DNA of 64,000 bases, taken from positions 2,485,001-2,549,000 of the forward strand of contig NC_134679.1 in the NCBI RefSeq assembly GCF_024713945.1. The letters are read 5' to 3'. The position numbers were made by a program, and so were the translations under genes. How positions within the stretch are numbered: the stretch's first letter is position 1; the number at the start of each line of letters is the position of its first letter. Below, piece by piece: positions 1 to 64,000 of the stretch. Under the pieces are notes generated by a model. That model was not told the DNA's origin, made no database searches, and was given only the letters and a program-made list of their open reading frames with translations. The DNA comes from Dermatophagoides farinae. Taxonomy: Eukaryota > Arthropoda > Arachnida > Sarcoptiformes > Pyroglyphidae.

Positions 1-343
1 TTTGTGGCAGAAAAAAATTCAATTTAGTCGTAAGTGGTCAATGTTTTTTTTTACATTTATAATTTGATTCATTCATATTGAACTTGATTGAATTCTATCT
101 GTGTTTGTTTAGTTGTGTGTCTGACTTTAGTTTGTAACGGAAATCACCATTTCCCTTACATGTTTGTTATATGTTAATCTAATTTATTTGAGCAATTAAA
201 TTAATTAAATTTTGTTTTTTTTCTCTCTCTCTCTTTTTCTCCCTTTTTTCAAATAGTCTTCAATATAGTCCATTCTAGTTTTTCTTCTCTACAAATTTTA
301 AATTTATTTATAATCAATCTAATCTCAATCAATAATCAACAAA
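1..343 (+). promoter_or_regulatory. Upstream region and 5' leader of the desaturase gene
   Basis: This AT-rich stretch precedes the desaturase start codon. It contains a CT-rich tract near 223-245 and an A-rich leader just before the ATG at 344. I see no coding potential. No TATA box or initiator can be called with confidence. Confidence 0.35.
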
Positions 344-2213
344 ATGCCACCATTCATCAAAACAAATGTCAACGATGTACTTGACAGTGATATTCCAGAT
401 TTAGAGCCAAGTGTCGAATTAAAAGGTGATTTAAATGATTTATTGCAAGCACAAAAAAATCAAAAGCCATATAAAATACAAATCGTATGGCGTAATGTAA
501 TCATAATGGGTCTTCTTCATGTGGCTGCCATTTATGGTGCTACATTATGTTTCGGTACAGCAAAATGGCAAACGGTCGTTGCTGGTATGTGTTTTACTCT
601 ATATGACCTTTTCTCTTACTAATTAATGGCATTTTTATTTCGAAAATATTAGCAATTCTTTTGTATGTTTATACTGGATTGGGTATTACGGCCGGTGCTC
701 ATCGTCTTTGGTCACATCGATCTTATAAGGCTAAATTTCCATTGCGATTATTTTTAGCTTTGGCACAAACAATGGCCGTACAGGTTAGTTTATCAGTCAT
801 AATCAGTATCATTGAAAATAATGTTCCATCCGATTTTTTTTTCAGAATCACATCTATGAATGGTCTCGTGATCATCGAGTACATCATAAATATTCGGAAA
901 CTGATGCTGATCCGCATAACGCAAAACGTGGTTTTTTCTTTGCCCATGTTGGTTGGCTTCTCTGCCGAAAACATCCAGAGGTTATCAATAAAGGCAAAAC
1001 AATCAGTTATGATGATCTACTTCGCGATCCGATTGTTGTATTTCAACGAAGGTTAGTTAATTCAAAAAAAAAAAAAAAAACAAAATTACGTTGACTAAGC
1101 AGTGAATGTGTAAATGTAGTAAAAAGAAAAAAGGAAGAAACTGAAGAAGAAAAACAAAAATGATGATATGATCTCAACATCAACACTGTTGATGGTTATA
1201 TAAAGGCAATCTTATCATAATAATTTTATCCATTTAAAAGAAGAAAAACATTTAGTAATAGTTTATTATTATAAGGAAAAATCTTTCATCTCCAATAATC
1301 AACATGTACTCAATAATGTTATATAGCGAAACAAAAAATCAAGATTTGAGGTCCATTACCAAAAAAAAAAAAACATCCTAAAGAAGAAAAATACCATGTT
1401 CTGATAAGGCCATGATATCTATGACTTGTTCGGTCATTGGTTATTAGTTTGTGTGTAGTAATCATGAAATGAAACATCTAGATTAGGTCATGTGACGATG
1501 ATGATGATGATGAAGATGAGCGAATCAATGATTTTTTTTTATTTGTTTTTTTTCATATGAAGAAAATAATTTGTAGCTTATTTCGTCATTGAGATACATC
1601 ATGCGAACGATGAACTTGTTTTTGTTATTATGAAGATGATGTTTTCATTTGAAATGAAAACTTTTTTTGTTTTTTTTTCTTTTGTGGTTATATTAGTTAG
1701 GTTATTCTTTTGATGATTTTTTTTCTTTCTTTTGCTTATATATATTAATTAATCATCATCCATTATTTTTCCATGAAATAAAACCATGTAAATAGGAATA
1801 TGTATGACAAAATTGAATAAGACACAAGTTACAAATATTGAAATGATGGAAATTTCTGCGTAATTTCTATTTTTTGTCAGATTTACTATTTACATCTAGT
1901 TGATGGAAAAAAAGTCACGTTTTCATATAATCTGACATTAAATTCAATTTCTTTTTTTCATTCTAAAATTCTTATTCTTGTTTATTATTTATATATATAG
2001 ATATTATATTCCATTGATATTGATCTGTTGTTTTATTTTGCCAACATTGTTACCAACATTGTTATGGGGTGAAACATTATGGAATGCATATTTTATCTGT
2101 GCCGTATTACGTTATGTATGGACATTGAATATGACCTGGTTGGTCAATTCGGCTGCACATTTCTGGGGACGTCATCCGTAAGTTTATCAATCATTTTTTT
2201 TCTTTATCATATT

Positions 2214-2266
<53 letters not shown>

Positions 2267-3542
2267 TTTGTTAGTTTTTCAACAAAATTATTTTCAATTT
2301 CCTCACTAATTTTTCTGTTTTTCTACTTTTTTTTTGGGTATTTCCATCATTTTCTCGATCACACACACACACACACACACACACAATGATTGCACGTTTA
2401 CCAGATATTGGTCGATAATTTAAAGATTGTTAGATTTATACTTTAGTTTAGTTTAGTTTAGTTTGAATTTTGATATGAAAACAAAATCAATATTTTTCAA
2501 TGGAGAATTTTTTCTTCTCCATTGATTTTTTTTTTCAATGCCACATCGAATAATAATAATCATCGTCATCATCATCATCATTTCATTAGATTTAAAGCTA
2601 TAATCAATTTTTTGTTTTTCATTTTTAAAAAGAAAAGAATGTTTAGTTTTTAGCTTTTTTTAAAAAAAAAACAACTAAAATTTATTGATTGAATTGCGCG
2701 GCCTAGCTTTAGATTTGTTGTTGTTATTTTTCTTATCCATCAAACTTTGATAACAAACAAAAAAAATTGTGATATGAAATGTGAAATGAAATTTTTTTTT
2801 CTCAGATTTTTGGAGAATGAAAAAATAACTAAACGAAAGATTCATTCGTTTTTTTTTGGCGCGCTAAACACACACATATACACACAAAAAAAGAAAGATA
2901 GAAAAAAACTCCACCCATTTGTTTTCCTCTTGCCCAAATTTTTTTGCTATCACATGCTTTATTTAGAGGAAAAAATCTAAATTTTTATTTATTTATTTTT
3001 TTATTTTCTCTTTTCTTTCGCAAAAAAAATGTCATTCGATTTGATTATCATTTCAATCTCTTACTAATGATGATGATGATGATGATTATATTCGTTCATT
3101 GAAACCGACCCGATTAATAATGTTGGCCGATTATTGATGCAATTTTTTTTTCTACTTTATCTCTATGTATATAATATAATGCCATGGATGATTGGAATGA
3201 TGTAGATATGATAAAAACATTCATCCAGCGGAAAACTATTTGACAGTATATGGTGCCATTGGTGAAGGCTTTCATAATTATCATCATACATTTCCATGGG
3301 ACTATAGTACTTCGGAATTAGGATGGCGTTTTAATCTAACAACAATGTTTATTAATGCAATGGCTGCCATTGGACAAGCATATGATTTGAAACAAGTTTC
3401 GCCCGAAATGATTATAAAACGTAAACTACGTACTGGTGATATCGATACTCATGGTAATTACGGCCTTTATAATCCACCGATGATGAAGGAATCGACTTCA
3501 TTGCATCATCGACAAGATAACGACAAGCAACATCAACACTAA
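344..3542 (+). CDS. Acyl-CoA delta-9 desaturase (stearoyl-CoA desaturase family)
   Basis: Five exons at 344-584, 653-783, 846-1051, 2001-2177 and 3206-3542 join in frame into 363 residues. Family knowledge: this ER membrane di-iron enzyme puts a cis double bond at carbon 9 of palmitoyl- or stearoyl-CoA using cytochrome b5. Seen here: the three histidine boxes in order, HRLWSH, then HRVHHKYSE in the exon starting at 846, and HNYHH in the last exon. Hydrophobic segments precede box 1, and the exon starting at 2001 carries a further membrane hairpin. Length is normal for arthropod Desat1-type enzymes. All splice sites are GT-AG. Introns 3 and 4 are about 1 kb, far longer than the other two. The start is the first ATG of the frame after an A-rich leader. 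Which paralogue of the arthropod desaturase family this is cannot be told from sequence reading alone. Confidence 0.95.
1052..2000 (+). other. Long desaturase intron 3
   Basis: This 949-bp intron is bounded by GTTAGT and ATATAG. It holds A-runs near 1065, short GAT repeats near 1498-1514 and T-rich tracts. No internal gene was seen on either strand. Confidence 0.75.
2216..2266. repeat. (CAT)n trinucleotide microsatellite
   Basis: About 17 near-perfect copies of CAT/ATC lie inside desaturase intron 4. It is likely length-polymorphic. Confidence 0.9.
2360..2385. repeat. (CA)n dinucleotide microsatellite
   Basis: A pure CA run of about 13 units lies in desaturase intron 4. Confidence 0.9.
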
Positions 3543-4365
3543 GCAACAAAAAAAAAACAACAGCAGCGGCTGCAAGCAACGGTGTGTTGGTTTGAATTTT
3601 TTTTTTTTAAATCAAAACTGATTCAAATCAAATCATATAAATGTTTTTTGTGAGTGAATGACCAAAAAAAAAAAAAATCACAAAAATCATCTACAAAAAT
3701 TTCTATTTTTTTTTGTTATCCGTTATAACCAGAGAAAAACTCTATAATTCACAATCACACCAACCGATGTAAAAAAAAATGAAAGAAGTTTGAGAATTAG
3801 ATATGTGATGAATGAACCGGAACTAAAACAGAAAAAAATTTGAAAAAATTTTCTATCTGTGCACACCATACTTTCATACACAATACACACACATCTTTGA
3901 AATCTTCTTCTTCTTCTTCTTTTTTTTCTATTATACAGAATTTCACCCGGTGTTATTTTCTCCAAATGAATAAATAAACAAAAATTCTGAAGAACAATAT
4001 ATTTATTATAAATTTGAATTTTAAAAAATTTTCAATTCAATGAAAAAAATGTTATGAATATTTTTTTGCATTTTTTTTAGAACAAAAAAATTGCAATTTT
4101 TATCACGCCCACTATTGATTTACTGATAAATCAGTGATAATCATTTCATCAATCAATCAATCGAGAAAAAAAACGGGTGCAATCACATCAAGAAAAAATA
4201 TTGCAGGTTATTCAAATTTATCATCGATAGAATGTTTATCGATTCTCAGCGACAAAAACATTTGCCAAAAGAAAAAACTATCAAACAATTCACCTCTTAA
4301 CTTTTTTTTTTTGCTTTGATTTTTTTTTTCGTTTCAATTCAACATTTTCACCTCTACACAACAAA
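3543..4365 (+). other. 3' flank of desaturase and upstream region of the next gene
   Basis: No gene was seen. An AATAAA-type signal lies within ATGAATAAATAAAC around 3966-3978 and is a plausible polyadenylation signal for the desaturase. The rest is A- and T-run sequence up to a TC-rich leader before the ATG at 4366. Confidence 0.45.
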
Positions 4366-4740
4366 ATGAATGCCTCAACTTTTTCTCTTAATCTTTTTGG
4401 ATATAATTCATTACGAATGTTGATTACATTATACATGGCCATTTGTTTGATTTATTCATTGAAATTGACCATTGTGAATGCATCACCTGTGGTCAATATT
4501 GGCAAAAATTCGGGTACAAATCATGATCATTCTACTCATCAAAATTCATTATCACCAACCGATTTAATCAGTAATACCGAATATTTTCGTCAAATGTTAT
4601 CAAATGGTAGCGGTTTCAATAAAACGATTCTTTTTAAACGTGAAGATGTTACAGATAATATTGTCAAAATATTGCGAAATAATCCTAATGATCTATTGCT
4701 CACTAATCAAACTGATCATCATTTAGGATCGATTGATTGA
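4366..4740 (+). CDS. Small secreted protein of unknown function (124 aa)
   Basis: A single-exon frame of 124 residues. The N-terminus has a strongly hydrophobic segment (about residues 17-37, LRMLITLYMAICLIYSLKL) followed by VNASP, which resembles a secretory signal peptide with cleavage near Ala-Ser. The mature part is polar and Asn/Ser/His-rich. It has one dibasic Lys-Arg pair (LFKREDV, about residues 92-98) and no cysteine. I do not recognise a family. The signal peptide plus one dibasic site would allow a neuropeptide-like precursor, but there is no repeated or amidated peptide, so this is only a possibility. The ATG follows a CT/A-rich leader typical of the neighbouring genes. A chance frame in AT-rich DNA cannot be excluded, although the composition is less simple than the false frames nearby. 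Confidence 0.5.
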   Translation: MNASTFSLNLFGYNSLRMLITLYMAICLIYSLKLTIVNASPVVNIGKNSGTNHDHSTHQNSLSPTDLISNTEYFRQMLSNGSGFNKTILFKREDVTDNIVKILRNNPNDLLLTNQTDHHLGSID

Positions 4741-5234
4741 ACAAATTAATTAATTTTGAATCATACAGACCTCTTTCTCTTCCTCATTCTCTCCTCACGT
4801 TTTGTAACCAAAAGAATTTTTTTTTACGAAAAAAATGAGGCGAACAAAAAATAATATTATCACTACCTCAACCTCAGTAGATGAGATGAAAAAAAATCCA
4901 ATTATCCGACCAAAAAAAAAAAAAAAAAAAAAAAATGGGATCAATCAATCAAACAATTGGGATTACTCCCAATATCACATAGTTTAATATATATTTATTT
5001 TTTTTATCACAAAATTCCATGTTTTAAGTTCAATATAAATTGATTGTGTTCGATTATTCATTCATAAAGAAAATGTCCAGCATTCAATTCAGTCCATTTT
5101 TCAATTTACAAATATGTAATTCATTTATATCTGTGCCATATTGGTTTTGTTTTTCTTTCTATTTTTTATCGGTTAAAATTTCTTTTCATTTTTTTTTGTC
5201 AATTTGAAATTTTTTTTTCTATGATTAAAATAAT
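4741..5234. other. Intergenic, convergent 3' flanks
   Basis: No gene was seen. A poly-A tract lies near 4913-4934 and AT-rich sequence lies between two converging transcription units. Confidence 0.5.
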
Positions 5235-6310
5235 TTAATTACCAAAGATGGCAGCACTAGCTTTAGCAATTTCATATTTATCATCAGTACAATCGGGAAA
5301 TTGTTGTCGACATTGATGACATTCATTTTCTGGTGTTGATGCCATTTTATAGCCAGCAATTGCAGCATTATGGATTATATCGATTGATTTGGATTTATTT
5401 GGATCACCTTTCATTAAAGTAGATTCACTTGCTGGTGGTTCAACCATGTTCATGCCCAATTCAGTGATAGTCATTGAATACAATTGACAAGTATTTTCAC
5501 AGCTTACCAATGAATAACAACTTGTCAAATTGGCACGATCAACAAAATGCATTGAATAATGATAATATAACATTTCTGGACTAAGATTTTGAGGTAATTT
5601 TGGTGCTAAATCAACGAATGAGACATTTGATTCGATCAATTTTCGATACAATGCATTAATTCGTACAGTGTAAGCATAATTTAATGGTGGACAATTAGCT
5701 GAATATTGATTCTGACAATTTATACAAGCTGATCGAAGACCTTTACCACTGGTAGATTTGGCGTTACGAGCAAAGTCAATACCTTTCCTGGATGCTTGCA
5801 TGATAACCTTAGCAAAATCGGGTGTTTCATCATCTTCATCTTTTTTCGATGATGCCTTCCATGGCAGATATAAATTGATCAATAACAGATTGTTCACGTT
5901 GTTTTTGTTCGGCTGTTCTTTCGGGCCATGAATAACAATGTTCGTTACAGGCAGACATGCCAATACAATCGGTCATATTGGCTTCATTGATAAAACGCTA
6001 AATTTTGAATGAATAAATCTGAAACATGAACTTGATTCGATACGGTTATATTCATTCGATTTGTTGCATCCGGATTGTAATGCATAAATGGTAACGATGT
6101 ATCAGCATTGTCAATAATATCTTTGACCAATACAGAAATTGAATTCTTTAAGCGGGTACATTTTTTCAAACTTGATTCATACACTTGATCTGGTTTACAA
6201 AGTGTTGGCTGTGATCTTGGTATACGGCTTCGAGCATCAATCAATAACGATGATAAGCCGATGATCAATAAGATCCAACAAGCACTAAAGCCGTGTACAC
6301 TGATAGACAT
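5235..6310 (-). CDS. Internally duplicated Cys-rich secreted protein, interrupted by two frameshifts
   Basis: Three overlapping reading frames on the minus strand read as one protein of about 357 residues if one base is ignored near 5982 and one in the six-base homopolymer near 5846-5851. The chosen start (6310) gives a signal peptide, MSISVHGFSACWILLIIGLS, followed by a mature Cys-rich chain. The mature part looks like two related modules. Module 1 ends with FINEANMTDC, then a CxxxC pair; module 2 carries FVDRANLTSC, then CENTC. Each begins with a two-Cys segment followed by a helical stretch ending in Leu-Ile or Ile-Ile. I do not recognise the family. Because module similarity continues through the first frameshift, a short intron there is unlikely. 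It is either a decaying gene or an assembly error in a working one. Confidence 0.6.
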
Positions 6311-9300
6311 TTCGATTCTGGATTGATTGATTGAGATCAGATCAACAACAAGCACATTCAAATACCTATAAAGTAAGATTCTAAATTTAGATATGAAATT
6401 TAAAAAAAAAAATTTGATTGTTACCGATTGATTTTAAATCGTAACTCGTCGTCGATTATATATTGCAGCTAGCCACAATAAAGATGAAAAATAGAAGATT
6501 CGATCCTGACCACTGATCAATATGATAGAATGACCCGAATCAAATGTTCGTCCATCGTCTTTTAAACATTTTTTTCATCGTGTTTATAATGACATAGTGA
6601 AGAAGGGGGGCGTCAGCGGATGCGATTTTTTTTTTGATCATCTCTGTTGTTCTTCTTTTCAGCATTGAATCATTTTTTTTTGTTTTAGTTTCTCTTTTTT
6701 TTCACATACACATTTCAACTGTCCAAAAAAAGTTCCAAAATGATGATGATGATGATGATAAAAACTTGTAGAAACTTGGACGTGATCCTCTTCAAATCAG
6801 ATTTTTTTTTAACGAAGAAGACGACTACGAATCCGATAAAATCAAACGACCTAATATTTGTTTGAAATTTTATAAATGGAAAAAGAAGAAGAAGAAAAAA
6901 AAGGAAGAAAAATAAATCAAAAGAACAAGTTCCTTGTTTTCAATATTTTTACGTAAACATTTTTTGTTTTGTTTTCATTTAGATTTGATTTTTTTTGTTG
7001 TTTTTTCCATGTTTCTGTCATTCTCAACGATGATGATGATGATGATGGAAATTATTGTCAATCAAAAATAATAAAGCAAAAATAACATGAAAAAGATGTA
7101 ATCAGCATCATCATCATCATCATCATCATTATCATGATCTGGGAATTTCAAATATGGTATAATGATGATGATAATGATTGACAGCAACACAATCACAATC
7201 ACACACACACACACACACACATTGGATCGACACGATGAATAATAATAAACAACGAATGAATTGGTTCACATTATGGATCATCATCATCATCATTCTAAAT
7301 AGTTCGTCTGTCCGTATGTCGATATAAAAAATTGGAAAGAAAAATTTTCGAAATTGAACTAGTTTTTTTCACCATTTCTTGACTGTGAGACGGAAATATT
7401 CATTTTTTTTCTTCTTCGCGACTATAATAATCTTTGGGACTTGATTATAATTTTTTTTTACGATTTTTTCAGGGCGCTAAAAGTGTGTGAATGTGTCGTG
7501 TAGAAAAATAATGTTTTCAATTTTTTTTTTGCTATTTTTATGTATACAACATTAGAGAAAATTCATTCAAAATTTTGTTATTCACTCACGCATACATCAT
7601 CATCATTATTATTGACAGGTGTATGATGAGGGCGAAAAAAAAATACACGACGACCAGGAACGAGAACTTGGTACGATTTCAATTTTCGACCTATTATAAT
7701 TCGAGAACAATCAATTTAAGCCATAATGATATATATAGACATATTTCTTTGAATTGAATGAATGAATGAATATATGATGATGACAAAAAAAAGCGAACAA
7801 CTGTAATGATGATGATGATCCATCATGATCCCAACCATGATTACCTGATGATGATGTTGAAATAATAATGATTTAATGATGATAATAATTCATTTTCGTT
7901 CTTTTCCACCTTTATTTTCTTTAAAACATTAATTTTACACCAAATCATCATCATTCATTTATTGATTGATGAATAATAAAATCAGTAAAAATTTCCTGGA
8001 TTTTTTTTTAATAAAAAACAATTTTCTTGAAATTCAATTTTTTTTTTAAATAATCATCACTTTTTTTGCATATAGCTTGATTGCTTGACTTTCACCAGTT
8101 TGATAGATTAGTTTGACCTAAAATGTCATGAGGATTATTAGATGAAAAAAATTCGAATGAGGGAATTTTCAAATAAATTATCCAGATAATTTTATTGTCT
8201 TGTGTGGAAAAAAAGTGATGATATGATGATGAATGTTAATTAGAATCGTGTTTTTTTCAATTGAAATAATCAAAAACAAAACAAAAATTGGACATTTTAT
8301 TGAACATATATCAACATCATCATGGTATCGAGAAAATTTTATATTTTATTCATATATGTAAAAGCCATATATATTGAAAATATAATCTCTTTAGTCATTT
8401 CATGGTAAAAAAACAATTCTCAAATCCCGTCACTTAAATATTGAAAAAGTAATGACAAAATTTCCGAACCTGTTGTATGATTTTTTTTTCTTGTTCACTT
8501 GTAGCGTAATTATTATCATTATTACAGATGTTCATTTTCTTGTTTATATGTCCTGAAAGCATTATGCATGATTCAAAATTTATTACCTTTACGAATTTTG
8601 TTTTTTTTTCAATTTTAGAAATTGAATTTTAATCATTGAGAAATAAATAATACGGTTATCTCGAACATTCGAATGATTCAATTTGTCTATCAGTCTCCAT
8701 TCGGTCGGTCGGTCGGTCGATCGATCGTAGAGATCATGCGAAAAGGATTGAAGATTGTGATGAAACCTGTGTATTTTTTCTTCATTCAGAATGGGATACT
8801 CATACTAATTTTGTTTTTTTTATCTTTCAATAAAAAAAAAAAAAATTCGATCAAGGAAACGACAACGATTTTGATGCGATGATATATGTGTGCGTGTGTG
8901 TGTGTGTTTGTGTTTATGGTAATGGCAACTAGATTCGATTCGATCACTATATGATTATGATGATGACGATAATGATGATTGTGATGGATATTGCTTCTCG
9001 TTTTTTTTTCTCGTGTGACGAACGAACAGCCAATTAACGTATAGGGCAAGAAAAAAAACCGGAAGAAAAACGGCTTGCCCGTTTGTTGGCTCATTTTATT
9101 CGTTATAGCTGGCCAACTCGTTCGGTTATATATCGAATGTATTGCGGGATAGAGAAGAAAAAAAAAATATATGTTTTTTCTTTCTTACTCAAATCTATCA
9201 GAGCGAAACTTGTGCAAGTGAAATCGAGATGTTCAATAATAACAATAATAATAATACAGAAATGAAAGTTTATTATGGAGAGAAAGAAAAAGACTGTATG

Positions 9301-12300
9301 TCTCATGCCGTCTCATTCAATCCGTTCCAAGACAAACAACACACCGAGCCATGCAAATATATTGTCTTTCAGAAAATCATCGTTAACCAAATTATCACTG
9401 TATTACTAAAAAAAAAAAAAAAAACAAGAGAGAACGTGAATACAACTTTTACGAATTTTTTTAACGAAAATATTAGCCCACTCCTCATTTTATACGGTTT
9501 GGTCATTGATGGTGGTCATTCGGATGAATTTCTTTTTCGTATTTTTTTCTGAATCTACAAATAAAGAAAATCAATCTGTATGGATTAAGAGAATGAATTC
9601 TTCAAATCATAATGAAGAGACTATTGACTTGATTCGACAAAAAAATAAATGATCTCAAAGTTTAATTGAGAAACAAAGAGAGAAAGCAAAGAAATAGAGA
9701 AATTGTCATACCATATTGCCAGTTGTTTGTTATTATTTACCATGATCTTTCATTATTTTTTACTACTACTATTAATCGTTTTTTCTAATTTTTTTTTTCA
9801 TTATCGTAATAAACGGGATTTGATCCGTCAATATATATATATCACATGTAGAAAAAGTTTAATCTGCTACGTTAAAAAAAAGAAAAGAAAGAAGAAAAAA
9901 AATTTCTTCGTATTTTGTGTTCATGTTCATGTTCATTTATTATTTTTTTTTAAATGTTCACCTTTGATGATAATAGTAATAATAATAATAATGATGATGA
10001 TGATGATGATGATGATTAGAAAAATCAGTCATACTTGACTCGTTTTGAACTCGGTCGTTATTTTCATTTTTTTTTGAAGGTGACACATATATACAAACAC
10101 ATGCGATGACATTTACGACTTTTATACACACACGCGTCTTGTAATTATATTGATTATTATTTATAAGTGTATTTGATGAATGGAAAACAAACAAAAAGAA
10201 AAAAATTATAATTCAAAATTATCAATTTTTATTCAAAGTTCCGGTCCATTTTTTTTTCACCGTCATTTTATCCCGTTGAATCCATTCATCCATGATTGAT
10301 TTGTATTTGTAATTTGGATCATAATCATCATTATTATAATATAATATTCGATCGATCGATCAATGAAAAATGAATTCGTAATGTATATCCATGTATATCA
10401 TAGGTAATTTATATCTGGTTTAATTTCATCATCATCATCATCATTATTATCTAAATTGATCAAATAACAAAATACAAATGTCCATCATTATCGATGATCA
10501 ATCATTCTACATAATAATAATAATAATAAAAATAATTTTATTCCCATTGATTCAATTGTTTTTCTTTTGTGGTTCAACAACTTTCCGGACATTCATTTAT
10601 TGTCATCATCATCATCATCATATATATTCTGAATTATAATATCACTAGAAAACTGAATAATTTTCCTAAAAATATCAATCATTAACATATTAACATTTTT
10701 TTTGTTTTGTTTACCAATTTTATAAAATCGGTTTTTTCCCTATAGTTAGAAAGAAAATTATATTGGCAAACCATTGATGTTGTTGTTGTTGTTGTTATTA
10801 TCATTATATAATTACATAATAATGTCAACATCAATTTAAACGACAACGACTACAACAATCATTTTTATCGATTATTTTAATGATTGTATCGTTTTTTTTT
10901 TCATTATCAAATATTCAATCTTGTATAATTGTCATCAAAATTTGATTTGTAATTTTTTTTATCGTTTTTTTTGCATCTTTTTTTTCTTGTGTGTGCTTTT
11001 CTTATTTTTTTTTGTTTTGTTTTGTTTTGTCATCATAGACTTGCACTTTCAACAACAACAACAATCGACCAACCGAATAGACCGAATGAAACATCATCAT
11101 CATTGTTGACAAATCAGAAAAAAACGATGATTTCATCATTATCATAATATTAGTGTGTGTGTGTTTGTTTGTTTAGTGTTGTTGTTTGATCTTTTTTTTT
11201 CTTCATCTTTCTTATTATTATTTTTTTTTCAATTTCAATGTTCGAGGTCTTTTTTTCTCTATTTTTTTGTTGTTTTTTTTTTCTTTGATCATCATTTATT
11301 CAACATGATCTTCGATCCATCATCATCATAAGCCATTGCTATTGTAATGAATAAAGTAAGAATTAGCAAAATGAAATTTTATTCAAAAAAGTAAATCGTT
11401 TAAATAATAATTTCCTTACTTTATATGTAATCTACACATATTGTTTCAATCAATAATCATTACAATTACAATTTTTTTATTATTATTATCATGAAGAATA
11501 AATTCAAATACTCATTTCGAATCAATATTTATCATCATAATACCTGCAGGTAAGATTATTGTAAATAAATTCGAAAAAAATGCACTTGCACTTTTTCTTG
11601 ATAATTTTCCATTTTTCGTTTGAATCACATAATTAAATGTTGTTCATCATCATTATCAGACGAACAAAAAAAAAGGTTAATTGAACTCTAAAATTCAATT
11701 GAAAATCATCAATGAATGATGATAATGATCATGATGAAGATTGTCATGCATTAATGATTTATGATGATTACAAATCACAAAATATATATTATATATTTAC
11801 ATAGCGAAAAACTTGCATTTTTTTTTTGGTGTTTTTTTTTTCTATTGTTGGCAATTTATTTTCCTCATTGTTATTCATTCATCGCATATATATTTTATCA
11901 ATCAATTAGCTAAATTATTTTATTCGACATATTTCAGCACTTTATAGCATTGAGTGGTGAAAAAAAAAGTTGCTCAACTTATCGGATAATTTTTTTTTGT
12001 TATTCTCAACATTACCTATTACCAGTTATCTATCAATCAATCAATCAATTGTTTTATGAAGGAAAATAAAAACTTTCTTTTCCTCATTCATCAATTATCA
12101 ACATCATGAATTTCAATTTATCTTTTAATTTTATTTATTTTTTTTAAATCTAATTGAAACCAAAAAAAATTACGAAAAAGATTTCATCCATCTATTATCA
12201 TCGATTGATTATTGCATGGAAATTTTTTTTTTCGGACATTTCAATCAGAGTGTGTGTGTGTCTGTGTTGTAATCAAATATCATGATTATCATTGTTTTTT

Positions 12301-13491
12301 ATATAATATTATCAAGGTAGTATTTAATAATGATTCAAACTTCATTTGGTGAGTTGGTGATGATGATGATAATGGTGATGATGATGAATGCGATATTTTT
12401 TTCATCTTGTTGAATAAACTTTCAACTCTTATTTGATTAGTTAGTATCATTATCATTATTATTATAGTATTATGAAAGATATATAGATACACTTTATATG
12501 TTGTATAGTTATTTAGGATTTGGATATAATGTTTTCAAGCATGAATGAATCAAAAAAAAAGTGTTCAAATGTTGTCTATATTTTTTTTTCTTCATTTCTC
12601 TCTCTCTCTCCGAATTTTTGATTTTTTTCCGAATCACAACTACTCCATCCTTATCTATATATCATATCGTTTCAAAGTCTAAATTGAACTAAACCAAACT
12701 GAATTGAACAATAGTGGAAAAAAAAATTTTTTTTTCGTTGTTTTTTTTCGCTTTGCTTTATTTCGCTCAAATCATCATCATCATCATCATCAGTCTAATG
12801 AAAACCAAGACCCAAAATCTATACATATGTGTGTTTGTGTTTCTCTTTTTGAATCGGTTATAGATTTCTGTTATATAAGCCAAATATATATGAATTTATG
12901 AACTGATAAATGAATAAATAAATGACCCGATGATATTGACTTGTGACTATTATTAACCCAATGACAACATGATGTGTGTGTGTGTGTGTGTGTGTGCATG
13001 CAACACTTTTCAAGAAAAAAAGTGAAAAAAATTCAACGAAAAATCTTTTGGAAAATTCAATCATTTTTTTCAAATATTCAGAAAGAAATATCAATCAATT
13101 TGATTTTATCATTTTCTGTGAATCCATTTCCTCACTGTAAATAATGAATTTTAATCAATAAAATTTTTGACGAGTGCAAATTCTCAAAACATTTTTTTTC
13201 TTCGCTTTCAGCCATTATTATCGATGAAAGTATTGATTAATTCATAATATATTATGCTGTGATATGATTATCGTCATACCCCTTTTTTTCATGTATTATT
13301 TTGATTTGAGAGTTAGTTATTTTTTTTTAAATTTCACGTACTCAAATAAAACGCACTATTCATCCATATTTATTCAAATCAATTCATTTGGACAAATACT
13401 TACACTCAAACAGACACACACACACACACATATATATATATAGTCGTCAAACAACAAACCAACGTAACCAATCAGTCGATTTTCCATCATC
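6311..13491. other. Gene-poor, microsatellite-rich stretch (about 7.2 kb)
   Basis: I see no gene I can support on either strand. The stretch holds many short (ATG/CAT)n tracts, for example near 7110-7132, 9990-10016 and 10430-10442. CA/TG runs lie near 7198-7220 and 12972-12996, CAA/GTT tracts near 10780, and long T/A homopolymers throughout. A GGTC/GATC palindromic tract lies at 8702-8727. Frames of 60-136 codons here are made of simple sequence (poly-Phe, poly-Lys, poly-His, poly-Ile) and lack family features. It could hold regulatory DNA or a distant untranslated exon of the TMEM53-like gene. Confidence 0.6.
12972..12996. repeat. (TG)n dinucleotide microsatellite
   Basis: A TG run of about 12 units, in the gene-poor region. 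Confidence 0.85.
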
Positions 13492-15409
13492 ATGATATCC
13501 ATTCTATTGTACAGCATTCTATTCATTCTTCCATTGATCGTCATTGCTTTGTTCGTCTTTAATCGACGTATCAACAGGTGTGATAATAATCATCATCGAA
13601 TCATTCAACGAATAATAAATATTTTTAATATCTGTTTATTTTTCTTTTGATTTGATTCGAATATTTGTTTTTATTTCATTCAAATCGATTAACAAGATAA
13701 CTATATTAATATTTCTTGAAATTTTTATTTTCAAATATAAAATTTCGTCTCTTTTTCTTCAATTGCTCTCCAATTTTTCTTTTTTTTTTTTTTTGATTTA
13801 AAAACTTTATAAATAGCCTAATATTACATGTTACAACATTTTGAAACTTTGCCATCGATCGAATCAAATAATTTAACTTACAGTCAATTAAGGGTATTTA
13901 GAGGTTCAGGCAATCCATTTTGGGGGGGGGGAATGGGATTGAATAGAGTAAATCTAGTAGTCTCCTCTGTGTGTTTGTTCGTTTATTTCCTATGTTTTTT
14001 TTCTCAATCCTATATATTTATATCATTAAGCCTAAATGTACTTTGATGATGATGAAACTAGTTCTCTTTCTTTATGTTGTATAATACTTTATTTCTTTTT
14101 GAATTGAGAATTGATCCAAATATCTATTTTTCTCCCTATAAGCCCTTTTTCATCATCATCATCATCATCATCAACTACATCACAAATGGATCTAAACACG
14201 ATGACAACGTTTCGTTCATTATTGTTGGGTGTTGTTAATAATAAAGCATCATTTCTACAGAATGAAGATGTTACTTGCTTCTATCATCACCATAATCATC
14301 ATCATCACAGTGGTGGTAATGGCGTTGGTGACAACGATGAAAATTCAGACAATACGACATCATCATCTTCGGCCAATAAACAGCAACGAATGGCTAACAA
14401 TAATAAAAATGTTGATGTTTCTCAATTCAAGGTATATTGAATACATTATTCATTGTTTATATATGTGATAAAAAAAGTAGCATAATTGATTTGGATTCAT
14501 TTTTTTATTTTAGTCGATCAATATTGACTATTTATCAGCTAGTAATTTTTCCTTTCATCCATGTCATTTGAACGTTAATGTTGATGAATCATCGAAAAAA
14601 TCCTTACTGGTCTTATTTGCATGGCTATTCGCCAAAGAACGGCATCTGGACAAATATCGTCGCCTTTACATGGAACAAGGTTTTGATGTATTGACTATTA
14701 AAGTGAATGTAAAAGATTTCATCATACCGGCGGTCGGAAGCCAAGTAATTGCATCGCAAGCAGTACAATTTATCAAAGAACATGAACAAGATTATTTTTC
14801 ACTTGTGTTTCATGCATTCTCGGTTGGTGCCTATCAAATGGGCGAATTATTAGTCATGTTGAATCAGGAGCACAATAAAGATGTGAAGAATACAGCGAGA
14901 AAATTGTTAAAAGGTAAATAATGAATGAGTTTTGGATATTAAAATTTTCAAGCCTTAAAATTTTTGACGGTCATCGTTAATCCTTAATCCTTAATAATGA
15001 CAACACAGGCATGATATATGATTCAGCTGCTGATATCAACGAAGCTCCGATCGGACTTTCGAAGGCAACAACAACAAATCCATTACTACAATGGGCCATA
15101 TGTTTGCTATTGAGTGCACATTTCCGTTTTTGTTATAATCTAGCTACACGCCATTATTTAGCATCATCGGAAGCATTACACCAGAATGAATTCCATTGTC
15201 CATCATTGGTATTTTTATCAAAAGATGATGTTGTCGTCAACTATGTTGATCAATTTAAAACGGCGGAAAAATGGCAAAAGAGAGGCATCAGCGTAACGAT
15301 GAAATGTTGGGATCATTCTCCTCATGTTAGTCATTTTTTCAAACATCCCGATGAATATCGATCGTCGTTGATTGAATTTCTTAACAAAAATGTCATCGAC
15401 CATCAATAA
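13492..15409 (+). CDS. TMEM53-like (DUF829) alpha/beta-hydrolase-fold protein
   Basis: Exons at 13492-13577, 14143-14431, 14514-14913 and 15009-15409 give 391 residues in frame. The last two exons carry the recognisable domain: LVLFAWLFAKERHLDKY, the nucleophile-elbow-like HAFSVGAYQ, the SKDDVVV acidic turn and the WDHSPHVSHF histidine, in the order expected for DUF829/TMEM53. Family knowledge: vertebrate TMEM53 is a nuclear-envelope protein affecting BMP-SMAD signalling; enzymatic activity is unproven. Exon 2 encodes a low-complexity Ser/His/Asn linker. The first exon encodes a hydrophobic helix, MISILLYSILFILPLIVIAL, that would be a membrane anchor. It is inferred from phase agreement (AG joined to C) and from good donor and acceptor sites. 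If it is wrong, translation would start at 14186 with MDLNTMTTF. An AATAAA follows the stop near 15457. Confidence 0.82.
13578..14142 (+). other. Inferred first intron of the TMEM53-like gene
   Basis: Bounded by GTGTGA and a pyrimidine-rich TTTTTCTCCCTATAAG. It contains a G9 run near 13922-13930 and another possible ATG frame at 13828 that ends with a splice-donor-like GTATTT. No other gene was seen. Confidence 0.45.
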
Positions 15410-15990
15410 CAACAACAATAATAATGATGATGATGAGGACAGCGAAAAAGAATGTCAATAAAAAAAAATCATCATATACATCATCATCATAAGATAATAT
15501 TGATTGATAAATTATTGAAGTTTTTATTGATAAAAATCGATAATAATGTTCTAAACTAAACTCGTGACAATATACTCTTTGAATTTATTTTTTTTTTTTG
15601 GTTTTGTTTTTTCTTAATTCATTATCTACTTTTTTTTAATCATGTAAATCATTTTGTTTTTATTATTATTTTCTGTTTAGAATTTGTTAAGAATTTATTA
15701 TTATATCAATTTCAGTATTTTTTTTCTTCTGCTTAATTTTCTACATAATTCTTTCGTCCAGCTGGTTATGTATAACAAAAAAAAATGGACAATCCAAACA
15801 AAAATAATAAGTTATTATTAATTTGAATATTTTGTACATTTTTATTTTTTTTTCATTATGAAAATATAGTAGAGTAAAATTAAAATTTAATTTTTTTTTG
15901 CATCTCAATATTTTTGATTCGATAAATGTTGTAGAAAAAAAATATGCGCTTTTGGCACAAGATCAAAGATGTTTATTTGCCTTTCCACTT
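15410..15990. other. Convergent 3' flanks
   Basis: No gene was seen. AATAAA lies near 15457 for the upstream + gene, and TTTATT (15971-15976) may be the minus-strand polyadenylation signal of the chitin-binding gene. The rest is T/A-rich. Confidence 0.45.
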
Positions 15991-16899
15991 TTAGTAATCA
16001 ACATCAGCATCCAATTGATCACAAACATTTTCGTTGATATTTTCTTCTACTGGAACACAAACTTTGTATTGTTCATCAAAAATCAATGTCGATGGATTAC
16101 ATTCGAAAAGTGTGCGTGAAAATCCACCTCTTGTTCCAGTTTTATGGCAACGATAGAATTTATGACAATCGTTTGGATTTCGAAAATAGCCTTCATCATC
16201 ACAAATCAATGGTTTTGTCCATTCTGGTGGCATTTCCTGTGAAAACCTGTTTATATCGGTTGATTGAATTCGTTGTTTGGCTCGTTTAGAATTGGGAAAC
16301 AATTCTGGCTTAGCTTTGCAACAATTGTGTTCACAATACTATTATAAAAATAATAAATATAGTTTAATTAATTTATCATCTAAACAAACATAGTAGATTA
16401 CTACTCACATGAAATGGACCACATCTAGTTCCGGATTCCATGAATTGTTCGAAAATTTCTACTTCATCATGACATTGTACAATAGAATCTTTCAATGAAA
16501 TATGTGGTGGATATGAACGTATAACATTTGTCTCTTCTTTTTCCTCAGGCAACTCTTCATCAACGCACAAGCCACATTCAATTTTGCATGGATTATGATA
16601 GGTATTTTGGCCGATAAAACTTAAATTTGCCGTTCCTGTACTATTGAATCGAGAAAATAATGCTTTACAACGTGATGATCGATCTTGTGGTGTTATGTAT
16701 GGTGTTGGATAAGCTGATTATTATCAAAAATGAAATTCCATTAGATTAAATTACAGAAAATAAATCAAAATCACATACAAACTTCTTCAGGTCGATATCC
16801 TGGACAATGTTGTTGTGTTTGGCCAAACGATAGATAAATCTGTGACAAAACCGATGTGACAATAAACAGGTAGGGTCTAAATGATGATGTAAAATACAT
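15991..16899 (-). CDS. Secreted Cys-rich protein with C-terminal chitin-binding type-2 (CBM14) domain
   Basis: Three exons, 16899-16779, 16713-16409 and 16338-15991, give 257 residues. An N-terminal hydrophobic segment (PYLFIVTSVLSQIYLSF, about residues 9-25) is a signal peptide. The C-terminal exon has the CBM14/peritrophin-A pattern: ICDDEGYFRNPNDCHKFYRC, then FECNPSTLIFDEQYKVC and a final Cys in ENVC. Aromatic residues sit at the expected sites of this six-Cys domain. The middle (about 35-150) is also Cys-rich (CKIECGLC, CGPFHYCEHNCC) with an acidic stretch, and matches no domain I know. Family knowledge: such proteins bind chitin in cuticle or peritrophic matrix outside the cell. Introns are 65-70 bp. 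The role in cuticle versus gut is not decided by the sequence. Confidence 0.85.
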
Positions 16900-17735
16900 G
16901 GCTAGATAAGTTTAAATCTTGATTATAACAAAATTGTATTGAAACGTTCTACTTTTCGAAGATATTGGAATGGAATGAATGAAATAGAAAAATGACAGTG
17001 GTCGCCGAATCGACCATGATATATTTCAACGTGGAACATTTCGAATAAAAATCTATTTGGTACGATAATGATAAAAGAGAAACCTGCTAGTTCATTATGC
17101 ACCTGACATAAAGATTAATTTTTTTTGTTTCTTTTTTTCTTCTAGTTCATCATGAATTTATTTTTAGATTTAGCCATGATTAACTTCATCTGAATAGATT
17201 CAAGAACATCGTTATATTGTGGCCGCCATGGTGGCCACGACCAGTTTCTTTTTTCTTTTCTTTTTTCATTGCTTCAACAACAATAATGGTGATCCATCGA
17301 ACGATGACCTTGTTCAATGTTTTATTTGGATCAGCATCATCATCTCAGTTTTTGTGATAATAAATTCGAATAGAAAACATTATGGATAGGACATATTGGA
17401 AAAAAGTTATGATTTGATTGTAGACATTGTAAACTCAAAAAAATTATAATCAAAATGTTGATCGAGAGAAATGTTGAAAAATTTCCAATTTTTATTTTTA
17501 CTTCATAATCATCATCAAATATTTGACCTAAAGAAAACCTTGAATGTTTTCACGTCCTTCAACGACAACATTCGATGTCCCAGCGCTAAGACCGTTCGAA
17601 TGGCGTTGATCTAGATCGAATGTATCACATCAAGCTCACCAAGTGAATAGAGTTATAAACAAAACAAAAAATATATTTCATTTGAATATATTTGATTTAA
17701 TTTTTATCAAATCAATAAAATTATCATCATAATAA
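16900..17735. other. Intergenic between the chitin-binding and ZIP genes
   Basis: This is the upstream region of the chitin-binding gene and the downstream flank of the ZIP gene. A short GC-richer palindromic stretch, GTGGCCGCCATGGTGGCCAC, lies near 17220. No gene was seen. Confidence 0.45.
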
Positions 17736-19266
17736 TCATTCGGATTCGGAAAAGCTAAATGCAATCAAAGCCATGAGAAGAAAGCCAACAAATAGTAATG
17801 ATATTTTTCGTAGTTTCAATGATAATGGTTCATTATGATTAAAGTGATTGGCATGGTCATGATCAACATTACCATTGCCATAAAGATCAATATCGGTCAA
17901 TTGTTCATCATTTGATGATTGTCGCGTTGTCGTATTATTTTGTATACGATTTGGTCTTTGCTGATGATTATTGTGAATTTTATTATTATGATTATGGTGT
18001 TGTGCATCACCGTTATGTATAAATTCTTCGGGTATCAATTCGAAAAAAGTAACATGAATAAAGGTTCCTGCTGCAAAGCCCTGAAAGATTGCCGAAACGA
18101 AACGTCCAATATGACCAGGAGTATAGCCAATAAGAATGCCTAAAAGATTTCCGAGTGGTATGTTTAGTGAAAATACGGTGGCAAATTTCAAATGTGTTGT
18201 CATCTGAATCGTATCTTGTTGAAGACGAACGGCATTTAGGCCAAGTGCCAAAGCGACCAAGCATTCATGTAGAATGATACCAATAAACAAATGAATAGCT
18301 GTCTTAAGATTTGTTTGTAAACCTAGGGCCATGCCTAAATTGTGATTGAAATGAAATAGACATTAAAATTAGAATGAGAAAACAATTAAAGAATTACAAC
18401 CTTCAAATAATGAATGTACGCTTGTTGCAAACATCAGGATAAAAAACGAAAACATCGAATCGTTACGGCTTTGCAATTGATCAACATTCAAATGATGATG
18501 GCCATGGTGATGATGATCATTCAATCTATTGTGATCATGACTAGTTGAAGGTACTCTGGAAGCATCGCTTCGAAGTAATGTTGAATTGGGTGATTGATGG
18601 CTTACAATGCCATTTGCAGGCACATCGTTGGAATTGAGAAGCAGCTCTTCTTCATGATTATCCGAACGCTGATCGATCTTTCATTTTGAAAAAACCATAA
18701 TTAAATTTCAACCAAAATTTATGTACATTATTACAAACCGTTTCCTCATCAAGATGCAAAACGGGCACTCTATCACTTCCTGATTGTGAGCCATTAAAAC
18801 AGCTTGAAAGAAAATTCTCCAGAAATAAAACCAAAAATAGACCACAAATGATGCTGAATTGGCCAACCGAGAATGAACCAAATAAATTTTTTAACGATGG
18901 AAAATCCTTGATCAAACTATCAAATTCATTTTCTACACAGGGCACTAAACTCAGAAAGCAAACACCAAGAAAAACGCCGGCCGATATGCAATTACAATAG
19001 GAAAGCCAACGTTTCCAACGATTTTTTTGTTGACGATGATCATGGGATTCTATAGATGAATGAAAAACGGTCAAATCACTCCAATGATAGGATTGTTGAT
19101 TATAATCAGTTTCATTGTTTTCCGAATTATTCGGCAAACCTTGTTGTAGTTTACGACGACGAATAAAAATAACAATAGGCAATAGATATGAAATGAATGT
19201 CGCAAAAAACATGGCTACGGCAAAGAATGCCTGCCATAATAATGAACCAACATCGTAATGATCCAT
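17736..19266 (-). CDS. ZIP-family zinc transporter (SLC39A1/2/3-like)
   Basis: Exons 19266-18739, 18677-18401 and 18334-17736 join to 467 residues. Family knowledge: ZIP proteins move Zn2+ (sometimes Fe2+) into the cytosol across the plasma membrane through eight helices. Seen: three N-terminal helices, then a long cytosolic loop with a His cluster (NDHHHHGHHH, in the middle exon). TM4 is split by intron 2, with SVHSLFEG before it and MALGLQTN after it. TM5 has the metal-site motif HECLVALALG. A second His/Asn-rich loop lies between TM6 and TM7 and is unusually long for the subfamily. The C-terminus ends in a last helix, LLFVGFLLMALIAFSF. The His-x-x-x-Glu pattern of TM4-TM5 places it in subfamily II. 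Membrane orientation is inferred from the family. Confidence 0.93.
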
Positions 19267-19872
19267 ACATTAGATTTCGTTGATTACATGATGAGATGGT
19301 CCATTATTAGTACAATATGGACAATGTCTAAAAATTGTTAACGTGGAATCTATTCTTTTGGTATATACCCATCAATACAATCAATGGTGATTGTTCATTC
19401 TAACAGACAGACGACGCAACACCTGAATAAACACAAAAACATTGTATCCTCTTTTGTGGATAGACCCCTGAATTATGCCGAATTTAAAATCAAATTCAAA
19501 TTTTATTGGCATACCAATTGATAAACATAATATATTTCTTTTTATTTTACAATTTAATAAGCAATTTGAACATAGAAATAAATGAATAATAAAGTATGTG
19601 AATCAAAGTGGAGGCAAAAAGAGAATGATAAGACATTTTTCGTAAAAGAAACGAAAAAGATTCTACAATCATAATATAAATATTACAATCAATCAGAAGT
19701 AAAATGGAGTAAGATATAGTGTTTTATACTAACATAAGTAATCTCTCATCAATAATAAAATAAATCAAGAAATTCATCAATTAGGTTAAATTCATTAGTA
19801 AATTGATTATATTTAGCATTTTTATGTATAATAGGGTCCACTCATCAAAGATGCTTCAATAATATTTTTCAT
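19267..19872. other. Intergenic between the ZIP and Drp1 genes
   Basis: Both neighbours read leftwards, so this is the ZIP promoter side and the Drp1 3' flank. It is AT-rich and no gene was seen. Confidence 0.45.
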
Positions 19873-22426
19873 CTACCAAATATGCGTCTCGCGAATTTCT
19901 CCAATTATAATGTTTGCTCGTTGTAATGCCTATGAGACAAATAAAAAAAAATTCAATCGGTTAATTTGAAAATATCAAACAACAATGAAATTGTTACCTT
20001 GAGCATTTCATTAGCCTCTTGACGGCGGATGGCAATCTGATCTGATTCTTTCAATAAATAATCAAAATTTTCTTGTTTATATAAATGTGTAACCAATTCT
20101 GATTGAAGGTTATCTTTAACATAGTTGACCAAAAAATGCATTATGGATTTCGGTACGGAATCTTGAATGTTTTTTCTAATGATCAAAAAATATGAGCGAA
20201 TAAGACGTTCAATTACTTGACAGTCATGTTCTTCTTTCGGCGTAAGTTTTCTAACGTTCGTCGTGCTGGGCTGTATAGAAATTTTTCCATTAGATTTTAT
20301 CGATTAGAAAGACATGTCATCAAACTTACCACTTCTGGAAGTAGATTTACTGATTTAACAGGAGATGCTATCGGAGTGTTCGCATTAGTAGAACTTTGTG
20401 ATGATGTTTCAACATCATTCACATTGTTATTTAATGTTTCGCCTTTATTCGATACGAATGATCGAAACAGATTTGGTTGACTTCCACTAAACGCCGAATT
20501 GGGTTTTGCAAACGTTTGATTCTGGACATTATGCTGTTGCATATTCTGCATGAATGTCATATCATTGTTCAACATTTTTGGCTGTTGTTGTTGATGCCGT
20601 TGTTGATCAAATTCTTTGTTGGTTTGTTTCGTCTGTTTGTTAAACAATGAACTGACCAATTGAGCATCATGAAAATCTGGATGTTTTGTATTAATGTACG
20701 CCAATTCAATGCCGACAATATTTTCTACCATGTCATTAGTCGTAGGCAGACGTCGTCGCAATAATTGTGTAACAACATCGACGATTTTTTCATGAAGTTT
20801 TGGAAAACGTAACATTTCTTGCTGAATATATGAGTTAGAAAAATCCATTGAAATAAATAAAGATAATAAACCTACCTGAACTTCAGTACCACAATGTTGA
20901 ATGATACGTTGCATCTCTTCATGAACCAATTCTACACATCGAAGACTTGGTTCTTCCAAACGACGAATCTGTCGCTTGACCAATAATTCGAATGATACTT
21001 CGGGTATAAACAATGCTGGACGAGTACCCTTTTCATTTGAGATAACAATGAATAATAATAAAAAGTGTAAAATTAAAATGACTTTATTCAACACTTACAG
21101 TAGCATTGCGAATAGCCGTTAAGATATCGATAGTAGTTAGGCCAGATAAAGGATGTATAGAATCTAAAGTACGGCTAAATGTCTCATGAAAAATATAACA
21201 GATTCGAGCACCACCACAAAGTTCGGCCGTTTCAATATTATTAGCGGTACCTTCGATTGTCGAACAATATGATGATGCAAATTTGGTTATTATTTGCAAC
21301 AAAGTTTGACCCTTTAACGATTTTGAATTAGAAAAGCAAAGAAAAATGTTAAAAACAAAATGCTTACTTTGTCATCGATAGCCATTCCATAGGAATTCAT
21401 AACCGATTGAAATTGTGAGATGAGCATATTAACACGAGTTTTCAATTCTGGCAAACAATCGCGAATGTGATGCATCAAGAGCTAAAGATTAAGCAAAACA
21501 ATAATTACAATTAATTTTTTTGTAATTATTAAAAATTACAAAAAAAATATTACCCTATTCAAAGTTTTGGCTAAATACATTGTCCCATTACGGTTGGCCA
21601 AAGAAGGATATTTTCTTTGCAGAAAAATAGCCTCATCCTTTAATGCATCTTCAATGGATTTCTTATTGATTATGTCTTGTTGTGATCGACACACACAACC
21701 GATGATGCCTAATTTTACTGGAATTATACGACCACATAATACATCAATGGCATCTGTACCAGCATCCATAAGATCTAATTTGGTCACCACTGAAAGCGTA
21801 CGTCGTCCATCTTTATCAACTTCACGAGCAATTTTCAATGCTTCTGAAGTTGCAAAATCTGTGTTTGCCGGTGTTACAGCCAATATTATTGAATTTGGAT
21901 TCGATATATATGATAAAATCATTTCGCGTGTTTGTTGTTCAATATCCAATGGTTGATCACCAACTGGAATTTTGGTTATACCCGGTAAATCGACTAGAGT
22001 CAAATTAACAACTCGATAAGAGTATATTTTCAAATTAATTGGTTCTGGAGAAATTCCCTTATTATTTCCAGTGATTCGTTCAGTCTCAGCTTCAATCTCT
22101 CGTCGTACATCTTCAAAATCGGAATACACTTTGTTTTTAGTATGTAAAAACTTGGCCCATTCATCAAGATTCATGGTTCCTTCGGATACATCGCGTATTG
22201 ATTTATCCTCTTTATCGACATATTGTAATTGCAATATCAACGGACGGCGAGTGACGATTCCGGCACCACGAGGTAAAAAATCACGTCCAACAATCGATTC
22301 CAATACGGAAGATTTTCCCGATGATTGCGTACCAACGACAACAATCTGTGGCAGCTGAATACTTTCGGCACCGATCGTATTGAATACATCTTGTAGTTTA
22401 TTTATGATTGGTATTAGTGATTCCAT
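19873..22426 (-). CDS. Drp1: Dynamin-1-like GTPase (Drp1), mitochondrial and peroxisomal fission
   Basis: Seven exons (22426-21554, 21481-21368, 21311-21099, 21028-20876, 20821-20330, 20270-19998, 19929-19873) give 724 residues, close to the 700-740 usual for the family. Family knowledge: a cytosolic GTPase that oligomerises around mitochondria and peroxisomes and constricts them. Seen: G1 P-loop [13 protein letters not shown], switch-I threonine in [13 protein letters not shown]3 DLPGITKIP and G4 [10 protein letters not shown]. The stalk has [17 protein letters not shown] and [15 protein letters not shown] variable B-insert is rich in Gln/Asn and Ser, and the GTPase effector domain ends [10 protein letters not shown]. 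There is no PH or Pro-rich domain, which separates Drp1 from classical dynamin. Introns are 47-62 bp. The start at 22426 ([15 protein letters not shown]) matches the conserved N-terminus; upstream in-frame Met codons belong to the leader. Confidence 0.97.
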
Positions 22427-23524
22427 TTTTTTCCCAATTCTTTCAACGTTGATTATAAATGCGATGTTAATCAACTGTAAAAAACGTAAAGTTTTACAGC
22501 TGATAATTAAATTTGTTGATAATTTCAAATAATAAACATTGAATTCATTAACAAATTAAAAGTGGAATAACAATGAATGATGAATGAATAAAAAATGAAA
22601 AATTCTCAAAAAATTTTATCACGAGGTGAATTTCACATGGAATAAAACAAGTTATCCTTGATTTCAACGACGATTCGAGTCCATTTTCAAACTGTATTGA
22701 ATCAATTTTTTTATTGTCTTCATACACCAATATGCTATATCGACCCCATTGGGATGCAGAATGATTTGTGAAAAATTCGGTCCAGATTTTTTTTTTTGCC
22801 ACAATCAAATCGTATTGGCAATACACAAACACAGACACACACACTCGGAAATAACAGAAAAAAATATTAAAATATATACGCAGTAGATAAAAATTTTATT
22901 TAGGGTCAAAAAATCAAAAATTAATGATAATGATGTAATTGATGATTGTGATTTGGTAGCAATTTGACCTTATTAAAATAAAAAATGATGTAGTTTATTT
23001 TTTAAACGATAGATGGCGAGTTAAACACCATGGGTGGGTTAAACATGCATGCATGTAATTGCATATTACTCGCGAGCATTTGTTTTATTTAACTTGTGTG
23101 TGTGTGTGTGTATTGTGTGTTTTCAATTTCATATAAATTGTTTCCGAATTTCTATTTCACTCATCCAAAAAAAAAAACTTTAGTCATTAGCATACATAAA
23201 ATTTGCCATCAAATTTCAATTCAATCATAATTAATTTGTATGAGTGTTTTATCTCAAAAACAAATCCCCTTGATTGATTTACTGCCCATCAACAAAAACA
23301 TTCGAACAATTAAAAAAATCACCCTAATTAAACGTTTAGTGTGTTTTGTCTTGTAGATCAATTTCAAAAGGTAACATTTTTCTATTTTTTCTTGTTTCAC
23401 AATAATTTAATTATTTGAATTTGATTTGAAATTTTAATTTGCACATTATATTAGAACAGCAGTATTTAATCAAATTTTCATCAAGTTTTTGTTGTGGAAT
23501 AATTCGAAAAGAAACTATTGAGCC
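22427..23524. promoter_or_regulatory. Head-to-head region between Drp1 and makorin
   Basis: This 1.1-kb divergent intergenic region must hold both promoters. It contains a TG run near 23094-23111 and the palindromic CATGCATGCATG near 23044. No coding sequence was seen; a 98-codon minus-strand frame here looks random. Confidence 0.45.
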
Positions 23525-25006
23525 ATGTTCAAACAGCTTCTTTGTCGGTGAGCAATGAATCCTTTTTACTTATTAATTCGATCCAATTAGAACTTCTTTT
23601 TTTTGTTATATATCGATAGTTTTTTCCAGCAAGGAGCTTGTGCTTATGGTGATGGTTGTCTGTATTCACATAATCCAAACGAAGCAGTACCTATTCCCGA
23701 AGATGTATGCATCTTTTTTCTTCGTTCAAATTGTATGTATGCACAAGGTTGTTCAAGAAAACATTGTACCATAGAGGAAATTGTTCAACAACGTGTCAAT
23801 AGTGATGATACTCAACAAGCTAAAAAAGATGAAGGCCAAACATCAAATGAAGTAACTCAAGACGCAACAGCGGCTGAGATCAATACCAATACTGATTCAT
23901 CAAAAGACGCTGTTGTTGCAGCTATTAATACTTTGACATTGTCTTCGTCAGCTGTGAACGAGGCAATCGCATCTACTAGCCAAAATACATCATTGTTGCA
24001 AAACGATGCATCCACTTCGAATAGATCTTATGCATCAGCAGCTCAAAATGGTTTCGAAGAAAATGACACAAATCGTGCATCGCTTCCATTGTGTACGTTT
24101 TTTCAATCTCATGGATTCTGTGTCTATCAGAATTGTCGATCAATTCATGGCGAATTATGTGATCTGTGTGGATTTTATTCCTTACATCCATATAATAAAC
24201 AACAAAGTGATCTCCATCGATCGGTAATTTTTTGCTTTAAATTTAATCAAAAATTATTATTAATGAATATCTTATTGATAATAGGAATGTATCAAAGAAC
24301 ATGAAGAATCAATGGAACTATCGTTTGCTTATGCACGAAGTAAAGAACTAACCTGTGCCATTTGTTTGGATGTTGTTGTGGAAAAAGAACCACGTGCACA
24401 ACGACGATTTGGCATTCTTGAAAATTGTTCTCATGTTTATTGTATTGAATGTATTAGGAAATGGCGTAACGCACAGGATATGGACAAGAAAAATAAACGA
24501 AATTGTCCACAATGTCGAGTCAAATCGGATTTTATCATACCGAGTCAATATTTTTATGATGACCAAACACAAAAGGCAAAATTGATTGAAGACTATAAAA
24601 AAGCTTTAGGGTATGTTGTGTGGATGTTTAGAATCGTACATTTTTTTCTGAAAAACTAAATTGACATTTTTACAGATCCAAACATTGTAAATATTTCAGA
24701 CGTGGTCGTGGAAATTGCCCATTTGAAGGTGCCTGTTTTTATAAACATCAATATGAAGATGGTCGTATGGCCGTATTACCAAAGCCATCGAAAAATCGAC
24801 ATCGTATAGATCGAGTTGATTTTTTGCCATTTATTTTTCTTGACGTTAGTATTTGTTTTACGAGTATTTTTAGTCTTACCATATTTTTCCATTAATAATA
24901 GGACGCATTTCCTGAATTTGATGATGATTATTTATCAGCATCGGATATTGATTTTCTCGATTATGATGACGACGACGATGATGATGATTGGCAATATCAT
25001 TTGTAA
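23525..25006 (+). CDS. Makorin-type RING-CCCH E3 ubiquitin ligase
   Basis: Exons 23525-23547, 23620-24223, 24285-24610, 24676-24844 and 24902-25006 give 408 residues. Domains in order: CCCH finger 1 ([20 protein letters not shown]), CCCH 2 ([20 protein letters not shown], unusual in ending with Lys-His-Cys), an Ala/Thr/Ser linker and CCCH 3 ([19 protein letters not shown]). Next come the makorin Cys-His motif ([16 protein letters not shown]), a C3HC4 RING ([13 protein letters not shown] through [10 protein letters not shown]), a last CCCH finger ([21 protein letters not shown]) and an acidic tail. Family knowledge: makorins bind RNA and ubiquitinate partners; in Drosophila they regulate germline translation. 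A tiny 23-nt first coding exon is needed to complete finger 1. An AATAAA at 25528-25533 is a candidate polyadenylation signal. Confidence 0.95.
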
Positions 25007-25813
25007 TTATCCGAGAACAAATGCGGTTAACCATCAAATGGATTCTCATCATAAATGATAATTTCTTTCATCAATACCTCTAGCCAATTTTAGGGTGGAA
25101 TGTGTTCGTCAGAATTATACTAGAGATAATCTTAATATTTATCCTCATTAAAAAAAAAATCAATCAAAAAACAAAAAAACAAAGCGCATTCGTCTAAATC
25201 ATAATCATTTTCATTTCATTTTTGTGTTGTTTCATTTCACGATTCAATTTCATTCCTAAATTAAGCAATATTGTGATAGTGAATCTTGTAGACGAGCGCT
25301 CATTCATTCACACTTACATACATACATACATACATACTACTCTATTCACACGCAATTAGACCACCTCAAAAAGAAATTTATCCGTAAAATTTTTTTTGTG
25401 ATATCTCTTAATTTCATTTAAAATTGTCCCCTTTGTTTTCAATGAATCATCATTCAAATTATCTTTTTCATTGTGTGTGTAGCTTTGGAAACAAAAACAA
25501 AAAAAAAACAAAATTGAGGATTTCAATAATAAAGTTTTTATTTTATTTCTTTGAAATCTTTCAGTGAGAAAAAAAATGAATTAAAATTTAAAAAACAGTT
25601 ACGATTACGATGATTTGAAAAAAAAGAATATTTTTTGTTTCATAAATCATTTCAGTTAATAAAAATGATAATAATTAGCTTATAATGAATTGTATATGCT
25701 AATTGTATAGATAAAATATGTCCGAAATCAATAAAATAAATGACATTTATGATAATGATGGATAGGAAAAAAGTGGATCTGTCTGTGTGTATGTGCGTGA
25801 ATAAGTGAACACT
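25007..25813. other. Convergent 3' flanks of makorin and SMC1
   Basis: No gene was seen. It holds a TACA tetranucleotide run near 25314-25337 and the AATAAA at 25528-25533. Confidence 0.5.
25528..25533 (+). terminator. Candidate polyadenylation signal of makorin
   Basis: AATAAA followed by a T-rich stretch, about 520 bp after the makorin stop codon. Confidence 0.4.
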
Positions 25814-28800
25814 TCAATCATGATATTGTGTCAAATCGATTGTATAGATTTGACTAATGGTACAATCTCCTGGTGCTGATGCCACACCAACCAATGATGA
25901 TGCATGACCATAAAATTCTTCTTTCAACGATATGACAATACATTGAAATGATGAATCGGTTTTTTCACGAATAAATCGAGCAACTTTACTAATATTTGTA
26001 TTATCCAAAGCTGCATCTACTTCATCGAGAATAAAAAATGGTGCTGGTTTATATGAATGTATGGCAAATAATAATGCCAATGCTGCAACCGTTTTTTCGC
26101 CACCAGATAAATTTGACATGGGTTGAAAACGTTTTCCTGGAGCTACACAATTATAGTTAATGCCTTCCAGATATGGTTCTTCAGGATTTTCGGGCACCAA
26201 AAATGCCTGAGCTGATGCATTGTTGGTCAGAGATTTGTAAATGGAATCGACACGTTGTGCGACACTTTCGAAACACATGGTGAAATCTTTTAGTCTTGCT
26301 CGTTTCACTTCTTCGAATGCTAATTTAGCTTTTTTCGATGCTATCCTCAGGTTGTTCACTTCATTGTCCGTTTCTTTTAATCTATCTTTGACATCTTCTA
26401 ATCGATCGATCGCCCTAAGATTTGGTGCTTGAATTTTCTGCAGAATGTCCAACTTTTGATTAATTTCCTGTTGTAATTCGGCCTCTTTCTTTTTAATCTG
26501 ATCTGGTTCGCAAATGTTTTTGAGAGAATTTTTAAGCTGTGAAAAATCTGGCTTAATATTAGCATCATTTTCATAGTTTCGTTGAGTGGATGGACCATCA
26601 TCATCATCATCGTCATCCATATCTTGAGACCCAATACCATTTTCAACGCCATTTGATCGTTGTGATCCAACGGTCATTTCATGCAATGTTCCAGATACCA
26701 AAGGAAGATTGATACATTCCATTTTACAATGCGTCAGCACAGAATGTCTATCAGATTTTCGTGATTCAAGTTTACATTCGATCGTCATCAATGATTTCTG
26801 TGAACTAGATAATTCTCGTTGGACCGACGATAGTCCTCGCTTAATTTCAGTGATTTCATCTTCAACCGAATCACATTCGGTTTTTTTCGAAATTTTATCA
26901 TTCTTAAGCTGTTCAACTTTTTTCATCTCCTCTTCTATAGCTTGCATTTCACGTTTTTCAGTTTCACGGGCCTTCAAAAAAAAAAAAATTGAAAATTAAT
27001 TTTTTCTATTATAAAAAAATCAATTAAAATCTTTTAAACCTTACCATTTCGAGATTATTCTCTTCCTCTGCAACGACACGTTCCCAACGTTTGACATTTT
27101 CATGGGTATCTTTACTTCTCTCATAAGCCAATCTAGATGTAATTGAATTTTTTTCATTTTCAATCTGCAATCGAATCCGTTCATTTTCTTGTGCAGCCAT
27201 ATTTTGTCGCTCTTCATATTGGCGAATATTTTCCACACCAAGTGTAACACAAAAATCTTCAAAAATTTTATCCTCAACAGTATTCATCTGTTGTCGTAGT
27301 TGTTTGATTAAAACATCTCTTTCGGTCATTCGATCTTGAATTTCTTTCAGTATTGGTTCAAAACTGCCCAAACTATCTCTATTTGATTGTATTTCTTTGG
27401 TTATTTCTTCATTATTCTTTTCTGTTGTAATTTTATCATTACGAGAATATTTGATTCGAGTATCCAGACCTTTAATCTGGCTGGCTAATGTCATCAATTC
27501 ACTTTCTTTACGCATACGTTTCATTTGTTCTTTCAATTCTTCGGAAAGTTTTTCCTTCTGATATTTTAATGCATGTAATTCTTTTTCATCCCAACGACGT
27601 GCTCGTTTTTCCAGGTCAGCACTACCACCGGAAATGAAACCACATTTTTGATAAAATGTACCATCCAATGATACAGCATCATAACGTTGACCATCACCAA
27701 GATCGAATGCAACCAAATTTGCATCTTCAGCTGTTTCACAAACAAGAGCATTATTGGTTGCATACAATACTGCTTTTTTAATGGCTGGTGGATCATATTT
27801 AATTACGTCATATAAAAGTTTCACGCCTTTTGGATATTGTATATTACGCAATCTTTCTTTGACAGCTTTTACTTCAATATAATCCAATGGTAGAAATGTT
27901 TCTGGTTCCAACATTTGTTCTTTCAGATATTGGATACATGATCGACCCGTTTTTTCCGTATCGACAACGATAGCATTCATATTTTTACCCATCACTTTGG
28001 TGACGGCAATATTATATCGTTTATGAATCGGTTTGCAAAGATTCAATAGACGATCATAGACACCTGGATATAATTTCTTTAGATTTTCAACAACTTCTGC
28101 TTTTTTGTTTCGCCGTTCTGTTTCGTGTCGATCAACTTTTGCATCACCCAGCTCTTTATTAATCTCTTCCAGTCGAGAGGTGATTTTTTCCACTTGTTCT
28201 TTGGCTGCATTTACAACCTCTTCGATTTCTGCTTTTTTCTTAATTAATTCTTGTAGCTGTTGTTCGGAGGATTCAGTGTTATCTTTAAGTTTTTCAATAC
28301 GTTTATTATTCTCTTCATAATTTACGGTCAACAATTGAATCCTTGATTCGATGGCATTCTTTTTACGCATCTCTGAATCATAACGATCCTGATCGGCTTT
28401 CTGTTCTCGTTCATAAGAATCTAGATCTTTCATATATTTAGCCGTCAATTTTGTCACTTCTTCCTTCAATCGATTATATTCTTTTCGTTGTGATTCTTCT
28501 AATTCTACATTCACTTTAAACATTTCTTTTTCTTTTTCAACTTTAGCTTCAAATTCCTCTTGTTTTTCGACAATTTTTGCCAACTCTTCTTCGAATTCTC
28601 TGATGGTATTCTGATGATTTGCATGAGCTTTTGAGGCTGCAGCTCTAGATTTTTTAGCTGTTTCCAGTTTCTTTTCAATATGTGCAGCATTCTCTTTTGC
28701 TTTAATGTAAGTCGGTCGTTTTTTATTCAGATTCAATTCAACATCTCGAATTCGTTTGTCAATATTTTGCAAATCTTTGGTTATTTTGGCCAGATTTGAT

Positions 28801-29606
28801 CGTTTTTCACGAATATCAGTATCAATTTTTTCTTTTGATTTTAGATACTTTTCCATTTCTTTACGTTTACGTTCCATTTCGTCATTAAGTTGATCGATAT
28901 CTTGTTGAATATTGTACAATTTAAATAATTGAAGTTCATTTTGAACACGGCTTAATTCTTCTTTAAGATTTTGGTATTTTTTAGCTTCATTAATTTCGCC
29001 TTGTGCTTCTTTCTTTTCGGCTGTAATACCTTTCTTTTTCATGTACATGTGATGTAGTTCTTCTTCCGATCGATCCATCATGACTTTTTTATTTACATAT
29101 TCATCTTTGTATTCATTACTACGGGATATTTCTTCAAAAAGTGATGTTATTTCTTTCGGATTTTTCATTGCAATCGATTCGACAGCACCTTGATAAACGA
29201 GAAAATTTCTTGCCTTAATGTTGATGCCCAATTTTTCCAACAATTCAGCATAATCTTGTTTCGAAACTGAATTATCATCGACACGATATTCTGAGCTAGA
29301 TCCCTGTACCAACCGGGTGAAATTGGTAATACGACCAGTGTCAATATCTTTGTAGACCAATGTAACGGATGCATTGTTGCTAACTGGACGGCCAATTGAT
29401 GCACCATGAATTAATTCGGATAGTTTTTTCACTCGGAGATTGGCTGTTTTTTCACCCAGCACAAAACTGATTGCATCCATGAAATTGGACTTACCAGAAC
29501 CATTTGGTCCAATAATTGCCGTAAATTTTTTAAGCGGTCCAATTTTCTGTAATCCATTGTAGGATTTGAAATTCTCGACCATCAAATATTCTAGAATGCC
29601 TGGCAT
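25814..29606 (-). CDS. SMC1: Structural maintenance of chromosomes protein 1 (cohesin SMC1)
   Basis: Two exons, 29606-27045 and 26971-25814, give 1239 residues (human SMC1A has 1233). Family knowledge: it pairs with SMC3 and the RAD21 kleisin in the cohesin ring that holds sister chromatids together. Seen: N-terminal Walker A GPNGSGKSNFMDAISFVLGE (about residues 33-52) and R-loop-like NFLVYQGAVESIA. A long coiled coil follows, then a hinge (about 510-660) with GVYDRLLNLCKPIHKRYNIA and DAVSLDGTFYQKCGFISGG, and a second coiled coil. The C-terminal ATPase half has signature LSGGEKTVAALALLFAIHSY (about 1144) and Walker B FFILDEVDAALDNTN. The single intron lies in the second coiled coil at a Met-Ala junction. 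All catalytic motifs are intact. It is divergently paired with POLR1D. Confidence 0.98.
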
Positions 29607-30149
29607 TTTTTTTCATTAGATGTTGATGTTGATACAGTTGATTGACAAAGAATGATATTTTTCAATTCATATCAAAAAAAAATTGATTTTTGTTGGACGA
29701 TCCAATGATGGTTCAACGACTGTATACAATACAATACAAATAAAAAGAGAGGGAGAGGGAGAGTATCTCTCAAATACTCAAATGACAGCTACATTGTTCA
29801 TAAACAACGACCCGATATAGACCCAAAAAATTTATATTATCACAATTATCAAGTTTTTTTTCAAATTCAAACAAATAAATATCTTTATTTATAAATGCAA
29901 CAATTCAGTTAATATGTCATTTTTTTTTGATTAAATCAAAAAAAAAATTAATTAACTCGTAGTTTATGAAATTAATTGTTTGATTCCCTCCTTTTCATGA
30001 TTATCATCAGACGATTTCGATCTTAGTGAACCTATCATGTCGATATAAATCCATTCACATGCATGCATGCATCTGTTCATTTTTTTTTTAATTTTATTTT
30101 CGAATCTTCTGTTGATTAATAATATAATATAATATATCATTGTTACAAC
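29607..30149. promoter_or_regulatory. Bidirectional promoter region between SMC1 and POLR1D
   Basis: A 543-bp gap between two divergent start codons of housekeeping genes. It contains a GAGAGG tract near 29746-29763 and a CATGCATGCATGCATC stretch near 30058. A shared promoter is inferred from the arrangement only. Confidence 0.45.
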
Positions 30150-30598
30150 ATGGATAAATCATTTTTCGAAACGCCATACATCAACGATGATAAAACATGT
30201 GCAACATTCAAGTTTTTCTTTGAAGATCACACGTTAGCTAATGTTCTAAGGTTTGTACTTTTTTTTTTGTTCATGAATCATATCAAATGATGATCAATAA
30301 AAATATTGACAAAATAATTTGTTTCTCTCTCTTTTTTTTGTTTTGTTTTATTCATTTTATCCCATACGAAACATACAGGAATCAAATACTAGAGAATCCA
30401 AACGTTGAATTTTGTGGTTATTCCATACCACATCCAAGTGAAGAATATTTTCAATTACAAATTCAAACACGTAATGGTTTAAATGTTTATGATGCCCTGT
30501 TGAATGGTTTTGAAGAGCTATCTAAACTTTGTGATAAGACAAAAAAATTATTCATAGAAGCTGTTGATAAATTTAAAATTGATAATAATATGTCTTAA
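30150..30598 (+). CDS. RNA polymerase I/III common subunit AC19 (POLR1D/RPAC2)
   Basis: Exons 30150-30250 and 30379-30598 encode 106 residues. The sequence matches the RPB11/AC19 fold: CATFKFFFEDHTLANVLRNQ followed by NPNVEFCGYSIPHPSEEYFQ and LQIQTRNGLNVYDALLNG. Family knowledge: AC19 heterodimerises with AC40 (POLR1C) to nucleate assembly of RNA polymerases I and III, so it acts in rRNA and tRNA transcription in the nucleus. The length is normal for the short AC19 form. An AATAAA lies four bases after the stop codon (30602-30607), which implies a very short 3' UTR. Confidence 0.95.
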
Positions 30599-30601
30599 CA
30601 T

Positions 30602-30607
30602 AATAAA
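30602..30607 (+). terminator. Polyadenylation signal of POLR1D
   Basis: AATAAA four bases after the stop codon of POLR1D. Confidence 0.6.
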
Positions 30608-30750
30608 AATATATATAATTTCAAAAGAGAAATTTTTTCTTTTATCTAATATCAATACATGCATTCAGTAGCTGTTAGATATTGCCGTTCATTGCTTGAT
30701 TGGTACTTAGTTATCATTAAATTGCGTTTGCTAATAAAAAATGGATTGAT

Positions 30751-32041
30751 ATGAAACCAGAAAAAGCTAGGTTAGTTTGTTAGTGAATTCATTCCGATAT
30801 TCGGTTGTTAATAAATACTTGTTGTCAATACAGATCCCACCTAAAGAAAATTATGGAATCACCAAAATCACCGTCAAGAAAATGCTTCGAAGGTAATATC
30901 TATATTCGAACACCTTTGGTAGAATCGATTGAACTTCGGAAATATTGTGCTGGTCGACAGGTTTATCTTAAAATGGAAAATTGTCAACCATCGGGCAGTT
31001 TTAAATTAAGAGGAATTTCTAATCTTTGTAAATATGTGAGTGATTGTCAATTTAATCTGTGTTTTTGAATTTTAAATGAAACGAATCAAAACCAGGCAGT
31101 ATCGAACGGATTTACGGAGGTGGTATGTCCATCCGATGGAGATGCAGGTTTAGCTACAGCGTTTTCCGCAATGAAAATGGAAATTCCCTGTCATATTATT
31201 GTGGGACAGAAAACACCAATGGTTGTTTGTGATGCCATGAGATCTTATGGTGCTACATTGGAACGTTATGGTGATACGTGGGAAGAGGCAAACAAACATG
31301 CTATCGAAACCATAACCAATACAAAGACTGCATTTCTGGTCCATCCATTTGATCATTTAGCTGTTTGGTAATGCTCAATGAACATTAGGCTTATTTATTG
31401 GAATTAATTGAATTCATTCATTCGATCATAGGCAAGGACATTCAACTATTATCGATGAGATTGTTGAAGATCTTGATGGACAAGTTCCATCGATAATCGT
31501 AACCAGTTGCGGTGGTGGTGGACTAATCTGTGGTCTTGTTCAAGGCATCCGACGACATGGTTGGGAAAAACGCACAAAAATATTGGCCATTGAAACCGAA
31601 GGAACGCATTCATTTAATCTATGCGTAAAAGCTGGTGGTAAACGTGTTCGATTGAATGAAATTAGTTCAATCGTCCATACATTAGGTGCTTATGAAGTTT
31701 GTGAACAAGTTGTGCAATATTTTCGTGAATGTAATCCACCGATTTTATCGCGTCTGGTGAACGATGCCGAAGCAGCAGAAGCTTGTATTCGTTTTGCAAA
31801 TGATCACAGATGTTTGGTAGGTTTAGGTTCGGCAACTACAATGGCTTCTGTTTATACCGGTATCGTTGAACGGATATTGACAAAAAATGAAGATCTACAT
31901 GAAACACTTTATGATCAACGTGATGAACAAGAAATGAATGAAACTGAAGGTCCGATCGTCATTCTGGTATGTGGTGGTGGTGAAGTAAATCTGAATATTA
32001 TTGAAGAAAATCGAAAATTATTTAATTTACATAAAATTTAA
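30751..32041 (+). CDS. L-serine dehydratase / L-threonine deaminase-like protein, copy 1 (altered PLP loop)
   Basis: Exons 30751-30770, 30834-31035, 31096-31367 and 31432-32041 give 367 residues. The 20-nt first exon (MKPEKAR) is inferred because its GTTAGT donor and the later acceptor join in phase; otherwise translation starts at 30853. Family knowledge: fold-type II PLP enzymes that deaminate serine to pyruvate or threonine to 2-oxobutyrate in the cytosol. Seen: the PLP lysine in NCQPSGSFKLRG, the phosphate loop SCGGGGLICG, THSFN and the C-terminal VCGGGEVNLN. The cofactor-contacting Ser-Gly-Asn-Ala loop, intact in copy 2 as PSGGNAGLA, reads PSDGDAGLA here (about 31129-31150). The Asn that binds the PLP ring is thus Asp. 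The open frame is intact, so it is either a changed enzyme or an inactive but expressed homologue. Confidence 0.9.
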
Positions 32042-32135
32042 AATTTTTATCACAATAATTAAATGTAGTCTTTTCACTTTAAAGAACTTTCAAAATAATT
32101 TCTGATAAAATCAACATTAAATACATAATGAACAC

Positions 32136-32168
32136 AATAAATGTATCTGTTGAGATGGAAAAAATAAA
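32136..32168 (+). terminator. Candidate polyadenylation signals of dehydratase copy 1
   Basis: Two AATAAA hexamers (32136-32141 and 32163-32168) about 100 bp after the stop codon. Confidence 0.45.
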
Positions 32169-32305
32169 GTCGATTTCTAATCATTTTTTTTCTATCAATG
32201 ATAATGATTGATGTCAAATTATCATTTTGTCAACAAAATGAATGGAGCCTTCAACAAATATATTACGATTAAGATTCATTTTGTTAGATTCATAAATTGA
32301 AAAAA

Positions 32306-33266
32306 ATGAATTCACCGAAATTGTCATCAAGACAAAATTTCAATGGAAATATCTATGTTCGAACACCATTGATTGAATCCGTTCCACTTCGAAAATATTG
32401 TGCTTATCGAAAAGTTTATCTGAAAATGGAAAACTGTCAACCATCAGGCAGTTTTAAATTAAGAGGAATTTCAAATCTTTGTAAATATGTGAGTAATTAT
32501 GTAAATTTAAATAGTTTTTGTTTGAAATTTAAAAAATCTCAAAAATATAGGCTTTATCGGCTGGATACACAGAGGTAGTTTGTCCATCCGGAGGAAATGC
32601 AGGTTTAGCCACGGCATATGCAGCTATGAAGCTAAAAATACCATGTCATATAATTGTTGGACAGAAAACACCCAGTATAATTTGTGATGCAGTTCGAGAA
32701 TATGGAGCTACTGTCGAACGTTATGGTATAGTCTGGGAACAGGCAAATCAGCATGCAATTGAAACGACAATCGATTCAAAAACAGCGTTTTTGGTACATC
32801 CATTTGATCATCAAGCTATATGGTATTAATTATTAATTAAAATTAATTTTCTAAAAAGTACTCACATAGTTTTTTTTTGCAAAGGCAAGGGCATTCGACA
32901 ATTGTTGATGAAATTGCACAAGATCTTGATGGTGAAATACCATCTATCATTGTAACGTGCTGTGGCGGCGGTGGACTGTTATGTGGTATCGTTCAAGGTA
33001 TTCGGCGACATGGTTGGGAAAAACGTACAAAAATATTAGCCATCGTTCAAGGTATTCGGCGACATGGTTGGGAAAAACGTACAAAAATATTAGCCATGGA
33101 AACGAAAGGAACACATTCATTCAATATTTGTGTAAAAAATGGTGGATGTGGCGGATGTGAAATCTCTCTGAATCATTTGAAAGAATATCGTGATTTATTT
33201 GGTTTAACCCATTTCGACCCATATCCCCATTTGGGGATCGGAAATAGTCCTAGAAACCGGGCCTGA
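32306..33266 (+). pseudogene. Serine/threonine dehydratase-like copy 2, rearranged and truncated
   Basis: Exons 32306-32488, 32551-32822 and 32885-33266 share intron positions with copy 1 and read 278 residues. The N-terminal half is intact, with lysine motif QPSGSFKLRG, asparagine loop PSGGNAGLATA and glycine loop CCGGGGLLCG. Three changes follow: an in-frame 54-bp tandem duplication (18 residues, IVQGIRRHGWEKRTKILA twice); then an internal deletion that joins NICVKNGG directly to the last segment CGGCEISLNHLKEYRDLFGL; then a foreign tail of about 20 residues (THFDPYPHLGIGNSPRNRA) contributed by the transposon starting at 33208. The regulatory and C-terminal parts of the catalytic domain are missing, so normal activity is unlikely. 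Transcription cannot be judged. No upstream coding exon like that of copy 1 was found. Confidence 0.8.
32988..33095 (+). repeat. 54-bp in-frame tandem duplication
   Basis: The unit starting ATCGTTCAAGGTATTCGG at 32988 is repeated without visible change from 33042. It adds 18 residues just after the glycine-rich PLP phosphate loop of dehydratase copy 2. Confidence 0.95.
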
Positions 33267-33407
33267 TTTTTTTTGGAAAACTATCATTTAATTCTACTTT
33301 CACTAGTCAGGAAATCAAAAGTTACTCGTACTTTGTGTTCAATGAATCAACTCTTCTTTTTTCTTCACAGTACTGATATTCAAAAACACTAGTCAGTTCT
33401 TTGCGCT

Positions 33408-33810
33408 GCAAATGAAGTTTGTGAAAAAGTGGTGGAATATTTTCGTGACAATCAACCACAAATTTTATCACGTTTGATTACCGATGTTCAAGCAGCCGAA
33501 ACTTGTGTTCATTTCGCAAATGATCATCGATTTCTGATCGGTTTAGCTTGTGCCACTTCGATTGCTGCAAAATAATGACCACAATTTTCATGTTTCTTGT
33601 GCCACTTCGATTGCTGCTGTTTATACAGGGATCGTTGAACGAATCATCACCAAGAATGAAGACCTTCACGAAAGCTTATATGATAAAAGAGATGAACAGG
33701 AGATGACTGATAATGAGGGACCTATTGTTGTGATTGTATGTGGCGGATGTGAAATCTCTCTTAATCATTTGAAAGAATATCGTGATTTATTTGGTTTAAA
33801 TGATATTTGA
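33408..33810 (+). pseudogene. Captured 3' fragment of a serine/threonine dehydratase gene
   Basis: Translates from ANEVCEKVVEYFRDNQ through SRLITDVQAAETCVHFANDH to VIVCGGCEISLNHLKEYR and the stop after GLNDI. This is the C-terminal third of the dehydratase family and covers most of what is missing from copy 2. The frame is broken by an insertion made of a 22-bp repeat (CTTGTGCCACTTCGATTGCT at 33547 and again at 33596) around a short filler. The fragment lacks any start or promoter of its own and lies between the two arms of the TTAA element. Confidence 0.8.
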
Positions 33811-33914
33811 GAATAAAATGAATTTGAATTTTCCATCGCATTAAAATCGGGGCAAAAAATGGTATTTTCCTTTTAACGAACGCTATTGACGTTGCCTAGT
33901 AAATATGTTGCATT

Positions 33915-33994
33915 GTCGCATTTTGAATAGGTCATCTGGCTGCAGACACTCAAAAGTCGATTGAAAACGAAAACATTTCCATCAATTCATGATT
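33915..33994. repeat. 80-bp direct repeat, copy A (inside the TTAA element)
   Basis: Begins GTCGCATTTTGAATAGGTCA and ends ATCAATTCATGATT. It appears identical over 80 bp to 34192-34271, which lies immediately upstream of NDUFS2. Confidence 0.92.
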
Positions 33995-34191
33995 GCATAT
34001 TCGACCTAAAATTGCGAATTTCTCCCAGAATAATGTTTAAATTTTTTTAAATAGGTGATTTTTCTCTTATTTGAATGCAAATTAATATAATTAAATAAAA
34101 AAAATTGAAAAAAAAAATTTGGGACGAAATGGGTTAAATGATATTTGAGAATAAAATGAATTTGAATTTTCCACTATTTTCACCCAATCGA

Positions 34192-34271
34192 GTCGCATTT
34201 TGAATAGGTCATCTGGCTGCAGACACTCAAAAGTCGATTGAAAACGAAAACATTTCCATCAATTCATGATT
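34192..34271. repeat. 80-bp direct repeat, copy B (NDUFS2 upstream region)
   Basis: Second copy of the 80-bp repeat. It ends 40 bp before the NDUFS2 ATG, so it probably covers that gene's promoter or leader. The copy inside the TTAA element therefore carries part of the NDUFS2 5' region. Confidence 0.92.
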
Positions 34272-34311
34272 ATCTCCGGTGTTTAGCAAAAATTTCGTGT
34301 TTCAGTGCAAA

Positions 34312-35897
34312 ATGATCAATCTATCACGTTTCGCAAAATATCTGGACCGATTATCGATGGTCAACAATGGTGCCAAAAATCTGGCACCAACATTATCGGC
34401 TATGAATAACTTGTCTGTTGAGCAACGGCGTTTTGCTAAAAAATGGTATCCAGACAAACAATACTTTCAAGAATTTGAAGACGAATGCTTTTTAGTTCAA
34501 CAAGAATATCCTGGAAAAATTTCAAGAAATGTCACTAGACTAAATCCTCAAATGAGATTTCGAAACGTTGTAATCAATTTTGGTCCACAACATCCAGCTG
34601 CACACGGTGTGTTAAGATTGGCTCTTGAACTTCGTGGTGAATATGTAATTCGTGCTGATCCTCATATCGGTCTTCTTCACAGAGGAACCGAAAAACTAAT
34701 GGAATATAAAACATATACGCAAGCTTTGCCATATATGGATCGGCTTGATTATGTATCAATGATGACTAACGAACAATGTTATGCTTTGGCAATCGAAAAA
34801 ATGTTGAATATTAGAGCACCAAAACGAGCACAATATATTCGAGGTAAATTGATATTTGCTGCAAATTTAAAATCAAATAATAAATCAACATTTTTTTCCA
34901 GTTTTATTTGGTGAAATAACTAGGATTTTAAATCATCTAATGGCCATCGGTACTCATGCTCTTGATGTTGGTGCATTGACACCATTCTTTTGGCTTTTCG
35001 AAGAACGAGAAAAAGTTTGTATTTTTGTATTTTATTTTTCAACTAAATTAAAGCAAACATTCAATAGTTGATGGAATTTTATGAACGAGTAAGTGGTGCC
35101 AGAATGCATGCTGCATATGTACGTCCTGGAGGGGTATCCCAAGATTTACCAATCGGCCTTATGGATGATATATACACATGGGCATTAAATTTTGTCCAAC
35201 GTGTTGATGAAATAGAAGATTTGCTTACCGAAAGCCCTATCTGGAAGGATCGTACTGTTGATATTGGTATCGTTTCGGCTGAAGATGCTCTAAATTTTGG
35301 TTTCAGTGGTGTCATGTTACGAGGTAGTGGAATCAAATGGGATCTACGTAAAACTCAACCATATGATTCGTATGAAGAATTCGATTTTGATGTGCCCATC
35401 GGTATCAATGGTGATTGTTATGACAGGTAATTTGTTGAAAATTTATGGTTGTTGAATTTTTAATCAATGTTTTTAATCAATCTGTCATTAGATACCTGTG
35501 CCGCATGCACGAAATGCGTCAATCAATCCGTATAATCAACCAAGCATTGAATAATATGCCACCAGGTGAAATCAAAATTGATGATAACAAAATTGTGCCA
35601 CCAAGTCGTGCAGAAATGAAAAATTCAATGGAAGCTCTTATCCATCATTTCAAATTGTTCACCGAAGGTTATCAAGTTCCAGCTGGTTCAACCTATACTG
35701 CAATCGAAGCTCCGAAAGGTGAATTCGGATTGTATATCGTTAGCGATGGCACATCGCGGCCATATCGATGCAAAATTAAAGCACCTGGATTTGCTCATCT
35801 TGCCGCTCTTGATCATATCGGTAAAAACCTTTTCCTTGCCGATATTGTCGCCATCATAGGTACACTGGACATTGTGTTTGGTGAAGTTGATAGATAG
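34312..35897 (+). CDS. NDUFS2: NADH dehydrogenase (ubiquinone) iron-sulfur protein 2, complex I 49-kDa subunit
   Basis: Exons 34312-34843, 34902-35014, 35068-35426 and 35492-35897 give 469 residues, the usual size for the mitochondrial precursor. Family knowledge: a core matrix-arm subunit of respiratory complex I that helps form the ubiquinone pocket with NDUFS7. Seen: a basic, Ser-rich N-terminus fitting a mitochondrial presequence ([20 protein letters not shown]), then [95 protein letters not shown] and the C-terminal DIVFGEVDR. The quinone-site His of [10 protein letters not shown] is present. The start is the ATG at 34312; an in-frame extension upstream is unlikely to be coding. Its upstream region carries copy B of the 80-bp repeat. 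Confidence 0.97.
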
Positions 35898-36037
35898 ACA
35901 ATTAAAGTTGTTTTGTGTTGTATAAAGTGAGAAATATTAAAAAATCAAATTTTATCTAATTATTAAAATAGTTTTTATTATTACTTTTTAAAAATAATTT
36001 AAACAAATCAACAATCTTAACATAACAGTAGATAGGT

Positions 36038-38075
36038 TTAGAAAACTTCTTTCTTAAAAACAAAATCGTTTTCATTACATTTTTGCCTTAAATATCCACT
36101 TAAATCGGGTCGACCACAATAGAAAAATGTTACTTTTCCACGTTTTTGTTGTCGAATATTATGAAAGATACTATTCCATTCTGGTCGACCAAAATGCCAA
36201 TTAATCATACTGTGTGAACGATCAATTATCGATGAACCTTTTGTCCGTTGATTATGATCGTTTGACTTTTCGCCATCCTTATTCGTTACGTACATATGGA
36301 TGTCAAAGAAACGATCATCTTTGATCGAAATTGTCGATTGTTGTTCAACCAAATCAGACAACATTTCTACAAACCACTCAAAGCTTGTTTGGTTCCGATT
36401 AATCCAGATGAAATCAACTTTTTTCAAATTGTTTATATGTCTAGATGGTACTCGTTCGGTCCAACTATGGTTACATAATGGACAATGGCGAGTTTTCTCA
36501 ATATGTCGATACATGATGCTCTGTAGTATCGATGCAAATGGAGTCACACCGATTCCAGTCGCAACCAAAACGGCATGTTCGCTTTCAAAAATGTTAGATG
36601 AAGGAGCACCATAAGGACCATCCAAATGTATCTTTAACGGCTCTTTCAGAAACACTGCATTCGTTTGAACATCTTTATGAATATTTTTCAATAATGTCAA
36701 AGGTTTTTGTATGTGATTTTCCGATTCACGATTCATTTTTGAATCATGCGATTCGGACGTTGATTGTGATGAAATCTGATTCAATTCAATAGTCACCATA
36801 CCACTGCCGGATTCTGATTCGCTATCCGAATGTTCGATGCTGATCTGTTTTTTAATTTTGCCACAACCATCTTCATCACAGTCTTCTGGAACTGGCAATA
36901 TCATGGTACGTTTCTGCATTAAACTACCGGCACTATGATGATGGCCACAATTGATATCAAATTTGTTGATTGGATCTGTATCTTTAAATAATGGATGAAA
37001 ATCCAGACATTTCCATTCTTCAAGCATCTTTTTCAATGTCAAAGTTTTAGCATTATCAAAATGATCGTACAATCGATTAGTCCATTCACCAACAGCCCGT
37101 ATATGTAACGTCAATTCTATAATTGTGATCAATTACACAATAATGGTAATAAAAATACAAGCTTACCTTTGTCCTCTGGAGCTGAACTAATGGTCATCGG
37201 ATGCCATTCATATTTGGTGATTGATGGTACCATCATGTAAACAAAATCACCGGGAACAAAATGAAAATACTTTGGTTTTCGTATTATTAGACGTATGACA
37301 CGAGACGGTAACATTGTTCCTTCAATTACATATGTTTGGCCATGATGATATTTTTTCGTTCGATAATAAGCGGAAATTTTTTCAAATAACAAAAATATCA
37401 ATGGTGCTGTCAACCAATGAAGTGTTGAGCTAGCATGCAAAAATAGGACCAGAATGTAAAAAACATAAAGCTTGTGGGAATAATAGAAAACCTTGATAAA
37501 ATTCAATGTTAGAATGATTTGATCTGCTCAAAATGAATTGTTAAACATACTTCAAAATTTCCTGTGCGACGAATAAAATTCATTGAAAATATCAACATTA
37601 CCACCAATATAATGACCAAAATCCAACCGGTAAGACATGCAGAACCAAAAAACCATCCGATGCCAAGATTGACAGAGACAAGAAAATCGATATACGATAT
37701 TGTCGTAATATTTGTTAATTTGGCAAAATTATACAAATGTGCAAGTGTATGAACCAATGAAAAAAATGCAATAGACCATCCGGTTACTTTATGGAAATAG
37801 ACATAATGATCCAAGGGAAAATATCGTGCCAAACCAAATGATCGAACATAGCTGATTGATTTTCGTAATATTAAAACAATAATCAAACCGGATTGCCCAT
37901 AAATTGCAATGGCCGAAGCACGAGCAATAGCCAATGCAATTGTTGTGTCCGCATATTGACCAAATCGATAAATAAACAACGATAATGTTATGGCAATGTA
38001 TATGATGGTGAAGAAAAAACTTTGAAAATTATTACGAATATAACCCCAACGAAGCTTATGAAATAATAAAGTCAT
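36038..38075 (-). CDS. NOX5-like NADPH oxidase lacking EF-hands
   Basis: Exons 38075-37551, 37491-37167 and 37116-36038 join to 642 residues. Family knowledge: NOX enzymes pass electrons from NADPH through FAD and two haems to oxygen, making superoxide. Seen: six membrane segments with haem-ligand histidines in FHKVTGWSIAFFSLVHTLAH and YSHKLYVFYILVLFLHAS, the NOX5-like LGIGWFFGSACLTG and NFIRRTGNFEVFYYSHKLY, FAD motif EWHPMTISSAPED, then NADPH motifs DGPYGAPSS, VLVATGIGVTPFASI and FFYCGRPDLSGYL. It ends VFKKEVF like NOX5. A long acidic Ser-rich insert sits between the FAD and NADPH regions. Unlike NOX5, the first helix follows the start directly; there is no room for calcium-binding EF-hands before the next gene. 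The start at 38075 is chosen because upstream Met codons give an unlikely hydrophobic extension. Confidence 0.9.
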
Positions 38076-38260
38076 GATTATTGTCGAACGAAAGATAAGT
38101 TTTGATTTGAAATAAAATGAAAAATGGATAAATTCGACAAAATAATTTGGAAAAATAGTATTTATTTTTTTTAGTAAAAAATCAGTTTCATCTTTAATCA
38201 TTTTTTTTTTGATATGACATGTGTATGAAAAAAAAATCAACTTGAATCACATTAACTTGA

Positions 38261-38602
38261 CTATGATGATGGTGATGATGATGATGTTGGCGGTTTGATC
38301 GGTTTCAATGATTGTTCCATCTGTTTGATCCGTTCCATTTCATATGCATAATTTTCATCTTTTTTCTGTTTCAATTGTTGCAAATATTCGGCACGTTTTC
38401 GAATATCACGTGTCTGTGTGGTTAATGTTGACATTTCTTTTTGAATATTACGTAATTTTCGTAAATAAATTTCCATCTCAGACATGGTTCTATTGAAATC
38501 ATTCTGTTCAACTAAATTGGAATATCGTTCATTTTCTTCTGATAATAATTTACAAATGGAATCATGATGAGTAATAACTTCTTCGATTAATCGTTCGCTC
38601 AT
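38261..38602 (-). CDS. BLOC-1 subunit 6 (pallidin) homologue
   Basis: A single-exon frame of 113 residues, almost wholly helical and charged. The stretch EIYLRKLRNIQKEMSTLTTQ followed by RDIRKRAEYLQQLKQKK aligns with the conserved C-terminal coiled coil of pallidin (human: YHAKLVNIRKEMLMLHEKTS, then KLKKRALKLQQKRQKEE). Family knowledge: pallidin is part of BLOC-1, which works in biogenesis of lysosome-related organelles and endosomal sorting, and it binds syntaxin. The protein is shorter than human pallidin (172 aa), lacking the poorly conserved N-terminus. It ends with a low-complexity PPTSSSSPSS. The assignment rests on my recall of the human sequence; a generic coiled-coil protein is the alternative. 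Confidence 0.72.
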   Translation of the reverse strand: MSERLIEEVITHHDSICKLLSEENERYSNLVEQNDFNRTMSEMEIYLRKLRNIQKEMSTLTTQTRDIRKRAEYLQQLKQKKDENYAYEMERIKQMEQSLKPIKPPTSSSSPSS

Positions 38603-38760
38603 TTTAGTAGTTGTTTAAAAAATTTTATAAATAAATTTAGTTCTGTTGTGATTGAATAAAAACGTGACAAAATGTAAAGCTATTTACACATGACAGCAAA
38701 TACTGGACGAAAATAGAATGATGATGATATGAACAATTTGAAAAAAGGACTTGTTCAGTT

Positions 38761-39981
38761 TCAACAATCCGAACAATAGATTAAATATCTGGGAACACTA
38801 TGGTATAAAACATTAAAGCCAAACATGTTAAAGCCAAACATGTTAAGTCCACGATAAAATGAACCAGTTTCGTATCTTATTCGAAGTTTTAACTTTCGAC
38901 ATTTATGACATATGAACAATACTCTTTGTAGATGATCATAAATTTGTTTAGGAGTTTGTCGATAATCAAAAAGTTTTTCCCTCAATTTAAAATTATTAAT
39001 GGCAATTTCCAAACATTTTCCATATAAAGTATCTGCTTCGAATGGATATCGTTCAGATGGTATTTTTGGTAATGAGTAATCTTCATGTTTTCTCCATGGA
39101 TTGGGATCGATCTTGAAGATACCATGGAATTCATAATCAAATTCTCGAGGCAGGCTTGAAGATGCATAAAAAGGAAAAGCACGCATAGAATTGTGGGAAA
39201 AATCAATTTTAGAGTATTGAGAAGGATTACGAAAAAAATGATATAATAACGATAAAGGAAAATGTTCGATTCGGTTATGATTGAAATCAAGAACAATGCA
39301 CTTTTCCAACCGAATAATTTCATACGGTATTATTCGGATAAGATTATGACTAAGATTTATTGTTTTCAACCGATGCATTTCTTGTGTAAACCACATAGGA
39401 ATTTCTTCAATTTGATTATCACTCATATTTAAATGAGCTAATTGTTTTAATTGATTCAAGACGAAAGGGATTTTGTTCAGTTTACAGCCAGTTATGGTGA
39501 GCTCTGATAAGTTTTTTAATGACCATAACTTATCGATTTGTTGCCATCTTAGGGTCGTAATACTTTCAATTTTGACATTCGATAAAATAGGATTGTCCAA
39601 TTTTTTTATTTGATTAACAATATTGATCAATGCACTTCTTGGCATCATTTTAGATTGCAAAATGGTTTCCACGGATGGTACTGCCGGCAATGGCTGATGA
39701 TTTACAAGTATTTTCCTTGCTAATCTTTTGAACATGGCACAAATTGAAAAATCAACATTTTTCAACATGATCAGTTTTTTTGGATTCGTAATAACAAATG
39801 TATCACCACGTATAACTACATTCGATGCAGTCAAACGAAATCGATCTTTTTGTTTATTACGTACGATGACCAGATAATAACGATGATCTTTTTTATCAAA
39901 ACCGATACCAACTTTTGCCTGAGAATAACGATTTGGCGGTGAGTTTGGATCACTTATTGAAACATCACAATCAATAATCAT
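38761..39981 (-). CDS. Leucine-rich-repeat protein, LRR1/PPIL5-like
   Basis: A single-exon protein of 406 residues. The N-terminal 100 or so residues form a mixed beta region (AKVGIGFDKKDHRYYLVIV). Residues about 145-275 are leucine-rich repeats, for example LKNLSELTITGCKLNKIP, LKQLAHLNMSDNQIEEIP and LKTINLSHNLIRIIP. The C-terminus has two Cys pairs, ICHKCRKLKLR and a terminal YCSDC, that could bind zinc. This order and size match LRR1 (human 414 aa), a substrate receptor for CUL2 ubiquitin ligases that unloads the CMG helicase at replication termination (family knowledge). The VHL box is not obvious by eye, so the assignment is moderate. A five-residue tandem repeat, MFGFNMFGFN, lies near the C-terminus. 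Confidence 0.65.
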   Translation of the reverse strand: MIIDCDVSISDPNSPPNRYSQAKVGIGFDKKDHRYYLVIVRNKQKDRFRLTASNVVIRGDTFVITNPKKLIMLKNVDFSICAMFKRLARKILVNHQPLPAVPSVETILQSKMMPRSALINIVNQIKKLDNPILSNVKIESITTLRWQQIDKLWSLKNLSELTITGCKLNKIPFVLNQLKQLAHLNMSDNQIEEIPMWFTQEMHRLKTINLSHNLIRIIPYEIIRLEKCIVLDFNHNRIEHFPLSLLYHFFRNPSQYSKIDFSHNSMRAFPFYASSSLPREFDYEFHGIFKIDPNPWRKHEDYSLPKIPSERYPFEADTLYGKCLEIAINNFKLREKLFDYRQTPKQIYDHLQRVLFICHKCRKLKLRIRYETGSFYRGLNMFGFNMFGFNVLYHSVPRYLIYCSDC

Positions 39982-40239
39982 CTTCAGTTCTTTTTCGATA
40001 ATTTGTTTTCAGCTGAATTCTTAAACATAAAAAGCATTTTCTAATAAAGCGCAAAATTGAAAACACACAATTGAACTATTTCAACATTAAAAGACCAATC
40101 AAAGCAAAATATGTGAACAAATTTGAATGAAAAGTTATTTTTACTGACTGGATTACTCAACAATAATATCGATGAAAATAAACGAAAACATTAATAACTA
40201 AGAAATAATCATCGAAAGATCAAAATATTATTAAACAGA

Positions 40240-41047
40240 TTAGAGTATGTTAACAATATCAGGTTCAATATTTTTCGGCTCAACTGTTGGCGCATAACGT
40301 TTAATGGCACGACCTTCTTTGTTGACCAAAAATTTAGTAAAATTCCATTTAATGCCATCGAATCCAAGAAATCCATGTTGTTTAGCTTTCAACCACTTGT
40401 ACATTGGATGAGCTGAATCGCCTACAAAGGATATAGTTACGAGGATTTTAATGAAAATTTGAAATTTAATCATAACATACCATTGACATCAATCTTTGCA
40501 AACATATCAAATCTTACACCATTCTTTTTGATGAATTCTTTAATCTCCACATCGCATCCAGGTTCTTGTCCACCGAATTGATTGCATGGAAATGCGGCAA
40601 TTTTAAGGCCTTTCTCTTCGAATTGATCATACAATTCATTCAGTTGCTTATAATTCGCTTTAGTTAATCCACAATGTGTGGCCACATTAACTACCAACAA
40701 TGGATGACCTTTGTATTTTTCCATCGATACCTATCAATAATAATGAGCAATTAATATACACTTTCATATGATAGTACAATTAAAGTACAAGGAAAAAAAT
40801 TACACAAACTTACATCATTACCATCGATGTCTTTAGCAGAAAAATCATAGATAGTTTCCTTTGATTTCCAATCGCTGTCACCAGACATTTTTCTTGTTTG
40901 AATATTGTTGATAGAATTCAAATTTTTAGACAATAAACACAATAATGATGTTGATGATGGAATAATAATTTGTTTATTCACTGTAAATGATGTTGTTGTT
41001 GCGATCAAGTCGTAAGTGCGAATGATAATGGTTGCAATGCTGTTCAT
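40240..41047 (-). CDS. Cysteine-type glutathione peroxidase (GPX4-like), possibly with mitochondrial presequence
   Basis: Exons 41047-40814, 40730-40481 and 40421-40240 give 221 residues from the first ATG, or 168 from the internal ATG at 40888 (MSGDSDWKSK). Family knowledge: reduces lipid and hydrogen peroxides with glutathione or thioredoxin. Seen: peroxidatic site NVATHCGLTKANY with Cys instead of selenocysteine, the Gln site in FPCNQFGGQEPG and the Trp-Asn of IKWNFTKFLVN. The oligomerisation loop is missing, as in GPX4-type monomers. The first 53 residues are basic and hydroxylated with few acids, so the long form may enter mitochondria and the short form stay in the cytosol; this is inference. 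It shares its first intron position with the paralogue at 55730. Confidence 0.92.
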
Positions 41048-42922
41048 CTGTAATGGTAGAGAATACAGTCATATTTTTGTTTCATAAATTTGCACTATAG
41101 TCAAATTGATGATTGTCACAAACTATTGATAATCAAACAGTACACGCACATATAGAGAGAAGGAGAGAAATTGTTTCTAGAAAAATTTGGAATTGTTAAC
41201 CAAAAACAAACTTGGAAAAGTGAAGCATACTACTAATATATGATGATGACTAACATTACCATTTTTTTTTATTGATTGATTGACCCAACCAACATTACAT
41301 ACTTGAAACAACATAGTACTACACCCAATATATAGAAAAAATTAAAAATGAAAAAAATTATCATTTGCTCGTATAGTAGTCATTTTATATTCAGTTATTC
41401 GATTGAACAAGTGCGTGATCATTTATAGTTTGTCATTTTTTAACTTGGAAAACAAGTCATTTCATTTTCACCGAATCCTCCCCCCTTTTCTTTTATTCCT
41501 GTCAATCGATTTCTCTGATCATCGATTTAAAAAACCAACATCAACAACATATCGACCTTGATAGTCACGCATATGTACACTTGTTGTTGTTACCATCAAC
41601 GTCTTGAGTACATATACATCCAATCATTCGTATCTGATATGAATCTTTTATGTTTAAATGATAATATCAAATAATCAAATAAATGGCTATAAAATCAAAG
41701 CGAGTTCCATTTAATTAAGAAAATTAATTAATACCTGATAAAATGATAAATTTAATCGATGAAGGTTGATGATGATGATGATGATAATCAACTGTATATA
41801 AATTTTTTTTTTGGATAGGAGTTAGTAGCTATATAATCAAAAAAAAAGCGATACGATATTCGTTTTATTTAGCTTACCTTTTCTGATGATTCAAATATAG
41901 TTGTCACACTACCATTCAATTTAATAATTTTATCAATCATAAATTAGAACGTATGAATCAGTGTTTAGTGATTAGGATATTTTGAACCAAAATGTTGAAT
42001 GAAGTGTAAACAGCCAATACCCAAAACAAACTCAAAAATGAGATTTGAATATCATTCGATAAAAAAAAGCTCATTAAGTTAATATAGGAATCGACTATTC
42101 TAACTTTTTTTTGGAAAAGAATTAGGGGGTAAGAACAACATGCATGTTCATAATACATGCATTTACACCCCCTCTCTCTTTATGATGATTATTTTTATTT
42201 ACAATAAACATGATGATGATCATTAGAATTTGAAAAATTCATTTTTTGACTTGCCCACCCAAATCAAATTAATGAAAATTTAATCAAATGATTAACATTG
42301 TCATTCATAATGAACATATGATTTATATTGACTGTTGATGATAACGTTAATCAATCAATCAATCAATCAATCATGTTATTATTGGTGAACATTTATGAAT
42401 CATCATCAATAGATTCATGTCATAGTTGACCATATAATATTTCCTATTTGAATTTATCGAATAAATGTAGAAACAAACGTATAAACAAATTGTGTTCGTT
42501 GTTGCTATACAAAACAAGGAATCGACAAAAAAAACAAATATAGACATAACTAATTTATATTCGATTGTCGTCTACAATTATTGCATACAAAAGCATTAAT
42601 AAAATTCTTCATCATCATCATCATCATCACTCAATCGACGATTTCAAACATCATCTTCCTCAATTGTGATCATCATATGAGTACATTCAACTAACCAACC
42701 AACCAATGTAGTGGCCGGAAAGCCAATTGACAAAGAAAAATAATGAAAAATGTCTATATGACTATCAAATAATTGTATTCAAAACTAAAAATATTATTTT
42801 TGTGGCGTACATTGTTTTAGATATATATTTACAATAGAATAAATACCAATCGGAATCCAAAAATTTTATTTGATTTTCAAAATAATTAGCAGACAAAAGT
42901 TATAATCAAAAAAATTTTTTTA
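41048..42922. promoter_or_regulatory. Head-to-head intergenic region between GPX and Hippo kinase
   Basis: 1.9 kb with no supported gene. It contains ATG trinucleotide tracts near 41767-41785, an AATC repeat near 42349-42373 and a CAT tract near 42610-42628. Both promoters must lie here. Confidence 0.45.
42349..42373. repeat. (AATC)n tetranucleotide repeat
   Basis: About six copies of AATC. Confidence 0.85.
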
Positions 42923-44776
<1,854 letters not shown>

Positions 44777-44896
44777 CATTATTAATTGTAATCAATTTTT
44801 GTATACTATCTAAATCAGTGAAGCCTTCCAATTATTTATGTATCACAGTAAAGTGAAATTTTATTATATTTTTTTGACAAAAAAAAGGCACAACAA

Positions 44897-47800
44897 TCAA
44901 TTAATTTGCAATGGTATGCTGTATTGTTGATCCAAACCAATGTAACAATCACTTAGTAAATATAGTGTGTAGAATATTCGTTTCGATGACTTGACATCGG
45001 GTGTTCGAAATCTAATGTTCACCTGTGTTGAATATGGTTGAATACAAGGCACTCTGGTTATCGTGATCAATTCGGATTCTTCTTCACATCCAAGAATCAG
45101 ATACCAGGATTCGGATTTCGGTTTTGGAAATGATGGGCAATATGCTCGTTGACCTTTTGAATTTTGATTAGACAATGAAATTCGTTTTAATTGGCAACAG
45201 ATACAGTAATCAGAAGATGGTTGTAATTGTAGCCATTCAACATCACGGCGAGATACGAAAGTATTTTCTTTTGATATTTCTTGTGGCAGCCAATTCATGC
45301 CAGAATCTGAATCTTCTTCGTCATTAATTTTGTTTATTGTTATCTTTTCAATATTGATCAATGGCAATTGCGTCAATGATTTAAAAAGCCGCGAAAGTAT
45401 CCCATGGTGAATTGAATATCCTTCGAAAAGATCCTTGAACGATTTGAATGCTTTCGAGTCGTTTCGTTTGTTTCGAATAATTTTGTTGTTGAAGAAATTG
45501 TAAAAGTGTTCGGAAGAGAACAGATTTCTTTGGAAAGTTCACGAACATCGGCTATAGCTGCATCCATTTGATGTTGACGACTTTGATAATATTCGGAAGC
45601 ATCATTTAGATCATCATCAATAAATTCATTAGCTGTTGATTTATGATCATTTTCGAGGAGTAACAATAATTGATTGGAATTTTGCCATGATGCTTGAATA
45701 ATACTTTGTTGTAGATTGATTATGTTGATTGTTGTAGGAAGCGATCCATTCAGAGCTGATATATCAATCATTGCCTGGAATATTCTCAAAACTTGATCCA
45801 AAACTGTTTTTAAATCAGTATAATAATCAACAATTGGTAAAGGGGAACGTGAACAATGTGCCTGAAGCAACAGGTTAGCTTTAGTATGTGGGGAATCCAT
45901 TGAACGACGATCCATTTTGAATGGACATATTTTAGCAAGCTGTGCATTCAATAATTCTTCATTGTGTCGAACAGGAAGCGTTGCATATTCGGAAGCCATA
46001 GTAAGTAGATCGAGAATTTCACTCGTTTTATAATAAGTGAATTTTGGCTGACCTGTTTCACTATCGGATGGACAAAGATGGTCTTGAAATAAACGAATAG
46101 TTTTGTAAGATAAATAATAGTAGGATGCTATTTTGCCTAATGGTGTTGGTAAAAGAATCTGATTGATAAGGCAGTCATTTTTTCCATATTGTTCCTGATG
46201 ATCGTTCCTCTTCATCGATTACTCTTATACAATAATTTTCGATCAACAATTGTACACAATGATCAATATATGATGAAAGAAATTTGATCACCACAGTGTT
46301 AATGGCCAATTCATCATTGAGTTGTTGTTCAATCAATTCGCTAAGATCAACACCATAATACGATGGATTCTTAATAATTCGATGATAAAGATATGTTGAT
46401 GAAAGGAATTCCATGGCTTCATGTTTAGTTTTTACAGTACCAGTTATAACCTCGGCATTTAAATGATCAGGAAACGCATCCAACAAATGTGATTCAACAG
46501 GGAACGGTTCATATAAAAATTTGCGATAATATTCTTTTTTAATATCGTGTACAAACAAAACGGCAACTGCTGAAGTATCGAATTGTGGACGGCCAGCACG
46601 ACCAATCATCTGCAAAACATCCGTAATAGGAAAATCAACGTAACGACCTTTTTTACCATCGAAAAATTCGGTCCCTTTAATGATGACAGCATGTGCTGGA
46701 AGATTGATTCCCCAAGCTAATGTAGCCGTTGTAATCAGAACCTGAATCTTTTGTTCAGCAAATAATTGTTCAACAAGTTTCCGATCATTTTCAATCAAAC
46801 CGGCATGATGCATACCGATACCGAATCGAAGTGTATGTTTTAAATAGGAATCTTTAATCGTTTCCAACAATGAATCCAATTCATCTTCGTTGTTTATATG
46901 CAAAAACGGTATGCCCATGGTGTGATCATCCGAAGCGACTAAGGTGATGAGATCCAAAGCGGTTAGCCTAGTTTGTCGACGTGATGAAACGAATACGATC
47001 ACAGGTTTGGTTGGCGAATGTTGTTTGATTGCTCTATATGCTGGTTTGTTCATTGAAGCCATTCGTGGACAATAATGTTTACCCGAGAATCCCGATACAT
47101 GAACTTCGATAGGCACCGGTCTAACTGAAGAGCTAAAATTGTAAAGGCCAATATTGTGGATTCCCAACCATGATGAAAGATCATGAGCATTAGCCACAGC
47201 AGTTGAAAGACCAATGATTCGAATATTTTCACCAGTTCGACGACGAATAAAATTTGTTCGTGATACGATCATTTCCAGAACAGGACCACGTTCTTCACCC
47301 TAATAAGTGAATTTCATCGATGACAATTAGGGCAACTTGTCGTACAAATTTTCGAAATGTCCAACCACGACTAACACCGTCCCATTTTTCCGGTGTAGTC
47401 ACTATTATCTGAGCAGAATCAATGGTGGCCAAATCAGGAGTAACATCACCGGTTAATTCAACAACGTTGAATCGAATTCTTTGTTCAATTTTTCTTTTCC
47501 AATCATCAACACGTTCACGTACCAATGCTTTTAAGGGAGCAATATAAACAATTTTACCCCAAGGACGTGTATTAAGCACACGGAACAAAGCTATTTCAGC
47601 AGCGATTGTTTTTCCAGAACCAGTGGGAGCTCCAAGTAGGACATTATTATCAGTATGATATAAAGTATGAAATATTTGCGTTTGAATCGGATTGAAATGA
47701 GTAAAAGGATAAATTGATTCGAATAATTCATTTTGTAATGCTTTGATTGGTAATGGCATTAGGTCCAAAAGCTGAGTGGTTGGTAAATGTTTATCAGGCA

Positions 47801-50800
47801 ATAATAAATTTTGACATGATACTTCAGCTTCACATTTTGCACCCATCCAATATTCAAATGTACAATGAATTAGATATTGTTTCTGAAGATATGCTGCATC
47901 CAATAATGGTATGGTGAAAACATAACGTTGCGTTTCCTCTTTGATTACTTGTTTCTTGATGAAACGACCAAGTTCAGCATGATAGATATGATTGTTATCC
48001 ATATCGGTCAACCATATCCAATAAAGCTGGGCAGCTTTTCCGTGATATTTATCATCCCAAATAAAATCTGGTTTAACATCAATATAAATGGTCAAAATGG
48101 TACGTGTAATTGGTTTGACTGATGCTTCAATCTGAACATTCGGTATGGTTTGAGCTAATTTTTTAACGATGGGTGCATATCGTTTATTATGGATAAATTG
48201 AGCAATCTCATTAATATCCATTTCTTTTAGATCATAATGTTGAATATTTTTGCTTTGATTGATAAATGATAGCTTGTCTAAAACATCTTGTGTCAATTCA
48301 GATTCGAATTGATATAAAGGTGTATCAAAATTCCAGAATTGCTTCTCAAACATCAACGATATATCCAAAAATTTTTCGGACAACGAAGGCCATCCTCGAC
48401 GTATAACATACTCAAATAGGCCACGAGTCAAACGGGACATGTTCTAGTAGAAATAATTACAAATTAGAATGATAAAGAATTGCTTAAAACTCATACCTGA
48501 AGAATGTACATCATATCGGAATTCAATGAATGACATTCGGTAATCGATCGATTGATACAGGATTGCATCAAAATGTTAACTTTCGTATCGGTGCTGGTTA
48601 GATCGCCTTTGATCTTGAATTTGCATTGAGTCCATAAATTTTGAAGTTGCTCAATTTCTTCTTCTCTAATTCTTAGTTGATGGAATTCACTAGCCGACGA
48701 CATCAGATGAAGAATATTTCCTATATCCATAACATCTCGAAGCTGTTCGTTCAAATGAACAATAGTTTCATATTGAATATAAAAATGCGAAGCAATACGT
48801 CCAAGATGTGTAGCATCTACCGTTGCTTCTCGTTCAGGATTATATCTAATCATTTGTGCTCGATCTAATTGTTCGGCAGAACTTTTTGCTAAACCTGTTA
48901 AATGATCAATGATAAGACCAAGATCGTGAGCTGCTATACTTTTGAGGCCATATTCCAATGGATTTCGTTGCATTCGAATATATAAATAGGTGTATTTGAG
49001 CCAATCGACAATTTCTCTGATATTGCATACGGTACCAAGAACAATTTCAGCATTCAAATTATCGACCAAACGTTTTAAGAATTTACTTTCAATTGGAAGT
49101 TGATTGGTCAACATGCTGAGATAATGTGGTAAACGTTCATATGTAGTAATTATTGTAGCATCACCATCACTATCAAATTGTGGCCGACCAGCTCGTCCAA
49201 AAATTTGCATAACATCAAGCATATCAATGTCGACAAAACTACCTTGTGATGGATCATAATATTCGGTACCACGAATGATCACAGAATGAGCTGGCAAATT
49301 TACGCCCCAAGCTAGCGTGGATGTACAGACTAGAACTTTGATAACACCATGGCTAAATAATTTTTCCACAATGTTACGTTCCGATCGTGGCATTCCAGCA
49401 TGATGAATACCGATACCGTTGAGAAGAAATTTATTTAAATTTCGATATCTAGCTTTGGAAATCAGTTTATCTGAACCGGGAAGTCTTGACGTATCAGCTT
49501 GAAACATTAATCGTAAGCTTTCACCACCATCACGGTCACTGGGATCATTATATTGAGTTTTTTCCAACAAATAAGTTGCCATGGCCATTGTAGAATTTCT
49601 AGAATGCACAAATATCATGACCTGATATTCTTTCTGAAGTATTTCTCTGGCTCGTTTCATCGTTATTTCATCCATATCCATATTGAGCTGATTTTTTGAA
49701 CGAGCTTTACATCCGATAAAGGTTTTGGCCAATGGGACCAGGTCGAAATCGATCGTCGAATACATACAATCCTTTGTAAAGATCAACATGTAGAAATTGT
49801 GCGACATCGACATAGTTGGGCAAGGTAGCCGATAATCCAATCATACGAATACATTTTTGTGATTGTTCAACATAACGAACCGTACGTGCTACTATCGTTT
49901 CAACGACATGACCGCGATCTGATTGCAAAAGATGAACTTCATCCAAAATGATTAATCTGACCAAATCCATGAGTTGAACATCGCCAACAGATTTTCTCGT
50001 GACAACATCCCATTTTTCTGGTGTAACAACAAGCATCTGAGTTTCCATTATTTCTTTGCTTGTCATCTGCATATCGCCAGTCAATTCACGAACTTTGACG
50101 CCAAATGGCTGTAATCGGCGGCCAAAAGTTGAAGTCATTTCAGCACAAAGTGCTTTCATTGGAGCAATATAAATTATTTTGAATTGATCTAAATCGATAT
50201 TGGATACGGAATCATCTACAGAAAATGAACGCAAGATGTTCAATATGGCCAACATTGCAATATTAGTTTTGCCAGCACCCGTAGGAGCACATATCAGCAT
50301 GTTCTGATTATCCGATTGATAAGCAGTGGAAAATACAGCTGATTGAATGATGTTCAACTTTACGAAACCATCAAATCCGGTTCGAATAAATTCATCAGTA
50401 TCGGAGATTTCGATGCGTGAAAAATTTTGCAGAAATTTATTAGTTTCTTCAGTGCTTGCAATAAGCGGAACATGAACTTCGTCGTGTGTTTTGAATTCTT
50501 TTCGTTCGGATCCAATCGGTAGCAATAATTTTGTGTCAGCAATGTAAGAAGCTGTCGTTTTTATAGTTCGGTAGAGATCATAAACAAATGGATACTGTTC
50601 AATTGGACGATATTGGCGTAGATTTTCAGCCATTTTCGGCTCCAAAATTGATCGAACTGATGCTTTAAGATTTTTTTCACGCATACTTTCTAGATCTTGA
50701 AGAGAAAGTTTATCACCTTGTGGTTCAATTTCATCATTGTCTGCGGTATTTTTTTGAACTCTATTAATTTTCTTAGCAATTTTACGCATTTCTTTTTTCA

Positions 50801-52397
50801 ATGCTTTTTCTCTAGTGGTTGTTATGACTACAGATGGTCGAATCGATTGTGATCCAGTGTCACGAGATGAATTAATACGTCGATACAATTCTTCAGCACG
50901 TTTCGTATTGGAACCTTTTGTGGATGTTGATGATGATGGCACCGCATTCGTCTTATTAGATTTATTGTGGTTCATATCGGTCGATTGGTTACTTGATTGA
51001 ACTTTTGGCTTATAAGCAAAGATTAATTTTCGAACCAATTTGGAGGAATCTTCTCCAAGAAGATTGGTCAATTCTTCATAAAGACTATCATTATCATTAT
51101 CACTGTTGATTAAACGATTCATGACCATTTGATTCAATTCTTCGGCGCTCAAATAGAATTTATCCGAATTTCTTTCATTATAATCGACAATGAATGCTGA
51201 TAATTCTTCATATAAATTAGCCAAAATATCTTCGGTTGATTTATTCGCCATAGAATCTTCCATATCAACCTGGAATTCTGATGGTTTTTTTTGTTGATTT
51301 GGTATATTATTGGCTTCTTGTTTTCGCAGTTGACTCGTTGCTGATGTTTGTGATTGTGAAGAAATTGAATTAGAATAAAGCAGGTTTTGAAGAATAAATT
51401 CAGAATTGGAATAATCGGGATTGAATTTAGTAAAATCTTCATTACATTCTTGAATCATTTGTTTATCATAATTGTTAGTTAACATGTAGTTGAATTTACT
51501 ATTGGCATAAGGATCAATTTTAATTTCAGCATCATTGGTTTCAAAAATACGGTCGGCGAATTGATTAAACCAATCATGATTTTTTTCAGAAGATTGTTTT
51601 TCGAGATCAGTTGTAATTTTTTTAATAACACTAGCGTAAAAGAAAATTTCATTCAAATATTTGGGTTCCATCACCTGGAATATCTGACGGCAACATTGAT
51701 ACATTTTTTCCACTAGATTATACTTCATTGGATTTAAGCATAGATTATATTCCATATCATTGTAATGGGAACTAATATTGGCAAAATTCAATGATGTTTG
51801 ATGTTCATCTGCGATCGGTTGTTGTGTAATAAATTCTGTTTGAAATGAATCATAAAACACCCATAGAAGATAAACGGCTGCTTTTTCCACAAGATTCTGA
51901 TGTGTAGATCGATCATCGATCTGTATGAATTCAGCAATTAATGATAATAGTTCTTTATACAAACAATCCGGACTTTGCATTGGCCTATCGTGATCGATAT
52001 CCATTCGTTCATCTTTCGAACAAATCGCGACGCTGGTATTGTATCGATTAAAAAATTCCATATCGCCATTATGAATTAACGATGCTTTCGAAGGTTTGGA
52101 CATGATTTCATCAAACGGTGATCTGGAACTAAAATTCTGTGAGCGATTCTGTACGTTACGTAAATGTTCAACAATATTTTCAAAACGAGGTAACATTTTT
52201 TCATCGAGCACATCAGTTAATCGTTGTTCCATTAATTTGAAACGAGTAAAACATCCAATATAAATTTGATCACTACTTGCACCGCTGCTGCTGATATTAT
52301 TAGGATTATCGAGAACATTAAGCTTTACATTGCATTTTAGGTTCTTGACTTTTTGACGTATATACATGGAGAATAATTTGTTTTTCGTATTGTCCAT
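44897..52397 (-). CDS. ASCC3: Activating signal cointegrator 1 complex subunit 3 (ASCC3) helicase, with four frameshifts
   Basis: Two exons (52397-48497 and 48443-44897) encode about 2481 residues once four one-base frame changes are bridged, near 49723-49726, 47298-47300, 46178-46183 and about 45510. Family knowledge: a 3'-5' Ski2/Brr2-type helicase with two cassettes, acting in DNA alkylation repair with ALKBH3 and in splitting collided ribosomes. Cassette 1: ICAPTGAGKTNIAML (about residue 705), LDEVHLL (about 820), ELTGDMQM, ATLPNYVDVAQFLHVD, QIFGRAGRPQFD. Cassette 2: LGAPTGSGKTIAAEIALFRV (about 1570), IDEIHLLG, QMIGRAGRPQFD. Each is followed by a Sec63 domain. TPEKWDVVTRKSVGD identifies ASCC3 rather than Brr2. 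The N-terminal region is about 200 residues longer than in human ASCC3. No substitution-type stops were seen. Confidence 0.93.
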
Positions 52398-52691
52398 TGT
52401 TTCTTAGACAAGATTTCTTAAAAAATAATCTCGTGGTTATTAATGAACTATTAACAATTTATAAACAGATATATAAAGAGCATCGAATTTAATTCAAACT
52501 TTCTCCACGAGACATTCAACAATTGCATCAAAACACGTCAAGCAGACGGATTTTTTTTTTGTTATCGTAAGCATCTATTTCTACCCAAGTGTCATGAAAT
52601 TTTGTGGAAAATTATGAAAAATTTTTAGTTTTATTTTTAAATTAAATTTTTTTTATACAAAAAGGATTAAAAATCAGCAATCATTTGATGA

Positions 52692-53345
52692 TCATTCGAG
52701 GGATGAAAATTCTTCAGCAGATTTTTCCAGTTCTGATTTTAAATTATAATCTGCTATTTTCTTTCCCGTAGACATTGTTTTTTTCTGGACATTAGTGTTT
52801 ACATTTTTGCGTTTTATGCTGACGTTTTTCTTGCCAAATCTGGATTTAGTATTCACATCTTTTGTAAAACTATCAACTTTTTCGATTGTTGATTCATTTT
52901 CATTACCGTTCTCGCTGACTACGAATGTATCCGTTCTCACTGATTGTTTTGATTTATTCGTTTGTTGTTGAAGTTTAGTCATATAACCACGATCATGATC
53001 TTCATCATTCTCACCGTGAACATTGGCCGGACTTTTATGGGTAGCTTCGAATCGTTTTTTCAATGATTCTTGCTGACGATGAAAATAATCATAACTTGTC
53101 CAATGAAGACGGCTAGCTGGTCGTGATATGAAACATATAAGCCAAACAGGGATGAATAGTAATAACAATAAAACAACCGTAAGAATTGCAGCTCTCTCGA
53201 AATCGAATTCGACTTTGAAACGTGATTTTTTTTGTTTCGAATCAAGATAGTAATCAAATGATTGGTCCGTGGCCGAATCATCACCATGGACATTCAATAA
53301 AATCCAAATTATAAGAAAGAAAAAATATTTAAAAAAAAATAACAT
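52692..53345 (-). CDS. Single-pass membrane protein of unknown function
   Basis: A single-exon frame of 217 residues from the ATG at 53345 (an upstream in-frame ATG at 53486 is possible). The N-terminus MLFFFKYFFFLIIWILLNVHG is a signal peptide. A short acidic extracellular part follows (DDSATDQSFDYYLD), then one strong transmembrane helix, AAILTVVLLLLLFIPVWLIC. A basic, Ser/Lys/Asn-rich cytoplasmic tail of about 130 residues begins at a Trp-Tyr-rich juxtamembrane stretch (LHWTSYDYFHRQQESLKKRF). I do not recognise the family. The type I topology is inferred from the signal peptide and the basic flank. It lies head-to-head with MBD2/3, 277 bp apart. Confidence 0.65.
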   Translation of the reverse strand: MLFFFKYFFFLIIWILLNVHGDDSATDQSFDYYLDSKQKKSRFKVEFDFERAAILTVVLLLLLFIPVWLICFISRPASRLHWTSYDYFHRQQESLKKRFEATHKSPANVHGENDEDHDRGYMTKLQQQTNKSKQSVRTDTFVVSENGNENESTIEKVDSFTKDVNTKSRFGKKNVSIKRKNVNTNVQKKTMSTGKKIADYNLKSELEKSAEEFSSLE

Positions 53346-53622
53346 TTCGATTATTTTATCGACAATTGACAAGTTCGAAACTTTTCCAAATATAAATAAA
53401 ATTATTATTAAAAGTCGTGGCAAAAAAAACCGTCGAACTTTTTTTTGTATGCATCGAATGATAATTGCTTGAAAATTTAAATTCAAATTCTAGAACTTCA
53501 AATCTTGACCATCTATGTCGATATAGCTGCCTAGTTTTAGCTCGTTTCTGTCTGTCTGTTCTCAGAAATTTTTTGATTTACTCGTTATTTTTTTTCTCTA
53601 TATAAATTTAAAAATTCAGAAT

Positions 53623-54432
53623 ATGTCTACATCAGCACTGCCGGATGGGTGGAAACGAGAGGAAGTTAAACGTACTAATGGATTGACCATCAAAACAGAT
53701 GTTATCTATGTCAGTCCTGAAGGACAACGTATCAAATCAAAAGCGGAGCTAGCCAAATATCTTGGCCAAACAATCGATTTATCGTCATTTGATTATCGTT
53801 CGGGCAAGATTAATCCATTGCTATTACGAAAAAGTAAAAGATCCTATGGTGTACATGATCATCGTGCACTAAAACATGATCCAACTACGATAAATCCAGT
53901 TCGACAAACGAATCCTTTTTTCAAACATCCAGTTACCATCGTGAGGACAAATACCAGCAATTCTAAAGTATTAAATCTACAACATATTAAAGAGATACGT
54001 CGTAAGCATAATCTAAGCTTTAATGAACCGAAATCCGATAACAACAATGAACGACCTTTTCAAATGTTTTGGCCACGAAGATTGGAAGGACAACGAGCAT
54101 CGAATCATGCACTTGAACGTCTTGACGATTTTCAATTACCACCAAATATTCGAACATTCAATTCAACATTGGCTAATAACGAAGACATTTTCCGTACAAT
54201 AACCGCTAATCTATACAATGATCAGCGAGCTATTCGTGGTCAAGAACGTAAAATTATTAATCGTATTCGTCGTGAAATGGATGAAGAGGATGTAATGAGA
54301 AATCTATTGGCATTCATTAATCCACATCAACCATTATCACATACGATTACAATTACCGATCAGGACATAATACAACAGGAAGAAGTGGTACGAAAATATC
54401 GTCGAAAATTACGCGATGCAATCAATCGATAA
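53623..54432 (+). CDS. Methyl-CpG-binding domain protein MBD2/3
   Basis: A single exon encodes 269 residues. The MBD occupies residues about 4-70: LPDGWKREEVKRTNGL, then YVSPEGQRIKSKAELAKYLG and TIDLSSFDYRSGKI. The MBD2/3-specific remainder follows, with PFQMFWPRRLEGQRAS and the C-terminal coiled coil beginning ITDQDIIQQEEVVRKYRRKL, which binds p66/GATAD2 in the NuRD complex (family knowledge). The protein acts in chromatin repression in the nucleus. Compared with human MBD2, the residue after Asp-Val is Ile rather than Tyr, the Arg of the second recognition site is Lys (QRIKSK), and the loop between them is one residue shorter. Family knowledge links these positions to methyl-CpG recognition, so this protein may be MBD3-like in not discriminating methylated DNA. 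Confidence 0.95.
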   Translation: MSTSALPDGWKREEVKRTNGLTIKTDVIYVSPEGQRIKSKAELAKYLGQTIDLSSFDYRSGKINPLLLRKSKRSYGVHDHRALKHDPTTINPVRQTNPFFKHPVTIVRTNTSNSKVLNLQHIKEIRRKHNLSFNEPKSDNNNERPFQMFWPRRLEGQRASNHALERLDDFQLPPNIRTFNSTLANNEDIFRTITANLYNDQRAIRGQERKIINRIRREMDEEDVMRNLLAFINPHQPLSHTITITDQDIIQQEEVVRKYRRKLRDAINR

Positions 54433-55729
54433 TAAAAAAAAAATAAGAAAAACAACAAACCACCCATATAAACTAAATGTTGTATAAAAAATTATTTTTT
54501 ACTTCATTGTAAATGTAAATATAAATGTATGTACCCTACAAACATTTGTAGTAAAGACAAATTATCATTTCAGAAAAAAAACAACACAAAAAAATCCAAT
54601 CAAAAACACATCTTATTATGAATCTAACAATTTTTTCTGGCTTTTATTTATCAAATACATTTTTTTCAGTCATTTTTCATTGTTTTTCTCAGTTTAATTT
54701 GAATGAATACAACCATCATCACTCAAATTCATCAAAAAAAAATTAACTTGCTGACTAATGATGTCTTCTTGGATGATCATTGTCAACCTATAGGTACCAG
54801 TGTACATTGAGTTTTTTTTTTTTGATTTTTTTTTCACCGCTGGTTCAAAATCAAAATTTAGCGTTGGCGTTCATATGTAAAGTAACAATGGGTAATGGGC
54901 AATCTGAAATATATAACATGTACGAGTGCAAATGTGGATGTTCATATAGCATCAAATATATATACAACAACATTATCATGTTGTGGATGTTAAGCTATAG
55001 TTTTTGGTTTCACTTTGGCCATTTTTTTTTTTTTTTTTTTTGGGCTGGTATGTTTTTGTGTTGTGTGTGTGTGTGTCTTTGTGGTAGCTAATGAAAATTT
55101 GTTGTTTATACACATTGATACAGCTAATATTTTACCCCCTTTTTTGTGTTTGCCACTTTTGATCGTCGTCTTTTTGTATTTCAATCACCATCGCCATTAT
55201 AAATGGCTACTACCACCTCGATTACATTCATACAGTGATGACACCACCTACCATCAATACAAATTTTCAATCACAATATTTAATGCAACAACCAACAAAA
55301 CAAGAAAAAAAAATTCATAGTCTGGTTTGTTGAAGCTTGTTCATAGCCGATTTTTTTATGCATTCATTTTCCAACCAACCATAGCAAACAAAATAAAAAC
55401 GTATAACGTTTTTGACGTTTTAAATTAAAAACAACAACAACAACAACCGAAAAGCTATTTCTTTTTTTTTTCTTCACTGTCAACGAAACACCAATATAAA
55501 ATATATAGTTCAATTTTTTTTCTATATGCAAAAATATATTCGAACAAAGTTTTGAATTTCGATTTCGACAAAATAATTTTTTTTTCTCTTCACATTTTTT
55601 ATTTTGACAAAAAAGAAATTCGTCACAACTCTGGATTCAATTCGCCGCCAACGACAACGATATATCTTTCGATTTCGTTTTGTCAATCAAATTGTTTGGA
55701 TAATATCGCTTGCTTTAATCATTTTCATT
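54433..55729. other. Intergenic, T-rich, upstream of GPX paralogue
   Basis: No gene is supported. It contains T homopolymers (a T18 run near 55023), a TG run near 55060-55077 and a CAA tract near 55431-55445. A 103-codon frame at 54780 lacks an ATG and any family feature. Confidence 0.5.
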
Positions 55730-56489
55730 ATGTCTGAAGTAGAAAATAATACGACACCTAATCCGGCTGGTGATGAGAAATTGGAGAAAAAAGATTGTGA
55801 ACAACAACAACAACAAGAAACAACAAACGGTAGCCAACAAATCACCAATGGTGATTCATTCAAGCCGGAAGATTATAAATCTTTGTATGATTTTACTGTC
55901 AAAGATATTGATGGTAATGAGGTAAGAATATTTTTCATCACATGATTCTGAATTTTTTTATATTGATTAATGATTTCGAAATCTGATTTCTTGATAGGTT
56001 TCCCTTTCAAAATATGAAGGAAAAGTCGTTTTGGTTGTTAATGTTGCTTCCAATTGTGGTTTTACTAAATCCAATTATCAACAATTGAATGAATTGTACG
56101 AAAAATATGAAAGTCGTGGTTTTCGAGTGGCTGCATTTCCCTGTAATCAATTTGCCGGACAGGAACCTGGATGCGATGCCGATATCAAAGAGTTTGCTAA
56201 GAAAAATAACGTAAAGTTTGATATGTATTCTAAAATCGATGTTAATGGATCAAACGCACATCCATTGTATCGTTGGTTGAAACTTAAACAACGTGGAATT
56301 TTCGGTACACAAGCAATCAAATGGAATTTTACCAAGTTTTTGATCAACAAAGAAGGTCAGCCAATCAAACGTTATTCACCAACAACTTCACCAAATTCTA
56401 TTGAATCGGAATTCAAATCAATGTTGGATCCTGAAAAAACAAGTGATGATGATCAACAGCCGGCTGCCGAACAACCAAACAGCCAATAG
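55730..56489 (+). CDS. Cysteine-type glutathione peroxidase (GPX4-like), paralogue 2
   Basis: Exons 55730-55921 and 55998-56489 give 227 residues. Active-site signatures: NVASNCGFTKSNYQQ with Cys at the peroxidatic position, FPCNQFAGQEPGCDADIKEF and IKWNFTKFLINKEG. Family knowledge: a monomeric thiol peroxidase for lipid hydroperoxides. Unlike the copy at 40240-41047, it has a polar N-terminal extension (Glu/Asn/Gln-rich, residues 1-45) and an acidic Gln-rich C-terminal tail (EKTSDDDQQPAAEQPNSQ). It lacks a mitochondrial-like leader and so is predicted cytosolic. Its only intron falls at the same site as intron 1 of the paralogue (after DIDGNE/D). The two copies therefore share descent, but lie about 15 kb apart on opposite strands. 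Confidence 0.95.
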
Positions 56490-57394
56490 ACAAAGATGTT
56501 TGTCGTGTATGTGTTTGGGTATGATAATGGCTTACCAGATTTACGTACAAATTACCCAGGTTTTTTTTCTATCGATTATTACAATCGATCATTGACATTT
56601 TGGACCACAAATTAATTTTGAAAAAAACGTTGATCAAAACTTTCTTTTACACGTACACTTTTTTTTATCTCTATATATCCTACATCGATATATTCCATAT
56701 TGATAAACTTTTCTTTTTTTTTCTCATTTTCAATTTTTCAAATCCAAATCCTTATAATTTCATAATGATTGTTCTTATTTTTTTTATTCGGTGTTTGAAT
56801 TGAAAAACCCGAATTTTTTTTCTTGGCAAACTTTTCATTATGATATGTGTTTATCTTTGTGTGTTTTTGCTTGATTTAATTTTCGCTTCTATCGATGGCA
56901 TTATAAATAAAAACAACTCAAAATGAAAATTTCTAAGATTCTAGATTTTTTTTTGGTGATGTTGGAACCTTTTTTGATTTTCGGATTTTTTTTTTTGTTT
57001 TTTTGCTGTTTGCTGAGAGTGTTCCCCGCCCGAACTTGACAAATGGCCGGTATTATATAGAAAATAGTCTCACTTTCTCAGACCCGGGAATCCATTTCTG
57101 CATTATGTTCACCATCGAATGTGAAAAGATGCGGCCAACCAAACACTCGATTATTCCATTCTATGCGCGTGTCTATCTGAGTATGGTTTAATGATGTTTT
57201 GAATTCTGTTGTTTGTTTTTCACATTGGATCGAGCACATCAACTATATTAACCAGATTTGAAAGATTCAGATATGGATTTTTTTAGCAAATCCAATTTTT
57301 TATAAAAATGTAAACAATTAGATGATATGGTTTTTGGTCATTTACTCGAACAACAACATTACGAAAATCATTAATAATAATCTATTGGAGAATC
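56490..57394. other. Intergenic between GPX paralogue and RIC-3
   Basis: The GPX 3' flank has an AATAAA-type ATAAATAAAAAC near 56903-56914. The upstream half of the RIC-3 side has a less AT-rich patch at 57015-57180. No gene was seen. Confidence 0.45.
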
Positions 57395-58992
57395 ATGTCG
57401 TCATCAGCATCGGAAACAAGCGAAACACCATCGACTGGTATTAGTAATTGCAAAAGTATATGCATTGTTATTGTTGTCATTGGTTGTTTTGCTGTTTTGT
57501 GGCCAAAAATTTTCTATCCAATGCTTTTATATGGTATACGTTGGGATACCCGTCAATCGATCGATAATGGTAAATCGAAAATGGATCATTTTAAATTATT
57601 CTTATTGATATTTTTCTAAATAAAAATTACATCTTCAGCAAATAAATATATACTACCACCAAAAGTAATGGAAGCAATGCGACAATCACCAACGAAAAAT
57701 CCACAACCACAAAAACTTCCAGGAAGGGTATGATCATTGATTGATTAAAATGATCATTTTTGAACAATGATTGTTCTTTATCATATCACAGCCACAATTT
57801 TACACAGGAAAACGTGAAATATCTACCAATATAGGTGGTGGCCAAAACAGCGTTTGGAATATATTTGTTCCATTATATGCCTTAATTTTGATCGTTATTT
57901 TTATGTACGCATTATTTAAGGTATATATAAGCTTTATATGTTTCTATGCACTATAAATTGACAATTTTTTTTTCTGTAAACAGTTATCACTAAAATCTGA
58001 TGATATTCAATCAACTACAATTAGAGGATCTCGACTACAATTACGACAACAATCATCGTGGTCATCATTACATGATCCTAAACAATGTCGTGAATGTCAA
58101 TATGATTTAGTAAGACAAGAATATACAAACAAACGTTATGATCCATTCATGTCACGAAGTTCATATCGAACTTTTGATTATTATGGACGTAGAAATGGTG
58201 AGTGTGAAAAAAAAATGTTTGTACAATTTCTATTCTAATAATAACTTTGACACTATCCGATAATTGACAAAAAAAAACAGTAAGTCGAATAATGCATTCA
58301 TTAGTTGAAGATGTTAAAACATTCAGTGAACATCTAACCAAAACGGAGAAATGTTCATGTAAATTGGCTAAATATGATAAAGATGGTAATGAAGCGGAAA
58401 GTTTCCTCAAAACAAATAAACAAATCAATGATGAACCGATAAAGGTTTGTTATTTAATTTTTTCTGGTTCGTTTTTTTCCTTTTATCTAAAAAAAATCAT
58501 TTTTAGCAAAACAAAGAAGATAATGAACAGCAGCAACAACAACAACAACAACTAAAACAACAAGATTCAGTAATCGTAATAGAAGAAAATTTGACGATCG
58601 AAAATCCATACATTGATAATATTAAGGAGAACGTTGATGTAACTGCAGCACAGCAGGATCATAAAGATGATAATGATGATGATATTGAACAGATTCATCA
58701 TACGATGACAGATGAATGTCACGAGAACGATGGCCAAAATAGCAATGAAAACGTGAGGGAAAATAAAGAAAATATTATTGAACAACAACAACCAAATGCT
58801 GTTGGAATTTCAAATAAACCACATCGTACGATAAGAAAACGTATCATTGATAACTTCAAAACAAAAATTTTCAAAGACAAATGTAATGACAAATTTCAAG
58901 AATTTGAACAACAATCGAAAAGTTCATCGTCGAAATTGGTCCGAAGAATTAATCACAAACTGGATAAATTTAAGCATTTGAAGAAAAAATGA
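57395..58992 (+). CDS. RIC3: RIC-3 acetylcholine-receptor chaperone
   Basis: Exons 57395-57569, 57639-57727, 57792-57920, 57984-58197, 58281-58444 and 58507-58992 give 418 residues. Family knowledge: an ER membrane chaperone needed for folding and assembly of nicotinic acetylcholine receptors. Seen: a first membrane segment CIVIVVIGCFAVLWPKIFYP, typical of RIC-3 TM1, a Pro-rich loop (NPQPQKLPGRPQFYTG) and a second membrane segment IFVPLYALILIVIFMYALFK. A long cytosolic part has predicted coiled-coil (residues about 210-260), Gln repeats and a very basic C-terminus (KLVRRINHKLDKFKHLKKK). The gene ends 9 bp from the stop of the convergent FGGY gene, so the two 3' UTRs must overlap. Confidence 0.9.
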
Positions 58993-59001
58993 ATGAGTCA
59001 T

Positions 59002-60772
59002 TTAAGATGATATGATTGTCTCGATTTCAATCGAACATTCTAATAGTTTACGATAGCATTTGTATTTTTTTCGATGATAATCAAAAATTTCTGGTCGCGG
59101 TTCAAAAATTCGAATTTTTTCATCATCACCTATCTTGGCTCGAACTTGATTCAGCAAATAAATTAATTCGTTTAGCGAATTCGATCGATTTAGAGCCGCT
59201 ACGAAAGACATGATTGCGGTTCCCGTTAACATATGATCCGTGCGATCTAAATCGTAAACAAAAATTTTTCGCTCCAAAATATCAGCATGTTTTTGAAGAT
59301 AAAATTCATTTTTGGTCAGACCACCGCTTACAATCACCTGCCGTATTGGTTGTGCACTGTGTTCTATTTCTTCAATGATAAATTTTGTTTCATAAGCAAT
59401 TGCTTCAATTGTGGCGCCATAGATTTCAAGCAATGATTCGTCTTCCAATGTCATACCATAGATGGCACCTTTTAGAAGTGGATCGGCAATTGGTGAACGA
59501 TTTCCATGGAACGATGGATTCACAACCAATGAAGTTTGATGAATAAAATTCTTGGCTTGTAATTCATGGTTCAGTTTTTTTATGATTTCTTTAAAATTTT
59601 TTCCGTCTGAAGACTTTTTCTGTCGAATTATATGTTCTACTAACGCTCCAGAGGCACTTTGTCCAGCCTCACGAAGATAATATCCGGGAATGATTGCATT
59701 AGGATAAGGTCCCCATACACCTTTGGTCATGGTTCGGTTTTGATTTAAAACCATATGACAAGTCGAGGTACCAGCGATCATACAGAGTATATTTTCAAAT
59801 GATTTGCCCAAATTTGATTTCGAAATGGAACGATCCGAAAAAGTTAACATAGAGATGGCACCAGCATGAGCGTCAATCAATGGACAGGCAATTTTTATAG
59901 TTTGATCGCCACCATTCAACGATATTCCAATTTGGTGAGCAATTTCGGCACTTAAATGACCAATCATCATTCCAGGTTGAATGATTTTGGTGCCAATTTT
60001 CATACGTATCGATTCATCAAATTTTATGCCTAAATAAAATAAAACAAACACATATGAATCAAATAAAATGCGATTATATTAATAGAGAATTAATCAAACG
60101 GAATCAAATATAATTTATACCTAATTTTTCGAATAAATCTGAATGCCATTTATCCTGTTCAACGTCATAACCCCATTTACAGACAACAGAACATAGGGAA
60201 CGAGGAAATAGTTCTGGTTGGTTTTCAGACCATTGATTCGAACAACGGTAACTGAGCCAATCCGGTAATTCCATAAAAGCTTTTGTACGTCGAAAAAGTT
60301 CCGGATCATTGTTATGAATCCATATAAGTTTTGGTAATGAGAATTCGGGTGAACAAGTGCCACCAAATTGTTCAAGAATTTGATGGCCAGTTTGATTGAT
60401 GAGCTCCGCTTCTTTGGAAGCACGGTGATCCATCCACATGATTACATCATAGTCATTCGATAATTGTTTTGAATTTAGATTATTAACATCACCAGAGATA
60501 ATGACAAGTGAGCATGTTGCAGTAAAACCAATCGCATCAATCGTTAATGGAGTTTGATTCTGATTCGCCTGCTTGCAACAATCAGTAGCTGCCATACAGA
60601 AAGCCTGCCATATTTCGCTGGATTTTTGCTCATAAAAATTCTTTTTCCGATTGTATATAGTCAACTGATGTGTAGAAAAAGCCAACGGTTTTGGATTCAA
60701 TTGATTATCATTAAATTCAAAAATAGCCACACGAACACTACCAGAACCAACATCACAACAAAGTGTGTGCAT
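59002..60772 (-). CDS. FGGY-family carbohydrate kinase (FGGY domain-containing / D-ribulokinase-like)
   Basis: Exons 60772-60121 and 60029-59002 give 559 residues, near the 551 of human FGGY. Family knowledge: the human enzyme phosphorylates D-ribulose in the cytosol. Seen: N-terminal ATPase fold start CCDVGSGSVRVAIFE, sugar-binding region VIMWMDHRASKEAELIN, SLPKLIWIHNN and CSVVCKWGYD. The second domain has CPLIDAHAGAISML with the catalytic Asp, IAGTSTCHMVLN, NPSFHGNRSPIADPLLKGAI and the FGGY signature region VIVSGGLTKNEFYLQKHADI. The FGGY signature's GG and the catalytic Asp are both present. The start follows the conserved hydrophobic beta strand closely, with no presequence. It is convergent with RIC-3 at a 9-bp gap and divergent from ETHE1. 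Confidence 0.95.
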
Positions 60773-61524
60773 TTTATAAAATATCTATTTTTGAATTAAT
60801 CGATTAAGAAGTCATTAAAATTAATATTTCAGACTTACCGAAAGGATAACTTACTAGGATATGGATAACGAATAATGCAGCCGAATCAATCCAATCAATA
60901 CTATCAAGTTCAATATGTTTGTTTAATGAATGTAGATTGCTAAATCATCATCATGAACACGATCATTAATCATTCATGCCAATGTTTAGTCAATTAGGAT
61001 CATGCTATTCGATCATGATCGATACTTATCTTCGGTAATCATAGATTTATTATCATTTTTTTTCTTATCCTTGCTTGAATTGAAGCCATTCATTATGGTA
61101 ATTGTTTGACATTGAAATCGTGAATTAATGAAATTTCATAAAACAAAAGCGGCATGTGTGTTTATGTTATACAAATGTTTTTAATGGAAATATTTCTCAT
61201 TGGATATCCAAACAGAATGCATACTGATTCCTAGGAAATATTCTCCTGACATACTGTTGATTTTGCAATCAATTATTGATTGAAATTTTAGACAAAAAAA
61301 ACTTGCTCATTATTGGATGATGATTGTATATTTGATATATCCTCAGCGTCATTATTTTCGTTGACGTAATCATATTTTTTCTCTCATAATAGATTTCCTT
61401 GTTTGTTACAAAATTTCCATTGCTAGGAGATATGTTTGTATTTGCTGTTATAAGTGGATGAGTGAAATCTTTTAGCCCATTCAATAGTGATCATCATTTG
61501 ACAAACATCATCGACAATCGACAA
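60773..61524. promoter_or_regulatory. Head-to-head region between FGGY kinase and ETHE1
   Basis: A 752-bp divergent intergenic region with GATCATGAT-rich sequence near 60950-61020. No gene was seen. Both promoters are inferred to lie here. Confidence 0.45.
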
Positions 61525-62765
61525 ATGGCTATGATACGTAATTCTGGAATAATTTTTCGACAGGTATGCAATTATTTTTTTTTCTAATTCAATTTATTTA
61601 TTTATTTAATTGGATTTAGCTTTTTGATCGAACATCATGTACCTATACATATATGTTGGCTTGTTCAAAAACCAAAGATGCCTTGTTAATCGATCCGGTT
61701 AAAGAATTAATTGAACGAGATCTAAATTTAATCAAACAATTGGATTTGAAGGTGAGAAATTTTGACCTTGAACATTTGATTCAATTTTGTTTGTACAATT
61801 TTTTTTTCATCATTTTCATTTTTGACTAATTTTAACATTTTTATATTTATTTTTTTTGAAATGTTGGCTCGTTGCTTTTCCAAAATTGAATTGGCAAAAA
61901 AACTTTTTCCATAGCTCAAATATGTACTCAATACACATGTTCATGCCGATCATATAACAAGCAGTGGACAGATTAAGAAAATATTGGACGGAGTACAGTC
62001 AATCATTTCAAAAGAGAGTGGTGCCGTTGCTGATGTTCATGTTGAAAATAATGATTCAATTAAACTTGGAGAAAATATCGATCTATTGGTCAAAAGTACA
62101 CCAGGTATTTCGAAATTTCTATTTCTGAAAAAAAATATTTAATTATTTACTTTTGCGATTTCTCAATTTATTTTTCGAAACAAATTTATCGTCTCTGGAC
62201 AATACACTTTGCCATTTGCTATCAAGGACATACAAATGGATGTGTCTCATATTTTCTAGCTAACGGTCCATGTGTTTTTACTGGCGATGCCCTATTGATC
62301 CGTGGATGTGGTCGTACCGATTTCCAACAAGGTATTGTAATTATTGTTTTCACAATTGAAATCAACGAACTTTTATGGAGAAAAAAAGACGAAAAAGATT
62401 TGTTAATATTTATTAATATTTTTCCATATTGTACATTTGATTTCATGAATTCTAGGCGATTCTGGAAAACTCTATGATTCAATACATAGTCAACTATTTA
62501 CAATACCGGATGAATGTATTGTTTATCCTGCCCACGATTATAATGGCAATACATGTTCAACAATCGGTGAGGAAAAACTTTATAATCCTCGTCTATGTCG
62601 AACACGCGATGAATTCATTGATCTGATGAAAAATCTTAAACTTCAGCTTCCCAAATTGATTGGTAACCTTTGTCTTTTAGCTTGTTGGTATTATTATATA
62701 TTTGTTTTAATTTTTTTTTATCTATAGATATTGCCGTTCCAGCAAACATGGTCTGCGGTGTTTAA
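61525..62765 (+). CDS. ETHE1: Persulfide dioxygenase ETHE1
   Basis: Exons 61525-61563, 61620-61751, 61915-62104, 62227-62331, 62456-62662 and 62728-62765 give 236 residues. Family knowledge: a mitochondrial mononuclear iron enzyme of the metallo-beta-lactamase fold that oxidises glutathione persulfide to sulfite in sulfide breakdown. Seen: metal-binding THVHADHIT, then [18 protein letters not shown] with the third metal His, [38 protein letters not shown] and PANMVCGV at the C-terminus, which matches ETHE1 (human ends with a similar PANLRCGV-containing region). The short first exon ([13 protein letters not shown]) is basic and hydrophobic and may be a minimal mitochondrial leader. The last coding exon is only 38 nt. 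Confidence 0.95.
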
Positions 62766-63574
62766 CCAACAAATAACAATGATCCCCGATTTGAGAAAAA
62801 AAATAATTTTTGTTTTCTTTAATTCATTCTTCTATATAGAAATGATATCAATATTTGATTTTCACATTGTTCGATATGATTATTTAAAAATTTTTTTTTA
62901 ATTTTTAAAAATTCTGTTTATCTTGATTTAGGATCAAAATATTTATCGGATTATTTAATTTTTTTTCTATTTGTTTTCTTCCTTCTTTGTTTTGGTTATA
63001 GAATTTTTTTTTTCAATATTTGTTAAAATTATCAGAATAAATGATCATTACTCTAAACCCAAATAAAAATGTTGATAATCGAATGAATGAATGATACAAA
63101 ATAATTATATAAACCACATCAAATTTTGTTAACATTTCATTATGGACAAACGGAAATAGATTGTACATTGACCACACCTTTATAATGTTATTTAGTTTTA
63201 TTTTTTTTTTCATCATTTGAAATGAAATTGGAGAATTTTATAATTGTTGGTATGAATTTCGAAATTAAAAAATTGATCAACATTTTTTGTTCATGGTTGC
63301 TAATTATTTAATTTTCGCTACTATTTTTTTCGTGGACATTTATATTTTAATTTTTCTGTCAGATTTGTAATAGACGTGTTAATAAAAAGTTTGAATATTC
63401 GATGGCTATTTTTTATATATTTAATGTGGTAAATTTAGTATATTTAATATATATATACGATCTATGATCAATAGTAAATACCAATTGCAAGAACTGGTTT
63501 CGTATGTTGATATTAAAAGATGATTATCATATTGTCATGAGTTTTTCTTTCGATTATTATAAAGTGTGCAAAGA
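62766..63574. other. ETHE1 3' flank and intergenic
   Basis: T-rich sequence with AATAAA candidates near 63036-63041 and 63380. No gene was seen. Confidence 0.45.
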
Positions 63575-64000
63575 ATGATGGGTGTAACTGCCAACCTAAA
63601 AAAACAATTATTTCAAGGTGTTTCCAAATTAACGGAATCTAATAAAAATCAACATGCAAGAATCGTCAACATTGAATTGGTAAACAATTTGTTTAATTTT
63701 CGGTCCTGTGAAACTTTCACAAAAATTTCAAGTGGCTCTCAATGTGAACATTATAAATTGAATTAAATTTATCACTGTTCATGTATGATAAGAGTAATGA
63801 AAACGAATTTTCTAGACCATATAGGGCTTCCAAAACCATTTATGGCCGGTAGCATCTGGTTTCATAATTTTTTACTTGTTTCGTCCAATATTTTTTTCTA
63901 TTTTTTTTGTGTGAGTGTGTGTTCAAATGCTATTATGATAGCTGAATTTGTATTCAATTCATTTTTTTTCTCTTCATCGTTTTGTTTCATTTAGTTTATC
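63575..64000 (+). CDS. Probable 5' end of an unidentified gene cut by the window edge
   Basis: A putative first coding exon at 63575-63679 begins MMGVTANLKKQLFQGVSK and reads 35 residues to a GTAAAC donor. A very pyrimidine-rich tract ending CATTTAG at 63994 is a strong acceptor, and six bases of the next exon (Phe-Ile) remain. The peptide is helical and basic. I do not recognise the family from this short piece, and both the ATG and the intron are inferred. Confidence 0.4.

Follow-up and report, generated by a model that had tools for sequence, protein, structure and literature searches.

A MITE with piggyBac-like ends enclosing a piece of the gene it interrupts in the Dermatophagoides farinae assembly, possibly through template switching between alleles

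Ends that start with CCC are a hallmark of piggyBac-type transposons. The target of piggyBac is TTAA (PMC7351741), and aberrant piggyBac events have been reported in cultured cells (PMC3952818). Host gene sequences within transposons have been described for the Pack-TYPE elements of plants (PMC8903248) and for Turmoil-1 of C. elegans (PMC2572040), and transposon gene capture has been reviewed alongside a piggyBac-like element fused with a fish herpesvirus (PMC6431247). Template-switch models describe clustered duplications with deletions and short insertions (PMC2621351). A survey (PMC10813416) leaves out piggyBac MITEs and, in its excerpted text, makes no mention of Dermatophagoides, Sarcoptes, Arachnida or Acari. 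No description of gene capture by piggyBac elements in mites was found among the titles and abstracts listed by literature searches.

The window analysed here is a 64-kb stretch of D. farinae DNA (C3:2485001-2549000 of assembly GCA_024713945.1), and the genome searched was that same assembly, comprising 62,435,336 bases in 22 contigs. The window harbours two tandem PF00291 genes, the L-serine ammonia-lyase-like A1 and A2, upstream of the gene for the 49-kDa subunit of NADH dehydrogenase. The joined exons of A1 encode a product identical to the D. farinae protein P0001 over 354 amino acids. The reference for A2 was protein P0003 (HUG17_7042), which originates from another D. farinae gene set and represents an intact A2 without the scars present in the window. 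The features of the locus are as follows.

30853-32041, plus strand: gene A1, an intact L-serine ammonia-lyase-like paralogue with three exons (PF00291)
32306-33142, plus strand: 5' part of gene A2, outer copy, up to VKNGG (match to P0003)
32988-33041 and 33042-33095, plus strand: exact in-frame 54-nt tandem duplication in A2, one unit of which is absent from P0003
33143-33207, plus strand: outer A2 gene end, joined directly to VKNGG (61/62 identical to 33738-33799)
33204-33207, no strand: left target-site copy, TTAA
33208-33386, plus strand: MITE left arm, the CCCATTTCGACCCA end followed by ATCCCCATTTGGGGAT; single-copy by BLAST and homologous by alignment to the left arm of L004, a relative elsewhere in the genome
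33387-33994, plus strand: core, A2 sequence starting at about residue 221 and running through the stop into the downstream flank (residues 227-344 exact to P0003, in two blocks)
33547-33617, plus strand: exact 22-nt duplication around a 27-nt filler (a 49-nt insertion), absent from P0003
33836-33914, plus strand: length variant, 79 nt in the core flank, with 18 different nt in the corresponding place beyond the element (34174-34191)
33995-34133, plus strand: MITE right arm, its end read inwards as CCCATTTCGTCCCAAAT and a T run; single-copy by BLAST
34134-34137, no strand: right target-site copy, TTAA
34138-34271, plus strand: outer copy of the A2 downstream flank
34312-35897, plus strand: NADH dehydrogenase 49-kDa subunit gene (PF00346 at 35080-35427; start and end read from the sequence)

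The element occupies 33208-34133 of the window (926 bp) and is bounded on each side by TTAA, whilst the empty (uninterrupted) target with its single TTAA (33796-33799) lies inside the element, in the core, as is expected of a piggyBac-type insertion with TTAA duplication. The inner ends, CCCATTTCGACCCA and CCCATTTCGTCCCA, form a short CCC-starting inverted repeat with 13 of 14 positions matching, and a piggyBac-like element elsewhere in the genome (L008, discussed below) has similar ends, CCCATT. Amongst the 473 TTAA sites of the window, the element ends were the sole pair lying 80-3000 bp apart with a match of at least 12/14. Taken alone these ends are not very rare, in that one of 20 random windows generated with a first-order Markov control contained a pair matching at 13/14 or better, and the 14-nt end pattern without TTAA (up to two mismatches) occurred twice in the window and at least twice in 8 of 100 shuffles. 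When TTAA was included and the search was extended to the whole genome (62.4 Mb), the pattern was retrieved at four places, namely the two ends of the element as exact matches and two others with two mismatches, with one occurrence in the control. A chance resemblance of the ends was rejected as unlikely, given that an empty site is present and that the end pattern is rare across the genome. Without its gene core the MITE looks like a sequence of approximately 318 bp (33208-33386 joined to 33995-34133).

Residues 1-48, 59-204 and 227-344 of P0003 match the window exactly. Residues 49-51 mismatch and residues 52-58 match in another frame, both where that gene model has an intron boundary, and in the region of residues 205-226 the outer copy keeps CVKNGG and the core keeps part of SLVSSL with one extra base, such that about nine residues (approximately 212-220) are absent from the window. 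Past residue 204, the outer copy displays a single change relative to P0003, L205I. We read A2 as a gene that is broken in two in the present assembly, because the outer copy lacks the gene middle and its frame continues into the left arm as far as a stop at 33264, and because the core, which lies in A2's own orientation, has no start, changes frame at the additional base near 33403 and is interrupted by a stop codon in frame at 33573. The first exons of A2 also have a more distant third match, on C7, and no protein with the rearranged A2 ending was present among the 120 of 442 matches listed.

The core is identical to the outer flank at 40/40 positions (34134-34173) and at 80/80 positions (34192-34271), and overall the core and the outer copy differ at one of 182 aligned bases and by the one length variant, the 79-nt stretch of which is single-copy in the genome. 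The A2 middle is present only once, in the core. Among the best candidates in the genome the core matched, besides itself, only the paralogue A1, at 65%. A host-gene piece encoding A2 residues 227-344 is located between transposon ends, as in transduplication, and no second copy of the composite was retrieved at another site among the genome's best candidates. The 10-nt word CACTAGTCAG occurs both in the left arm (33301-33310) and at the left edge of the core (33387-33396). Two copies exist of the sequence preceding the NADH dehydrogenase 49-kDa gene (33915-33994 and 34192-34271, 80/80 identical), and this doubling might affect the promoter of that gene.

The first-pass annotation of this DNA had recognised TTAA at both edges, the inverted ends and a non-autonomous piggyBac-like element inserted in a dehydratase-type gene at TTAA; all three are supported. 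It was also right that an empty target lies within the element, but the position given, 33792, is displaced, as the 18-mer quoted starts at 33793. The proposal that the element holds the 3' end of the gene and its flank is correct as far as it goes, but the core also holds the gene middle, and the match to P0003 moves the start of the gene-derived part from 33408 to approximately 33387.

BLAST searches of the genome returned no further copies of either arm. A diverged, coreless relative, L004 (C2:1979880-1980139), was located via the end pattern; it measures 252 bp between two TTAA sites and its ends are 12/14 alike. The left arm aligned to that of L004 with a local score of 50, against a highest score of 32 in 200 shuffles, and the joined arms scored 154 against the L004 arms, compared with at most 88.5 when the left interior was shuffled and with a median of 145.5 and a maximum of 164 when the right interior was shuffled. 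Judged by these scores, the left arm is homologous to the L004 left arm, and the right-arm interior has no significant likeness to L004 under the shuffled-interior control, though the end of the right arm resembles the right ends of L004 and of a family designated here as the CCCATTAATGCCCA family. With L004 as the query, BLAST matched L004 alone and did not recover the element; relatives this distant are therefore missed by BLAST.

Pattern searches retrieved one further candidate. The inner left-arm pattern occurred at 97 places in the genome, compared with 31 for the reversed control, and of the 30 loci among these that were examined in a strand-aware manner, one stood beside a TTAA (L031, which is the L004 place) and one other, L036 (C8:2538754-2538779), shared the left end of the element. 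The latter consists of CCCATGATCCCCAATTGGGGATCGGA behind a decayed TGAACCCG end, with TGAA standing where TTAA is expected, and its likeness to the left end of the element extends over approximately 40 bp, past which the score (73) does not exceed the shuffled median (74). L036 yielded no right end, and a genome scan for the word CCCATGATCCCCAATTGGGGATCGGA returned only that place and the window; L036 is perhaps a decayed left end. The wider end pattern was found at 92 places, compared with 46 for the control. Among the 30 of these with a locus, 26 were new (L061-L086), and of the latter only L061, the other end of L004, showed the arms, whilst the remaining 62 places were compared by end sequence only, except for one pair (L087). 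Right-arm scores of 52 (L016/L020) and of 38-47 (several other loci) came from A/T-rich sequence, had no dedicated control and were not counted as homology. A high-copy family was rejected on the BLAST results for the arms and for L004 and on the wider end-pattern search. Copies with like ends and no core had been predicted beforehand, and one diverged relative answers to this, but the arms are otherwise single-copy by BLAST; a lack of other arm copies, named in advance as evidence against the proposal, is thus nearly what was observed, but L004 exists.

Similar ends were encountered in families associated with transposases. The element at positions 255-3156 of L008 (C5:3035871-3038772) is piggyBac-like; its 556-codon PF13843 frame is intact, and it has 14/14 matching ends CCCATTCACGACCA and TTAA. 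L007 on C2 is 99.9% identical to it over 2.5 kb, with no right end found for L007. A family with TTAACCCATTAATGCCCA ends, the aforementioned CCCATTAATGCCCA family, accounted for 17 of the 92 places of the wider end pattern. One TTAACCCATTAATGCCCA end is situated 552 bp past PF13843 fragments on C1, and a pair of such ends in L087 (positions 113-1457; C3:5171712-5173056) delimits 1,345 bp from TTAA to TTAA in which no long reading frame is open, the longest stop-to-stop stretch being 88 codons. Four right ends of this family (L069, L074, L084 and L087) read CCCAA(A) followed by a T run, an arrangement common to the right end of the element and this family and, roughly, also to L004. No transposase element with exactly the element's ends was found in the genome. 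In view of the end patterns shared with PF13843-linked families, we describe the element as non-autonomous, a MITE with piggyBac-like ends for which the transposase partner is a candidate only.

Besides the core and its outer counterpart, the locus harbours the two additional duplications listed above. No source was found in the genome for the 27-nt filler, the best other place being on C7 with two mismatches in 22, nor was one found there for the 79-nt stretch. Five of the six short-range exact repeats in the window fall within these 1.3 kb, three of them reflecting the core and the outer copy and two the extra duplications. Short-range exact repeats are not rare in the genome, having been found at 13 of 76 loci (235,154 bases, several of the loci overlapping and all chosen by transposon patterns), and their count is therefore a weak yardstick. 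Several joints with both duplication and deletion are concentrated in a small region, which is the arrangement expected of template switching.

The explanation we favour, with a probability of roughly one half (0.5), is that the MITE inserted in one allele of A2 and that a local rearrangement with several switches then took place with the empty allele. The empty version retained in the core shows insertion at the TTAA spanning the Leu-Asn codons, three codons before the A2 stop; the inserted non-autonomous element would have measured approximately 318 bp and hit only one allele. During later replication or break repair, the occupied allele may have switched template repeatedly with the empty allele, skipping the gene middle before copying the gene end and the left arm, then jumping to the empty allele, where the middle, the end and the downstream flank would have been copied, prior to a return to the right arm. 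The outcome would be a piece of the allelic gene nested in the element, with small duplications nearby; the gene piece would have been brought there by switching and the element would not have been its carrier.

Switching between alleles is favoured because it accounts for how the pieces are ordered, for a gene middle present only once, for a core almost identical to the outer copy and for the small duplications nearby. An allelic origin of the core is further supported in that one difference in 182 bases, albeit a small sample, is close to the 0.52% heterozygosity given for the assembly (PMC11074847). The empty target within the core and the retained gene orientation also support it, as do the existence of a coreless relative, the intact A2 protein of another D. 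farinae gene set and the contrast between one changed residue and at least four structural changes relative to P0003. That neither the 27-nt filler nor the 79-nt stretch could be traced to a source weakens this explanation, and the position of CACTAGTCAG, which differs from the place that a simple switch predicts, counts against it. A local duplication placing the fragment between two arms had been the second option of the first-pass annotation, and this option is supported. If the nested structure is real, the uptake of a gene piece is separate from its transport, and short elements may acquire host sequence by exchange with the other allele. We regard it as doubtful that such switching represents an initial stage in which a DNA transposon captures a gene, preceding transport; were this so, a transposase supplied in trans could now mobilise the composite, and short animal elements could begin to capture genes without transposing.

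Nearly as likely as switching between alleles is an assembly chimaera, in which an intact empty allele and an allele with the coreless MITE and a deleted gene middle, both present in the pooled DNA, were written one inside the other by merging or polishing. Approximately 3,000 mites were pooled for the assembly, and Quickmerge was used to combine three assemblies (FALCON, WTDBG2 and Flye), with polishing by NextPolish and Pilon. The difference between outer copy and core is at the allelic level, the intact form of A2 is known from another gene set whilst a second copy of the intact allele is absent from the genome's best candidates, and the outer part and the core together encode nearly the whole intact protein a single time, apart from about nine residues (212-220), as would be expected of two united alleles. 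However, the joints at 33142/33143, 33386/33387 and 33994/33995 have, as far as can be read from them, no long overlap of the type that an assembler requires, an alignment of the alleles would be expected to pair the shared 182 bases instead of writing them twice, and the 54-nt and 49-nt duplications survived polishing with short reads. If the structure is a chimaera, it warns that merging assemblies from pooled mites can combine two haplotypes into a false structure that breaks a gene and resembles capture.

It is improbable that the locus decayed slowly, with the MITE killing A2 first and separate later duplications and deletions building the present form. Such a course is consistent with the disablement of both the outer and the core copies of A2, but outside the scars only L205I has changed, against at least four structural changes. 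True capture, in which the element acquired the gene piece at another place or an earlier time before the composite transposed into the present TTAA, was rejected as very improbable. Although the piece sits between two complete ends and two TTAA sites, this course requires the composite to have reached its own gene again, precisely at the site it carries and in the same orientation, and no second core was retrieved among the genome's best candidates (only A1, at 65%); the capture of the gene end by a mobile element, the first of the two options initially proposed for this locus, is likewise at odds with a core that lies beside its source, in its own orientation, with the target site inside and with allele-like similarity.

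Compared with known systems, the locus resembles piggyBac-like elements and their MITEs in having TTAA on both sides, an empty site with a single TTAA, CCC ends and no transposase inside, in a genome that encodes PF13843 transposases, that of L008 among them. It differs from such MITEs in that a gene piece fills most of the element, and in that the search yielded a single diverged relative lacking the core and a single decayed left end instead of a many-copy family. With MMBIR and fork-stalling template switching it shares discontinuous duplications, deletions and short insertions in a small region; here, however, hundreds of bases are involved and the partner would be the other allele. With Pack-TYPE elements and transduplication it shares a host gene piece between transposon ends, yet whereas their pieces have been carried to new places, the piece described here resides in its own gene, at the site of insertion.
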